Positions 1-35,615 of a stretch of DNA of 35,615 nucleotides are shown here, piece after piece; positions within the stretch are counted from its first letter, which is position 1, and each line of letters begins with the position of its first letter. The translations under genes and the position numbers were made by a program. Source of the stretch: a virus. Below the pieces are notes generated by a model that did no database searches, was not told where the DNA came from, and saw nothing but the letters and a program-made list of their open reading frames with translations. The stretch is taken from the IMG/VR virus record IMGVR_UViG_3300043433_000032, positions 1 to 35,615 of that record; one strand, 5' to 3'.

Positions 1-1
1 T

Positions 2-70
2 GAAAACGAAATATTAAAATGGGAAACCAAAGCTTGGGGTGAAAACCCAGCAGATTTTGGAAGAAAATAA
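2..70 (+). CDS. host gene, 3' end only (partial)
   Basis: An open frame enters from outside the window and ends at TAA (68-70), giving 22 C-terminal residues ending in ADFGRK. It is outside the phage end motifs and reads against the phage's leftmost genes, so it is most simply host sequence. Too little remains to name it. A second start codon follows 6 bases later, suggesting a host operon. Confidence 0.45.
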   Translation, partial: ENEILKWETKAWGENPADFGRK

Positions 71-76
71 AATTTT

Positions 77-112
77 ATGTCAATACCTAACGCAAACCTA
101 TTAGAAGTATAA
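77..112 (+). pseudogene. host gene start, probably interrupted by the prophage
   Basis: An ATG at 77 opens a frame (MSIPNANLLEV) that stops at once where the phage end begins. If bases up to 110 are joined to bases from 35590 onward, the frame stays open to the window edge (the residues after EV become SHKGVAWRK). This suggests the phage inserted into the 5' part of a host gene. The other possible junction, a 5-bp ATCGC direct repeat at 112-116 and 35588-35592, would instead leave an 11-codon ORF. The function of the host gene is unknown. Confidence 0.35.
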
Positions 113-116
113 TCGC

Positions 117-154
117 AAAAATGAATTGTACATAAATTAAAAATGAATTGTGCA
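117..154. repeat. phage end motif, two direct copies (left end in this window)
   Basis: Two copies of AAAAATGAATTGTRCA lie at 117-132 and 139-154, 22 bp apart. The inverse complement occurs at the other end at 35469-35484 (15 of 16 bases alike) and, less well, at 35561-35575. Inverted terminal arrays of this kind are the expected binding sites of a MuA-type transposase at the ends of a transposing phage. Binding is inferred from position and symmetry only. Confidence 0.6.
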
Positions 155-203
155 ATTATGAGGCAAATATAACAATATTTAATCAGCGTTTAAACAATAT
201 TTA

Positions 204-226
204 AAAAGCCCCTAAATGGGGCTTTT
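204..226 (-). terminator. rho-independent terminator after the formyltransferase
   Basis: A perfect 9-bp stem (AAAAGCCCC/GGGGCTTTT) with a 5-base loop lies just past the stop codon of the formyltransferase. On the - strand it is followed by a T run. It closes the leftmost phage transcript before the phage end. Confidence 0.85.
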
Positions 227-227
227 C

Positions 228-896
228 TTATGTACTTGGCGATGCAAACTGGTCTAGCATTAATAAATCAGGTTTAAATACGTCCTTAACGTCTGTATTA
301 GGCTCAAAAGTGCTAAATTCTTTCTTTTGCGGCTTCTTTATTATAATTCCGTTACTTATATCAACTAGCGCCTTTTCAATCAATTTAAGCCCCATTTCTT
401 GCAGTTCGTGTTCCCAAAGTAACTTTGCCGCCTTTTTTGGGTCAAGTGAGTATAACTTAGGGTCAATAAAACAAATGTCCTGATAAGCAATATCACCTCT
501 ATCAATTCCACTATTTAACCAAAATACCGTGCCGCCAGTTATTGCATCACGCATACGAACAGCCCATTCAATAGAAGAGCGACCACGATGGCGAGGCAAT
601 AAGCTAGGGTGGTAACCAATCCATCCAATATTCGGCTTATATCTTGTGCGTACGCCAATATAATCAAACGAGTGAGCCGTTATACCAATATCCACATTAT
701 CGGGCATTGTTTTGGCGTTTAAAGTACCCGCAGGAATAACTGGAATATTAAACCTGTGCGCCATTTTTGTAACATACTTATCGTCAAGTGGCGAACAAAC
801 TCCAACAACTTCAACAAAATCTAAACTATTGCATAAACTAAATACTTGCTCACCAAAGTATTTTTGTCCACTTATAAAAACTTTTAATTTCTTCAT
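228..896 (-). CDS. formyltransferase-fold protein of the mom-position cassette
   Basis: A 222-residue protein with the methionyl-tRNA formyltransferase/GART fold signature HPSLLPRHRG (about residues 96-105) followed by TGGT (120-123) and IDRGD (131-135). The family's catalytic His (H96) and Asp (D132) are present at the usual spacing of 36, but the catalytic Asn of the NxH motif is Gly (G94). The protein is shorter than housekeeping Fmt (about 310 residues) and lacks its C-terminal tRNA-binding domain, so it is unlikely to formylate initiator tRNA. Its ATG (894-896) overlaps the stop of the GNAT gene (893-895) by two bases, so the two are translationally coupled. Formyl or another one-carbon/acyl transfer to a nucleotide or DNA base is plausible by context, but this is inference. 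Confidence 0.75.
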   Translation of the reverse strand: MKKLKVFISGQKYFGEQVFSLCNSLDFVEVVGVCSPLDDKYVTKMAHRFNIPVIPAGTLNAKTMPDNVDIGITAHSFDYIGVRTRYKPNIGWIGYHPSLLPRHRGRSSIEWAVRMRDAITGGTVFWLNSGIDRGDIAYQDICFIDPKLYSLDPKKAAKLLWEHELQEMGLKLIEKALVDISNGIIIKKPQKKEFSTFEPNTDVKDVFKPDLLMLDQFASPST

Positions 897-1468
897 TCTC
901 CTAAATATTTAAAACTTTGAACGGCTCTAAAATGCCCTCCATAACCGCAACCAGAAATTCCGCTTTTTTTATTTCCAGTCTTCATGATACTTGCGTTACT
1001 TCTTGTTTTGTTTGAACCGAAAAGCATTGCGCCAGTTTGAACCCATTTTTTTGTATTTCTTAAATAGCCCGCAAGTTGTGGGTGGCTTGTGTGAAAAAAA
1101 GTATGATATTTTCTTGCACATCTGCCGTTACCCTCCAAATGGTATTGCATAACTTGATTTAAAAAAGCTGTTCCAACTCCAGCACCTTGCCACTCAGGCA
1201 TAACCACCAAGCGTGTTGCCCTATATGCTGTAGCAGTAAACAGCGGACAAACTGCAACGTGTGCCACAAGCTCGCCGTTTACAACACCAACAAAATACTC
1301 AGCTGCTGGTGGATGAGGCAAATCTAAATAGTAATGCTCTTTAAAAAACTTCCAGAAAGTTCCGTTGACCTTCCAAATATCAAGTTTGATTTCTGGTCTG
1401 TTCCCGAGTTCAATTTTTTTTTTAATACTTTGGTATTTACGTCGTATACCCAGTCTGGTTGTAACCAT
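893..1468 (-). CDS. GNAT acyltransferase, candidate Mom-like DNA-modification enzyme (-1 frame continuation of the ABC ATPase)
   Basis: A GNAT-fold protein. The acyl-CoA loop motif Q/RxxGxG is visible as WQGAGVG (residues 93-99 of this ORF), preceded by the beta-strand RLVVMP. The frame overlaps the upstream ABC ATPase by 145 bases. The region after the shared A10 run (1414-1423) reads like native protein (ELGNRPEIKLDIW), whereas the stretch before it (MVTTRLGIRRKYQ) looks like out-of-frame translation of the ATPase. I therefore think it is mainly made as an ATPase-GNAT fusion of about 375 residues through a -1 shift. A family with this same domain pair fused in one chain is known (COG2401, ABC ATPase fused to an acetyltransferase domain). 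In phage Mu the mom gene sits in this same place. Independent start at 1468 cannot be excluded. Confidence 0.7.
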   Translation of the reverse strand: MVTTRLGIRRKYQSIKKKIELGNRPEIKLDIWKVNGTFWKFFKEHYYLDLPHPPAAEYFVGVVNGELVAHVAVCPLFTATAYRATRLVVMPEWQGAGVGTAFLNQVMQYHLEGNGRCARKYHTFFHTSHPQLAGYLRNTKKWVQTGAMLFGSNKTRSNASIMKTGNKKSGISGCGYGGHFRAVQSFKYLGE

Positions 1469-2019
1469 TCGATAATGTCATAGTGGCAAGATAGAAGCAC
1501 CACCTTTTTGCCTTTATTTTTTCGCCAATTCTTTGCAAATGCTAACGCCCCAATTTTGGCAATTTGTCTATCAACAACACTTGTAAACTCATCAACAACA
1601 ACCTCGTTTGGAGCTTCAGTTACTAATCGAGCTAAACCCGCCCTAAATTGTTGACCATTTGATAAGGCGTGAAAAGGTCTTAACCAGCTAGGCACATCGC
1701 CAAGACCTACAGCGGCTAAAGCTCCTGTTGCCGAATCAAAAGCACCGTTTGGTAAAATGCAGTCAATAATAGGCTTGTCATGTTCCCAATTAGCGTAAAG
1801 GTTGCATATTTTATTCTCGCCAAAAAACTGTTTTCCAATTGAAGTCTTACCGGAACCACTCGCCCCAACAATTAAACCAATGCCCCAATCCAAGTCGTCA
1901 ATTTCAATATTAAACTCATTTACAAATTGTGAGCCGTCTTCCGCATTGAACAACGATTTTACTCTTTGAGCTCTATAGCTTTCAAAGTTTTTTGTTTTAT
2001 TTTCAACTTTTATGATCAT
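1324..2019 (-). CDS. ABC-type ATPase of the mom-position cassette
   Basis: A 231-residue soluble ATPase in the zero frame. Walker A is GASGSGKT (residues 52-59), the ABC signature LSNGQQ (119-124), Walker B VVVDEF with catalytic Glu (140-145) and an H-loop SCHYD (H179). There are no membrane segments and no permease nearby, so it is not a transporter. The C-terminal tail after residue 202 (KKK, encoded by A10) is low-complexity and probably the product of reading past a frameshift site. A -1 shift there joins the GNAT domain. The start ATG (2019) overlaps the stop of the small upstream gene (ATGA). It may power DNA or nucleotide handling by the acyltransferase, by inference from the COG2401 domain pairing. 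Confidence 0.75.
   Translation of the reverse strand: MIIKVENKTKNFESYRAQRVKSLFNAEDGSQFVNEFNIEIDDLDWGIGLIVGASGSGKTSIGKQFFGENKICNLYANWEHDKPIIDCILPNGAFDSATGALAAVGLGDVPSWLRPFHALSNGQQFRAGLARLVTEAPNEVVVDEFTSVVDRQIAKIGALAFAKNWRKNKGKKVVLLSCHYDIIEWLQPDWVYDVNTKVLKKKLNSGTDQKSNLIFGRSTELSGSFLKSITI
1414..1423 (-). other. A10 slippery run, candidate -1 frameshift or transcriptional slippage site
   Basis: On the - strand the codons are TTA AAA AAA AAA TTG, so A AAA AAA heptamers are present in the correct phase. A -1 slip changes KKK-LNSGT to KKK-IELGNRPE, entering the GNAT frame. An imperfect hairpin (CCAGAAA/TTTCTGG arms) lies about 17 nt downstream. Polymerase slippage on ten A's is equally possible, as is a fixed indel. 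Confidence 0.55.
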
Positions 2020-2144
2020 GTTGTTACTACTTTAAGTTTTAAACCTTTAGCCTTTAGCTCATCGAACATTTTAATTTGTTCCTCTTCTGTTTCACAAATA
2101 ACAATAACGCCGTATTGCTGTTTGTAGTTAAATTGTTTTGCCAT
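2016..2144 (-). CDS. 42-residue conserved-looking protein at the head of the mom-position cassette
   Basis: ATG at 2142-2144, TGA at 2016-2018, sharing ATGA with the ATPase start, which supports true coupled translation. The sequence has a hydrophobic strand YGVIVIC, an acidic helix ETEEEQIKMFDELKAKG and a final strand LKLKVV. This beta-alpha-beta pattern resembles small phage proteins that I have a general memory of seeing in similar settings, but I cannot name the family. It may be a subunit or regulator of the ATPase-GNAT enzyme. Confidence 0.65.
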   Translation of the reverse strand: MAKQFNYKQQYGVIVICETEEEQIKMFDELKAKGLKLKVVTT

Positions 2145-2168
2145 ATATATAATTTTAGATTACTTTTG
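2137..2168 (+). promoter_or_regulatory. Bacteroidota-type promoter for the + strand RNA
   Basis: -33 element TTTG at 2137-2140, 20-base spacer, -7 element TACTTTTG at 2161-2168 (exact match to TAnnTTTG). Transcription would begin near 2172-2176, which is where the structured element starts. It reads away from, and antisense to, the leader of the mom-position cassette. Confidence 0.65.
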
Positions 2169-2171
2169 CCG

Positions 2172-2293
2172 TACCACAGAATTATTAAAACAGCAAAGCC
2201 AGCACTAGAAGACTTATGTCCTCCAACGCTGGCTTTGGTGCTAAAATTTTTAAATTCTGTGGTAAGAGTTAAAAATGTTGGAGGACTTTTTTT
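2172..2293 (+). ncRNA. candidate structured small RNA (about 120 nt) with pseudoknot and terminator
   Basis: Three perfect pairings are visible. P1: 2172-2183 with 2253-2264 (12 bp). P2: 2195-2203 with 2228-2236 (9 bp, AAAGCCAGC). P3: 2218-2227 with 2277-2286 (10 bp, GTCCTCCAAC/GTTGGAGGAC), followed by seven T's (2287-2293). P3 takes its 5' arm from the loop of P2, so it either forms a pseudoknot with P1 and P2 or competes with them as a terminator. Promoter and U-tract have the same polarity, so a discrete + strand transcript is likely. The 77-residue ORF on this strand has no protein-like character. The RNA is antisense to the 5' leader of the ATPase-GNAT cassette. Confidence 0.6.
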
Positions 2294-2312
2294 ACTTCAT
2301 CCTCCATGAAGT
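2277..2312 (+). terminator. terminator of the small RNA and adjacent CCTCC-loop hairpin
   Basis: The 3' arm of the terminator stem (2277-2286) is followed by T7. Directly after it ACTTCAT-CCTCC-ATGAAGT (2294-2312) forms a second 7-bp hairpin whose CCTCC loop is complementary to GGAGG in 2280-2284, so the arms can also exchange. Confidence 0.5.
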
Positions 2313-2668
2313 TATAATTCTGCGATGCTATTTATACAATGTCCGCCTTTTTTCCAATACTGATAATCTATTGCCCAAAGAATGTAAACAAACAGCCATC
2401 CAAACCAACTTAACGTTTTATCACGTTGGTTTTTACCTAATGCACTGCTGATGGTTTCGTTTACATTTCCAAACGAATAACCGTTTTTTACTCGCATAGA
2501 AGCGTTTAAAAATGTTCTAAAATTTCTGTTACCGAATTTATCTATATCGATTGCGGTTTGTTTAAAATAGTCGTTTGATAAACCGTGTTTAATACAAACC
2601 ATTACCCAATTTATAGGCGTTAAAACAACCCATAAAATAGAAGCTATTATGTAAAGTATAATTCCCAT
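2312..2668 (-). CDS. phage membrane protein with conserved ETISSALGKN motif
   Basis: 118 residues with a strongly hydrophobic N-terminal segment (about 2-24) and a second hydrophobic segment near 88-100 (FGWLFVYILWAI). Between them is the motif GNVNETISSALGKNQRD, which I associate with small phage membrane proteins of unknown role. It is the last gene of the tail operon and its start is adjacent to the stop of the gene upstream. A holin-like or superinfection role is possible, but nothing in the sequence decides it. Confidence 0.65.
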   Translation of the reverse strand: MGIILYIIASILWVVLTPINWVMVCIKHGLSNDYFKQTAIDIDKFGNRNFRTFLNASMRVKNGYSFGNVNETISSALGKNQRDKTLSWFGWLFVYILWAIDYQYWKKGGHCINSIAEL

Positions 2669-3168
2669 TATTGCAAAGTATTAGCGTAAATAAATATTTG
2701 GTCTAAATTTGGTTGGCTAATTTCAAATTGAGTAGCCATATAATTTAAACTTGTATCGGCACGCTCTAACATTGGAGCGAAATTCCAAAGAGTATATATT
2801 TTTTCTCGCATTGTTAAATCTGTCATTGCTTCAATTGCCGCATCTATTTGACTAGGCATAATTCCGAAATGAATCAATGCAAGTCTTAGTTTGTGATTGT
2901 GGACTTGTTTCGGTATCAAACTACGATTATACGCTTCAATTTCTTCAGTCGTAAAATCAATTACTTCTTTAGTTACAATATCATTTACTAAAATGTATGT
3001 ATCACTCAATTTTTGTAAGTTCGTAATTTCAGGAATTACAACATCACGCCAACCGTTTAAAAAATGGTCGTTGCTTTGTTTATAATTATCAATTCGTACA
3101 CCATCGACTAGCCAAGTGTTTGGGTAATCATTATAAATTAATTGTATATTTTCTAAATTTGCTATCAT
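2668..3168 (-). CDS. tail-fibre-region protein of unknown function
   Basis: 166 residues, no signal peptide or membrane segment. The C-terminal half is helical (RLALIHFGIMPSQIDAAIEAM, then TLWNFAPMLERA). Proteins with this kind of helical C-terminus are common beside phage tail fibres and are sometimes fibre assembly factors. Its stop abuts the start of the membrane protein gene and its start lies 6 bases after the receptor-binding-type gene, so it belongs to the tail operon. Function not assigned. Confidence 0.6.
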   Translation of the reverse strand: MIANLENIQLIYNDYPNTWLVDGVRIDNYKQSNDHFLNGWRDVVIPEITNLQKLSDTYILVNDIVTKEVIDFTTEEIEAYNRSLIPKQVHNHKLRLALIHFGIMPSQIDAAIEAMTDLTMREKIYTLWNFAPMLERADTSLNYMATQFEISQPNLDQIFIYANTLQ

Positions 3169-3173
3169 AATTT

Positions 3174-3974
3174 TTAAATTTGTCTCCCTAAGGCTATTTG
3201 TAAATTCTGAACTCCATTATATAACAATGCTTCTTGCGTGTCATCTAAACCTAAACCTACGGAAGAAAAACAAAATTGACGTGTGTCGAATGAATTAGGA
3301 GTATTTCCAAAATTTCTGCAACCTAAAAATAAATTTCTTGAAAGCGAAAAAGTTCCAGTAATCGTTGAAGTTTTTGAACCTAATATGCCTGAATTTTTAT
3401 AAATTTTAGATAATGTTCCTAATCTGTTAACTAAGAAAAACCCGCTACTATCTGTATTATTAGCGACTATGTTATCTAATGCGGTTGTTCCATTTGACTT
3501 GCCAATTACCGCATGAATTTTATCTGTATAATAAACTCCTCTTAAATAAAGCTGTAAAGAATTTTCTCCTGTTTCTCCAAATCCTAAAAAAGCATCGTTT
3601 GCGATATTTTCTCTTGAATAATAAGAAAAATGGCAATCTAAAATATTTAAAGTATTTACATTAAAATTAGTGTTAGCGTATCCATTCGTTCCGTTTGGTT
3701 TTATTCCATTTACAGAATGAGTTAATCCACCTGTGTATGTTAACTGGTGTATCAATGGGTTTTTCCCGTTATAGCTATGCGCTGAAGCATTGCCACCAAC
3801 AGATAACCAAAAAGCAGACAAATAACTATAAATCCCGTTAGCCTTGCAATACAAATAAAAATCATTTACAGCTGAACGAGTATCGGTGTCTGTTATTCCA
3901 GCCGCAGTTAAATAAGCTAAAGCGTCTGAATCTAAAGACGCACCAGTACTAGCAAAAAACATCTTTTTACTCAT
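3174..3974 (-). CDS. receptor-binding-type tail protein with concanavalin/laminin-G-like fold
   Basis: 266 residues rich in beta structure, Asn, Gly and aromatic residues. The ending (FLGCRNF... then QFCFSSVGLGLDDTQEALLYNGVQNLQIALGRQ) is the typical end of the lectin-like domains on Bacteroidota phage adhesins. The gene follows the fibre genes in the tail operon. I infer host-surface binding at the tail tip. The N-terminus (helical, about 1-50) may be the attachment part. Confidence 0.6.
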   Translation of the reverse strand: MSKKMFFASTGASLDSDALAYLTAAGITDTDTRSAVNDFYLYCKANGIYSYLSAFWLSVGGNASAHSYNGKNPLIHQLTYTGGLTHSVNGIKPNGTNGYANTNFNVNTLNILDCHFSYYSRENIANDAFLGFGETGENSLQLYLRGVYYTDKIHAVIGKSNGTTALDNIVANNTDSSGFFLVNRLGTLSKIYKNSGILGSKTSTITGTFSLSRNLFLGCRNFGNTPNSFDTRQFCFSSVGLGLDDTQEALLYNGVQNLQIALGRQI

Positions 3975-3976
3975 AG

Positions 3977-4699
3977 CTACGTTGGTTGCACGATTAATAC
4001 TTTTCTTTTACTTCCAAAAGTTTGAATAGTTATTGTATTTAAAGATGCAGTTCCGCTATATGCACCTGTTATTCCAGTTGTCCAACTACTAGGATATGAC
4101 AATGTGAAATTTCCACTAACCTCTAAGGTTATTGTTTTTGTTGTTCCGCTAGCTGGCGCATTGCTTTCTGTTAAAGTAGTGTTTCCAGTTAGTGTCAAAT
4201 CCCAAACATTACCAGCAGAATAATCAATATTATAAGTACCCGTTACGGCTGCGTTGGTAATTAATATTTCAGACAATAACTCACTAACTGGCTTCATTCC
4301 CTGCGTTCCATCTGCGTTTTTTAAATAAACTTTTTCAACATCAACGGTTGAAACTTTAGAAACAAACAAGGCATTCAAAACCGTGATTAATTTCGCTTTA
4401 ATATTTAACCAAGTTGTTATCTTTTGATTGTTTGTGTCTGAAGAATCTGTAAAATTAATTTTGTCAGAATCTTGAATATCATCTTCAGGAGGAAGTGCGG
4501 CACAAATTGCTCCAAACGTATCGCTTATCAAGACCTCTTGCTTATTAGCTGCTAGACTCTCAATTTCTGTTTCTGTAGCCTTTACGGCATCAACGATTTG
4601 GTTTACCTCCTCAGCAAATAAATAATGCTCAGTTGGCTTACCAGCAACTGCGGCTAACTTTTCGGCACTATCTACTTTTACTTCAACATCTAAAGCCAT
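3977..4699 (-). CDS. tail fibre-like protein
   Basis: 240 residues. An N-terminal helical region (HYLFAEEVNQIVDAVKATETEIESLAANKQEV, about 25-57) is of the kind that trimerises, followed by a Ser/Thr/Gly-rich beta region (TLTGNTTLT, LEVSGNFTLSYPSSW) ending at the C-terminus. This composition is usual for fibre shafts. It lies between two other fibre-region genes with 2-base gaps. Confidence 0.6.
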   Translation of the reverse strand: MALDVEVKVDSAEKLAAVAGKPTEHYLFAEEVNQIVDAVKATETEIESLAANKQEVLISDTFGAICAALPPEDDIQDSDKINFTDSSDTNNQKITTWLNIKAKLITVLNALFVSKVSTVDVEKVYLKNADGTQGMKPVSELLSEILITNAAVTGTYNIDYSAGNVWDLTLTGNTTLTESNAPASGTTKTITLEVSGNFTLSYPSSWTTGITGAYSGTASLNTITIQTFGSKRKVLIVQPT

Positions 4700-4701
4700 G
4701 A

Positions 4702-5190
4702 TTAAATATTTGGTTTAGTTACTAATCTTAATTTTGAGTAATATGCAGCAAGAAAATCATCAATGTTTGTGGATGCATCTAATAAAGTATAAGCTGCCCC
4801 TAGAGTTGTTAATACTTTTTGGTTGCCTCTAACTTTGTCAATTGCTTGGTAGAATAAACGGGATGTTTCATCCATAAAAAAGTCATTCCCATCAAAAGTG
4901 AAAGTTTCTGTTGTCAAATCCGAAACCTTATTCTTTGACTCTGAAATTAACGTTTGTACTTCATATTCCGCCTCAAAAGCTTCCATTTCTGGAACGGTTC
5001 TATCTACTAAATCCCCTGCAACAACTTTTAAAGGGCAAACTCCAAATATAAAATCTGGAACCAAATATTCAGCTACTACCAAATTGTCAGTATCTAAACC
5101 AAGAGCAAAGTATTGCTCAATATTAGACGCAACTAATTGCCACATGATTAATGGCTTAGTTGCTACTTCGATGGCTTTAAAAAATCTCAT
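4702..5190 (-). CDS. tail-fibre-region protein of unknown function
   Basis: 162 residues, soluble, without recognised motifs. The C-terminus is helical (FYQAIDKVRGNQKVLTTLGAAYTLLDASTNIDDFL). In length and position it resembles the 166-residue gene at 2668-3168, and both could be fibre-associated chaperones or minor tail proteins, but I see no clear sequence repeat between them. Confidence 0.55.
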   Translation of the reverse strand: MRFFKAIEVATKPLIMWQLVASNIEQYFALGLDTDNLVVAEYLVPDFIFGVCPLKVVAGDLVDRTVPEMEAFEAEYEVQTLISESKNKVSDLTTETFTFDGNDFFMDETSRLFYQAIDKVRGNQKVLTTLGAAYTLLDASTNIDDFLAAYYSKLRLVTKPNI

Positions 5191-5192
5191 AT

Positions 5193-5996
5193 TTAAAGTG
5201 CTATAATTTTATAATAAATTCTAATGTTTTGTCCTAAACTAAAAAACTCTTTTCCTAATAGATCAAAAGAAGTATTAGTGTAATTTGATGTACAATGTGC
5301 AATTGCATCATGTGCGGACGGACCAACTAATGCTGATAATGATTTTATGCTTACCCTTACTTCATAATTTACAGTCCCTACATCTGGAATAGGAATTGTC
5401 AATCTTTGAGTATCTGCAGTTGGAAAATCTCCAAGCCACATTTCACCAGCGTGTAAAATATTTTCAATTACAGGCATATTTTTCATGTAGGCATCCGACA
5501 ATGGATTTGTTTCATTATAATCGGATTGGACATTTACTTCAGCTCCAGCCTCAATGCCGTTTAATTTAGCTAATAACAAAGCCGTGAAGTTGTTGTCCGT
5601 GTGAACATAACCTGCATCATTTACAAAATTAAATTTTGTAAAATCTGAAAGTTTAGTTCCTGCCGCATCAATAACCGCTATCGTTTCAATAAATACTGGG
5701 GGATTGGTACCATTTTCAAAGGCGGCATTACTTGTGTTAGTCTGCTTTTTAATTTTTGTGTTTGAATCTCCAACGGCTCCCGCAAATGGACAAATTTCGC
5801 CATCAATAAACATTGCGCCTGGCGTAATATTTGCTCCAACAACATTACAACCATAAATAATATAGTTTCCTGTTTCTTGGCAGCCCAATTGAAGTGCAAA
5901 TGTTCTTATATGTTCAAACAATGCTTCTTGTAGTCTTTTTAGTGTTGCCTGACCGAATGGAAAACCACCACTATAATCAAAATTTGTACTTTTCAT
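5193..5996 (-). CDS. tail fibre / collar-type protein
   Basis: 267 residues. The N-terminus (DYSGGFPFGQATLKRLQEALFEHIRTFALQLG) is a helix following a Gly-rich start, as in proteins that attach to the baseplate. The middle contains NGIEAGAEVNVQSDYNET, a segment very common in phage tail fibres (GAEVNVQ-type). It directly follows the gp48-like baseplate gene, the usual site for the first fibre gene in Mu-like phages. Confidence 0.65.
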   Translation of the reverse strand: MKSTNFDYSGGFPFGQATLKRLQEALFEHIRTFALQLGCQETGNYIIYGCNVVGANITPGAMFIDGEICPFAGAVGDSNTKIKKQTNTSNAAFENGTNPPVFIETIAVIDAAGTKLSDFTKFNFVNDAGYVHTDNNFTALLLAKLNGIEAGAEVNVQSDYNETNPLSDAYMKNMPVIENILHAGEMWLGDFPTADTQRLTIPIPDVGTVNYEVRVSIKSLSALVGPSAHDAIAHCTSNYTNTSFDLLGKEFFSLGQNIRIYYKIIAL

Positions 5997-5997
5997 T

Positions 5998-6459
5998 TTA
6001 ATATGTTTGAATTATATATTTTTTACCTGATAACTTATAAAAATCTATTAATGCTCTTAAACGTGGCTCATCAAATGAAATAGCAACAGGAATATTAATT
6101 ATAAAATCTGCCGTTATTTCGTTATCCTTGTCCAGGAATATTTCGCCTAAATAAATCGGTTGCAATTCTTCTGGTTGATATATGTATGTCTTCGGAACCT
6201 GAGGCGCATCTTCAATATAAATTTGTCGAGTTGCTATGTGACTGCTTGCGTTATACGTTGGAACTTCAAAGTACTCATTTAATACCTTTTCTAAATAAAT
6301 AACACGACTATCGTGTTGCATTTGGTAAAGCGTTTTATCTGATAAAGTTTGAAGCGGTTTAGCAAATGCCTCTGAAAACACACCGAAATTATCACCACGA
6401 AAAAACGTTGGTGACAAATCTGTAAATGTTTGATTGAAGTCAATACTAAGCCAATCCAT
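5998..6459 (-). CDS. baseplate protein, Mu gp48 / tail protein I position
   Basis: 153 residues. Gene order (after the gp47-like gene, before the fibres) and size match the Mu gp48 slot, which closes the baseplate periphery. The start overlaps the end of the gp47-like gene by 14 bases. Sequence motifs are weak, so the call rests mostly on synteny. Confidence 0.55.
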   Translation of the reverse strand: MDWLSIDFNQTFTDLSPTFFRGDNFGVFSEAFAKPLQTLSDKTLYQMQHDSRVIYLEKVLNEYFEVPTYNASSHIATRQIYIEDAPQVPKTYIYQPEELQPIYLGEIFLDKDNEITADFIINIPVAISFDEPRLRALIDFYKLSGKKYIIQTY

Positions 6460-7288
6460 ATTCCAAATAATTAATAGTTAAATCGACAGGTTCAATTTTA
6501 AAGTAACCCGCTTCAGGAACTTTCCATTCTCCAAATTCTGCCCAATCAAAAGAAGCATATTTCCATTCTGCTAATTCAATAAGTGGAAGTTTTACACCCG
6601 TTGCCTTTTGTAATTCGTTTTTGAAAAATTCTTTAACAAAACCTCCATTAAACTCTAAATTTTCTAAATAGTTCTTTATCGCATCTTCAACTGGGTAAAC
6701 ATCTTCTGTAACATTCAAAAGTTTTCCATTTGATAAATCTATTATTGAAACATCAACATAAACGTTTAATGTAATTTTTAATAAATCGGCAGGTTGGTTG
6801 ATGATTCTAATTCGATTTCCCGCATCTTTAATTAAGTTTAGGTAATTTGTAAATCTTGTTAATTGTGGAGCCGATAAAGGCTCTATTGTTCCTGCGTTAT
6901 CTGTCGCAACTTTAATAACTAATTCTCCATCATTACTTTCTAAAACAGCAACACGATCAATTATTTTAGAAACTTCCGTTACTGAAGCTTCGTACTTGAA
7001 TTGTCCATCTAACCAAACTAATTCAAAGCCGTCGTGAAAATCCATACATTTTTCTTTATACCAAGACAAATTGTGTGGGCGAGAATTTAAAGCGTTTTCG
7101 CTAACAATAAGCTCGTGGTTATAAATTCCGAAGGAAATGTTATCAAACCAAACATTCTCAATTGAAGTCAAAGAGAATTGCTCTTCAAAAGATAAGCCAG
7201 GTACTAAACCGTAAGTTGCAATTACTATCGGGTTGGCAATAAACGCATCCGTTAATTCCTTTTTTATTGTTTTTCTATCTCTAGCCAT
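6446..7288 (-). CDS. baseplate J-like protein (Mu gp47 position)
   Basis: 280 residues. The C-terminal half has the J-family type layout: INQPADLLKITLNVYVDVSIIDL, then a helical segment (VEDAIKNYLENLEFNGGFVKEFFKNELQKATGV) and a final beta segment. Gene order gp45, gp46, LysM-like, gp47, gp48 fits a contractile-tail baseplate. It would form the wedge ring around the hub. Confidence 0.65.
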   Translation of the reverse strand: MARDRKTIKKELTDAFIANPIVIATYGLVPGLSFEEQFSLTSIENVWFDNISFGIYNHELIVSENALNSRPHNLSWYKEKCMDFHDGFELVWLDGQFKYEASVTEVSKIIDRVAVLESNDGELVIKVATDNAGTIEPLSAPQLTRFTNYLNLIKDAGNRIRIINQPADLLKITLNVYVDVSIIDLSNGKLLNVTEDVYPVEDAIKNYLENLEFNGGFVKEFFKNELQKATGVKLPLIELAEWKYASFDWAEFGEWKVPEAGYFKIEPVDLTINYLEYGLA

Positions 7289-7290
7289 AA

Positions 7291-7566
7291 TTAAAAACTG
7301 TATGGAAATTCTCCTGGTAATAAATAATCAAATTCAGGAATTATTTTTATTATTTGTTTAGTTGCGGGCTTTCTATCTTCATAAAAATCAACCACATCAT
7401 AATCTGTTATTGTTGTTGCCTTTAATTCTGTTCCAACAATGTCAGTATCAGTTAAAGACTTCTTTTTATTCAAAAGCATCATTACAAATGCGTTGTCAAT
7501 ATCTCCAGTACATTCAATGACTTTATTAAAAAAAGTTTGTCCGCTATGTACTATGTTTTTACTCAT
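7291..7566 (-). CDS. small LysM-like baseplate protein (tail X-like)
   Basis: 91 residues. The first half (VHSGQTFFNKVIECTGDIDNAFVMMLLN ... DIVGTEL) follows the LysM pattern of V-x-x-GQT, helix, then a LN helix. Small LysM-like proteins (P2 gpX type) bind the hub of contractile tails. The gene overlaps the end of the gp46-like gene by 8 bases. Confidence 0.5.
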   Translation of the reverse strand: MSKNIVHSGQTFFNKVIECTGDIDNAFVMMLLNKKKSLTDTDIVGTELKATTITDYDVVDFYEDRKPATKQIIKIIPEFDYLLPGEFPYSF

Positions 7567-7897
7567 AATATGCTTCTAATTGCATTTGTTTCTTTTCTGA
7601 AAACTCTAACGTTTTAACTTTCATTCCATCTTTAGCCAAATGCTCTCTAATTCGATGACGCATTCTTAAATAGTCATTATCTAATAACAGCTCGTCAATT
7701 GCAACTCCCAAAGTTGGACTAAAAGGAAATTCGCCTGGATTAGCTATTATAATAATTGCTTGGTTTTGTCTCAATACATTTCCAACAACTAAACCTCTTG
7801 TAATTAAGCCACCACCGTCACGAATAACATTAATTTTTAAATCAATGCTTTCAACTCCATTTTGGCTATCATTCAATTGTATTCCTATATCTTTCAT
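7559..7897 (-). CDS. baseplate wedge protein, gp25/gpW-like (Mu gp46 position)
   Basis: 112 residues. The core IANPGEFPFSPTLGVAIDELLLDNDYLRMRHRIREHLAKDGMKV carries the features of the gp25-like family: a strand followed by PGE(F)P and the conserved helix that ends in REHL. It joins sheath and baseplate in contractile tails. Confidence 0.7.
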   Translation of the reverse strand: MKDIGIQLNDSQNGVESIDLKINVIRDGGGLITRGLVVGNVLRQNQAIIIIANPGEFPFSPTLGVAIDELLLDNDYLRMRHRIREHLAKDGMKVKTLEFSEKKQMQLEAYYE

Positions 7898-7901
7898 CTG
7901 T

Positions 7902-8408
7902 TTAAACGGTGTTTAAAATCAAATTAAACTTAGTTTTTACAGCAGTTAACTGAGTCACTGTTGTCGGGTTTATTGTTCCTGGTCCCACAGGTGTAATAAT
8001 TTGAGCGGAACTAATTGCGTCAATCAATTCATTCATCAATCCGCCAAAATTTGCTCCAGACTTTTTCAAAGTAACTTTGCCCGTAGTTCCGTCAACAATA
8101 AACTCGAAATCTGCCTTTTTATAAGTAACCGTTTCAACTGCATCAACTTTTACAACCATCATTCCCGAAAGCGTTCCCGTTTGGCTCATAATTACAACCT
8201 CGCTGCCTATTTTTGGAATAATAACTAATCCATCAGCATCGTCATTAATTGTTGCACAAAGGCGCACATCTGAAATTTTCAGCTCGCCAACTAATTCAAC
8301 AGTGCAGGTAGTTCCTTGAATGGAAATAACCTTTGCCGTAATTGGAAAATTTGGATTAGCTCCAACTACAGCTTTCAAAGCCTCTTTTAATTTAGTTGCT
8401 GTACTCAT
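7902..8408 (-). CDS. baseplate spike / gpV-like protein (Mu gp45 position)
   Basis: 168 residues. The N-terminal half is an OB-like beta domain (ITAKVISIQGTTCTVELVGELKISDVRLCATI... VIIPKIGSEVVIMSQTG) as in gpV and gp45 spikes. A beta segment follows (TTGKVTLKKSGANFGGL) and a short helical and threonine-rich tail. It is probably the membrane-piercing tip, placed directly after the hub gene (shared base at 8408). Confidence 0.65.
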   Translation of the reverse strand: MSTATKLKEALKAVVGANPNFPITAKVISIQGTTCTVELVGELKISDVRLCATINDDADGLVIIPKIGSEVVIMSQTGTLSGMMVVKVDAVETVTYKKADFEFIVDGTTGKVTLKKSGANFGGLMNELIDAISSAQIITPVGPGTINPTTVTQLTAVKTKFNLILNTV

Positions 8409-9379
8409 TACACGCTTACTTTAATTCCTATTTTAACGGTTCGTTTAAAACCCGCATCTGAAATTGATGTTGTTACACCAACTACATAATATTTTCCGTC
8501 CTTTTCAGGATAATCTTCATCTTTAATTTTTGCAGAATATGTAGGCTGTACAAATGGAATTGCCCAAGTGTCAATACTACCTTCATACATATCAGCTGAA
8601 CGACGTATCAATTCGGCTTCAGCAATTTTTTTCAAATCTGCATTGCTCACAGAACCGACTTTTAAAGTCACCTTATCACCGCCAGTTGTTCCAGTAGTAT
8701 AAGTTTCAACCTTTCCAGATAAATTGGTTTTTTCAACCGTTACCTCAATCTTACGATCAATAGCTTTTTTAAATTCTAAAGAACTGTTTTCTACATTTCT
8801 TTGCATTGAATAAATTACCTCACCGCCTTTTTCTATATAAGGTGGATGTATGTGTAATTCCTTTTTTTCTGTGTTGAAATAAATATTAGCTTTTGTTTCT
8901 TCAGCTAACTTTTTTAACACATCGTAACCTGTTGCACTATGAATTACAAACTTTTCATAAGTAATATCATAATCACATTTTAATGTAAAGCTCGTATCAA
9001 TTTGATTAATTAAATACTGAGCAATTTTTGGCAATGATGTTGGTTTTAACTCCACATCTTTAACGCCTTTTCTAAAGCGAAAAAGTGCATCCTCACACTT
9101 TATTTTCAAAGAACTATCATTTGTTACTATGTCCTGGACAAATCCAACAAACTCCGTTTCCATTTTCTTATCGTAACCCGCTTTTATAATAACTTCCGAG
9201 CCACGTTTAACCTCATTACCAATGTTTAAAACTTGATTCATTACGGCTTCTGGTAATGTAATAACCGCCGTATCGCTTAAATTGTCAACGTTAGTTTCAA
9301 TATCAATTGAGGAAACGGTTTGAAGCGAATAGGTAGAGCCTTCCGTTTTAAATTTTATTTCCCAAATGATATTATACAT
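8408..9379 (-). CDS. tail hub protein, gpD/gp44-like
   Basis: 323 residues. The N-terminus forms a beta barrel-like region (SIDIETNVDNLSDTAVITLP, then GSEVIIKAGYDKKMETEFVGFVQDI), followed by a helix and the segment ATGYDVLKKLAEETKANIYFN that is usual in hub proteins. The C-terminus has GKYYVVGVTTSISDAGFKRTVKIG, which matches the late-control gpD/gp44 ending. It precedes the spike gene as expected. Confidence 0.7.
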   Translation of the reverse strand: MYNIIWEIKFKTEGSTYSLQTVSSIDIETNVDNLSDTAVITLPEAVMNQVLNIGNEVKRGSEVIIKAGYDKKMETEFVGFVQDIVTNDSSLKIKCEDALFRFRKGVKDVELKPTSLPKIAQYLINQIDTSFTLKCDYDITYEKFVIHSATGYDVLKKLAEETKANIYFNTEKKELHIHPPYIEKGGEVIYSMQRNVENSSLEFKKAIDRKIEVTVEKTNLSGKVETYTTGTTGGDKVTLKVGSVSNADLKKIAEAELIRRSADMYEGSIDTWAIPFVQPTYSAKIKDEDYPEKDGKYYVVGVTTSISDAGFKRTVKIGIKVSV

Positions 9380-9396
9380 AATGTTGTTTGTTTAAA

Positions 9397-9430
9397 AAAA
9401 AGCCATCCATTAAACAACGAATGGCTTTTT
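9397..9430 (-). terminator. terminator between the small secreted protein gene and the hub gene
   Basis: Stem AAAAAGCCAT/ATGGCTTTTT (10 bp) with a 14-base loop. On the - strand the stem is followed by a run of T. It would reduce transcription from the tape measure and DUF6046-like part into the baseplate genes. Confidence 0.7.
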
Positions 9431-9450
9431 ATATATTTTATTATTGTTTT

Positions 9451-9870
9451 TTATCTGTTCCGAGTAATCAAAAAAGTAAGTGAATTACTAAACGGACTGG
9501 ATTGACATATTCGATTTGTTTTAAGTTTATTCTTATTCTTATGATACAAATCTCTCAGCGACATCACATTTTCTTTATTTACTAACTGTTTATGTTGCCT
9601 ATTTGAATTTCGCCAACCAACATCAGTAACGATAGCATTAAAGGTTACACAATAGCTTTCAGAACTGGCGACGTTAGTAGAAATTAAATCACTAACAATT
9701 TTTGTTTCAACATCAACAGAGTTAAATGTTACATCTTTGACAATGTCAAAAGCAACAAATTCTGTTTTTGAATTTTGCTTCAGGTCGGTTGTTGATTTTC
9801 CGAATCCCGTGCTGAATGTTACCAACATTAACAGCATTAAAAGCGACTTAACGAATCGCATAATTTTCAA
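9451..9870 (-). CDS. small secreted protein inside the tail operon
   Basis: 139 residues. A signal peptide is visible (MRFVKSLLMLLMLVTFSTGFG, start perhaps at the second Met, codon 4). No lipobox Cys. The rest is polar and basic at the C-terminus. It sits between the DUF6046-like and hub genes and is followed by its own terminator, so it may be an added (moron-like) gene. Function unknown. Confidence 0.5.
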   Translation of the reverse strand: MKIMRFVKSLLMLLMLVTFSTGFGKSTTDLKQNSKTEFVAFDIVKDVTFNSVDVETKIVSDLISTNVASSESYCVTFNAIVTDVGWRNSNRQHKQLVNKENVMSLRDLYHKNKNKLKTNRICQSSPFSNSLTFLITRNR

Positions 9871-9874
9871 TATT

Positions 9875-10543
9875 TTAAAACTCTTCTTTTATTAATAAGT
9901 TATAACTAAAGTCACTAATTAGCTTCAGCTCGTATGCCTGAACATTTTCTCCTTTTGTGAATGGAAAACTATAATCTTCCACAACTACTTTTGTAACTCC
10001 TGCAGTTTCTAACAATGGAGAGTAAACATATATTTCCTTGTGATATACCAAAAATTCAAATAGCTGTTGCAATTGAGCCTTTGGGTAACAATCTTCAACA
10101 TTCCCTTTCATTATACTACCAATTAAAACACCAGTAGTTGTAATGTCAAAATCTTTTCGGCTCCATCTTTCCTTAATTGTACCAATCATATTCTTACCCT
10201 GTTTGGCCACATTTCTCTTTACGATATTATTACCTGAAGAAAGATTCATCATTGGCTCATAAGGGAAAGTCCACTTTTGTCCACCTTCAGTAAAACTGAA
10301 ACTCAAAGGAAAGAACTGTTGGCTTTCTGGAATTGAATCCTGTTGCGTCCAATTATTACTTATCGAGTAACCATTTGAGTTAACCAAAGCCACATTGTTT
10401 TCATTTTTCAATGGTAAAAATGGAATTGGAGGTAAAACGTGTTTAGCTAATTCATTCTGCACAATGTTTGAGTTCTCAATCGTTTTAACAAAACGACTTC
10501 CCATTAAACCTGCAAATAATATGTCTTGATTATCTAGTGCCAT
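9875..10543 (-). CDS. DUF6046-like tail protein (Mu gp43 position)
   Basis: 222 residues. Features are WSRKDFDITTTGVLIG, YPKAQLQQLFEFL, then EIYVYSPLLETAGVTKVVVEDYSFPFTKGENVQAYELKLISD near the C-terminus. I associate this pattern with a Bacteroidota phage family between tape measure and hub, which takes the place of the Mu DNA-circularisation/gp43 protein. Probably a baseplate hub-proximal protein. Confidence 0.6.
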   Translation of the reverse strand: MALDNQDILFAGLMGSRFVKTIENSNIVQNELAKHVLPPIPFLPLKNENNVALVNSNGYSISNNWTQQDSIPESQQFFPLSFSFTEGGQKWTFPYEPMMNLSSGNNIVKRNVAKQGKNMIGTIKERWSRKDFDITTTGVLIGSIMKGNVEDCYPKAQLQQLFEFLVYHKEIYVYSPLLETAGVTKVVVEDYSFPFTKGENVQAYELKLISDFSYNLLIKEEF

Positions 10544-10544
10544 T

Positions 10545-12497
10545 TTATCCTGTTGCTGAACCAGCTAGTGCTATTACTCTTAATAATTCGTCGGCAATTC
10601 CTTCGCCAGCTTGTTTGGCAGTTTCTTTTCCACCACTAACATTATCGGCTCTTAAACCGTTTAATTGTTCAATTTTTATTGTTATGTAATTGTGCTTAGT
10701 TCCACCAGTGGCAACCGCTTCATTACTTTTTTTCATTTTACTGTCACCGCCAGTTAATTTTGGAGTACTTGATGTGCTTACTCCTGGTACTTTAGGCGTT
10801 TTAATAACTGCTTTTTCTGCAGTTGCCTTTGCCTTTAATGGTGCTTTTTCTCCATCAGTAACTAAATCATTCGCCGTTCTGAAAGCTTTAATCTTATCAA
10901 GACCTTTTTGAGCTAATCCTGTTGGATCAACTTTTGCCACAACTTCCAAAATTTGTTGTAATGGTTTCATAACTGCATCCAACAATACGAGACCTATTCT
11001 TTTCAAACCACCAACAATTCCATCAGATTTAAAAGCGTTTACCATAGAATCCCAATGATCCTTTACGCTCATAATAACATTGATCAACATTCCGAAAGGG
11101 CCCATTAAAAACAATATTGCAGACCCCCATTGGTCAAAATGTTGTATGGCTACATAAACTAAGGCGACAAGACCAATTATTGCTGCTATTACAAGTCCTA
11201 TCGGATTTGCAGTCATAACCGCATTTAAAACCATTTGTGCACCAGCCCATAAAGAAGTTGCAGTCGTTGTTATTCCAGTCCACAAAGCTTGCATCTTTGT
11301 TGCGCTTGTAAGAGTTGAAAAAACCGTTCCTGCACCTTGTAATATTGGCATTAAGTTTGAAAAGTCACGAGCCACGTTTCCAATTTCGGAAGCATAACCT
11401 ATTAACCCGTTGGTCCCATTGAATAACGATATTTTAAAGTCATCAACTTGGGCTTTTAATCGTTTATTCTTTTCTTCTTGGCTTAACATTACTGTGTCAG
11501 CTTGCTCATAAGCAGTATTAGTTCCACGAACTGCATCCGTTAACCTATTGGCTTCTTCAGTATTCGAAATCATTGCAATTGCAGCGTTGCTATTTTCTTT
11601 TCCAAATAACTTGGTTACAAGAGCCTGGTCGTTCATTATTCCTTTTAGTGGTTTCAATCTTTCAGAAAGTGAAAGCGAGTTGTCCGCTAATTTATTAATG
11701 TCAATTCCTGCGGCAGATAATTCCGCTTTAGTATCTTTTGGTAAAAATCTACCTTGCGAAAGCGTGGCCATTACATTACGTAAAGCAACTCCACCTTCAG
11801 CGCCTTTTTTACCGTTTTTGTCTAAAACTTGAATAAATGCATTTGTTTCCTCAAAAGAAACATTGGCCGTTTTTGCCGCTAATCCAGATTGTTCTAATGC
11901 TTGCGCAATTTGTGGAAGTTCCGCAGAACCTTCTTTCGCCGCCGCCGCCATAACGTTGTTCATTCGGGCCATTTCTTTAGAAGCCTTTATTGGGTCCTCC
12001 AAAGAAACTTGATACTGATTCATTGCTGTGGTAAGAACGTTTGTTGCCGCCACGGTATCACCGCCCATAAGTTTAGAAGTTACAGATACTTCTTTACCCA
12101 TTGATTGTAAGGCCTTAGGCACTTTTGCAATCTCAGGAGACAATTGAGACAATATTAATTTATATGACTCAGCTGAAGCTGAAGCTTCGCCTCCAAAGGT
12201 TTTGGCGTTTTGTCTTGCGTAACCTTCAATCTCTTTTAATTTTTCTCCAGTTACTCCAGTTATGGCTTGAAGGTCATACATATTTGTACTCAACTTCATT
12301 CCAGGATCATTCAAACTATTTAATCCATCCGCAGCTGAATTAATATTTTGAATCATTGCGTTAAGGCTAACGGAGTTAAATTTCTTTTGAATTTTGTCTA
12401 CTCCTGCATTAACGTTATTAGAAAACTTATCAAAATTGGCGTTTACCTTATCAAAGTTGCTATTGATTTGTATAATATAACTTAAGGTATTGCTCAT
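10545..12497 (-). CDS. tail tape measure protein
   Basis: 650 residues. The N-terminal half is a long helical region containing the TP901-type core (about residues 80-340: TNMYDLQAITGVTGEKL, ASAESYKLILSQLSPEIAK, TNVLTTAMNQYQ, NNVMAAAAKEGSAELPQIAQALEQSGLAAK, RNVMATLSQGRFLP). Hydrophobic helices follow at about 430-460 (AMTANPIGLVIAAIIGLVALVYVAIQ) and a basic tail. It lies directly after the G/GT chaperone frame. Its length sets tail length. It is short, in line with a Mu-sized or shorter tail. Confidence 0.9.
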   Translation of the reverse strand: MSNTLSYIIQINSNFDKVNANFDKFSNNVNAGVDKIQKKFNSVSLNAMIQNINSAADGLNSLNDPGMKLSTNMYDLQAITGVTGEKLKEIEGYARQNAKTFGGEASASAESYKLILSQLSPEIAKVPKALQSMGKEVSVTSKLMGGDTVAATNVLTTAMNQYQVSLEDPIKASKEMARMNNVMAAAAKEGSAELPQIAQALEQSGLAAKTANVSFEETNAFIQVLDKNGKKGAEGGVALRNVMATLSQGRFLPKDTKAELSAAGIDINKLADNSLSLSERLKPLKGIMNDQALVTKLFGKENSNAAIAMISNTEEANRLTDAVRGTNTAYEQADTVMLSQEEKNKRLKAQVDDFKISLFNGTNGLIGYASEIGNVARDFSNLMPILQGAGTVFSTLTSATKMQALWTGITTTATSLWAGAQMVLNAVMTANPIGLVIAAIIGLVALVYVAIQHFDQWGSAILFLMGPFGMLINVIMSVKDHWDSMVNAFKSDGIVGGLKRIGLVLLDAVMKPLQQILEVVAKVDPTGLAQKGLDKIKAFRTANDLVTDGEKAPLKAKATAEKAVIKTPKVPGVSTSSTPKLTGGDSKMKKSNEAVATGGTKHNYITIKIEQLNGLRADNVSGGKETAKQAGEGIADELLRVIALAGSATG

Positions 12498-12511
12498 TAG
12501 ATTTTATCGTT

Positions 12512-12661
12512 TTAGGATTTTCTTATATAAATTAATTCATTATAAAAACTTGCCCATTCAATGTCGTCAAAGTCATCAGGATTGATATGGAAGTAATATC
12601 TCAATTGGGCATTGGCTATACGTAGCCAGTCGTTTGAATCAACTTCTAATGACTCTACAAC
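12512..12661 (-). CDS. T-part of the GT tail assembly chaperone, made by -1 frameshift
   Basis: Open in the -1 frame relative to the G gene, 49 codons from the slip point to TAA (12512-12514), and with no ATG of its own. The residues read naturally (VVESLEVDSNDWLRIANAQL, then RYYFHINPDDFDDIEWASFY), with acidic and aromatic character. The fused GT protein would be about 149 residues. Position just before the tape measure gene is where G/GT pairs lie in nearly all long-tailed phages. Confidence 0.8.
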   Translation of the reverse strand, partial: VVESLEVDSNDWLRIANAQLRYYFHINPDDFDDIEWASFYNELIYIRKS

Positions 12662-12960
12662 TTTTTTAGTTCTGCTTTTTTAAATGCTAAAATCTCTTCA
12701 AGTTGAGTAGATACTGCTAAAAACAAACTATCATTTGTTAGTATGTCTTCATCACCTTTTAACCAACAAGATTTTAAGATATGTTCGTTAAATTTCATGG
12801 GGTCTTGTGCTCCAACTTTTGAACCGTAACTTAATTCTGTTCTGGTTGGTTTTCTTAAATAACAAATTTTGTTATCTTCAGGTATTTCAATTTGATAAAC
12901 GTCAAGATGAGTTTCTTTCCACGCTTTAATTTCTTCTGGTGTTGCTATTGATTTGCTCAT
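12655..12960 (-). CDS. tail assembly chaperone G
   Basis: 101 residues, helical and soluble, between tail tube and tape measure genes. The last codons are GAA CTA AAA AAG TTG TAG, with the canonical A AAA AAG slippery heptamer at 12667-12661. The unshifted protein binds the tape measure protein, and the shifted GT form recruits tube subunits, by analogy with lambda G/GT. Start ATG 12958-12960. Confidence 0.8.
   Translation of the reverse strand: MSKSIATPEEIKAWKETHLDVYQIEIPEDNKICYLRKPTRTELSYGSKVGAQDPMKFNEHILKSCWLKGDEDILTNDSLFLAVSTQLEEILAFKKAELKKL
12661..12667 (-). other. -1 frameshift heptamer A AAA AAG (G/GT)
   Basis: Zero-frame codons CTA AAA AAG TTG TAG. After slipping, reading continues GTT GTA GAG. 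The stop codon two codons later in the zero frame is typical. I see only weak secondary structure directly downstream (AGTC/GACT arms). Confidence 0.8.
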
Positions 12961-12973
12961 GTTTGTTTGTTTT

Positions 12974-13002
12974 AAAAAAAGCCCACCCGAGAGTGGGCTT
13001 TT
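12974..13002 (-). terminator. terminator after the tail tube gene
   Basis: Stem AAAAGCCCAC/GTGGGCTTTT (10 bp) with 6-base loop, followed by T's on the - strand. Just past the stop of the tube gene, so it allows more sheath and tube mRNA than downstream chaperone and tape measure mRNA. Confidence 0.85.
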
Positions 13003-13005
13003 AGA

Positions 13006-13416
13006 TTATGCTTGGTTTTTAACTGATAAGGCAATAAATGGAAGTGTAATCTCCATGAATTTGTCACCTTGTTTAAATTCTTTTGCAGCTTCAGTAAAGC
13101 TAATACCAACAACTCTGTCAGTTAATAGCGAAACACCCGCACTTGGATTTCCGTATGCGAAAACTCCATCAAGGTTTAAACCTAAAACAGAACCACCACC
13201 TGCTAGAACTAAAGATTCATATTCAGATTGTAACATAGTAATTTCACCTTCAACAGCGATATTACCAGTTTGAATGCTGTGAGCGTTTCTACCTTTCGCA
13301 AAAACTGCTTCTTTTTCGGCTTTTTCGGCATACTTTACACCACGAATCCCCGTTAAATCTTTACCTCCTAAAACAAGCGTTAAATCCGCCCATTCGTATT
13401 GTCTTGAATTAAACAT
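13006..13416 (-). CDS. tail tube protein (Mu gp40/M-like)
   Basis: 136 residues, mainly beta. The N-terminus YEWADLTLVLGGKDLTGIRGVKYAEKAEKEAVFAKG has the motif used by contractile tail tube proteins (GG-x-x-L/I-x-G-I-x-x-x-x-Y). Directly follows the sheath gene. A short protein at 24454-24720 has a similar N-terminal motif. Confidence 0.8.
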   Translation of the reverse strand: MFNSRQYEWADLTLVLGGKDLTGIRGVKYAEKAEKEAVFAKGRNAHSIQTGNIAVEGEITMLQSEYESLVLAGGGSVLGLNLDGVFAYGNPSAGVSLLTDRVVGISFTEAAKEFKQGDKFMEITLPFIALSVKNQA

Positions 13417-13417
13417 A

Positions 13418-14614
13418 TTATTGTCCTGTATTAAATCCGATTGTAAATTCTAAGAATCTTGCGTAACCGTGAGGTCTTACTCTAATTCTTCCGTTGATAG
13501 TTGAATCTTGAACTACGTTATTTGTAGTATCAATAATACACTCAACTCCTGTATCATTTGCAACTGTAACGTCTGCCGAAATTTCTCCCTTTGCAGTCAT
13601 TTCCTGTACAATTACTCTTTCCACTTCAGCCTCTAATGCTTTTGCGTAAGTAGATTGCATTTTACCTTCTCCAGTTACAGGAATTGTATCCAGGATAAAG
13701 TTTGTTAATGCTTGGTTCGCTAAAACATAAGCTTTATCAATTACTCTTCTACGAGTTAAAAAGTGGTAATCATCTTCAACTGTACAAGCCAAATGATCAT
13801 CCACAAAGTAGTAACCGCTTTTACCTGTATGAGTAGTTAAAGTGATAAAACCTTTATCGTAAAGTGCACCAACATTAACCTGTTCTGCAGGTGTGTCAAC
13901 TACGTAAAACGCAAGAGGTTTTAGAGCTCCATCTTTCACACGGCCAATATTTACATGAACTTGATTTTTAGCAATTCTACCTGCTAAAACTCCAACCGCG
14001 GCACCTTTTGACGCTGTGGTTCCTGTTCTTGTTTCAGTATCTCCAATCATAACCGCAACACGGTTATAAGTAGTTTCTGAGAAACCAACTAAATCACTTA
14101 CCACACCTGTATAATTGTAAGCTTCAAGAATGAAGACAATAGGTTGTGTTTTGTCAATTGTGTACTCTTCCGCAATTGCTTGGGCTGCCGCCATAGTAGC
14201 CGGGAATCCAGTTCTTAATCCAGCAGTTACCGCAACATCCGCTGTAGTTGGGGAATACTTAGGAATTACGAATCTTACTCTTCTATTTGATGCTAAAAGC
14301 AATTCCTTTGAGTCATCAATAATTTGGTCTAATGTGCGAGTTTTAGCCACACCATAAATCCAAAGTTCTGTACCACTTCCTGCTTCAGCATAAAACTCTT
14401 TTACTGTTTTATGAAGCTCATAGTTACCAGAAACGGTTGGAATAATGCCTAAAGCTTCCGCTTCAGCTAATGAATAAACCGTTACAGGTGTATTCAAAAC
14501 AAAACTTCCATTAGCAACAGCAGATGATACTATTCCGCAAACTCCGTCTGGGCTAGTGGCTACTGTTCCAATATTTCCGTTTTCAAACGAAACATTTACA
14601 TTTGGTTTTCCCAT
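13418..14614 (-). CDS. tail sheath protein (DUF2586-like)
   Basis: 398 residues. It matches the Bacteroidota type of Mu-like sheath (begins with NVNVSFENGNIGTVATSPDGVCGIV; ends with VDTPAEQVNVGALYDKGFITLTTHTGKSGYYFVDDHLACTVEDDYHFLTRRRVIDKAYVLANQAL and NGRIRVRPHGYARFLEFTIGFN). It forms the contractile outer tube. Directly upstream of the tube gene. Confidence 0.85.
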   Translation of the reverse strand: MGKPNVNVSFENGNIGTVATSPDGVCGIVSSAVANGSFVLNTPVTVYSLAEAEALGIIPTVSGNYELHKTVKEFYAEAGSGTELWIYGVAKTRTLDQIIDDSKELLLASNRRVRFVIPKYSPTTADVAVTAGLRTGFPATMAAAQAIAEEYTIDKTQPIVFILEAYNYTGVVSDLVGFSETTYNRVAVMIGDTETRTGTTASKGAAVGVLAGRIAKNQVHVNIGRVKDGALKPLAFYVVDTPAEQVNVGALYDKGFITLTTHTGKSGYYFVDDHLACTVEDDYHFLTRRRVIDKAYVLANQALTNFILDTIPVTGEGKMQSTYAKALEAEVERVIVQEMTAKGEISADVTVANDTGVECIIDTTNNVVQDSTINGRIRVRPHGYARFLEFTIGFNTGQ

Positions 14615-15087
14615 TATGCTTGATCTTGATTAGTTTTGTTTTCGTCTGCATCTGCACTTACTAGTTCTTTAGCATCAGCATCAGTGTTTACATCTAAGAT
14701 TGTTTCTTTAACAACTTCCAAAGTTGCTGCAGGAACTTCTGGAGCGTCCACCACCTCTTTCGATTTAGCGTCAATAGCGACTAATAATTGAGCGTGTGTA
14801 TTCTTTTTGGCGTCTAATTCTAAACCAAAATTTTCCTTAGCATATTCTACTAATTCCGCTTTTGTTTTATCTTCTAACTTTGGTTCATCAGAACCGCTTA
14901 AGTCTTCCTCATCAATAACCTCAATGTCTGATAAGAAACTAGGGTTTAAAACAAGTTCAACCTTTTTGTCTTCCAATGTTTTTGCGTGCATTTTTGCATC
15001 GTTATCATTGTAGAATGCTTGACCGTCAGAAGTTATATGAACTTCCTTAAGGTTTGGATTGGTTTCAAAAATTTCGTGTTTTTTCAT
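14614..15087 (-). CDS. acidic protein with HeH/LEM-like helix pair, sheath-upstream gene
   Basis: 157 residues, very acidic C-terminus (VNTDADAKELVSADADENKTNQDQ). The N-terminus NLKEVHITSDGQAFYNDNDAKMHAKTL is a short beta-helix motif found in some Bacteroidota phage proteins. Residues about 70-100 (KTKAELVEYAKENFGLELDAKKNTHAQLLVAID) follow the HeH/LEM/SAP-like helix-extended-helix pattern. Gene overlaps the sheath start. Function unknown, perhaps head-tail joining. Confidence 0.65.
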   Translation of the reverse strand: MKKHEIFETNPNLKEVHITSDGQAFYNDNDAKMHAKTLEDKKVELVLNPSFLSDIEVIDEEDLSGSDEPKLEDKTKAELVEYAKENFGLELDAKKNTHAQLLVAIDAKSKEVVDAPEVPAATLEVVKETILDVNTDADAKELVSADADENKTNQDQA

Positions 15088-15091
15088 CTTT

Positions 15092-15580
15092 TTAAATTTT
15101 ACCTTTAATGAATAACCAAATAGACCACAGCAATATAATTATCGCAAAAAGCCAAAATAGTTTTATCTGTGTTTGTTGCCACCAAGTAAGTACGTTGGTT
15201 ACAACAGGAACTTCTATTGTTTGAAATGTGGCATTAGTTTCGTAGATGGATTTCCATTGGGCAAATAGTTCTTGTGCCTTAGCCTCGCAGTCTACTTTTA
15301 AGATGTTGTTTTCAAGGCGAACCCTTGGGCTGTTTAATGTGCGCCCTGGTTCGCTTTGAGAAACATTTTTTACTACTACTTTCCCGTCTTGACAATCTAA
15401 TAGTGCTTGATAGTACGAGCTATCTTTTTCGATTTTGAAAATTGTATCGTGAACGGTTTCAGTAATAGTTTTTGTAGTAGTTGTTTCGCTCTTCATCACA
15501 ACTGGCTTTTTGCTTCCGCAAGAAACCAGTAACGTGATGAGAACAAAAAACAAACAACCTTTATTTATGATATTTTTCAT
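15092..15580 (-). CDS. lipoprotein with C-terminal membrane anchor, candidate unimolecular spanin
   Basis: 162 residues. The N-terminus has a signal peptide ending in the lipobox LLVSC (C21). The C-terminus has a single strong membrane segment (KLFWLFAIIILLWSIWLFIKGKI, about 138-160). This outer-membrane lipid anchor plus inner-membrane anchor is the layout of u-spanins such as T1 gp11. It follows the amidase gene (shared base), so the lysis function fits. The spacer of about 115 residues could span the periplasm. Confidence 0.6.
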   Translation of the reverse strand: MKNIINKGCLFFVLITLLVSCGSKKPVVMKSETTTTKTITETVHDTIFKIEKDSSYYQALLDCQDGKVVVKNVSQSEPGRTLNSPRVRLENNILKVDCEAKAQELFAQWKSIYETNATFQTIEVPVVTNVLTWWQQTQIKLFWLFAIIILLWSIWLFIKGKI

Positions 15581-16059
15581 TACTTCAGTAAGTTTTTATA
15601 TTCAGGAATAGCGTCGAAAGAAGGACATTCTTTTATTCTTTCCCACGATTCTATAATTCCGTTTTTGTTTTTATCTGGAGACACGTCTCGATGCCCTTTG
15701 ATAGTTAATTTTGATTTAGAACCTCCGTTGTCCTCAACCCATTTAATTGCCATTTTAATAGCTTTTAAAAGCGCCTCTTTTTGCTTTGGAGTTCTTGAAT
15801 CTAATGCTTTGTTTACGTTTGTTTTTTCAACACCACCGATATATGAAATATTGATTGCGTTTGTGTTGTGACCTTTCACTCCGTTTGAATACTTTGTAAA
15901 TGATTGTAATTGATGTATTTCGCCATCTAAATCAACAATCAAATGATAACCAGGAGAATTCCACCCTAAAGACTTCCAAAAATTCTTTATCGACTCTATT
16001 GATCCATAACCTGCAGAACAATGAATAAAAATTTCTTTAATGTCTAGTCCAGTTCTCAT
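15580..16059 (-). CDS. endolysin, N-acetylmuramoyl-L-alanine amidase
   Basis: 159 residues, amidase_2/PGRP-like. Zn ligands are H13 (IHCSAG), H123 (KGHRDVSPD) and C145 (ECPSFDA). The core YHLIVDLDGEIHQLQSF and GHNTNAINISYIGG match the family. No signal peptide, so release depends on a holin. The lysis cluster lies between capsid and sheath genes. Confidence 0.9.
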   Translation of the reverse strand: MRTGLDIKEIFIHCSAGYGSIESIKNFWKSLGWNSPGYHLIVDLDGEIHQLQSFTKYSNGVKGHNTNAINISYIGGVEKTNVNKALDSRTPKQKEALLKAIKMAIKWVEDNGGSKSKLTIKGHRDVSPDKNKNGIIESWERIKECPSFDAIPEYKNLLK

Positions 16060-16343
16060 TCTAACTTTCCGTTTAATTGCTTATACTTTTTTAACTCATC
16101 CGTCAAATGCTCAACCTGATTAATTAGGTTTTGAATTTTTGTGTCCTGATTATTGATTGTTGCAATTGCGCTATCTAAGCGTTTCATTGCATCATCTAAA
16201 AGACTTTTGTAAAATTCTGCCGCTTTTACTTCGGCATCGATTTCAGCCATTTTTGCTTCAGCGTTTGTTTTTCTTCTGGCAAAAAACCAAGTAATCAATG
16301 CAGTTAATGCGGTACCAATAAGTGGCAATAAAAATTCTTTCAC
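16056..16343 (-). CDS. small membrane protein with coiled coil, holin candidate
   Basis: 95 residues. One N-terminal membrane segment (LLPLIGTALTALITWFFARR, residues 4-23) followed by a long coiled-coil helix (AEAKMAEIDAEVKAAEF ... NQDTKIQNLINQVEHLTDELKKYKQ). Stop overlaps the amidase start by 4 bases. By position in the lysis cluster it may be the holin or an accessory lysis protein, but one-TM proteins with coiled coil are also found as other phage membrane proteins. Confidence 0.55.
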   Translation of the reverse strand: MKEFLLPLIGTALTALITWFFARRKTNAEAKMAEIDAEVKAAEFYKSLLDDAMKRLDSAIATINNQDTKIQNLINQVEHLTDELKKYKQLNGKLE

Positions 16344-16360
16344 AGGATAAGTTTTAAAAG

Positions 16361-16388
16361 AAAACTGCCGCCGAATGACGGCAGTTTT
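16361..16388 (-). terminator. terminator after the major capsid gene
   Basis: Stem AAAACTGCCG/CGGCAGTTTT (10 bp) with an 8-base loop, T-rich downstream on the - strand. It lies between the capsid stop and the lysis genes. Confidence 0.8.
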
Positions 16389-16396
16389 AGTTAATT

Positions 16397-17311
16397 TTAG
16401 ATGATAGCTCCCGCATATTTTGCCATTACAGGAACTGCAATGAAATAGTGGCGAACTGCATACTTATTTTGTTGACCTTCTGGGTCAGTTGCGGCATCAG
16501 ACATGTACTGTTTAGTAGTACCTGTTTTCTTTACAACATTTTCTGGGTGGAAAATTACAGAGGCAACTCTATCAGTTCCACCAGGAACTGCTCCCCATGC
16601 TTTTTTTACTCCAACATTAGTGTAGTAAGGATTATCAATGTTTTGATACATTTCAAATCCAGCCAACATACCTTTAATTTCGCCAGATAAGTAATCAGCG
16701 AGTTTATCTGCGTATTTATTAGAGTTATCCTCTAATAAATCATTTTCATGATCAGATGATAAAACTAAACGACGACCTCTTTTTTTACATTTAGCGGCAT
16801 CCATTTCTCTTCTTGCAGTTACAAGGTCTTTCCAAAGCATTTTTCTACGTCCTCCAGCAGTAACTTCATCTCCTGTACATTGAATTACAAAAGTTGAACC
16901 TGCAACTGTTGTTTGTGGAGCAAGTGCATGAATTGCTTTAGCGAATTTTGATTCTGTAATATCATCTCTGTGAGATTTTGTTACTGAATCAATTTGTCTA
17001 TAACTTGAACCGTTAATTTGATCATCGGTTAAAGTTGTGACTTTCGTTTGGTATTTATCCAATTGAACAGTCATACTAGTATCGTCATAACTTACAAGAG
17101 CTAAAGGATAAGTGGTATTGTTAATCAATACACCTGGTCTAAAGGTTGTAATTGGAATATGAATGATATTTGATTCAGAGGCAGAACCAGAACCAACCTC
17201 GAGAACTTCGGTGTCAATTTCAGGAATACCATCTAACCATGGAGCTAATTGCTCATCTTGAAGTAAGGTTCTAACCCTTGACTCCCACATTTCTGGAAAT
17301 GCTGCTGGCAT
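16397..17311 (-). CDS. major capsid protein (Mu gp34-like / HK97 fold)
   Basis: 304 residues. Typical layout: a loop region (TTFRPGVLINNTTYPLALVSYDDTSMTVQLDKYQTKVTTLTDDQ), a spine helix and the P-domain (WKDLVTARREMDAAKCKKRGRRLVLSSDHENDLLED). It lies just downstream of the protease/scaffold gene and is followed by a strong terminator, as for the high-copy head protein of Mu-like phages. Confidence 0.85.
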   Translation of the reverse strand: MPAAFPEMWESRVRTLLQDEQLAPWLDGIPEIDTEVLEVGSGSASESNIIHIPITTFRPGVLINNTTYPLALVSYDDTSMTVQLDKYQTKVTTLTDDQINGSSYRQIDSVTKSHRDDITESKFAKAIHALAPQTTVAGSTFVIQCTGDEVTAGGRRKMLWKDLVTARREMDAAKCKKRGRRLVLSSDHENDLLEDNSNKYADKLADYLSGEIKGMLAGFEMYQNIDNPYYTNVGVKKAWGAVPGGTDRVASVIFHPENVVKKTGTTKQYMSDAATDPEGQQNKYAVRHYFIAVPVMAKYAGAII

Positions 17312-17323
17312 AATTTTATTTTA

Positions 17324-17803
17324 TTAGTTAAACAATTTTTTATATTCTTCTGGCTTGTCAGCTTTGAATGCTAATTTTGCCTCATGTGATAACTTTTCGA
17401 AGTCATCCATTGATTTAACTTCACTAGCGCCGTCTCCAGATGGAGTTGTTACACCCGCACCAAAGTTTTGCTTTACTGGCATTGCACTAATTAAAGTGTC
17501 TAATGCATTTTCAGAGGCTAAACCTAAGTTTACCATTTCATCCTTTTTAGACGCAATGATTTGACCTTTTGTAATTGCTAAAGAAACTTTAGTTTCAATT
17601 CTTGATTTTGCCGCTGCAGCTTCTGCCTCTTTGGCGTTTTTCGCTGCTAACTCTAAAGCATCATTCTTTTTGGTTAAAGATTCAACAGTACCAGAAAGCT
17701 CTACGATTTTCGCCTCAACAACCGAAGCGTCTAAGCCATCTGTTGGTTGGTCTTTAAAGCCTAAAGCCATTAAAGCTCCCATGCTTAAAATGATTTTTTT
17801 CAT
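17324..17803 (-). CDS. nested scaffold protein, in-frame internal start of the protease gene
   Basis: An internal ATG (17801-17803) opens 159 codons in frame with the protease, beginning MKKIILSMGALMALGF. This Met lies after the protease domain and just before the helical region. Mu and lambda have an equivalent nested scaffold (Z, Nu3). There is no evident Shine-Dalgarno, which is normal for Bacteroidota. The hydrophobic N-terminus is odd for a scaffold. Confidence 0.45.
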   Translation of the reverse strand: MKKIILSMGALMALGFKDQPTDGLDASVVEAKIVELSGTVESLTKKNDALELAAKNAKEAEAAAAKSRIETKVSLAITKGQIIASKKDEMVNLGLASENALDTLISAMPVKQNFGAGVTTPSGDGASEVKSMDDFEKLSHEAKLAFKADKPEEYKKLFN

Positions 17804-18316
17804 ATTATCAATGTTTAAATTTAATTCGGGATTTTTGATACCAGGAATAACCGAAAGTGAAAGCTCCTGTATTTCTTTTTCTTCCATTGGTTTACCATCA
17901 GCGTGCATTAATCGCACGGCATTGGCATTGGACGGAACAGGAACAATAGAAACTTCAACTAGTTCGCACTTTGTTAAAATGACTTTACTACCAATGACTG
18001 TAAGATTTTCTCTGTCGAAAATAATACCCATTGAACAGGCATTTATGTAACCACGTTCAACCTTGCCAGCAATTTTTGCCGTGTCTTCATCATCGGTATC
18101 AAAATCAGGAACTCCTGTTAAAAGACTTCCTTCTTTTTTAACATCCTGCCACTTACCAATAACATTCCAGTTTGAGTTCCAATGGTCAGAAAGCATAACA
18201 GGATTTTTAGAAAATCTAGTTAGATCTATTCCTTCCGTTAGAATTGAAAATCCATAAGTATTTTCAACAGTTTCATCGTTGAAATTGAATGGTTTGATTA
18301 CTGGTGGTTTTGGCAT
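17324..18316 (-). CDS. prohead protease fused to scaffold domain
   Basis: 330 residues. The N-terminal domain is HK97-type protease: catalytic His in LSDHW (H45), Ser in ACSMGI (S95), and the closing strand LVEVSIVPVPSNANA. The C-terminal half (172 onward) is a helical, Ala/Lys-rich scaffold-like region (KKNDALELAAKNAKEAEAAAAK). An internal ATG at codon 172 could produce a free scaffold, as Mu gpI/gpZ do. First gene of the leftward late block. Confidence 0.8.
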   Translation of the reverse strand: MPKPPVIKPFNFNDETVENTYGFSILTEGIDLTRFSKNPVMLSDHWNSNWNVIGKWQDVKKEGSLLTGVPDFDTDDEDTAKIAGKVERGYINACSMGIIFDRENLTVIGSKVILTKCELVEVSIVPVPSNANAVRLMHADGKPMEEKEIQELSLSVIPGIKNPELNLNIDNMKKIILSMGALMALGFKDQPTDGLDASVVEAKIVELSGTVESLTKKNDALELAAKNAKEAEAAAAKSRIETKVSLAITKGQIIASKKDEMVNLGLASENALDTLISAMPVKQNFGAGVTTPSGDGASEVKSMDDFEKLSHEAKLAFKADKPEEYKKLFN

Positions 18317-18361
18317 CTTTTTATTTCAATTAGTTCTGGCATTTATTGCCCTTTGAGATTA

Positions 18362-18397
18362 CAAATATTAGATGCTTTGTATAATTAAAAAAACAAA
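18362..18397 (-). promoter_or_regulatory. possible late leftward promoter
   Basis: On the - strand TTTG (18397-18394) lies 23 bases before TAATATTTG (18370-18362), close to but not identical to TTTG-N-TAnnTTTG. The 192-base divergent gap (18317-18508) must hold start sites in both directions, and this is the best leftward match. I see no good + strand match. Late promoters of Mu need a phage activator and often deviate. Confidence 0.35.
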
Positions 18398-18508
18398 GGA
18401 TAAGCGTTCTAACACTTGTGTTTTAAGGCTGTACATAGTTGTAAAGCAATTAAACGGGTTGAGGAAAAATTGAAATTCATTTTGCAGATTTGCTATAAAT
18501 ATTAGAAT

Positions 18509-19060
18509 ATGGGAACTCGAAAACAGGTAGAAAAAGACCTTGCTAAAATCTTATTTGTAAACGAAGGTGTCACTCAAAAAGAGATTGCCGAGCGTTTGAA
18601 TTTAACCGAAAAAACAGTTAGCAAATGGGTTAAGGAGGGAGAGTGGGACAAACTTAAAACTTCGATGTTAGTCACAAAAGACAATCAATTAACGGCGCTT
18701 TATCGTCAACTTGAAAATCTTAACGGTGAAATTGCAACACGACCTATTGTTAGAGATATTCCCGCAAAGCTTTTATCTCCAGTTAAAGTAAGAGACGCTG
18801 ATGGTGGCGAACGCCTTGAGAACCCCGTTTATAATGCTGAGGATTTTCCAGTTAAGGTTGGGAATTTTCCAACTTCTAAAGAAGCCGATATGATCAGTAA
18901 ACTTACAACAGCCATAAAAAGATTAGAAACTGAAACCAACATTGGAGAAACTGTTGAAATTTCAAAACAGTTGATTCAGTTTGTGCGCTCAATTGATCTG
19001 CCATTTGCAAATCAATTACTTAAATATTGTGATTTATTCATTCAAGATAAAATGAAATAA
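18509..19060 (+). CDS. terminase small subunit
   Basis: 183 residues. N-terminal HTH (VTQKEIAERLNLTEKTVSKWVKEGEWDKLK, about 20-50), typical of small terminases such as Mu gp27-type proteins, followed by a helical oligomerisation region. Stop overlaps the large subunit start (TAATG). It recognises phage DNA for headful packaging from the integrated prophage end. Confidence 0.8.
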   Translation: MGTRKQVEKDLAKILFVNEGVTQKEIAERLNLTEKTVSKWVKEGEWDKLKTSMLVTKDNQLTALYRQLENLNGEIATRPIVRDIPAKLLSPVKVRDADGGERLENPVYNAEDFPVKVGNFPTSKEADMISKLTTAIKRLETETNIGETVEISKQLIQFVRSIDLPFANQLLKYCDLFIQDKMK

Positions 19061-20583
19061 TGGCAAAGCAAAATGATAAATTATATATAGAGCAATGGAA
19101 TGAATTTAGAGATAACACTCTGAAATCAACACCCGTTGACCTTACTGAAAATATAGCACAAAAAGCCAAAAGAATAGCTTATTTAGAAGAGAATCCAGAG
19201 GAATGGTTTAAGTACTATTTCCCTAATTTTTATACATCAGAACCCGCTTTATTTCATAAAAGAGCCACTAAACGAGTTTTAAGAAACCCAGAATATTACG
19301 AAGTTCGTTCCTGGTCCAGAGAGTTGGCAAAATCGGCTCGTACAATGATGGAAGTTTTGTATTTAACAACAACAGGAAAAAAGAAAACAGTTCTTTTAGT
19401 TTCTGCTAGTTACAATGACGCTGAACGTTTACTATTACCATACAAAACAATATTAGAGTGCAATAACAGATTGATAAATGATTACGGTACACAGGAAAGC
19501 ATTAGCAACTGGGAGGCGGGAGAATTCATTACAAGAAAAGGTGCGGCATTTAGAGCAATTGGTGCGGGACAATCCCCTCGTGGAACTCGTAACGATGCTT
19601 CCAGACCCGATGTTATATTAATTGATGATATTGATACAGATATTGATTGCCGAAATCCTGAAACAATTCAAAAGAAATATGAGTGGATTGAACAGGCGTT
19701 GATTCCTACACGTTCAATCTCTGTGCCCTTACTTATAATCGCCTGTGGAAACATCATTGCAAAGTATTGCTGTATTACGGAAATGGGTAAAAAAGCAGAC
19801 ACTTGGGAGGTTGTAAATATTAGAGACAAACACGGAAAATCTACTTGGCCAAGTAAGAATACAGAGGAAATGATTGACCGAGCTTTAAAGCCGATTTCTA
19901 CAAGTTCGCAACAAAAAGAGTATTACAACAATCCAATTAGAATTGGTAAAATATTTGTCAAAGCGGTTTATGCAAAATGTCCACCGCTTAAAAGTTGTGA
20001 ACACGTTTTAATCTATTCTGACCCCGCAACCTCTAATAAAGATAAAAGCGCAAGTTCACGAAAATCGGTTGGTGTAATTGGATTTAAAAACAACAACTTT
20101 TATTTATACAAAGTTTGGGTTGACAATATGAATCAAAGCAATTTTGTAACCAATCTTTATGCCGCTAGTGACTATGTAAAGGAAAAAGGCGTTGACGTTT
20201 TCAAAATTTGGATAGAGAACAATTCATTACAAGACCCTTTTTGGGAGCAAGTAATTAAACCATTAATTAAAACCACAGGAAAGCAATTAGGCAAAACCGT
20301 ATTGTATATGTCTTTAGACAAACGCTCCAAAGGTGACAAGTTCATGCGTATTGAAGGAACATTAGAACCTATATACAAACAAGGTGCCTTATTCTTTAAT
20401 GAAGACGAAAAGAAAAATCCGCACATGGAACGTATGGAAGAGGAATTTGTTGGAGTTGATCCAAACTCTAAAATGATGGACGGTGTCGATATGTTAGAAG
20501 GTGGTGTGTGGATTATAAAAAACTTAACCTCTAAAGAAGGAACTCAATATTTTGTTGGGAAAGTTGCAAACAGAAAATTCTAA
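19060..20583 (+). CDS. terminase large subunit (Mu gp28-like)
   Basis: 507 residues. The ATPase half has a degenerate Walker A (SRELAKSA, about residues 86-93), Walker B VILIDDIDTD (about 185-194), and motif III LLIIACGN. The nuclease half has acidic residues in IYSDPATSNKD, WIENNSLQD and DKFMRIEGTLEP, as in RNase H-like terminase nucleases. It cuts and translocates DNA into proheads. Confidence 0.9.
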   Translation: MAKQNDKLYIEQWNEFRDNTLKSTPVDLTENIAQKAKRIAYLEENPEEWFKYYFPNFYTSEPALFHKRATKRVLRNPEYYEVRSWSRELAKSARTMMEVLYLTTTGKKKTVLLVSASYNDAERLLLPYKTILECNNRLINDYGTQESISNWEAGEFITRKGAAFRAIGAGQSPRGTRNDASRPDVILIDDIDTDIDCRNPETIQKKYEWIEQALIPTRSISVPLLIIACGNIIAKYCCITEMGKKADTWEVVNIRDKHGKSTWPSKNTEEMIDRALKPISTSSQQKEYYNNPIRIGKIFVKAVYAKCPPLKSCEHVLIYSDPATSNKDKSASSRKSVGVIGFKNNNFYLYKVWVDNMNQSNFVTNLYAASDYVKEKGVDVFKIWIENNSLQDPFWEQVIKPLIKTTGKQLGKTVLYMSLDKRSKGDKFMRIEGTLEPIYKQGALFFNEDEKKNPHMERMEEEFVGVDPNSKMMDGVDMLEGGVWIIKNLTSKEGTQYFVGKVANRKF

Positions 20584-20586
20584 ATT

Positions 20587-21048
20587 ATGTTTATAGAAAA
20601 AGAAGATTTAGGCAATGTCATTTATGATTATCAGTTAGACCAAATTACTGATGGAGATGATAATATTGTAGCACAGGGAATAGCAGCTGCAGTTGAAGAG
20701 GCAAAAAGTTATTTAACACCAAATTTAAATGATAAAAAGTGGCTTGACGGTAGAATACTTTATGATGTTGAAACAATATTTAGCGCTACAGAGTTAGACC
20801 GTAATTCATTGATATTACAACATTGTTGCACATTGGCAAAATGGCATATTGCACAATTGTGTAATGCCGATTTCATTTATGAAAAGGCAAAAGATAGATA
20901 TGATAGAGCGATTGATTGGTTTACTAAAATAGCAAAAGGAACTATTAATTTATCTACGTTACCACAATTGGTCCGTGATGAAGAAACCGCAGGAGATAAA
21001 CAACCGTTCGAATTTGGTTCAAGAACAAAATTTAATCACGATTATTAA
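20587..21048 (+). CDS. DUF1320 head-completion protein (Mu gp36-like)
   Basis: 153 residues with the helical pattern AVEEAKSYL, LQHCCTLAKWHIAQLCN, YDRAIDWFTKIAKG of the gp36 family, thought to lie at the head-tail connector. In Mu it lies after the capsid gene, whereas here it lies between terminase and portal. Confidence 0.75.
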   Translation: MFIEKEDLGNVIYDYQLDQITDGDDNIVAQGIAAAVEEAKSYLTPNLNDKKWLDGRILYDVETIFSATELDRNSLILQHCCTLAKWHIAQLCNADFIYEKAKDRYDRAIDWFTKIAKGTINLSTLPQLVRDEETAGDKQPFEFGSRTKFNHDY

Positions 21049-21049
21049 G

Positions 21050-22297
21050 ATGGCAAAAGAAAAAACAGAAGGCACAGAAGCGTATGGAACAGCAACGCCT
21101 GTGTTCGAATTAGCAGGTCAAGGTGTGTGGAAGGTTAAAGGAGCAGGTAAGAATTATGTATCTGGAATTGTTCCGAAAACTGTTACACAAACTAGAAAAG
21201 ATATAAAGGAGTGGCTAACGGCTCAGCAAATGGCAACTGCCGCTGAAAATGCCAAACGTTTCCCATTGTATAATTTATATGCTGAAATTCAAAAGGATTT
21301 ACACTTACGCTCACAGATCAATAACCGTATGTTGAAATCGCTTTCGAGAGCTTTTGTTATTAAAGACAAAAACGGAAAGATTGACGATGATTTAACAGCT
21401 CTTTTAAACAATCAAGATTGGGTGTATGGAATCAACAAAGCCATTTTAGAAACTGTTTACAACGGGCATTCATTAATTGAGCTTAATTATGTTAATGAAA
21501 AATTAAGTACTAGCTTAATTCCACGTCAGAATGTTGATCCCGTAAATGGATTAATCTTTTTAGATTATACTGACGATGGTAAAAAAATCGAATATCGAAA
21601 ACAAAAAGAATACGGCTCTTGGTTGATGGAGTTTGGAGACTACAAAGATTTAGGTCTTTTAAACGGTTGCGTGCCTCATGTTTTATTCAAAAGATTTGGA
21701 CAAAGTTGTTGGAGTGAATTAGCTGAAATTTACGGTATTCCGCCACGTGTTATGAAAACTAACACACAGGATAGAGTAATGGTTAACAGAGCAAAACAAA
21801 TGATGACCGATATGGGTTCTGCAGCCTGGTTTATTATTGATGATTCTGAAAGCTTCGAATTTGCAAAAGGTGTAAGTACAAACGGTGATGTTTACAAAAA
21901 CTTAATAACTCTTTGTAATAACGAAATGTCGATGGGAATCAGTGGAGCTGTTGTTGGTCAAGATACTGCTAACGGTTCTAATGCTAAAGAATCGACTTCG
22001 ATTTCAATAGTACAGGATTTAGTAGATAGTGATTTGACTTTACTAGAGCAACATTGGAACTCAACTGTGATTCCAGGACTAGTGATTTTAGGAATTGTTC
22101 CTGAAGGATATTCTTATGGTTATGATCAAGCTGAAGATTTAGAGCAATTATGGAAAATGACAGTTGAAGCCGCTAACTTTTTAGAGGTTGACCCTGAATG
22201 GGTGAAAACTAAATTCGGTATTGAAGTAACTGGAACAAAAAAAGCAGATACATCAAGTAAATTGTCTTTAAATATTGGTGACGGTTTTTTCGTATAG
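21050..22297 (+). CDS. portal protein (DUF935, Mu gp29-like)
   Basis: 415 residues from the ATG at 21050, one base after the gp36-like stop. The frame is open further upstream, but that part overlaps the gp36-like gene and is not portal-like. Core features: LHLRSQINNRMLKSLSRAFVIK, ILETVYNGHSLIELNY, FKRFGQSCWSELAEIYGIPPRV, MSMGISGAVVGQDTANGSNAKESTSI. The 3' end carries a slippery sequence GGT TTT TTC and a hairpin (separate entry), so part of the product is probably a portal-gpF fusion of about 705 residues. Confidence 0.85.
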   Translation: MAKEKTEGTEAYGTATPVFELAGQGVWKVKGAGKNYVSGIVPKTVTQTRKDIKEWLTAQQMATAAENAKRFPLYNLYAEIQKDLHLRSQINNRMLKSLSRAFVIKDKNGKIDDDLTALLNNQDWVYGINKAILETVYNGHSLIELNYVNEKLSTSLIPRQNVDPVNGLIFLDYTDDGKKIEYRKQKEYGSWLMEFGDYKDLGLLNGCVPHVLFKRFGQSCWSELAEIYGIPPRVMKTNTQDRVMVNRAKQMMTDMGSAAWFIIDDSESFEFAKGVSTNGDVYKNLITLCNNEMSMGISGAVVGQDTANGSNAKESTSISIVQDLVDSDLTLLEQHWNSTVIPGLVILGIVPEGYSYGYDQAEDLEQLWKMTVEAANFLEVDPEWVKTKFGIEVTGTKKADTSSKLSLNIGDGFFV

Positions 22298-22316
22298 GCC
22301 CTGAATATTTCAGGGC
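22285..22316 (+). other. -1 frameshift signal: T TTT TTC heptamer, 6-nt spacer, 8-bp hairpin
   Basis: Zero-frame codons are GGT TTT TTC GTA TAG. The heptamer T TTT TTC is at 22285-22291, the spacer at 22292-22297, and the perfect stem GCCCTGAA/TTCAGGGC at 22298-22305 and 22309-22316 with a TAT loop. A -1 slip enters the gpF frame at 22291 (CGT ATA GGC CCT GAA). No T-run follows the hairpin, so it is not a terminator. Confidence 0.8.
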
Positions 22317-23166
22317 ATTACATACACGATTAGATAATTTATATAATTGTACTTGTGATGATTGTCAGGCTCAAAAAATAAGCATTAGTTTATCGTTAAA
22401 TGATAAGTTTAAACAGCTTTTAAACGATGGTAAAAAAGCGTTTAAACACTTGCATAAAAAGGGCAATTACAAGCCAGAAGATTTACAAAAAGAAAAGCCA
22501 TATCAAAATTTAGTGAAATCAACTTTTGATATTTTCAACTTTGCCATTGTAGATAATGATGTACCTGAAGAAATGAAAAAAGCTTTACAAAGTGATGCTT
22601 ATTTATTTGGTTCGTTAAAAACAAATGCGCAACTTTTTGAAGCTTCGAAATTACTTTTAAATGATGAAGGTAGACTAAAACCTTTTTCTGAAGTAAGTAA
22701 ACAGTTTGACAGTTTAAATGTAAACTATAACCAGAACTACTTGGAGGCGGAATATGAATTTGCGGTTGCGAGTTCTCAATCTGCCGCACAATGGGCAAAT
22801 CTTGGCGGTTCTGATAGATATAATTTACAATACAGAACGGCAAAAGATGAGCGAGTAAGAGCATCGCACCAAGCATTAGCGGATATTACTTTACCAAAGG
22901 AAGACCCGTTTTGGAGTTCTTTTTATCCACCTAACGGTTGGCGATGCAGATGTACTGCAGTTGAAGTATTGAAAGACAAATACGAGGCTAGCAGTTCAGA
23001 AACGGCAATAAAGGCAGGAGAAAAGGCCACGACGGAAGTTGGCAAAGATGGTAAAAACAGACTTGAAATTTTCCGATTTAATCCTGGACAAAAAGAGATT
23101 GTATTTCCACCAACGCATCCATACGGAAAAGTAAAAGGAGCTAAACAAATAAAAGATGAATCCTAA
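22291..23166 (+). CDS. Mu F-like head morphogenesis protein, probably made as portal-gpF -1 frameshift fusion
   Basis: The C-terminal region has the Phage_Mu_F signature: ERVRASHQALADITLPKEDPFWSSFYPPNGWRCRCTAVEV. The frame is open from 22282 without any ATG before about 22573, and only a TTG at 22450 could serve as a start. Yet the codons from 22291 to 22450 read as credible protein (GPEYFRALHTRLDNLYNCTCDDC), with a CxCxxC motif. The sequence therefore points to expression by a -1 frameshift from the portal gene. gpF-like proteins sit inside the head near the portal and may be ejected or act in assembly. Confidence 0.8.
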   Translation, partial: RIGPEYFRALHTRLDNLYNCTCDDCQAQKISISLSLNDKFKQLLNDGKKAFKHLHKKGNYKPEDLQKEKPYQNLVKSTFDIFNFAIVDNDVPEEMKKALQSDAYLFGSLKTNAQLFEASKLLLNDEGRLKPFSEVSKQFDSLNVNYNQNYLEAEYEFAVASSQSAAQWANLGGSDRYNLQYRTAKDERVRASHQALADITLPKEDPFWSSFYPPNGWRCRCTAVEVLKDKYEASSSETAIKAGEKATTEVGKDGKNRLEIFRFNPGQKEIVFPPTHPYGKVKGAKQIKDES

Positions 23167-23686
23167 CGATTTTATAAAGAACATTATTAGCGATGTTAGA
23201 GTTGATTTAACAGAGGAATTTGATAGGAATTTTGAACGTAAAGCGTTCTTTGATAAGAAGTGGCGTGGTACAAATTTACCTAACCAAAGAGGCTCATTAT
23301 TAATGCGCTCTGGTAAGTTACGTCGTTCGATAATTTCAAAACAATCAGGAACGCAAGTTGGTTGGTCAAGTTCATTGCCATACGCTACCATCAACAATGA
23401 GGGTGGAGAAATAACAGTAACTGAAAAAATGAAATCCTTTTTCTGGGCAATGGCTTATAAAGCAGGAATGGCAGCAGGAAAAGGAAATAGCGAAAGAAGT
23501 AAGAAACTTTCAGCTGAGGCACAACAATGGAGAAATTTAGCCTTGCAAAAAGTGGGCTCTAAAATGAAAATTGAACAAAGACAATTTATTGGAGACCATC
23601 CTATTGTGAGGCAAAGAACTGAGGACATTATCGAAGCAAACTTTAACGAATTACAAACTTATTTTTATAGTAAACTGAAAAAATAA
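23156..23686 (+). CDS. virion morphogenesis protein (Mu gp31/gpG-like)
   Basis: 176 residues. The pattern RGSLLMRSGKLRRSI ... VGWSSSLPYATINNEGGEITVTEKMKSFFWAMAY and C-terminal QRQFIGDHPIVRQRTEDIIEANF is characteristic of the phage virion morphogenesis family (P2 gpS/Mu gpG-like). ATG at 23156 overlaps the gpF stop by 11 bases. Acts in tail completion or head-tail joining. Confidence 0.8.
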   Translation: MNPNDFIKNIISDVRVDLTEEFDRNFERKAFFDKKWRGTNLPNQRGSLLMRSGKLRRSIISKQSGTQVGWSSSLPYATINNEGGEITVTEKMKSFFWAMAYKAGMAAGKGNSERSKKLSAEAQQWRNLALQKVGSKMKIEQRQFIGDHPIVRQRTEDIIEANFNELQTYFYSKLKK

Positions 23687-24138
23687 TGAAAGCATTTTTA
23701 GAAACATTACAGACAAAATTAGCCACTTTAACGGCCCTTAAATACATTGATGAAGATTGGGGGCAATTAGATAGTTATAGCCCACATCCGCCTGCGAAAT
23801 TTCCGTGTGCGTTAATTGATATTACATCCATGAATTTTTCTGATATTGGAAAAGACACTTCCGACAATCCAATTAACCGCCAATTAGGAAACGGAATTGT
23901 GACTTTTATAATTGCCGATTTAAAATTGAGCAATACAAGTGAAAGAGCACCACAAACTCAAAAAAACAACGCTTGGAGTATTTGGGCAATTATTGAGGAC
24001 CTGCATAAATTGGTTCACGGTTATAAGCCAATTGCAAACTCTGGAGCTTTAATGAGAACAGGAATAAAAAGAGTTCGCCGTGACGATGGTATTCAAGAGT
24101 ACCAAATTACCTATTCAATTGGATTTGGTAATGTTTAA
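23686..24138 (+). CDS. gp37-like tail terminator (DUF1834-like)
   Basis: 150 residues. Short beta and helical pattern (LKYIDEDWGQLDSY, PCALIDITSMNFSDIGKD, GIVTFIIADLKLS, WAIIEDLHKLVHGY, YQITYSIGF) fits the Mu gp37 family. It is the last gene of the rightward block. Its stop overlaps the stop of the convergent gene at 24135. Confidence 0.7.
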   Translation: MKAFLETLQTKLATLTALKYIDEDWGQLDSYSPHPPAKFPCALIDITSMNFSDIGKDTSDNPINRQLGNGIVTFIIADLKLSNTSERAPQTQKNNAWSIWAIIEDLHKLVHGYKPIANSGALMRTGIKRVRRDDGIQEYQITYSIGFGNV

Positions 24139-24392
24139 TCGAAAAGTCTTGTTTGAGCGTTTATTGCCTGTTCAACTTCCCTTAATTCTGTAGTTATTGA
24201 AGTTGTAAGAATTTGGTATAAAGTAACTCGAGATATTGGATAAACAGGACAAATGTAAATTTCAAGAATTTTTGTAATTGGAGTGTAAGGATGTTCTTGT
24301 ACCGCCTTTTGGTACAATTCTTTAATTAGCTTGTATCTCAGCAATTTATTACGCTGAACTCCTAAAGCTCTATTTTTGAATCCCTTACTCAT
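24135..24392 (-). CDS. small HTH-like protein at the convergence point
   Basis: 85 residues, basic N-terminus (MSKGFKNRALGVQRNKLLRYKLIKELYQKAVQEHP) and a helix-turn-helix-like end (PISRVTLYQILTTSI). I associate this with small Bacteroidota phage proteins of unknown function. It lies past the terminator at 24424 and converges on the rightward block. A late-gene activator role is possible but unproven. Confidence 0.55.
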   Translation of the reverse strand: MSKGFKNRALGVQRNKLLRYKLIKELYQKAVQEHPYTPITKILEIYICPVYPISRVTLYQILTTSITTELREVEQAINAQTRLFD

Positions 24393-24423
24393 AGAGCAAA
24401 TTTATAAAACTTTTTCGTATAAA

Positions 24424-24450
24424 AAAACCCGATTTTTTAAGTCGGGTTTT
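24424..24450 (-). terminator. terminator near the end of the early transcript
   Basis: Stem AAAACCCGA/TCGGGTTTT (9 bp), 9-base loop, followed by T7 on the - strand. It lies between the tube-like gene and the HTH-like gene. Confidence 0.8.
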
Positions 24451-24453
24451 GGT

Positions 24454-24720
24454 TTAATCAAATTCGTAAAATAGACCTTTTACAACTGGAAGATTTTCTT
24501 CATTCTCTACTACATATTTAAATCCATTTGGGGATTTAAAGTAATATTTATTTTTTCTTTTCCAATAAAATTGTAAAATCAATTTTTGTTTAAGTTTAAC
24601 ACCTCCATCACTGGTTATTATAGGTTTTAACTCTGATTTGCTTGCAGTATAATTAATGCTTTTAATACCTTCAAGTTTTCTACCACCAATAGTAACTTGT
24701 ATATCATCCCAATTAGACAT
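24454..24720 (-). CDS. small protein resembling the N-terminus of the tail tube protein
   Basis: 88 residues from the ATG at 24718-24720 (the longer frame adds 13 residues that overlap the upstream gene). SNWDDIQVTIGGRKLEGIKSINYTASKSE matches the tube's ADLTLVLGGKDLTGIRGVKYAEKAEKE pattern: GG-x-x-L-x-GI-x-x-x-x-Y. The rest is short, beta-rich and basic (LILQFYWKRKNKYYFKS). It may be a tube-fold derivative with another role. Confidence 0.55.
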   Translation of the reverse strand: MSNWDDIQVTIGGRKLEGIKSINYTASKSELKPIITSDGGVKLKQKLILQFYWKRKNKYYFKSPNGFKYVVENEENLPVVKGLFYEFD

Positions 24721-24722
24721 GT

Positions 24723-25046
24723 TTATCTTTCTGCAAATTGAATATCTAAAACTGACCAATTTGCCACTTCAGAAGCGTCTCCGCTAATAAATTTAACCTT
24801 AACTGTTGCGTTTTGAGCAATAGAACCTCCAAAGCTATTTGTGGCGTTAACCGTTTCTTTGTATTCAAAAGTATTGTCTCCTAAATCGGTAACAACTTCG
24901 TTTTGATGAAATTCTGTTGCTGTTGGACTTTTTAAATTTTGTAAGACTGCAGCTCTTGCCGCTTCTTTTGCAGTTGCTACATCTGGAGTAGAACTCCCGC
25001 AACCGATTATAGCTAAAAAGCTAAATAATAAAACTATTTTTTTCAT
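24723..25046 (-). CDS. small lipoprotein
   Basis: 107 residues from MKKIVLLF (start 25044-25046; an earlier Met lies ten codons upstream). Signal peptide and lipobox AIIGC are clear. The mature part KSPTATEFHQNEVVTDLGDNTFEYKETVNATNSFGGSIAQNATVKVKF has a compact beta pattern seen in small secreted proteins. It ends 3 bases before the tube-like gene. Possible superinfection-exclusion or lysogenic conversion gene, by analogy only. Confidence 0.6.
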   Translation of the reverse strand: MKKIVLLFSFLAIIGCGSSTPDVATAKEAARAAVLQNLKSPTATEFHQNEVVTDLGDNTFEYKETVNATNSFGGSIAQNATVKVKFISGDASEVANWSVLDIQFAER

Positions 25047-25082
25047 AAGATTGTTTTTTTTAAAAGTTGTTTTCAAATATAA

Positions 25083-25295
25083 TTAAATTTCTAATTCAAG
25101 TAACTCAATAATTACTTTTTTCTTGTATGGTCTAGGGCGATAAACTTCATCGTATGCTTGTAATCCTATGTTTTTCACAATTATAACCTCTCGCTTTATT
25201 TCGTCCATCATTGCTTTTTTCTGATAGATTAGTTTTGTTACTGGACTTAGCTCCTTAAATGCTTTTGTGGCCTCTATTTGCTGTGATGTTACCAT
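25083..25295 (-). CDS. small early protein of unknown function
   Basis: 70 residues, charged and helical (LSPVTKLIYQKKAMMDEIKREVIIVKNIG) with a basic middle (YRPRPYKKK). Coupled to its upstream neighbour by a shared base at 25295. No recognised domain. Confidence 0.5.
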   Translation of the reverse strand: MVTSQQIEATKAFKELSPVTKLIYQKKAMMDEIKREVIIVKNIGLQAYDEVYRPRPYKKKVIIELLELEI

Positions 25296-25501
25296 TAATA
25301 ATCGTTTTTATGAATTAAACCGCAATTTTTACAGTATAGATTTCCTTTCTTTTCTACAACTGGCATATCTATTTCGCATTGAAAACAGTGAAGGCTAAAA
25401 TGTTGATCAGTTGGTTTGTCTTTTTTTACTTCGATGCAAACTCGGATAAAGTAACCTATTGCCATTGCCACTATAATCAGTATAATAATTTCTATAATCA
25501 T
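25295..25501 (-). CDS. membrane-anchored zinc-ribbon protein
   Basis: 68 residues. N-terminal membrane helix (IIEIIILIIVAMAIGYFIRVC) followed by a short ribbon with CFQC (39-42) and CKNC (57-60). Start overlaps the stop of the upstream gene (ATGA). Unknown function. Confidence 0.55.
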   Translation of the reverse strand: MIIEIIILIIVAMAIGYFIRVCIEVKKDKPTDQHFSLHCFQCEIDMPVVEKKGNLYCKNCGLIHKNDY

Positions 25502-25713
25502 TGATGCAACTTGTTAAAAATTCGACGTAATAAATAGGAACGGCCAAACGATACTACAAAAAAAATGAATGTGATTTCAATATTTGTGTTGTGGCTTATT
25601 TTTATCCCATATAAAGGGAATATTAATAGCTGGACCAGATAACTTACCACTAAGCCAATAATTGTATTAGCGGTGGTTTCTATTGCGCTATGCTTTTTAC
25701 TTTGTTTTTTCAT
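25498..25713 (-). CDS. two-helix membrane protein of phage DUF7220-like type
   Basis: 71 residues with two hydrophobic helices (TANTIIGLVVSYLVQLLIFPLYG and ITFIFFVVSFGRSYLLRR) and the C-terminal RSYLLRRIFNKL motif. I recall this pattern as a widespread phage family of unknown function. Its start lies within the end of the upstream 59-codon gene (overlap of 17 bases). Confidence 0.6.
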   Translation of the reverse strand: MKKQSKKHSAIETTANTIIGLVVSYLVQLLIFPLYGIKISHNTNIEITFIFFVVSFGRSYLLRRIFNKLHQ

Positions 25714-25876
25714 CTTGGTTTTTAGTTTTGAATCCGATTTGCTTTTCCTTTATTCGGTTCTGGAAGCGTTCGGTTTGGATTAATAAATCGATTTCTTTTA
25801 GTTCTTCATCTGAGCAAGAATCTAGGAATCGCTCTGGTGTAATATCAACTTGAAATACTTTAGTTATTGATGGCAT
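25697..25876 (-). CDS. small early protein (59 residues)
   Basis: ATG 25874-25876 to TAA 25697-25699. It starts within the stop of the upstream 24-residue gene (TAATG), which supports translation. A VDITPERFLDSCSDEELKEIDLLIQTERFQNRIKEKQ core is helical. No recognised function. Confidence 0.5.
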   Translation of the reverse strand: MPSITKVFQVDITPERFLDSCSDEELKEIDLLIQTERFQNRIKEKQIGFKTKNQDEKTK

Positions 25877-25950
25877 TAGTTTTTACAAATTGTGCATTTA
25901 CCATTTTTGAATAAACGCATTGTGAAACATTTTTTACAGTATTTAAACAT
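25876..25950 (-). CDS. 24-residue zinc-ribbon microprotein
   Basis: ATG 25948-25950 to TAA 25876-25878. Sequence MFKYCKKCFTMRLF then a short turn and CTICKN: two CxxC pairs spaced by ten residues, as in half zinc ribbons. It shares its TAATG stop with the next gene. Its position in a chain of overlapping genes and its codon pattern suggest it is real despite its size. Confidence 0.5.
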   Translation of the reverse strand: MFKYCKKCFTMRLFKNGKCTICKN

Positions 25951-26017
25951 CGTTTAATTAGCTTTTAGTTGGTTATAACTTTGGTTTGGCGACATTAAAA
26001 CGATCGCCAAGCCAAAC

Positions 26018-26058
26018 GTTGTGCGAGATGCTACACGAGCCGCATAGCATCCGACAAC
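26018..26058. repeat. hairpin downstream of the Acb2/Tad1-like gene
   Basis: GATGCTA/TAGCATC (7 bp) extended by CG and GTTGT/ACAAC pairs with a small bulge. It lies just after the gene's stop codon on the - strand and has no T-run, so it is more like a cassette end than a terminator. Confidence 0.5.
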
Positions 26059-26065
26059 TAAAGAA

Positions 26066-26305
26066 TTAATTTTCGTAAGTAAAAGCTTTTGTAATCCACA
26101 TCGAAGCATTTTCAACATCAGTCAAAGCTAAAGATTTCAATCTTCCATGTTCACTTCCGTTTTGTTCAAGAGCATCAATTCTGTTCATAACTTTTGCGAG
26201 TTCATATTTCAACTTTAAATGCTCGCTACATTCATTTGTCAAAATGTCATCAAAATTAATTCTCAACCTTTTTTCACCTAACGATAATTCTCTTTTTAAT
26301 TCCAT
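26066..26305 (-). CDS. candidate Acb2/Tad1-hairpin-type anti-defence protein
   Basis: 79 residues, almost all helical. The C-terminus RLKSLALTDVENASMWITKAFTYEN matches the pattern of the Acb2/Tad1 hairpin domain as I know it (R-x-x-x-LALT-x-x-E-x-A-x-MW-x-x-KA). Proteins of this family are sponges that bind cyclic oligonucleotides or gcADPR and block CBASS or Thoeris defence. It lies in the early accessory zone, inside the inverted-repeat segment. The match is from memory of the pattern and needs a profile search. The ligand cannot be told from sequence alone. Confidence 0.55.
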   Translation of the reverse strand: MELKRELSLGEKRLRINFDDILTNECSEHLKLKYELAKVMNRIDALEQNGSEHGRLKSLALTDVENASMWITKAFTYEN

Positions 26306-26338
26306 AATATTTGTAGCATTTTACCTTGCAATCGGGTT

Positions 26339-26452
26339 TTAAATTTCATCTTTAAAAAACATTAATACTTTATGTGTTTTTGCACAATAAACATAAGTTC
26401 CGAATCCTTGTGAGCCAAAACCATAATCAAAATATACTCTTTGTCCTAACAT
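26339..26452 (-). CDS. small protein (37 residues) in the inverted-repeat segment
   Basis: ATG 26450-26452 to TAA 26339-26341. Sequence is aromatic and beta-like (GQRVYFDYGFGSQGFGTYVY, then KTHKVLMFF). 33 bases separate it from the Acb2/Tad1-like start. It lacks relatives that I can name. Confidence 0.4.
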   Translation of the reverse strand: MLGQRVYFDYGFGSQGFGTYVYCAKTHKVLMFFKDEI

Positions 26453-26564
26453 AATTTTATATTTAAAAGCACCATCGCACAACAAGTGTTTTGCTCAATT
26501 GTGCCGAAAGTAGTTTGCGGTTAGGCACAACTGAAGCAAAGCACCTTAACGTTATAACCTATTA

Positions 26565-27011
26565 TTAAATTGCTTTGCTCCAATCGTCCTCGAAGTAGCG
26601 TTTGTTAATAAATGTTGATAGATGTGCTTTTGCCGTTGATTTTTTCTGCAGGTATTTATCGTAACCCGAGATTGATAGAAAACAAAGTATAATATCTTGC
26701 TCTTTTAGTTTATTAAACGCCTTTTCGGCTTCAACTCTTTTTACTTTGTGGTTGTATAGATTCCAGAGAGCCTCAAAGGAAATATCTCGCTCACCAACTT
26801 CAACAATGGCGGTTTTAAATCGTTTTGACCATTCCTTTATGTGAAGTTCTCTCCAGGGAAAATTACCTTGTGGATAAAGAAAGTTTTGTTGGCTTTCTGA
26901 AAGCTCACCTTCCAACACATTGAAGTAAACTAAAATGCCGTTTAAATTGTATTTAAACACCCACACAGAGCCGTTTTGCATTTTTACGGTGTAAGTTGTT
27001 GTTAGGTTCAT
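26565..27011 (-). CDS. early phage protein with replication-organiser-like C-terminus
   Basis: 148 residues. The C-terminal half (FEALWNLYNHKVKRVEAEKAFNKLKEQDIILCFLSISGYDKYLQKKSTAKAHLSTFINKRYFEDDW) follows the pattern of a domain found at the C-terminus of phage replication proteins and other DNA-associated proteins (helix, YDKYL, STFINKRYFEDDW). The N-terminal half is not recognised. It ends next to the outer repeat of the segment at 26559. Confidence 0.6.
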   Translation of the reverse strand: MNLTTTYTVKMQNGSVWVFKYNLNGILVYFNVLEGELSESQQNFLYPQGNFPWRELHIKEWSKRFKTAIVEVGERDISFEALWNLYNHKVKRVEAEKAFNKLKEQDIILCFLSISGYDKYLQKKSTAKAHLSTFINKRYFEDDWSKAI

Positions 27012-27013
27012 TT

Positions 27014-27349
27014 TTAAGCTAGTTTTTGGTTTAATACATTAATTACGCTTTGAATTTGTTGCCTAATAAAATCGTTATCTGCATATTTAATTGCATCAAT
27101 CAATAAGAGCTCTAACATATCGGCTTCATGGTATTTTAATGAAACTTTTATTTTCTTTTTTGAGTCAAACAAAGAGGACATCTTTGTTTTCATACTTGCA
27201 ACTTTGCTATCTAATTTTGCCGCTACATCAAATGAAATCGTTAATGTGGATTTCTCCCGCCTTGTATGAGCCTTTGTGTTGTAAATCGGTTGTACTGCTG
27301 CCGATATGATAATGATTTTTTCTGGTGCTAGGTTTAGATCTATTTTCAT
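27014..27349 (-). CDS. early protein of unknown function
   Basis: 111 residues from ATG 27347-27349, which overlaps the stop of the gene upstream (TAATG). The longer frame start (27415) would run through that gene. The last part is helical (SLKYHEADMLELLLIDAIKYADNDFIRQQIQSVINVLNQKL). No recognised domain. Confidence 0.5.
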   Translation of the reverse strand: MKIDLNLAPEKIIIISAAVQPIYNTKAHTRREKSTLTISFDVAAKLDSKVASMKTKMSSLFDSKKKIKVSLKYHEADMLELLLIDAIKYADNDFIRQQIQSVINVLNQKLA

Positions 27350-27600
27350 TACATTATTTGTCTTAAAATTTGTAAATCTTTTGATGTAATAGGTCTGCCT
27401 TTTAAAATTTCGCAATTGAAATCTACATGTCCAGATATGAATTTTTTATTTTTGTCATATTCATAAGTAATTGTAATTTCTGAATGATTTTTTCTAAAAC
27501 TAAACCACTCATAAAAATCTCCGTCATCTAGTTCTCCTTTGCCATTACTTATAAACCCAAAGTCTTTAAGCTGTTTTTCGTTTAATATTGGTTGTTTCAT
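27349..27600 (-). CDS. early protein of unknown function
   Basis: 83 residues from ATG 27598-27600 (ATGA overlap with the upstream Cys-rich gene). Aromatic and charged, with FEYDKNKKFISGHVDFNCEILKG-like strands (positions about 45-70). A small beta-rich phage protein of unknown role. Confidence 0.5.
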   Translation of the reverse strand: MKQPILNEKQLKDFGFISNGKGELDDGDFYEWFSFRKNHSEITITYEYDKNKKFISGHVDFNCEILKGRPITSKDLQILRQIM

Positions 27601-27773
27601 CTGCAGTCTGTTTTTGGTTCTGTTAGTACTTCGTTGCAATCCAAACATACTTGAACGGTAGTTTCGCAATTGCAAACACAGGAAATAACCTCTGTGATTT
27701 TGTTTGGGTGTAAGCAGACTTCTTGAATTGAGAAGTCTGCATTGTTGATGTTGTCTGATATGTCATTTGTCAT
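27597..27773 (-). CDS. Cys-rich small early protein
   Basis: 58 residues, ATG 27771-27773 to TGA 27597-27599, ATGA-overlapping on both sides. Cys residues form CVCNC (32-36) and CLDC (43-46) plus C20 and C57, consistent with a zinc-binding fold. Translational coupling on both sides indicates that it is real. Confidence 0.55.
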   Translation of the reverse strand: MTNDISDNINNADFSIQEVCLHPNKITEVISCVCNCETTVQVCLDCNEVLTEPKTDCR

Positions 27774-28243
27774 TTGTAAATACTTTTTACTATGCCTGTT
27801 AGGGCTTTGATAACTTTTGGAAGTTCCGTTGTGTCATCCATCTTTTTCAATGGTTTATTTACGGGACATTTATCACTTTTGAGCCAGTCGCTTAACCTTT
27901 CTAAATCTGCAACGGCTCCATACGTTGGATGGTTAGTTGTCCAGTTAGCTTGACGACATAAAGACAAAACTTTTAAATGCTTGGAATTTGTTTTGTCAAA
28001 CATTGCCCAGTTTTCTGTTGTTGGGTTTATCGGCTCTGAGCCTTCCTGTGCTCGTATAATTTTAACGGCTTGCTCTTGTGTAATTTCTCTTAAACTCGTT
28101 TTGTTTTTGTCAGCAGTTGCCCATTGTACCCACTCGTTTTTCGTGTCAACTTGATATTGACAATTAGCCATTATTCTCTTAATCTGAAAGGCTGTTATTT
28201 TACCTTCTGGATTATACTTTGGAATTGGTTTAGTTGCTGTCAT
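27770..28243 (-). CDS. GemA-like (Mu gp16 family) protein, tentative
   Basis: 157 residues. The start (GKITAFQIKRIMANCQYQVDTKNEWVQWATADKNKTSLREITQEQAVKII) follows the DUF1018/GemA pattern of IKRI-helix, then short loop, then S/T-x-x-E-A-helix. In Mu, GemA lies in the early region and affects host gene expression and DNA supercoiling. Position in the early operon agrees. C-terminal half not recognised. Confidence 0.5.
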   Translation of the reverse strand: MTATKPIPKYNPEGKITAFQIKRIMANCQYQVDTKNEWVQWATADKNKTSLREITQEQAVKIIRAQEGSEPINPTTENWAMFDKTNSKHLKVLSLCRQANWTTNHPTYGAVADLERLSDWLKSDKCPVNKPLKKMDDTTELPKVIKALTGIVKSIYK

Positions 28244-28517
28244 TTTTAGTAACTGTAAACATTAAAAAATTAAAATCTCCGTTTGCTTTCATTTTCCATA
28301 CTTCCAAAGAGTATTGATTTCTTGGAGTTGCTTTATAACCAAATTCAGGGTTAAAAGAATTTGTTTTTTTTATTTCTAATAATCGCCTTTGAAAAATATT
28401 TATCCATTCTTCTGAACTATTGGCTTGAACAAAATCCATATCTTTTACAATAAGTGATACATGTGAATCAGCTGAAGTATTTCCAATCTTGTGTTTTTTT
28501 AAATTCCAATTGTACAT
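28230..28517 (-). CDS. early protein of unknown function
   Basis: 95 residues from ATG 28515-28517 (MYNWNLKKHKIG). A longer frame start at 28580 would overlap a tRNA-like element and looks non-coding. It overlaps the GemA-like gene by 14 bases. It contains DSHVSLIVKDMDFVQANSSEEWINIFQRRL. No recognised domain. Confidence 0.55.
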   Translation of the reverse strand: MYNWNLKKHKIGNTSADSHVSLIVKDMDFVQANSSEEWINIFQRRLLEIKKTNSFNPEFGYKATPRNQYSLEVWKMKANGDFNFLMFTVTKNDSN

Positions 28518-28538
28518 TTTGTTTGTTTTAAAGTTTGT

Positions 28539-28595
28539 TCCCGAGACAGGATTCGAACCTGCAGACATAAAGTCGTCCAACTTTTTAACTCGGGA
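28539..28595 (-). ncRNA. tRNA-like element without D arm (57 nt)
   Basis: A perfect 7-bp acceptor-like stem TCCCGAG/CTCGGGA (28595-28589 with 28545-28539, read on the - strand), a T-arm with the conserved loop GGTTCGAATCC (stem 5 bp, 28562-28546) and a 5-bp anticodon-like stem AAAGT/ACTTT with a 6-base loop. There is no room for a D arm and no CCA. It lies 22 bases upstream of the start at 28517. Confidence 0.55.
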
Positions 28596-28637
28596 GACCG
28601 ATTAACGTAGTTAATCATTCGGGGGCTGCTATTATTT

Positions 28638-28835
28638 TTATCCGTGATAAACAGCTCGTGTGTGGCGTTTAATATTTGGATTTTCTATTTGAGCTTTTTT
28701 ATACATGTGAAAGGCGGTTAATTCTTTCATTGTTGGCTCTGTATTGCTTATCCAAGCATCACCTTTTAAAACGAACTCAACACGATTAACTTCGTAATGT
28801 TCGCCTTGAACTATCGGTTTAATTGCTATGCTCAT
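28638..28835 (-). CDS. small early protein
   Basis: 65 residues from ATG 28833-28835, overlapping the stop of the DUF3164 gene. A longer frame from 28874 adds 13 residues inside that gene. Core FVLKGDAWISNTEPTMKELTAFHMYKKAQ is amphipathic. Unknown function. Confidence 0.5.
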   Translation of the reverse strand: MSIAIKPIVQGEHYEVNRVEFVLKGDAWISNTEPTMKELTAFHMYKKAQIENPNIKRHTRAVYHG

Positions 28836-29553
28836 TTGGAATAAGTTCTTTATCTTCTTTGCTGAAAAAGTCAAATTTGTAGCCTTCAGCGAATTCTACA
28901 GAAGATATGTTTAAAGGAATAGGTGTTTTTTTGCCTCCTTCAGTTATGTAAGCTTCAATAAACCAAGATGAACGTTTTGGTTTGAAAGCCTTAGAGATAA
29001 TTTCAACACCATCTGTAAACTCTTCGTTATTAAAGTTTGAAGTCATTTTTTGAAGTTCTAAAACTCTATTTGATTTCAAATTACCGTTTGCATCTTTTTT
29101 TAATAAATCGAATACCATATCTACCAGTGTAGATGTTTCTTTGTCCTTTGCTAATGAAGTAATGAAGTTTCTTACTTTTTCAACTCCTGCATGTACCGTG
29201 TCGTCCCAACCGTCATTAATTCTGTAGCCAATAGTTATTTCTGAATTTTCCCCAGAAAAAGTATGTGAACGTTGCTTTTCTTTTAACCCATATACCTCAT
29301 TTTTTAAGGTTAGAATATCTTCAAAAAACTCAAACGTTTCTTTTTTCGCAATGGATAACGTTTCTGAAGCATAAGCCAATTTGAAGATGGCTTTAGGAAC
29401 AGTTTCCTCAACTAACTGCTTGTATGCCTCACGTTGTTCGTTCTTTTTTACTTTGGCGTTTTTTTCTTCAGCTAAAGCTTCATCCAGCAATTGCTTTTTT
29501 TGTTGTGGTGTTAAATCGTTAAGATTTACTTTTGGTGTGATAGTGTCTTGCAT
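28819..29553 (-). CDS. DUF3164 family protein
   Basis: 244 residues, with a long N-terminal coiled coil (LDEALAEEKNAKVKKNEQREAYKQLVEETVPKAI) and the pattern SEITIGYRINDGWDDTVHAGVEKVRNFI then LLKKDANGNLKSNRVLELQKM that is diagnostic of DUF3164 proteins of Mu-like phages. Encoded in the early region. Function in the phage is not established. Confidence 0.75.
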   Translation of the reverse strand: MQDTITPKVNLNDLTPQQKKQLLDEALAEEKNAKVKKNEQREAYKQLVEETVPKAIFKLAYASETLSIAKKETFEFFEDILTLKNEVYGLKEKQRSHTFSGENSEITIGYRINDGWDDTVHAGVEKVRNFITSLAKDKETSTLVDMVFDLLKKDANGNLKSNRVLELQKMTSNFNNEEFTDGVEIISKAFKPKRSSWFIEAYITEGGKKTPIPLNISSVEFAEGYKFDFFSKEDKELIPNEHSN

Positions 29554-29858
29554 TACTCTGATTTTAAAATTATTGGTTCGTTTACTTCTATTTGTTTGAT
29601 GCCTTCTTTTTTAATTTCTTTGGCTATTATTTGTATTTTTAATTCAACTTCTAGCGGGACTTGTAATTTTCTTGTTGCTTCGTGTTCAATGTTTCCCGAG
29701 AGATAATTAATAAAGTCATAAAGCGAGCCCCGTTCCTGGTTAATTAATATTCGCTCATTTATTTTAAATCTTTTTGAAACATCAGAGTCGAAAACCAACA
29801 CCTCGTGCAATAGTTCTAATCTGTTTTTAACGCTTTCTAGTTGTATTTCACGACTCAT
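29553..29858 (-). CDS. early protein of unknown function
   Basis: 101 residues, helical, with a basic-acidic pattern (LESVKNRLELLHEVLVFDSDVSKRFKINERI ... VELKIQIIAKEIKKEGIKQIEVNEPI). Overlaps neighbours on both sides. Its small upstream partner (29848-30018) overlaps it too. No recognised domain. Confidence 0.55.
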   Translation of the reverse strand: MSREIQLESVKNRLELLHEVLVFDSDVSKRFKINERILINQERGSLYDFINYLSGNIEHEATRKLQVPLEVELKIQIIAKEIKKEGIKQIEVNEPIILKSE

Positions 29859-30018
29859 TTTGTAATTGGTTTAAAAGTTCTTGTAATTGGCGTTTTTTCA
29901 TTAATTGCTCAACGAATTCTGAAACTAATATTGTTTTCTTTGCAACAATATCGAGCTGTAATAATTGCGCCTTTATTTCTATTATTACGGCTGCTTTATC
30001 TTCTGGATTAATTTGCAT
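29848..30018 (-). CDS. small coiled-coil early protein (56 residues)
   Basis: ATG 30016-30018 to TGA 29848-29850. Heptad-like leucines (IIEIKAQLLQLDIVAKKTILVSEFVEQLMKKRQLQELL). Overlaps the start of the next gene (29858) and the stop of the one before (30008), which supports it as translated. Confidence 0.5.
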   Translation of the reverse strand: MQINPEDKAAVIIEIKAQLLQLDIVAKKTILVSEFVEQLMKKRQLQELLNQLQNES

Positions 30019-30379
30019 AGTAAGGAGGTAAATTCATTATCAATATTTTTGAAAAGTCTCCATTTGATTTTATGCTCTCAATTAATGCTGAAGGAAACAC
30101 CTGGAATATTTGTATAGTGCAACTTTTGTAATGATTCTGTAATGAATCTGTTTTGTTTGGAACAACATCTGCTATTTTTAAGAACTCTAATTCGCATCTG
30201 TGGTATTCATTTAAAAACCATTTATTTACTTGTGAATTAGCTAAAAGCCTTTGAATGATGCTTGGGTATTTGCCATATTGCTGGCACCAGTTGTACATTG
30301 TTTGAAACAAACGGTCTTCATATTCTTGAGTAGACCATTGTAATAAGTCTATAACTTGATTTTTTGTCGTTGGGTTCAT
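30008..30379 (-). CDS. early protein of unknown function
   Basis: 123 residues. Aromatic, helical (STQEYEDRLFQTMYNWCQQYGKYPSIIQRLLANSQVNKWFLNEYHRCELEFLKIA). Starts 3 bases after the stop of the RecA-fold ATPase gene. No recognised domain. Confidence 0.55.
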   Translation of the reverse strand: MNPTTKNQVIDLLQWSTQEYEDRLFQTMYNWCQQYGKYPSIIQRLLANSQVNKWFLNEYHRCELEFLKIADVVPNKTDSLQNHYKSCTIQIFQVFPSALIESIKSNGDFSKILIMNLPPYYAN

Positions 30380-30382
30380 AGT

Positions 30383-31015
30383 TTATTGTTTTAAATTGAA
30401 ATCGTATTGTGCGGCTCCTTCAGCCCAAATGATGTATGGTTCTTTATCTCCTCCAAGTCGACTTAAACACATCGCCTTGTAACCTTCAACTCTAATTTTT
30501 ACATCGGCGTCGTACTTTACGAAATCTGCTAATGCTCCTTTAGGGTTTTTACCGTCTGCGTGACTAATGAAAATGAATAGTTTATTTGGAAACTCTTCTT
30601 TTAAACTTTGGTATTCTTTTTTAGTCATTCCAGAATATTGTATCGAGTCTATGAATATTATATCTGGGCTTTTCCTTTTTCTAAGTCTTACTTTTAAATC
30701 GGGTATCGGTTCTCTATTACCGATTATAAATTTCCGTGCGACTTCTTTCATATTGTTTTTTATTACAGCGGTTTGAAGTGATTTTCTTGCGCCTTCCTCC
30801 AGAGAGTTGTAAAAAACTTTTCCCGAACCTGTGAGCTCCTTTGCAAGTTGGAGGGAAAAAGCCGTTTTACCGTTAAAACTTTCACCCCATATTATCCAAA
30901 CTCCAGAACGTTCTGGAAATCCGAGTAGCTTACCAAAAAAAGGGGACAATTGTAATTCAATGAACTTCATTTTCTCAATCTCATCAACTGAGATGGCTCT
31001 TTTAATCTTGCTCAT
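30383..31015 (-). CDS. RecA-fold ATPase of the early operon
   Basis: 210 residues with Walker A GESFNGKT (44-51) and Walker B DIIFIDS (118-124). The core FIGVWIIWGESFNGKTAFSLQLAKEL-like start, then FNSLEEG, then ISHADGKNPKGALADFVKYDADVKIRVEGYKA is the pattern of RecA/DnaB-like phage ATPases. Position directly after the MuB-like gene suggests a role in replicative transposition or DNA repair. It differs from MuB (which is a separate gene here). Confidence 0.75.
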   Translation of the reverse strand: MSKIKRAISVDEIEKMKFIELQLSPFFGKLLGFPERSGVWIIWGESFNGKTAFSLQLAKELTGSGKVFYNSLEEGARKSLQTAVIKNNMKEVARKFIIGNREPIPDLKVRLRKRKSPDIIFIDSIQYSGMTKKEYQSLKEEFPNKLFIFISHADGKNPKGALADFVKYDADVKIRVEGYKAMCLSRLGGDKEPYIIWAEGAAQYDFNLKQ

Positions 31016-31862
31016 TCACTTTCTTGTTTTTATGAGCGTGAATTGAACGCTTAACTCTTCTTAAATCTCCATCACATTCATTAAAAATGTTTTTGAATGC
31101 TTTAGTATCTGCAACTCCGTTTGCCATACATATTTGAGCCACATCTGTTGCGTTAACTCCTTTTAGCTCTATAAACTTTCTACCGATACGAGAATGAATT
31201 TCTTTGTAGCCTTTTCTGTTTAGTTTAATGCCTCGGTTTATTCTTTTGGACAAATGGTCAGTCGCACATAAAATAATACCGCAGTGGTCTTCTAATCTAT
31301 TGTAAAGCGTAATGAAGAAATATAAAACCGTATCAGGTAATTTGTCTGCTTCATCTAAAATGATAAGCGGATTTTGTTGTGATTTCAAACGCTTAACGAT
31401 TTCATTCATCATTTCAGCAACAGTTAAACCACTATAATCAACGCCCATTGCAGTAAGCAACTGAATTAAAAATTCTTTTCTATTCCAGTATTCCGCACAA
31501 CTCAATAAATATGCGTTTTGGTGGTTTTTAGCGAACAGTTCAAAAGTTTTAGACTTACCAGAACCTGCGTCGCCAGTCATTCCAAAAACGTTTGAATTTT
31601 CCTGTGCATCATTTAGAAACTTATTGATCAGTTTATAGTCTGTAGTTTCAACATATACCCACTCGTTTTTTGTTAGCCCAATTTGGCTCGCTACATTTCG
31701 CCACATATCATCTGAGATATTTTCCCAATTGTCATTCATTATTTGAGACAATAATGCAGATGATGCGCCTTGTAATGAATTGGCCGCTTTGTTTTGTGAA
31801 CCTTTTTGCGCTATATAATTTTTAAGCGTTTCTTTAACTTGTTGTTTGAAATCTGTTGTCAT
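31002..31862 (-). CDS. MuB-like AAA+ ATPase (target DNA activator)
   Basis: 286 residues. N-terminal HTH-like region (KNYIAQKGSQNKAANSLQGASSALLSQIM, 15-42) then AAA domain with Walker A GDAGSGKS (97-104), Walker B LIILDEAD (166-173) and the C-terminal helical part (LRRVKRSIHAHKNKK). This domain order is that of MuB, which delivers target DNA and stimulates the transposase. It lies directly after the transposase gene. Confidence 0.85.
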   Translation of the reverse strand: MTTDFKQQVKETLKNYIAQKGSQNKAANSLQGASSALLSQIMNDNWENISDDMWRNVASQIGLTKNEWVYVETTDYKLINKFLNDAQENSNVFGMTGDAGSGKSKTFELFAKNHQNAYLLSCAEYWNRKEFLIQLLTAMGVDYSGLTVAEMMNEIVKRLKSQQNPLIILDEADKLPDTVLYFFITLYNRLEDHCGIILCATDHLSKRINRGIKLNRKGYKEIHSRIGRKFIELKGVNATDVAQICMANGVADTKAFKNIFNECDGDLRRVKRSIHAHKNKKVNEQD

Positions 31863-31884
31863 CGTTTGTTTGTTTTTAGGTTAA

Positions 31885-33873
31885 TTACATTAATTTGTAT
31901 ATGTCAATATCATCGTTATCATCTGCGAGAACTGTCTCTGAAACTTTCTTTTGATAAGAGCCGATGTCTAACTTTTCTTTTTTGGCTCTTGAACTTTCAA
32001 TTCCTTTTAGTGCTGGCTCATTCAATCCGTAATCAATTGCTCTTCTGCCTTCTTGCTCTAAAATTGTTTCAACTTGATCTCTGTTGCTTACTCTGATTTC
32101 TTTAAGTTTGTCGTTTACCGTTTTGAAGTAACCCGCTTCGAAATCTTCCTGTTCTTGTTTACCTCTGTGGACAATTACTTTGGTTTCAGCTTCTTTAATC
32201 AATCTCAATCCAAGAGGAGTTTTTTCGTAAAGCATAATCAAACTCATATCGTCTGGGTCAAACTTGATTGTGAACTTTTTGTCAACGTTTTGATTTAACC
32301 AAACTAAATCGGGAGTTCTGTCGTGGTTGTAAACCATATAATCGTATTGCGTATTCTTTTCTTTAATTGTAATTCCACCAGAAGTACAGGTAACTTGTTT
32401 TTCACGTTCAATCCAGAAGAAATCAACCATTTGAAGCGGTGATACTTGTGGAGCTTCTTCGTTGATTGAATTGTAATACATATCAATTCGAGAAATTCCA
32501 GTTTTTGGGTGTATTCCAGAGTTCCATTTTTCACGGCATTTAGCGTAAATGTCTTTTACCTCTTGCAATGTTGGAAGGTTAGCGGTGTTTGCTAAAATCA
32601 TTTCCATATTTGCGTGTGAGCTTACTTTTACAGCCGTAATATTCTGACCTGTGAAAAACCAATGCTGTGCTAGTATTTGAGACTGAAAACGTCCGAATGC
32701 ACTCTCAATAGTTTTTGATTTACCATTATAGGGCTGTGTTTTAATGGCTAAATGTGAAATTTTGTTTAAGAAGTTACCACTTTCTAACCTTTTGTGGCCA
32801 CCTTGGTTGTCAAATGATATTTGATAAGGTCTAGCGCCTGCAGTTTTCATTGCCATTTTGTATGCGTAGTACTGAGCTTCGTAGTTTTCAGTTTCTGAGA
32901 TATGATAACCTAAGAAAACCTCCGAGTATGCGTCCATTACTTCGTACACATTTATTGTTTTCATTTTTCCGTTCTCTTGGTAGTACATGTTTAGTTTTGT
33001 ACCATCTGAATACCATAAACTGTCTCGCATTGATGGTAAAGCCGTTTTGTGGTGATATGTGAACTTTTCTTTTGCTTTTAGTTCGCCGTATCTGTAACCG
33101 TACCATAAATATTCTAACGGAGTTAGATAGTTTATAATTGATTGTTCTGTTTTAAGTTCTTTCCAACCTCTTAACTGAGCCTCTTCGTTATATTCTAATA
33201 ATAATTGTGAGAAACTTGGACAACGTTTTACTCTGTCGCACCATCTTGCAAAAATCCAACGCCCAGATTCCTCTGTAATTTTTTCAGCATTTTTAGAACA
33301 GAAATTTTTGTGTATTAAACAGGTGTAACCATCGTTTAAATACTGTTTAAGTTTGTCCTGAAGTCGACGTGAGTTACTTGGTAAAGTATGCGGATAAGTG
33401 TGTCGTGGTAATTCTGAAACAACTTCAGTAATTTTTTGCCAAACATTTAATTTTGAACCCGCCAACGCTTTACGTTGCATTGCTTTGTTTTGGTAAATGT
33501 TATTAATAGCGTTTAACACGTTTGCGTTTGCCAAATATTCCTTTTTGTTTTTCTCTGGAAGAGCGTCGCCGCTATCTAAAGTATAATTCTCGAAAAACTC
33601 ATAAGCCTTTTGGTCTTGCTCGATATAGTCAGTAAAAGAAATCGTAGAAACCTTTGTGTAAGGATCTCCTGCTATTTCAATTACTTTATTTTTTATATCT
33701 GTTCGCATAGTGTTAAATTCTATTAGTGCTTTTCTACCGTTACCTCCAGTTTGGAGTTTTTTTGCCTGTTCTTTTCTTAATAATGCTTTTAAGTTTGGCC
33801 GTGATATAATTCTTTCCTGAATCAGCCAATCATATTGCACGCATAAGATGTTATTTTGATAATATTCAAACAT
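31885..33873 (-). CDS. MuA-like DDE transposase
   Basis: 662 residues, matching MuA (663). Catalytic residues of the RNase H fold: D290 (LWYSDGTKLN), D355 (ISFDNQGGH) and E390 (KTIESAFGRF), with D355-E390 spacing of 34 residues. N-terminal helical DNA-binding regions precede it, and a beta-barrel-like part follows (about 470-560). It binds the end motifs described here and catalyses replicative transposition and integration. Confidence 0.92.
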   Translation of the reverse strand: MFEYYQNNILCVQYDWLIQERIISRPNLKALLRKEQAKKLQTGGNGRKALIEFNTMRTDIKNKVIEIAGDPYTKVSTISFTDYIEQDQKAYEFFENYTLDSGDALPEKNKKEYLANANVLNAINNIYQNKAMQRKALAGSKLNVWQKITEVVSELPRHTYPHTLPSNSRRLQDKLKQYLNDGYTCLIHKNFCSKNAEKITEESGRWIFARWCDRVKRCPSFSQLLLEYNEEAQLRGWKELKTEQSIINYLTPLEYLWYGYRYGELKAKEKFTYHHKTALPSMRDSLWYSDGTKLNMYYQENGKMKTINVYEVMDAYSEVFLGYHISETENYEAQYYAYKMAMKTAGARPYQISFDNQGGHKRLESGNFLNKISHLAIKTQPYNGKSKTIESAFGRFQSQILAQHWFFTGQNITAVKVSSHANMEMILANTANLPTLQEVKDIYAKCREKWNSGIHPKTGISRIDMYYNSINEEAPQVSPLQMVDFFWIEREKQVTCTSGGITIKEKNTQYDYMVYNHDRTPDLVWLNQNVDKKFTIKFDPDDMSLIMLYEKTPLGLRLIKEAETKVIVHRGKQEQEDFEAGYFKTVNDKLKEIRVSNRDQVETILEQEGRRAIDYGLNEPALKGIESSRAKKEKLDIGSYQKKVSETVLADDNDDIDIYKLM

Positions 33874-33891
33874 AATTTTATATTATTTTGT

Positions 33892-33948
33892 TCCGACCAA
33901 GGAATCGAACCTTGCAGTACTTACCACATTTACTGAACCGTTATCGGA
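33892..33948 (-). ncRNA. second tRNA-like element without D arm (57 nt)
   Basis: On the - strand: acceptor-like stem of 6 bp (TCCGAT/GTCGGA, one G-U), T-arm CAAGG/CCTTG with loop TTCGATT and a 5-bp stem CAGTA/TACTG with 11-base loop. Same length, order and T-loop type as the element at 28539-28595. It lies 18 bases upstream of the transposase start. Confidence 0.5.
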
Positions 33949-33990
33949 TTAATTACTATATTTATACTCTCACCTATAAATAATAGTAAT

Positions 33991-34164
33991 ATGGCATTAG
34001 AAAATTTAAAAGCTTTAAACCAGCGCATTGATGGTTTAGAAAAAAGTATTGAAAACCTTGAATTACAAAATGAGGTTTTACTTACCTTGTTAACAAAGTA
34101 TGATGAAAACCTAGTTAAGGAGTTTTACCATCTTTTTCACAGGGCTCACTCATCTGAGCAATAA
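33991..34164 (+). CDS. possible 57-residue coiled-coil protein, antisense to the early operon
   Basis: ATG 33991 to TAA 34162-34164. The sequence has heptad leucines (LENLKALNQRIDGLEKSIENL ... NEVLLTLLTKYDENL). It is inside the leftward early operon but on the other strand, and no promoter consensus is visible upstream, so it could be a chance ORF. The - strand small gene at 34115-34252 overlaps its 3' end. Confidence 0.35.
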   Translation: MALENLKALNQRIDGLEKSIENLELQNEVLLTLLTKYDENLVKEFYHLFHRAHSSEQ

Positions 34165-34252
34165 GGCGCTCACAATTTTCTTTATTGGTTTTTCTCATTT
34201 CAACAAGTTGCTTTTTAACGTTATTGAAATACTCTTCGTGATTTACTTTCAT
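34115..34252 (-). CDS. small early protein (45 residues)
   Basis: ATG 34250-34252 to TAA 34115-34117, 11 bases after the Ner-like gene. Helical and charged (HEEYFNNVKKQLVEMRKTNKENCERLIAQMSEP). In line with the early operon and thus plausible. No function assigned. Confidence 0.45.
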   Translation of the reverse strand: MKVNHEEYFNNVKKQLVEMRKTNKENCERLIAQMSEPCEKDGKTP

Positions 34253-34263
34253 AATAATTAAGA

Positions 34264-34512
34264 TTAGTTGTTATTTATTTTTTTGATTTCTTTTAGTTCA
34301 TTTTTCAAATGTTTAATGTCACTCTCAAGACTAGTAATCTCATTTTCTTTTATTTCAGCCTCTAATAATTCCAGAGCACGCTTTCTAATTTTTTGTGCCA
34401 CATCTGAATTGTTGAAGTACTTTAATGATGCATAAATAGTCTGGCGACTCACGTGGCTAAACTCTTTATTAATTATTTCATGGTGTTTTCTGGCTAAATT
34501 GATTGATTTCAT
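34264..34512 (-). CDS. Ner-like HTH early regulator
   Basis: 82 residues from ATG 34510-34512. The first part (ARKHHEIINKEFSHVSRQTIYASLKYFNNSDVAQKIRKRALELL) is a helix-turn-helix of the type common in Bacteroidota (VSRQTIYASL recognition helix), followed by a coiled coil. A longer frame from 34599 would cover the promoter. It is the first gene of the leftward early transcript, opposite the repressor, the place of ner in Mu. Confidence 0.7.
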   Translation of the reverse strand: MKSINLARKHHEIINKEFSHVSRQTIYASLKYFNNSDVAQKIRKRALELLEAEIKENEITSLESDIKHLKNELKEIKKINNN

Positions 34513-34534
34513 TGTTTGTCTTGTTTTTATGTTT

Positions 34535-34557
34535 ACTTTTGTAAAGTATTTAACTTT
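34535..34557. promoter_or_regulatory. ACTTT/AAAGT repeat cluster in the early leader
   Basis: ACTTT (34535-34539), AAAGT (34543-34547) and ACTTT (34553-34557) form two overlapping short palindromes in the early leader. The same core occurs inside the 13-bp operator arms (AAAGTTTTC, GAAAACTTT). A further regulator-binding site is likely. Confidence 0.4.
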
Positions 34558-34567
34558 ATTGTTGATG

Positions 34568-34600
34568 CAAATATAAATAGAAAGTTTTCTAAATACCAAA
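34568..34600 (-). promoter_or_regulatory. early leftward promoter (Pe-like)
   Basis: On the - strand TTTG (34600-34597), spacer 21, TATATTTG (34575-34568), an exact TAnnTTTG. Start near 34561-34563, giving a leader of about 50 bases to the Ner-like gene. The operator arm 34580-34592 lies inside the spacer. Confidence 0.65.
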
Positions 34601-34619
34601 TAAAAATTAGAAAACTTTC
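34580..34619. promoter_or_regulatory. operator: 13-bp perfect inverted repeat
   Basis: GAAAGTTTTCTAA (34580-34592) and TTAGAAAACTTTC (34607-34619) with a 14-base spacer. It overlaps the leftward promoter and lies just upstream of the repressor's likely start. The natural binding site of the repressor dimer or dimer pair. Confidence 0.75.
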
Positions 34620-34623
34620 AAAT

Positions 34624-34631
34624 TATTTTTG
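34624..34631 (+). promoter_or_regulatory. -7 element for a possibly leaderless repressor mRNA
   Basis: TATTTTTG matches TAnnTTTG exactly and ends 5 bases before the repressor ATG (34637). No matching TTTG lies at the proper distance upstream, where the operator arm is instead. The start would fall at or next to the ATG. Confidence 0.45.
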
Positions 34632-34636
34632 ATTTT

Positions 34637-35029
34637 ATGAGTAGTATAGTAAAAAGACTAAGTCAATACATTGAACATAAAGGAATTAGCGTTAGTGTTG
34701 CCGAAAAAGAAATCGGCATATCTAACGGTAGTTTAAGTAAACCTTTTAAGTCTAATACCACGATAAAGACAGATGCATTAGAAAAGTTTCTAAAAACCTA
34801 TATTGATATAAATCCTAATTGGCTTTTAAATGGATCTGGAAGTATGTTGAAAAACACTGCAGAATTTGATAAATTAAATTTTAAAGAATTATCTGAAGCA
34901 CGCGCAGAAATAATTGAAGGATTAAAATATAAAATTTCTTCTTTAGAAAAAGAGATCTTAGAGTTAAAACAGCAGGACCAGGATAAAAGTAAGTCGGCAC
35001 CTCCTCTGGCAACTTCTACTGGAAAATAG
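34637..35029 (+). CDS. prophage repressor (HTH_3-like with coiled-coil C-terminus)
   Basis: 130 residues. N-terminal HTH (VKRLSQYIEHKGISVSVAEKEIGISNGSLSKPFKS, about 5-39), then DINPNWLLNGSGSM as in many Bacteroidota phage repressors, and a C-terminal coiled coil (LSEARAEIIEGLKYKISSLEKEILELKQQ). No autoprotease domain. Divergent from the Ner-like gene and thus the c-repressor equivalent. Confidence 0.8.
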   Translation: MSSIVKRLSQYIEHKGISVSVAEKEIGISNGSLSKPFKSNTTIKTDALEKFLKTYIDINPNWLLNGSGSMLKNTAEFDKLNFKELSEARAEIIEGLKYKISSLEKEILELKQQDQDKSKSAPPLATSTGK

Positions 35030-35087
35030 AAAAAACTAAAAATAAAATCACCCCAGATACGCTAAAACCCAATAAAATAAAGGACTG

Positions 35088-35112
35088 AAAAGGTTTTTTA
35101 TTCCTTTTTTTA
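35088..35112 (+). terminator. weak terminator downstream of the repressor
   Basis: AAAAGG/CCTTTT stem with 9-base T-rich loop and following T-run. Weak (6 bp) but in the right place, 60 bases after the stop codon. Confidence 0.4.
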
Positions 35113-35131
35113 TGGTATTAAGTATCTGTTT

Positions 35132-35188
35132 ATATTAAATTATAGTACTTAAAGCATTGTTTTAAAATGAATAACTATAATTTAATAT
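35132..35188. repeat. 15-bp perfect inverted repeat between repressor and phage end
   Basis: ATATTAAATTATAGT (35132-35146) and ACTATAATTTAATAT (35174-35188) with a 27-base spacer, followed by TACTTTTTTT. As RNA it would be an AT-only hairpin with a T-tract. As DNA it would be a protein-binding palindrome. The stretch 35030-35615 holds no gene that I can support. Confidence 0.6.
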
Positions 35189-35207
35189 TACTTTTTTTAA
35201 TGTGTTT

Positions 35208-35243
35208 TGTATCCCCAACTGTATCCCCAACTGTATCCCCAAA
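35208..35243. repeat. three tandem copies of TGTATCCCCAAC
   Basis: 12-bp units at 35208-35219, 35220-35231 and 35232-35243 (last base differs). They are GC-rich compared with the surrounding AT-rich DNA, and lie between the regulatory region and the phage end. Confidence 0.85.
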
Positions 35244-35337
35244 TATAAAACACCATAAATAGAATTGTTTTTCTTTAATCACCAGATAGAAGTATTTAAT
35301 AGTATTTAAACGCCGTTTTAATAGTGTTTAAATAATA

Positions 35338-35378
35338 AAAAAACGCCCTATTTACCAATAAAATAGAACGTTTTAGTA
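35338..35378. terminator. imperfect hairpin, possible bidirectional terminator
   Basis: AAAACG-cc-CTATTT with AAATAG-aa-CGTTTT arms and a short loop, flanked by A and T runs on the two sides. May shield the phage from outside transcription. Confidence 0.4.
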
Positions 35379-35468
35379 TATTTGTTGCAGAAAGTAGTAC
35401 TTCGGTGTTTAAAAGCGTTTACAATGTTTATTTAAACAGTAGTAAAATGGTAGTAAATTGTAGATTAT

Positions 35469-35575
35469 TGTACAATTTATTTTTATTTATTTTTAGACCT
35501 TTTTAGGTGTAAAGTATTGATTTTATTGACTTTTTAGACCTTTTTTATATTAGATGTTATTGTACTATTTATTTT
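35469..35575. repeat. phage end motif copies (right end in this window)
   Basis: TGTACAATTTATTTTT (35469-35484) and TGTACTATTTATTTT (35561-35575) are inverse copies of the left-end motif. Between them TTTTTAGACCTTTTT occurs twice (35490-35504 and 35531-35545). These are likely transposase-binding sites of the end. Confidence 0.6.
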
Positions 35576-35589
35576 ATAGCCCTTAATAT

Positions 35590-35615
35590 CGCACAAAGGT
35601 GTCGCATGGAGGAAG
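35590..35615 (+). pseudogene. host DNA, probable continuation of the interrupted gene
   Basis: From 35590 the sequence CGCACAAAGGTGTCGCATGG is in frame with the ATG at 77 if joined after base 110. The exact phage boundary is not certain: TAT (108-110 and 35587-35589) or ATCGC (112-116 and 35588-35592) could be the duplicated target. Confidence 0.35.

Follow-up and report, generated by a model that had tools for sequence, protein, structure and literature searches.

A predicted DNA-modification cassette of a Mu-like phage in which an ABC ATPase and a GNAT domain are likely joined by -1 recoding

Introduction

What is encoded by the four neighboring reading frames at one end of a Mu-like phage, and do they act on phage DNA? 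The question is raised by the phage record analyzed here, which is covered entirely by the stretch of 35,615 nt that we call the window. Genes for a MuA-like transposase (31885-33873), a MuB-like protein (31002-31862) and an HTH repressor-like protein (34637-35029) lie at the same phage end. The four frames, in the following called the cassette, sit at the opposite end, all on the minus strand. In a first-pass annotation, this was considered the position at which phage Mu carries mom, and the cassette was read as four translationally coupled genes of a multi-enzyme pathway for acyl-type DNA modification.

A DNA base acyl-modifying role has already been predicted for ABC ATPase-GNAT pairs (Iyer et al. 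2013, as cited in PMC7824862). We found no experimental test of DNA modification by ABC-GNAT systems in the open-access literature. Here, we compared the cassette with its relatives in phages and bacterial genomes.

Results

Gene arrangement within the cassette

Read along the minus strand, the cassette consists of a 42-aa protein (2016..2144), a soluble ABC ATPase (1324..2019), a GNAT acyltransferase domain in the -1 frame (893..1423) and a formyltransferase-fold enzyme (Fmt-like; 228..896). All four parts of the first-pass annotation are therefore present on this strand, but ABC and GNAT appear to form one recoded enzyme of a three-gene cassette, and the span 893-2144 initially assigned to the cassette holds three parts, the Fmt-like gene falling outside. 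The proposed translational coupling agrees with the 4-nt overlaps at the small protein/ABC and GNAT/Fmt-like junctions. It does not describe the ABC/GNAT junction, where 145 nt are shared between the ABC gene and the GNAT frame, the latter shifted by -1, and where relatives encode a fused protein. No permease gene adjoins the ABC gene, as expected for the soluble ATPase without a transport partner that had been proposed; an identity as a transporter ATPase, to which only generic profile matches pointed, was rejected.

For a survey of the family, we collected 80 related viral loci along with a further 80 from bacterial genomes. Locus L119 belongs to a prophage of Flavobacterium sasangense DSM 21067. 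The Fmt-like gene lies downstream in 132 of the 137 loci with enough flanking sequence and the small domain upstream of ABC in 141 of 143, both far above chance. Judged by this linkage, the small domain and the formyltransferase-fold enzyme form one unit with ABC-GNAT. More broadly, ABC-GNAT systems occur in phages of Bacteroidota, Actinobacteria, Firmicutes and Proteobacteria, and the ABC protein of jumbo phage pT24 is a relative with 42% identity to that of the window.

ABC ATPase and GNAT domain, one enzyme in two frames

The ABC protein (PF00005, E 6e-6; 231 aa as zero-frame product) has intact motifs, with GASGSGKT (Walker A) at 52, LSNGQ at 119, VVVDEFTS (Walker B) at 140 and SCHYD at 177. 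The GNAT domain (PF00583, E 7e-7) has an intact acyl-CoA motif, QGAGVG, and the invariant H-x-Y-L; a PDB search at E 0.1 turned up no relative by sequence. Both halves of the window sequence match the ABC-GNAT phage family phrog_11143 (357 aa), which spans ABC in its N-terminal half (E 1.4e-86) and GNAT in its C-terminal half (E 1.7e-53) as one protein. Single fused genes are found in the GenBank phages Komp_PAO1_1 and AnClar and in Porphyromonas phages. The AlphaFold model of the ABC-GNAT homologue L043 (pLDDT 82) matches ABC ATPases (Z up to 15.0) as well as the GNAT 1y9k (Z 14.7, residues 209-375).

The viral and bacterial loci divide into in-frame ABC-GNAT fusions and a group in which the two halves are split by a -1 shift. 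Instead of the continuous frame of phrog_11143, the window and 61 other readable loci have the GNAT half in the -1 frame. Hosts of split loci include Flavobacterium, Chryseobacterium, Capnocytophaga, Bizionia and Tenacibaculum, and the same arrangement is present in a complete chromosome of a Chryseobacterium isolate (L145). At the junction in the window lies an A10 run (1414..1423, minus strand; TTA AAA AAA AAA TTG in the ABC frame), a candidate -1 recoding site with the slippery heptamer TTA AAA AAA at 1425-1417 in the zero frame. AAA AAA (AAA/AAG) occurs at the junction of all 62 readable split loci, the window included (three split loci, L009, L014 and L076, were left out because of an upstream break in their ABC frame or because this frame could not be located). 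The runs fall into classes of A10 or A11, A9 and A7, plus one A6 (CGA AAA AAG, giving A_AAA_AAG).

We considered whether the GNAT domain could be a separate, coupled gene. A stop codon sits 18 nt ahead of the run in the GNAT frame of most relatives, no start codon lies in between, and the next start in this frame follows only 32-207 nt past the run. In the window and a few others, the -1 frame is open ahead of the run and contains a possible start codon; in the window it is open up to an ATG at 1468, where most relatives have a stop. Because of the stop 18 nt before the run, the ATG at 1468 is not a usable GNAT start in most relatives, and the separate coupled gene was rejected on these stops and missing starts. 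In the window phage alone, weak independent initiation may conceivably occur, since here the GNAT-frame ATG is followed by no intervening stop.

Selection acts on both frames. The GNAT domain shows dN/dS of 0.02-0.14, a strong purifying selection similar to that on ABC. The zero-frame ABC tail and the -1-frame GNAT start overlap at 1324..1413 (minus strand). Among 56 sequences, the difference at fourfold sites is about 0.68 and flat along the gene, drops from the run onwards to 0.56, 0.48 and 0.13 and is back at 0.73 once the ABC stop is passed. This suppression of synonymous change is limited to the overlap, indicating that the ABC tail peptide or the RNA, beyond the GNAT protein, constrains this stretch. 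The selection on both frames supports the making of both products, which should be a free ABC protein of 231 aa and an ABC-GNAT fusion of 375 aa.

A structural signal accompanies the heptamer in one clade. In the A7 clade, a hairpin of 8-9 bp begins 5-6 nt past the heptamer in 9/9 loci (mean z -3.05). It is paired in 98.8% of cells, with three pairs changed on both sides, and its covariation score of 0.444 compares with 0.290 for shuffled alignments (0/500). The A9-A11 classes, window included, lack a downstream hairpin (mean z 0.04 in the A10 class); a CCAG/CTGG stem noticed by eye in the window was without support across its run class and was dismissed.

Errors of sequencing or assembly, a pseudogene or phase-variable switching in a homopolymer could also give such a junction. 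A10 and A11 runs are error-prone and mutable, and three members of the clade are in frame, L018 (A11), L139 (A10) and L223, so that the split is not essential. However, the 62 split loci have runs of several lengths, down to A7 and A6, and all enter the same -1 frame; GNAT is under strong purifying selection, the hairpin of the A7 clade covaries, and the split is present in isolate genomes. We therefore regard error or switching as quite improbable and -1 recoding at the A-run, which would join ABC to GNAT, as very likely. The pattern is that of -1 ribosomal frameshifting, to which RNA-polymerase slippage could contribute in the A9-A11 runs.

Two changes account for the split state on the tree built from viral loci, with one split clade plus L018 (A11, in frame). 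A set of loci retrieved separately at a later stage contained 68 in-frame fusions without a heptamer at the junction and one (L223) with it; a new flavobacterial split sequence carried the heptamer. Two test-set loci flagged as -1 (L235 and L293) are likely mis-scored in-frame fusions. In seven phages of Streptococcus, Lactococcus and Oenococcus, the end of ABC is likewise overlapped by a GNAT in the -1 frame; we found no canonical heptamer shared by these seven Firmicutes phages.

The arrangement resembles the -1 frameshifting of dnaX and IS elements in its A_AAA_AAA or A_AAA_AAG heptamer, its expected short and long products and, in the A7 clade, the downstream hairpin. It differs in that a DNA-modification enzyme would be affected and in that the A9-A11 members are hairpin-less and may use RNA-polymerase slippage.

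The small protein corresponds to the tail of a ParB-like protein

In relatives, the 42-aa protein (phrog_28816, E 4.8e-12) forms the C-terminal domain of a ParB-like protein, whereas in the window it stands alone. Among the 141 loci with this domain upstream of ABC, it is free-standing in 104 and part of a longer ORF in 37. Several relatives have it fused to ParB_N according to Pfam, for instance EastWest gp74 and Javan420; the window protein has no ParB_N and consists of the C-terminal domain only. Matches to glyoxalase and beta-lactamase were taken as chance.

In the phages Timinator and Appa, which have Mom as the neighboring enzyme, a Cys-rich tail takes the place of this domain in the ParB-like protein. 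This change of the tail together with the enzyme suggests that the 42-aa protein functions as an adaptor.

The formyltransferase-fold enzyme has an FDH-type active site

The Fmt-like enzyme (PF00551, E 1.3e-17) was assigned to the type of the 10-formyl-THF dehydrogenase (FDH) hydrolase domain. In a profile search against the PDB, the FDH hydrolase domain 4qpd was the best match (E 1.6e-40), followed by Fmt (3.6e-27) and then by sugar formyltransferases, PurN and HoxX. The AlphaFold model of the window protein (pLDDT 89.5) matches FDH 4qpd (Z 26.8) and Fmt (Z 26.6) equally well, a tie by fold comparison. The folate-binding motif HxSLLPxxxG is present as HPSLLPRHRG. H96 and D132 are invariant in the alignment, and a Ser follows two residues after the His in 119/119 distinct sequences. 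In the same 119/119 sequences, the Asn that amine formyltransferases (Fmt, PurN, ArnA) have two residues before the His is replaced by G, I or V. FDH has Ile at the place of this essential Asn, and its exchange to Asn lowers the hydrolase activity to under 10%, whereas ArnA keeps the catalytic Asn (PMC4388273).

The enzyme thus shares with FDH-type enzymes the fold, the His...Asp catalytic pair, the His-x-Ser and the lack of the transferase Asn. Unlike these, it stands alone, without dehydrogenase, carrier or decarbonylase domain, and its partner is ABC-GNAT. FDH passes the formyl group to a phosphopantetheine thiol, and HypX has been proposed to make formyl-CoA (PMC6802093). From the FDH-like active site and this formyl-to-thiol chemistry of FDH and HypX, we infer a formyl-thioester as donor for the GNAT domain. 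We put forward such a step by the Fmt-like enzyme tentatively, as it appears to us somewhat less than evenly probable.

The same DNA-modification module could work with other chemistry, in which GNAT transfers a different acyl group, or an aminoacyl group, whose amine is formylated by the Fmt-like enzyme; alternatively, the latter may hydrolyze 10-formyl-THF for a separate purpose. GNATs can use many acyl-CoAs, and FDH hydrolase domains do hydrolyze formyl-THF (PMC4388273). The Fmt-like gene is absent beside distant ABC-GNAT genes (L077, L080-L082, EastWest and PX29), showing that it is not needed by all members; these systems may use host acetyl-CoA. On the other hand, amine formylation uses the Asn lacking in all 119 distinct family members, and the near-obligate linkage of Fmt and ABC-GNAT in the clade (132/137) points to a shared substrate. 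We consider other chemistry a serious possibility, though short of an even chance.

The terminal slot is exchanged with Mom and DNA methylases

Beside the cassette lies a conserved hairpin element (2161..2293, plus strand), a candidate phage small RNA that is not part of the cassette and marks the boundary of the slot. It carries a TACTTTTG promoter-like box and folds into a hairpin of -52 kcal/mol (z -8), and a GTCCTCC/GGAGGAC pairing is kept in 27/27. Rfam gave only sub-threshold microRNA matches, taken as chance.

We used this element as a tag to search for the slot, defined as the region from the tag to the phage end. The tag and its 3′ pairing partner were found in 20 viral contigs, some with cassette genes and 12 without. 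In the contigs without cassette genes, the slot holds Mom in L412 and L413 (PF25680, E 2e-61 and 2e-62), D12 adenine methylases in L349, L356, L360, L366 and L411, a C5 methylase in L411 and an N6/N4 methylase in L352. L413 keeps a 49% identical homologue of the window ORF at 2312-2668. An exchange at one place is also seen in Arthrobacter phages, where Timinator has Mom and EastWest ABC-GNAT between flanking genes of 62% and 55% identity. Together with the enzyme, the C-terminal domain of the ParB-like partner switches between these two phages.

The idea of a Mom position is thereby borne out, as sister phages carry true Mom or DNA methylases in the same terminal slot. The kinship of the GNAT domain with Mom that had also been suggested found no support: there was no Pfam Mom match at E up to 10, hhalign gave a probability of 0.2, and the PDB profile search showed none either. 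Similar to Mom of phage Mu (PF25680; structure 8bv8) with Com, the cassette places a GNAT-fold protein, here a predicted DNA modifier, at the corresponding end of a Mu-like genome. Beyond the missing sequence kinship, the two differ in that the window GNAT is fused to an ABC ATPase and keeps the acyl-CoA motif QGxGxG, which is lacking in the Mom alignment. Of the multi-enzyme acyl-type cassette as first envisaged, the slot and swap evidence speaks for DNA modification, whereas the four separate coupled genes and the kinship with Mom are not supported. Across about 160 loci, the recurrent neighbors were clusters of ParB-like, tail, terminase, cytosine methylase and reverse transcriptase genes, and a link to cell wall or tRNA genes, which would have spoken against DNA as target, did not appear among them.

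Instead of DNA, the target of acylation by the ABC-GNAT enzyme could be a protein or an RNA of the host (RNA polymerase, ribosome, tRNA), in the service of takeover. Rac is an example of a phage GNAT that acetylates RNA polymerase (PMC7824862). RNA is the substrate of TmcA-type enzymes, and Firmicutes phages have ASCH-domain neighbors, from a family that includes hydrolases of N4-acylcytosine nucleosides. However, Mom and DNA methylases are the replacements in two unrelated phage groups, the ParB-like partner is DNA-linked, and the cassette lies on the tail-gene side of the phage. This makes a host target unlikely. A cassette for N-formylation or acylation of surface sugars (O-antigen) in superinfection exclusion is suggested by the sugar formyltransferases ArnA, WbkC and FdtF, which have the same fold as the Fmt-like enzyme. 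In the profile search, FDH scores far better than these, and the Asn is retained in ArnA; moreover, the unit has no membrane protein or glycosyltransferase, and its ParB-like partner and the slot contents are DNA-related. We judge a role in surface sugars extremely improbable. From the genes that replace it, the cassette is likely to modify phage DNA, probably by adding a small acyl, perhaps formyl, group.

Discussion

Our analysis describes the cassette as an exchangeable DNA-modification module made up of a recoded ABC-GNAT enzyme, an adaptor and a formyl feed, a model to which we assign as a whole a probability of roughly 0.7. In this model, the adaptor, or its ParB-fused form, would recruit ABC-GNAT to DNA, where ATP-driven ABC dimers would clamp or distort the DNA and the GNAT domain would take an acyl group from CoA and attach it to the exocyclic amine of a base. 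The Fmt-like enzyme would move formyl from 10-formyl-THF to a pantetheine thiol (CoA), and the resulting formyl-CoA would feed GNAT. Bases carrying an N-formyl, or a related N-acyl, group would result and shield phage DNA from restriction. In the most specific form of the model, CoA is loaded with formyl by an FDH-like enzyme, and bases are formylated by an ABC-GNAT that arises solely through -1 recoding, at a set ratio to free ABC; this full combination remains speculative, and we hold it to be rather unlikely.

A motor-plus-GNAT enzyme is known from RNA, as TmcA makes N4-acetylcytidine. TmcA and NAT10 work alike in having an ATPase motor and a GNAT that acts on a nucleic-acid base amine. They differ in their helicase-class rather than ABC ATPase and in their RNA substrate, and we claim no membership of the cassette in this group.

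With the ABC ATPase-GNAT systems of Iyer et al., as they are cited in PMC7824862, the window shares the domain pair and the predicted role. Set against that citation rather than the 2013 text itself, the -1 recoding, the FDH-like enzyme and the free-standing ParB-tail adaptor distinguish the window.

The recoding, the slot exchange and the formyl-thioester link appear to be new. We know of no earlier description of the recoding, of an exchange of the slot with Mom, of what the small protein is or of the FDH-type active site, and if the model is true, this would be the first recoded DNA-modification enzyme that we know of.

That such loci appear in annotations as individual genes, labeled hypothetical or transporter, is explained by the recoding signal. 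As both frames are constrained, the production of free ABC alongside ABC-GNAT seems to be of importance, which offers a way into the mechanism. The slot exchange with Mom and DNA methylases is strong independent support for DNA modification by ABC-GNAT, and the FDH-like partner narrows the possible chemistry. If true, a formyl-type modification fed from one-carbon metabolism would add a new class to the modifications of DNA bases.

Interrupted GNAT genes in related phages

A GNAT gene that overlaps the end of the ABC ATPase gene in the -1 frame also occurs in Streptococcus, Lactococcus, Oenococcus and related phages (loci L207, L210-L214, L216, L228, L237 and L261). No clear common slippery heptamer was found among these -1-split loci. 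In Javan420, the GNAT is interrupted by a second frame break. The GNAT of the published jumbo phage pT24 of Tenacibaculum (L209, 3495-4667) is annotated as two genes divided by an in-frame TGA, which could be either a nonsense mutation or a recoded stop.

Database names were misleading for the ABC in L207 (3462-4139, “iron siderophore transporter”), the Fmt-like gene in L084 (2312-2962, “tRNA-methyltransferase”) and the ParB-tail adaptor in L085 (5876-6004, “acr candidate”).

Sequences and genes near the cassette

Opposite the cassette leader, on the plus strand of the window (2161-2293), lies a candidate phage small RNA with a promoter-like TAnnTTTG box and two long stems, whose pairing is kept although the stem sequences vary among phages. 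Its apical GTCCTCC pairs with a 3′ GGAGGAC-U run in 27/27 sequences. It has no family in Rfam, and a pattern search located it in 20 viral contigs, the majority without the cassette.

In the neighbour survey, 20 loci had reverse-transcriptase genes about 2.5 kb upstream of the ABC, close to tail genes of Bacteroidales Mu-like phages; these look like diversity-generating retroelements.

Downstream of ABC/GNAT, three Firmicutes phage loci (L210, L212 and L214) carry an ASCH-domain gene. Because the ASCH protein YqfB hydrolyses N4-acylcytosines (PMC6972931), this adjoining gene is a hint that cytosine may be the base that ABC-GNAT would modify.

Follow-up and report, generated by a model that had tools for sequence, protein, structure and literature searches.

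Here we report that a phage gene family combining an ABC-type ATPase with a GNAT domain very probably draws two proteins, the ATPase and an ATPase-GNAT fusion, from one gene by programmed frameshifting, as judged from the comparison of related sequences. What stays conserved appears to be the two-product output, with -1 slippage serving in some lineages and +1 slippage in others. Ribosomes staying in frame at a run of ten adenines (A10) would make a 231-aa ABC-type ATPase with a conserved tail of about 30 residues, and the fraction slipping -1 on A_AAA_AAA would make a 375-aa ATPase-GNAT fusion; in phages with an in-frame fusion, a +1 slip at a prfB-like CTT-NGG-C would reach the same tail, ending at the same stop. 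The ATPase would then act as a dimer or oligomer in which some subunits carry the acyltransferase and others lack it (compare tau and gamma of DnaX).

Methods

The window, i.e. the whole stretch of DNA analysed, is the 35,615-base virus record IMGVR_UViG_3300043433_000032, in which the locus lies on the minus strand. Relatives were drawn from viral and genome contigs; 304 loci, including that of the window, were classed, and 223 non-redundant loci were kept. These comprised 118 in-frame fused loci, 98 with the GNAT at -1 (here called split), four with the GNAT in the third frame, one broken locus, and two without a GNAT. Single counts omit L148, which lacks an A run and appears to reflect an indel, as well as loci in which the HYYL pattern is missing, the sequence contains N, or the ends are short. 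A tree was made without the junction, using a quick method, from 121 of 217 rows after clustering. Later scans for distant loci classed 56 distinct loci of 73. Bacterial genomes were drawn evenly from the phyla of G001 and G002 (Bacteroidota and Pseudomonadota, respectively), with the centre genomes counted in.

The ATPase/GNAT locus of the window

The features of the locus and its immediate neighbours are given below, all on the minus strand, with the source of each in brackets.

228 to 896, minus strand: formyltransferase-like gene directly downstream, part of a conserved cassette (Pfam Formyl_trans_N, E 1e-17)
893 to 1468, minus strand: GNAT open reading frame as listed, 191 aa (ORF listing)
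893 to 1422, minus strand: GNAT part of the predicted fusion, reached by a -1 slip (Pfam, phrog_11143)
1324 to 1326, minus strand: conserved stop codon TAG that ends the predicted short product and spans the codons for Leu and Asp in the GNAT motif HYYLD (relatives)
1324 to 1413, minus strand: dual-coded stretch, tail in the zero frame and GNAT N-terminus in the -1 frame (alternate-frame conservation)
1324 to 2019, minus strand: ABC-type ATPase, predicted zero-frame short product, 231 aa (ORF listing, Pfam, phrog_11143)
1414 to 1423, minus strand: A10, the candidate slip site, with two zero-frame A_AAA_AAA heptamers (sequence)
1466 to 1468, minus strand: ATG of the GNAT open reading frame, derived from codons for a conserved Glu-Trp pair in the ATPase rather than being a conserved start (relatives)
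2016 to 2144, minus strand: 42-aa open reading frame of the conserved cassette, its stop sharing ATGA with the start of the ATPase (relatives)

The sequence-only reading of this DNA had described the ATPase frame as TTA AAA AAA AAA TTG at the A10, an overlap of 145 bases between the ATPase and GNAT frames, and a -1 slip on the A10 that would continue into the GNAT. All three hold, with the run at 1414-1423, the shared bases at 1324-1468, and the -1 reading extending to 375 aa. The A10 is the sole A/T homopolymer of nine or more bases within the window. The product of the -1 slip would read ...NTKVLKKK-IELGNRPEIKLDIW..., with its junction peptide around LKKKIELGNRPEIK, and would run on through LKKKIELGNRPEIKLDIW, whereas the short product carries a 29-residue tail beyond the slip site, ending FLKSITI.

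Both halves of the locus have recognizable domains. Pfam matches were obtained to ABC_tran for the ATPase (E 6e-6) and to Acetyltransf_1 for the GNAT (E 7e-7, above the cut-off), and a single phage protein family, phrog_11143 (357 positions), spans both, matching the ATPase at positions 3-194 (E 1e-86) and the GNAT at positions 192-351 (E 2e-53). A close relative in which the two halves are in frame, L017, matches positions 2-352 of the same family. Among 70 short products, the columns of the Walker A motif (G52-K58), the LSNGQ-like signature (L119 S120 N121), the DE pair (D143 E144), and the H-loop (H179) are invariant or nearly so. The GNAT has the acetyl-CoA motif Q-G-x-G-x-G, RLVVMPEWQGAGVG, of which Q78, G79, G81, and G83 are invariant in 15 sequences, and is a predicted acyltransferase with this motif intact. 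A structural model of the L017 fusion (mean pLDDT 87.9) resembles ABC ATPases with Z of about 15 and an rmsd of about 3.5 over about 180 residues. The match lists of Foldseek and VIA-align were taken up by the ATPase domain, and a defence profile search gave weak ATPase matches only.

The A-run slip site in split relatives

Among the 98 non-redundant relatives with the GNAT in the -1 frame, 97 have an A_AAA_AAN heptamer in the zero frame at the junction, formed by A runs of 6, 7, 9, 10, or 11, and this recurrence excludes the A10 of the window as a product of chance. In 95 of the 97 the zero-frame stop lies 29-34 codons past the run, the other two being broken earlier in the ATPase. Where the run is A6 or A7, all 16 sites are in the single codon phase that yields A_AAA_AAN. 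Named hosts of the split genes are Flavobacterium, Tenacibaculum, Paenimyroides, Chryseobacterium, and Flavipsychrobacter. In the even draw of bacterial genomes, the gene occurs in 3 of 395 on the Bacteroidota side and 2 of 398 on the Pseudomonadota side, which makes bacterial genomes poor material for replicating the pattern.

In-frame fusions across the A10, which the sequence-only reading had suggested looking for among homologs, do exist (118 of the 223 non-redundant loci). They include L017, which has A11 and reads LKKKIEIGKRPEIK across the junction. Since homopolymers are error-prone, a close relative is in frame with A11, and in three further loci (L104, L216, and L289) the run length suits neither frame, one could suppose that the true run in the window is A11 and that the gene is one continuous fusion misread in sequencing or assembly. 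We regard such an error as highly improbable, because the 98 split loci share the same -1 offset over different run lengths, because the split form also occurs in isolate genomes and in a complete Chryseobacterium chromosome (L197), with A9-A11 present in many independent assemblies, and because the zero-frame tail is under selection (see below). The run lengths of L216, L289, and L104 are 8, 6, and 11, respectively, placing the GNAT in the third frame; perhaps they are errors, decayed genes, or the outcome of another mechanism.

The same deviant loci, together with L017, could be taken as signs of phase variation, in which the run length drifts in the DNA and toggles the fusion between genomes. 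Such drift would be expected to populate all three frames, yet 97 loci with a run are at -1, one (L017) is in frame, and four are in the third frame. The A6 and A7 sites are, moreover, short, and the out-of-frame stop described below is kept even where there is no A run at all, so that phase variation merits very little credence. For the family as a whole, sequencing error and phase variation were both rejected on account of this recurrence in one frame.

A separately initiated GNAT would need its own start codon. In the window an ATG is available at 1468, and the GNAT frame is open from there, which would allow two overlapping genes with no slippage. However, a GNAT-frame ATG, GTG, or TTG upstream of the run is absent in 85 of the 97 split relatives, the window being among the exceptions, and 60 of the 97 have no such codon before the conserved GNAT motif HYYL; the ATG at 1468 itself arises from the Glu-Trp codons of the ATPase. 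Separate initiation is accordingly very unlikely in the window, and for the family an independent GNAT start was rejected since start codons are missing. The suspicion that the GNAT frame ahead of the A10 is merely out-of-frame sequence is thus well founded in most relatives, and a conserved independent GNAT start, which would have told against slippage, did not emerge from the 97 split relatives. Slippage, yielding a free ATPase and a fusion as had been proposed for the -1 direction, is the reading that the relatives support.

The short-product tail and its conserved stop

The tail read in the zero frame had been thought unconvincing, and in this respect the sequence-only reading was wrong. 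Offset by one base from the GNAT codons, the stop that closes the short product spans the Leu codon of HYYL and the codon that follows (TTA-GAT, CTG-AAA, etc.), and is TAG, TGA, or TAA by lineage among the loci listed. It is kept in 97 of 97 split relatives and in 115 of 115 in-frame fused relatives examined, compared with mean expectations from codon usage of 0.43 and 0.38, respectively, although it is important to note that related genes are not independent draws. Identity of the tail in the alternate frame is likewise higher than synonymous codon choice would give: 0.571 in 95 split genes against a null of 0.369 (highest of 200 simulations, 0.381), and 0.355 in 112 fused genes against a null of 0.236 (highest, 0.242). 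The stop is close to fixed in this frame, as are Leu at -3 and the two Ile residues at 0 and +2. On this alternate-frame conservation, the tail is under selection in the zero frame and dual-coded. Models of the tail are of low confidence (mean pLDDT 40-53 per block) and so give no structural clue to its role.

A candidate +1 signal in in-frame relatives

Fused relatives have a signal of another kind shortly before the GNAT, CTT-NGG-C, which in many is preceded by a Shine-Dalgarno-like AGGGGG or GGAGG; the sequence-only reading had not remarked on it. Synonymous constraint on the codons there is very strong. Among 114 fused genes, CTT stands at the slip position in 95, CCC in 7, CAT in 5, CGA in 3, GCC in 3, and GTT in 1; where it encodes Leu, it is CTT in 95 of 96, a codon agreement of 98% versus 19% expected. 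The codon that follows is NGG in 99 of the 114, and the base after this A-site codon is C in every one (114/114). A Shine-Dalgarno-like element 3 nt upstream is found in 50 of the 114, compared with 9% in a codon null, and its occurrence differs by host: 8/8 in Pseudomonadota, 3/3 in Verrucomicrobiota, 2/2 in Planctomycetota, 1/8 in Bacillota, 0/1 in Acidobacteriota, 0/25 in Bacteroidota, and 36/67 at viral loci without a named host. The absence from Bacteroidota is in keeping with the rare use of Shine-Dalgarno sequences in Bacteroidia (PMC8710568).

The arrangement resembles the +1 site of E. coli prfB, AGGGGGUAUCUU UGA C (PMC8710568, PMC12421855), in its Shine-Dalgarno-like AGGGGG or GGAGG where present, the 3-nt spacing, the CTT, and the C after the A-site codon. 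It differs from prfB in that a sense codon (CGG, TGG, or AGG) takes the place of UGA in the A site, that a +1 slip would give a shorter protein rather than the full-length one, and that the Bacteroidota members lack the Shine-Dalgarno-like element. A +1 slip at CTT-NGG-C appears to lead into the same tail and stop as in-frame reading of the split genes. Given the conserved stop of the tail, the A-run signal in split genes, and CTT-NGG-C in fused ones, the same two products would be reached by -1 or by +1. We infer from these sequences that both proteins are made, and likewise their ratio.

Distant phages

Twelve of 18 named phage records are fused, and 11 of these 12 keep the out-of-frame stop, the exception being Aeromonas phage PX29. 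The sites of Leptospira phage LE3 (AGG AGG TTG CTT TGG C) and Pasteurella phage Pmp13 (CGG AGG TCG CTT TGG C) fit the +1 motif, and the split arrangement at -1 occurs in five Firmicutes phages, whose short product ends in III. In Tenacibaculum phage pT24 (L308) the stop is kept, but another stop interrupts the fusion frame within the GNAT part. None of the 18 records annotates this gene as a joined or frameshifted CDS.

In the later scans, 48 of the 56 distinct distant loci retain the out-of-frame stop, a sample that is not fully independent since the queries were themselves found earlier. The stop is missing at the Leu codon in 8 of the 56, seemingly one subgroup by sequence. L359, L361, L362, L366, and L369-L372 are fused with no stop at the Leu codon, and several of them have AGG GGG NNN GAA AGG C in place of CTT, which is perhaps a further slip variant.

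The -1 split is also found without an A run in L305, L312, L313, L321, and L331 (from phages of Streptococcus and Lactococcus, plus one viral contig), where GTTTTTC and CCCCCAC are conserved nearby. Inspection of T and C runs in the Streptococcus and Lactococcus phages singled out no slip site; the runs noted were T_TTT_TTT in L332 and L333, and T9 in L335.

Changes on the tree, RNA structure, and mode of slippage

The tree, which has long branches among the distant phages, requires five or more switches between the split and the fused state. They fall in two groups that include Bacteroidota records, in the Firmicutes phages, and at two tips (L017 and L181) that may be run-length variants.

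In the A7 lineages (11 aligned sequences), a 9-bp hairpin begins 5 nt past the run, with 99% of cells paired, three pairs altered on both sides, and a covariation of 0.430 versus 0.287 when shuffled (0 of 500 shuffles as high). This covarying hairpin argues for ribosomal slippage in these lineages. No conserved RNA structure was detected downstream of the A run in 15 sequences of the window clade, so that slippage there may be ribosomal or transcriptional; at long A runs, downstream structure may be dispensable.

It is possible, if doubtful, that the window clade obtains the same two products through RNA polymerase adding an extra A on the A10, after which ordinary translation would give the fusion. 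The runs of its split genes, mostly A9-A11, are of lengths at which polymerases slip, as in dnaX (PMC3711429), and the lack of a conserved hairpin would suit this mode. Against it, three lines of evidence point to ribosomes elsewhere in the family, namely the uniform A_AAA_AAN phase of all 16 A6 and A7 sites, the covarying hairpin at 5 nt in the A7 lineages, and the way the fused class tracks Shine-Dalgarno use by the host. For the window we infer ribosomal, not transcriptional, slippage, and ribosomal slippage is the favoured mode for the family, with the transcriptional mode the lesser possibility in the window clade.

Neighbouring genes and known systems

The gene usually sits in a conserved cassette. 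Where the flank is long enough, a formyltransferase follows it in 165 of 174 loci and relatives of the 42-aa open reading frame precede it in 189 of 208. In phage annotations the downstream gene is labelled phosphoribosylglycinamide formyltransferase; a Porphyromonas phage has, at the place of the 42-aa frame, a small CDS annotated 'acr candidate protein', and ParB-like proteins lie upstream in some named phages.

An ABC ATPase with a GNAT has been described as a predicted DNA base-modification system in a survey of jumbo phages that names Tenacibaculum phage pT24, a relative in the present set (PMC7824862). The domain pair is the same, and the available part of that survey mentions neither a frameshift nor two products. 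The present proteins probably acylate a nucleobase of phage DNA, the role predicted there for ABC-GNAT proteins. A comparison of the GNAT with Mom of phage Mu (a member of phrog_1384) by hhalign gave a probability of 0.2%, with no sequence relation seen, a result compatible with distant kinship.

Slippage on A runs that gives an ATPase with and without its C-terminal part from one gene would be shared with dnaX, where it takes the form of a programmed -1 frameshift or of transcriptional slippage. In E. coli dnaX the slip yields the short form, whereas in split ABC-GNAT genes it would yield the long one; the enzyme family is also a different one, and the tail of the ABC-GNAT short form is dual-coded and conserved across phyla. 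The dnaX signal is A_AAA_AAG or a run of 9-10 A (PMC3711429). The phage tail assembly chaperone gene gives a short and an extended protein by frameshifting (PMC10885494) and is in this respect alike, but it is another gene with another role; what would be distinctive of ABC-GNAT is the change in slip direction with a shared conserved stop.

Conclusions

Programmed frameshifting is well known, and to our knowledge few programmed frameshifts conserve the ratio of two products. In the literature searched, which took in few subscription papers, frameshifting of an ABC-GNAT gene is nowhere reported and, as far as we know and could find, a family that keeps its output while switching slip direction is unusual, although phage tail chaperones also vary in their shifts. 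We consider it likely that this family, found in phages of many phyla, must always make both forms of the ATPase, and that the direction of the slip has been repeatedly reversed (between -1 on A or T runs and +1 at the prfB-like CTT-NGG-C) with the tail and stop kept. The machine would be a mixed ATPase oligomer, with the tail functional in the short subunit.

Annotation of the family would change accordingly, since current records of split genes omit the GNAT or set it apart. The loci also provide naturally occurring pairs of +1 and -1 signals that track Shine-Dalgarno use by the host and may be useful for the study of frameshifting in Bacteroidota. Because the output seems to persist across very distant phages despite the change of slip direction, the requirement for two products can itself be tested. 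The family further points to an ATPase of mixed subunits within a predicted DNA modification system.

What the first reader, a model, noticed from the sequence alone, without database searches (positions are those of the whole stretch)
22282..23166. Portal and Mu F-like protein joined by a -1 ribosomal frameshift
The portal gene ends GGT TTT TTC GTA TAG. This contains a canonical X XXY YYZ heptamer (T TTT TTC), a 6-nt spacer and a perfect 8-bp hairpin (GCCCTGAA/TTCAGGGC). The gpF frame is the -1 frame and has no ATG for about 290 bases, yet the part just after the slip point reads like protein (LHTRLDNLYNCTCDDC). Thus gpF seems to depend on frameshifting and would be made as a 705-residue portal-gpF fusion in a fixed ratio to free portal. 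In Mu these are two separate genes. I know of no description of frameshifting at this junction. A fusion of this kind would place a few gpF copies on a portal ring.
Basis: partly seen in the sequence, partly recalled or inferred. Interest (0 to 1): 0.88.

Follow-up and report, generated by a model that had tools for sequence, protein, structure and literature searches.

The report
Frameshift joins phage portal to MuF
In Mu-like phages of Bacteroidota, ribosomes appear to slip back one base at a conserved site at the end of the portal gene, so that a minority of portal proteins would carry the head protein gpF (in some relatives with a toxin-like domain) on their tail; this would set how many copies sit on the portal ring, and it means public annotations of gpF start in the wrong place.

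Summary
The portal gene (21050-22297) ends in T TTT TTC, a 6-nt spacer holding the stop, and an 8-bp hairpin (z -5.0). The Mu F-like protein lies in the -1 frame, with no ATG for 291 nt. In 145 of 154 related loci where both genes were detected, gpF lies in the -1 frame overlapping the portal end. Of 120 distinct junctions, 111 keep in-frame TTTTTTC; 8 of the other 9 have another canonical heptamer. TTTTTTC occurs nowhere else in frame in those 111 portal genes, although Phe TTT usage ranges from 3 to 93%. The hairpin starts 4-6 nt downstream in 119 of 123 junctions, with 70 distinct stems. The -1 frame is under purifying selection from the first codons after the slip, and no start codon is conserved before residue ~95. 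Junctions come from Flavobacterium to Bacteroides hankyphage; Mu, D3112, Mushu and a Helicobacter prophage, spot-checked, use ordinary overlapping starts. Two lineages have portal and gpF in one frame yet keep the signal, where slipping would release free portal. I found no published description. Efficiency and the fusion protein itself remain unmeasured.

The parts
21050..22297 (+). Portal protein gene (Mu gp29/DUF935 type), 415 aa plus stop; 0-frame product
   Evidence: PF06074 E 1e-68, phrog_113 E 1e-47
22285..22291 (+). Slippery heptamer T TTT TTC, in phase with the portal frame
   Evidence: Read directly; same heptamer in 111 of 120 distinct junctions of relatives
22292..22297 (+). 6-nt spacer GTATAG, which includes the portal stop TAG (22295-22297)
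   Evidence: Read directly; spacer of 4-6 nt in 119 of 123 junctions
22298..22316 (+). Stimulatory hairpin, 8-bp stem GCCCTGAA/TTCAGGGC, 3-nt loop
   Evidence: z -4.97; stem covariation in relatives
22291..23166 (+). gpF (Mu F/SPP1 gp7-like) coding sequence in the -1 frame as entered from the slip site, 291 aa plus stop
   Evidence: PF04233 E 1.5e-11; -1 frame under purifying selection in relatives; AF2 mean pLDDT 85.9
22573..22575 (+). First ATG of the gpF frame (gpF residue 95); possible internal start, conserved as ATG in 72 of 89 relatives

Best explanation
This is a -1 programmed ribosomal frameshift signal at the portal/gpF junction of Mu-like phages of Bacteroidota. Most ribosomes end at the stop just after the heptamer and release portal protein. 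A minority, paused by the hairpin with tRNA-Phe on UUU and UUC, slip back one base and go on into gpF, making a 705-residue portal-gpF fusion. Shown by sequence and comparison: the signal, its conservation and covariation, and a selected -1 coding frame starting at the slip. Inferred: that the fusion co-assembles with free portal, so that the slip rate sets how many gpF domains sit on the ring. One or two copies per 12 would need about 8-17% slipping, an assumed figure chosen to match the SPP1 gp7 copy number in the literature. Covalent linkage would replace the non-covalent portal-gp7 targeting known in SPP1.
For: Signal in the window. -1 overlapping frames in 145 of 154 loci. 111 of 120 distinct junctions TTTTTTC, other canonical heptamers (A AAT TTT, A AAA AAG, A AAA AAA, A AAA AAT, T TTT TTT) in 8 of the rest. 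Zero TTTTTTC elsewhere in frame in the same 111 genes, Phe TTT usage 3-93%. Mean MFE -15.5 kcal/mol just after the heptamer against about -6 elsewhere. Spacer 4-6 nt in 119 of 123 and 70 distinct stems. Stem covariation: 99.6% paired, 16 two-sided changes, 0 of 500 shuffles, slid controls 25-69% paired. pN/pS 0.38 and 0.46 for codons 1-17 and 17-52 after the slip, about 1 or more in shifted frames. No conserved start codon before residue 95. Signal-first search of 301 genomes: 4 of 6 exact hits are portal/gpF junctions, the other 2 lack the hairpin. Natural in-frame fusions. E. coli work lists U_UUU_UUC among shifty motifs, with stimulators 5-8 nt downstream (PMC4066793).
Against: No direct measurement: no reporter assay, ribosome profile or fusion peptide. 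One close relative (L003 = L030) has GGG CTT TTT ATC TAA, with only a U_UUU tetramer. An ATG at residue ~95 is conserved in 72 of 89 relatives and might add a short, free gpF. Two Winoviridae (L050, L056) have gpF in the +1 frame with annotated starts 4 nt downstream of the portal stop and no such signal, so the fusion is not indispensable in every lineage.
Confidence: 0.92

Rival explanations
1. gpF is made on its own by internal initiation: at the conserved ATG at residue ~95 (22573), at a TTG such as 22450, or at a non-standard codon, perhaps coupled to termination at the portal stop. No fusion is made.
For: ATG at residue ~95 in 72 of 89 relatives. Annotators started gpF at a downstream codon in p00, TCUEAP3, Peternella_1 and BS-TP1. 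Mu, D3112, Mushu and a Helicobacter prophage do use separate starts.
Against: The ~95 codons upstream of that ATG are under purifying selection in the -1 frame and model as a confident part of the fold, so they are translated. No start codon column before it is conserved. It does not explain the heptamer and hairpin.
Confidence: 0.04
2. The frame change happens in the mRNA: RNA polymerase slips on the T6 (or A-run) stretch, so that a fraction of transcripts carry the two genes in one frame.
For: Runs of one base at the site; A-runs without a clear hairpin in Peternella_1 and fF4, where this is quite possible.
Against: The T run is exactly six in 113 of 116 junctions and is followed by C in 114; transcriptional slippage would favour longer runs (general knowledge) and does not need an in-phase X XXY YYZ motif or a hairpin 6 nt downstream.
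Confidence: 0.03
3. The frame difference is a sequencing error or a decaying pseudogene.
For: A homopolymer is a typical place for errors; metagenomic source.
Against: The same arrangement in 145 loci from isolates, prophages and metagenomes, with a conserved signal and purifying selection.
Confidence: 0.005
4. The hairpin is a transcription terminator or processing site and the heptamer is incidental.
For: A stable GC-rich hairpin at the end of a gene.
Against: No T run follows the hairpin in the window; the spacing to the heptamer is fixed; in hankyphage-type junctions the hairpin lies inside the overlap, 20 or more nt before the portal stop.
Confidence: 0.005

Closest known systems
-1 frameshifting in phage tail assembly chaperone genes (lambda G/GT type; SPP1 17.5 at UUUUUUC; PaMx73 T TTT TTC)
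   Same: -1 slip on a canonical heptamer gives a short major and a long minor product in a set ratio (PMC6316719; PMC4378225)
   Different: Here the genes are the portal and a minor head protein; the long product would be a ring subunit carrying a second domain
In-frame portal-MuF fusions (Microbacterium phage subclusters EA3/EA5/EA8 and cluster EB; P. gingivalis phages annotated as one 'portal')
   Same: Portal and MuF in one polypeptide (PMC7302621)
   Different: There every portal would carry MuF; here only the slipped fraction. The P. gingivalis fusions keep the slip signal with reversed polarity
SPP1 gp6-gp7 (portal and minor capsid protein)
   Same: MuF protein held on the portal in few copies (PMC6316719, PMC5576092)
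   Different: Two separate genes and a non-covalent interaction
MuF polymorphic toxins (PMC5576092; Bxa, PMC11699363)
   Same: gpF of some relatives carries toxin-like C-terminal domains: ART/ADPrib_exo_Tox in L010, CdiA_C in L021
   Different: The window's gpF has no such domain; neither paper mentions frameshifting
dnaX-type frameshifting (general knowledge)
   Same: The slip leads soon to a stop and a shorter product, as predicted for L168 and L053
   Different: Another gene; polarity opposite to that of the window

Membership tests
-1 programmed ribosomal frameshifting | X XXY YYZ heptamer in the 0 frame inside the overlap | tested here: met
   22285-22291; 111 of 120 TTTTTTC, 8 more with another canonical heptamer
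-1 programmed ribosomal frameshifting | Stimulatory structure about 5-8 nt downstream | tested here: met
   6-nt spacer in the window, z -4.97; 4-6 nt in 119 of 123; covariation
-1 programmed ribosomal frameshifting | -1 frame is coding and selected from the slip site on | tested here: met
   pN/pS 0.38-0.46 against about 1 or more in other frames
-1 programmed ribosomal frameshifting | No independent start for the downstream ORF near the junction | tested here: met
   No conserved ATG/GTG/TTG before residue ~95; the ATG there is not excluded as an extra start
-1 programmed ribosomal frameshifting | Measured trans-frame product | not testable with these tools
   Needs a reporter or mass spectrometry
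Portal_Mu (PF06074) | Score above the curated cut-off | tested here: met
   232.6 bits against 23.9
Phage_Mu_F (PF04233) | Score above the curated cut-off | tested here: met
   45.5 bits against 29.6
MuF polymorphic toxin | Toxin domain C-terminal to MuF | tested here: not met
   The window's gpF ends about 68 residues after the MuF domain and has no further Pfam hit; relatives L010 and L021 do
Lambda G/GT tail chaperone frameshift | Site lies in the tail assembly chaperone gene before the tape measure | tested here: not met
   The site is in the portal gene; the window has a separate candidate G/GT site at 12667-12661

The most novel reading that the evidence does not exclude
The slip is a stoichiometric device selected to keep a mixed portal ring, in which a few subunits carry the gpF (and in relatives a toxin-like effector) domain covalently. 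It has been maintained under either polarity: where portal and gpF came into one frame (P. gingivalis phages, L053), the same signal now makes the free portal instead.
Probability: 0.45. Interest if true: 0.87.

Novelty: new variant of a known kind. Interest (0 to 1): 0.8.

Why it matters
It would explain how a widespread group of phages, including the common gut hankyphage and phages of Flavobacterium, Elizabethkingia and Winogradskyella, makes a portal ring with a few gpF-bearing subunits, and how MuF effector domains could be dosed into virions. It corrects the annotation of gpF in the public records checked here, where N-terminal residues are missing. It gives a simple, testable case of recoding setting the composition of a symmetric ring, and its two polarities suggest that selection acts on making both products.

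Tried and rejected
DNA similarity search of phage records with the window's portal-gpF region: no match. Fold search of the gpF model against the PDB: no significant match, best E 0.43. The first alignment for covariation (A2) misaligned different loop lengths and was replaced by A3. L106 and L120, first classed as other frames, have the signal and downstream indels in gpF. Three p00-type junctions were first scored as CCCGGGG because the script took the last heptamer; TTTTTTC lies upstream. In the signal-first genome scan, L180 and L181 are chance matches with no portal hit and no hairpin.

Full report
WHAT IS THERE. The window is a virus record of 35,615 bases. Its head module carries a terminase large subunit (phrog_38), a Gp36-like adaptor, a Mu-type portal (PF06074, E 1e-68), a gpF-like protein (PF04233, E 1.5e-11) and a gpG/tail-completion-like protein. 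The portal frame ends GGT TTT TTC GTA TAG. The gpF frame is -1 relative to it, opens at 22282 and has no ATG for 291 nt. Immediately after the stop lies GCCCTGAA-TAT-TTCAGGGC, with MFE -14.3 kcal/mol and z -4.97.

RELATIVES. Three searches of viral contigs and one of genome contigs gave relatives from about 82% identity downwards. The second viral search used conserved peptides far downstream of the junction, so it did not select for the junction. Portal and gpF HMMs on the three forward frames placed gpF in the -1 frame overlapping the portal end in 145 of 154 loci, with 2 in-frame fusions. Some of these loci are duplicates of one another. Two loci classed otherwise (L106, L120) also carry the signal, with downstream indels.

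THE HEPTAMER. Among 120 distinct -1 junctions, 108 were scored TTTTTTC, and 3 of p00 type have TTTTTTC upstream of the motif that the script took, making 111. The others are A AAT TTT (3), T TTT TTT (2), A AAA AAA, A AAA AAT, A AAA AAG, and one without a heptamer (L003). Bacteroides phage BS-TP1 (111 kb) has A AAT TTT with a long stem, and Elizabethkingia phage TCUEAP3 has T TTT TTC with GCTCCTCA/TGAGGAGC. In the 111 portal genes an in-frame TTTTTTC occurs nowhere else. Phe TTT usage in these loci ranges from 3 to 93% and GC from 31 to 61%. The T run is exactly six in 113 of 116 junctions.

THE HAIRPIN. Mean folding energy of 45-nt windows is -15.5 kcal/mol just after the heptamer and about -6 in most of the 300 nt on either side. 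The best stem starts 6, 5 or 4 nt after the heptamer in 119 of 123 junctions, with 70 distinct stems, including exchanged arms (GCCC/GGGC and GGGC/GCCC). That stem finder looks for pairs, so its counts lean towards pairing; random positions in the same loci gave a median score of 12 against 20. On a separately aligned set of 33 (A3), 99.6% of cells pair, 16 cells change on both sides, 0 of 500 shuffles reach the covariation score, and slid partners pair in 25-69% of cells. The A-run junctions L049, L058 and L119 lack a clear hairpin.

THE -1 FRAME IS REAL PROTEIN. pN/pS in the -1 frame is 0.38 for the first 17 codons after the slip and 0.46 for codons 17-52, near the value downstream (0.32), and about 1 or more in shifted frames. 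The first 17 codons overlap the hairpin, so RNA constraint contributes there. AlphaFold2 gives the 291-residue product a mean pLDDT of 85.9, with about 95 at residues 41-80, upstream of the first ATG. No ATG/GTG/TTG column is conserved before residue ~95; at that place 72 of 89 relatives have ATG, so an additional internal start is not excluded.

SIGNAL-FIRST TEST. The 17-base pattern TTTTTTCGNYTARGCCC in 301 genomes of one family gave 6 places. Four are portal/gpF junctions with a hairpin; two have no portal hit and no hairpin. The backward-read control pattern matched 3 times.

POLARITY REVERSED. In four P. gingivalis phage records the portal and gpF are one ORF (about 853 aa), yet an in-frame T TTT TTC followed by GCCCCG/CGGGGC stands at the same place; slipping there gives 19 residues and a stop. 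L053 is the same with a longer tail. On a quick portal tree the two lie in different clades of frameshifting phages; support there is SH-aLRT only and some branches are long. Retention suggests, but does not prove, that both products are wanted; the P. gingivalis records are 93-100% identical, so conservation among them is weak evidence.

OUTSIDE THE GROUP. Mu, D3112, Mushu virus and a Helicobacter prophage have gpF starts at or just before the portal stop and no such signal. Two Winoviridae, pippi8-1 and FPSV-S1, have gpF in the +1 frame with annotated starts 4 nt downstream of the portal stop. These are spot checks, not a survey.

HOW IT MOST LIKELY WORKS. The hairpin stalls the ribosome with UUU and UUC in its P and A sites, the two tRNAs re-pair one base back, and translation passes the stop into gpF. 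U_UUU_UUC is among the shifty motifs in E. coli and stimulators generally lie 5-8 nt downstream (PMC4066793). Free portal and portal-gpF would then mix in one ring (inferred). SPP1's gp7, a MuF protein, is held on the portal in one to two copies (PMC5576092, PMC6316719); to match that in a 12-mer, an assumed slip rate of about 8-17% would do. No rate was measured.

EFFECTORS. In many relatives gpF is longer; L010 carries an ADP-ribosyltransferase domain, L021 a CdiA_C domain, L028 and L038 LPD3. The window's gpF has none. In such phages the slip would also set the dose of the C-terminal domain (inference).

NOVELTY. Ten library searches and the papers opened gave no mention of frameshifting at this junction (searches; papers). 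The library holds open-licence papers only, and papers were searched by term rather than read through. Portal-MuF in-frame fusions and phage -1 frameshifting are each known; their combination is, as far as I could see, undescribed.

Noticed in passing
window 12960-12512, - strand (heptamer 12667-12661): Candidate tail assembly chaperone G with in-frame A AAA AAG just before its stop and a -1 extension of 49 residues ending just upstream of the tape measure gene: a classical G/GT frameshift in the same phage.
   Followed up: partly
L010, L021, L023, L028, L038 (gpF C-termini): gpF of relatives carries variable C-terminal domains: ADP-ribosyltransferase (L010), CdiA_C (L021), LPD3 (L028, L038; weak in L023).
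   Followed up: partly
L168, L184, L185, L186 (P. gingivalis phages); L053: In-frame portal-gpF fusions that keep T TTT TTC and the hairpin in phase.
   Followed up: yes
window 22573-22575: ATG at gpF residue ~95, conserved in 72 of 89 relatives: a structural Met or an internal start.
   Followed up: no
L003 (= L030) 3980-3995: Only close relative without a canonical heptamer (GGG CTT TTT ATC TAA); a U_UUU tetramer and the hairpin remain.
   Followed up: partly
window 22342-22365 (gpF residues 18-25): C-x-C-x2-C motif (YNCTCDDC) soon after the hairpin, conserved in the flavobacterial group and absent in L052, L054 and L055; possibly metal binding.
   Followed up: no
L049 (Peternella_1), L058 (fF4): A-run junctions without a clear hairpin; transcriptional slippage is as possible as ribosomal frameshifting there.
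   Followed up: no
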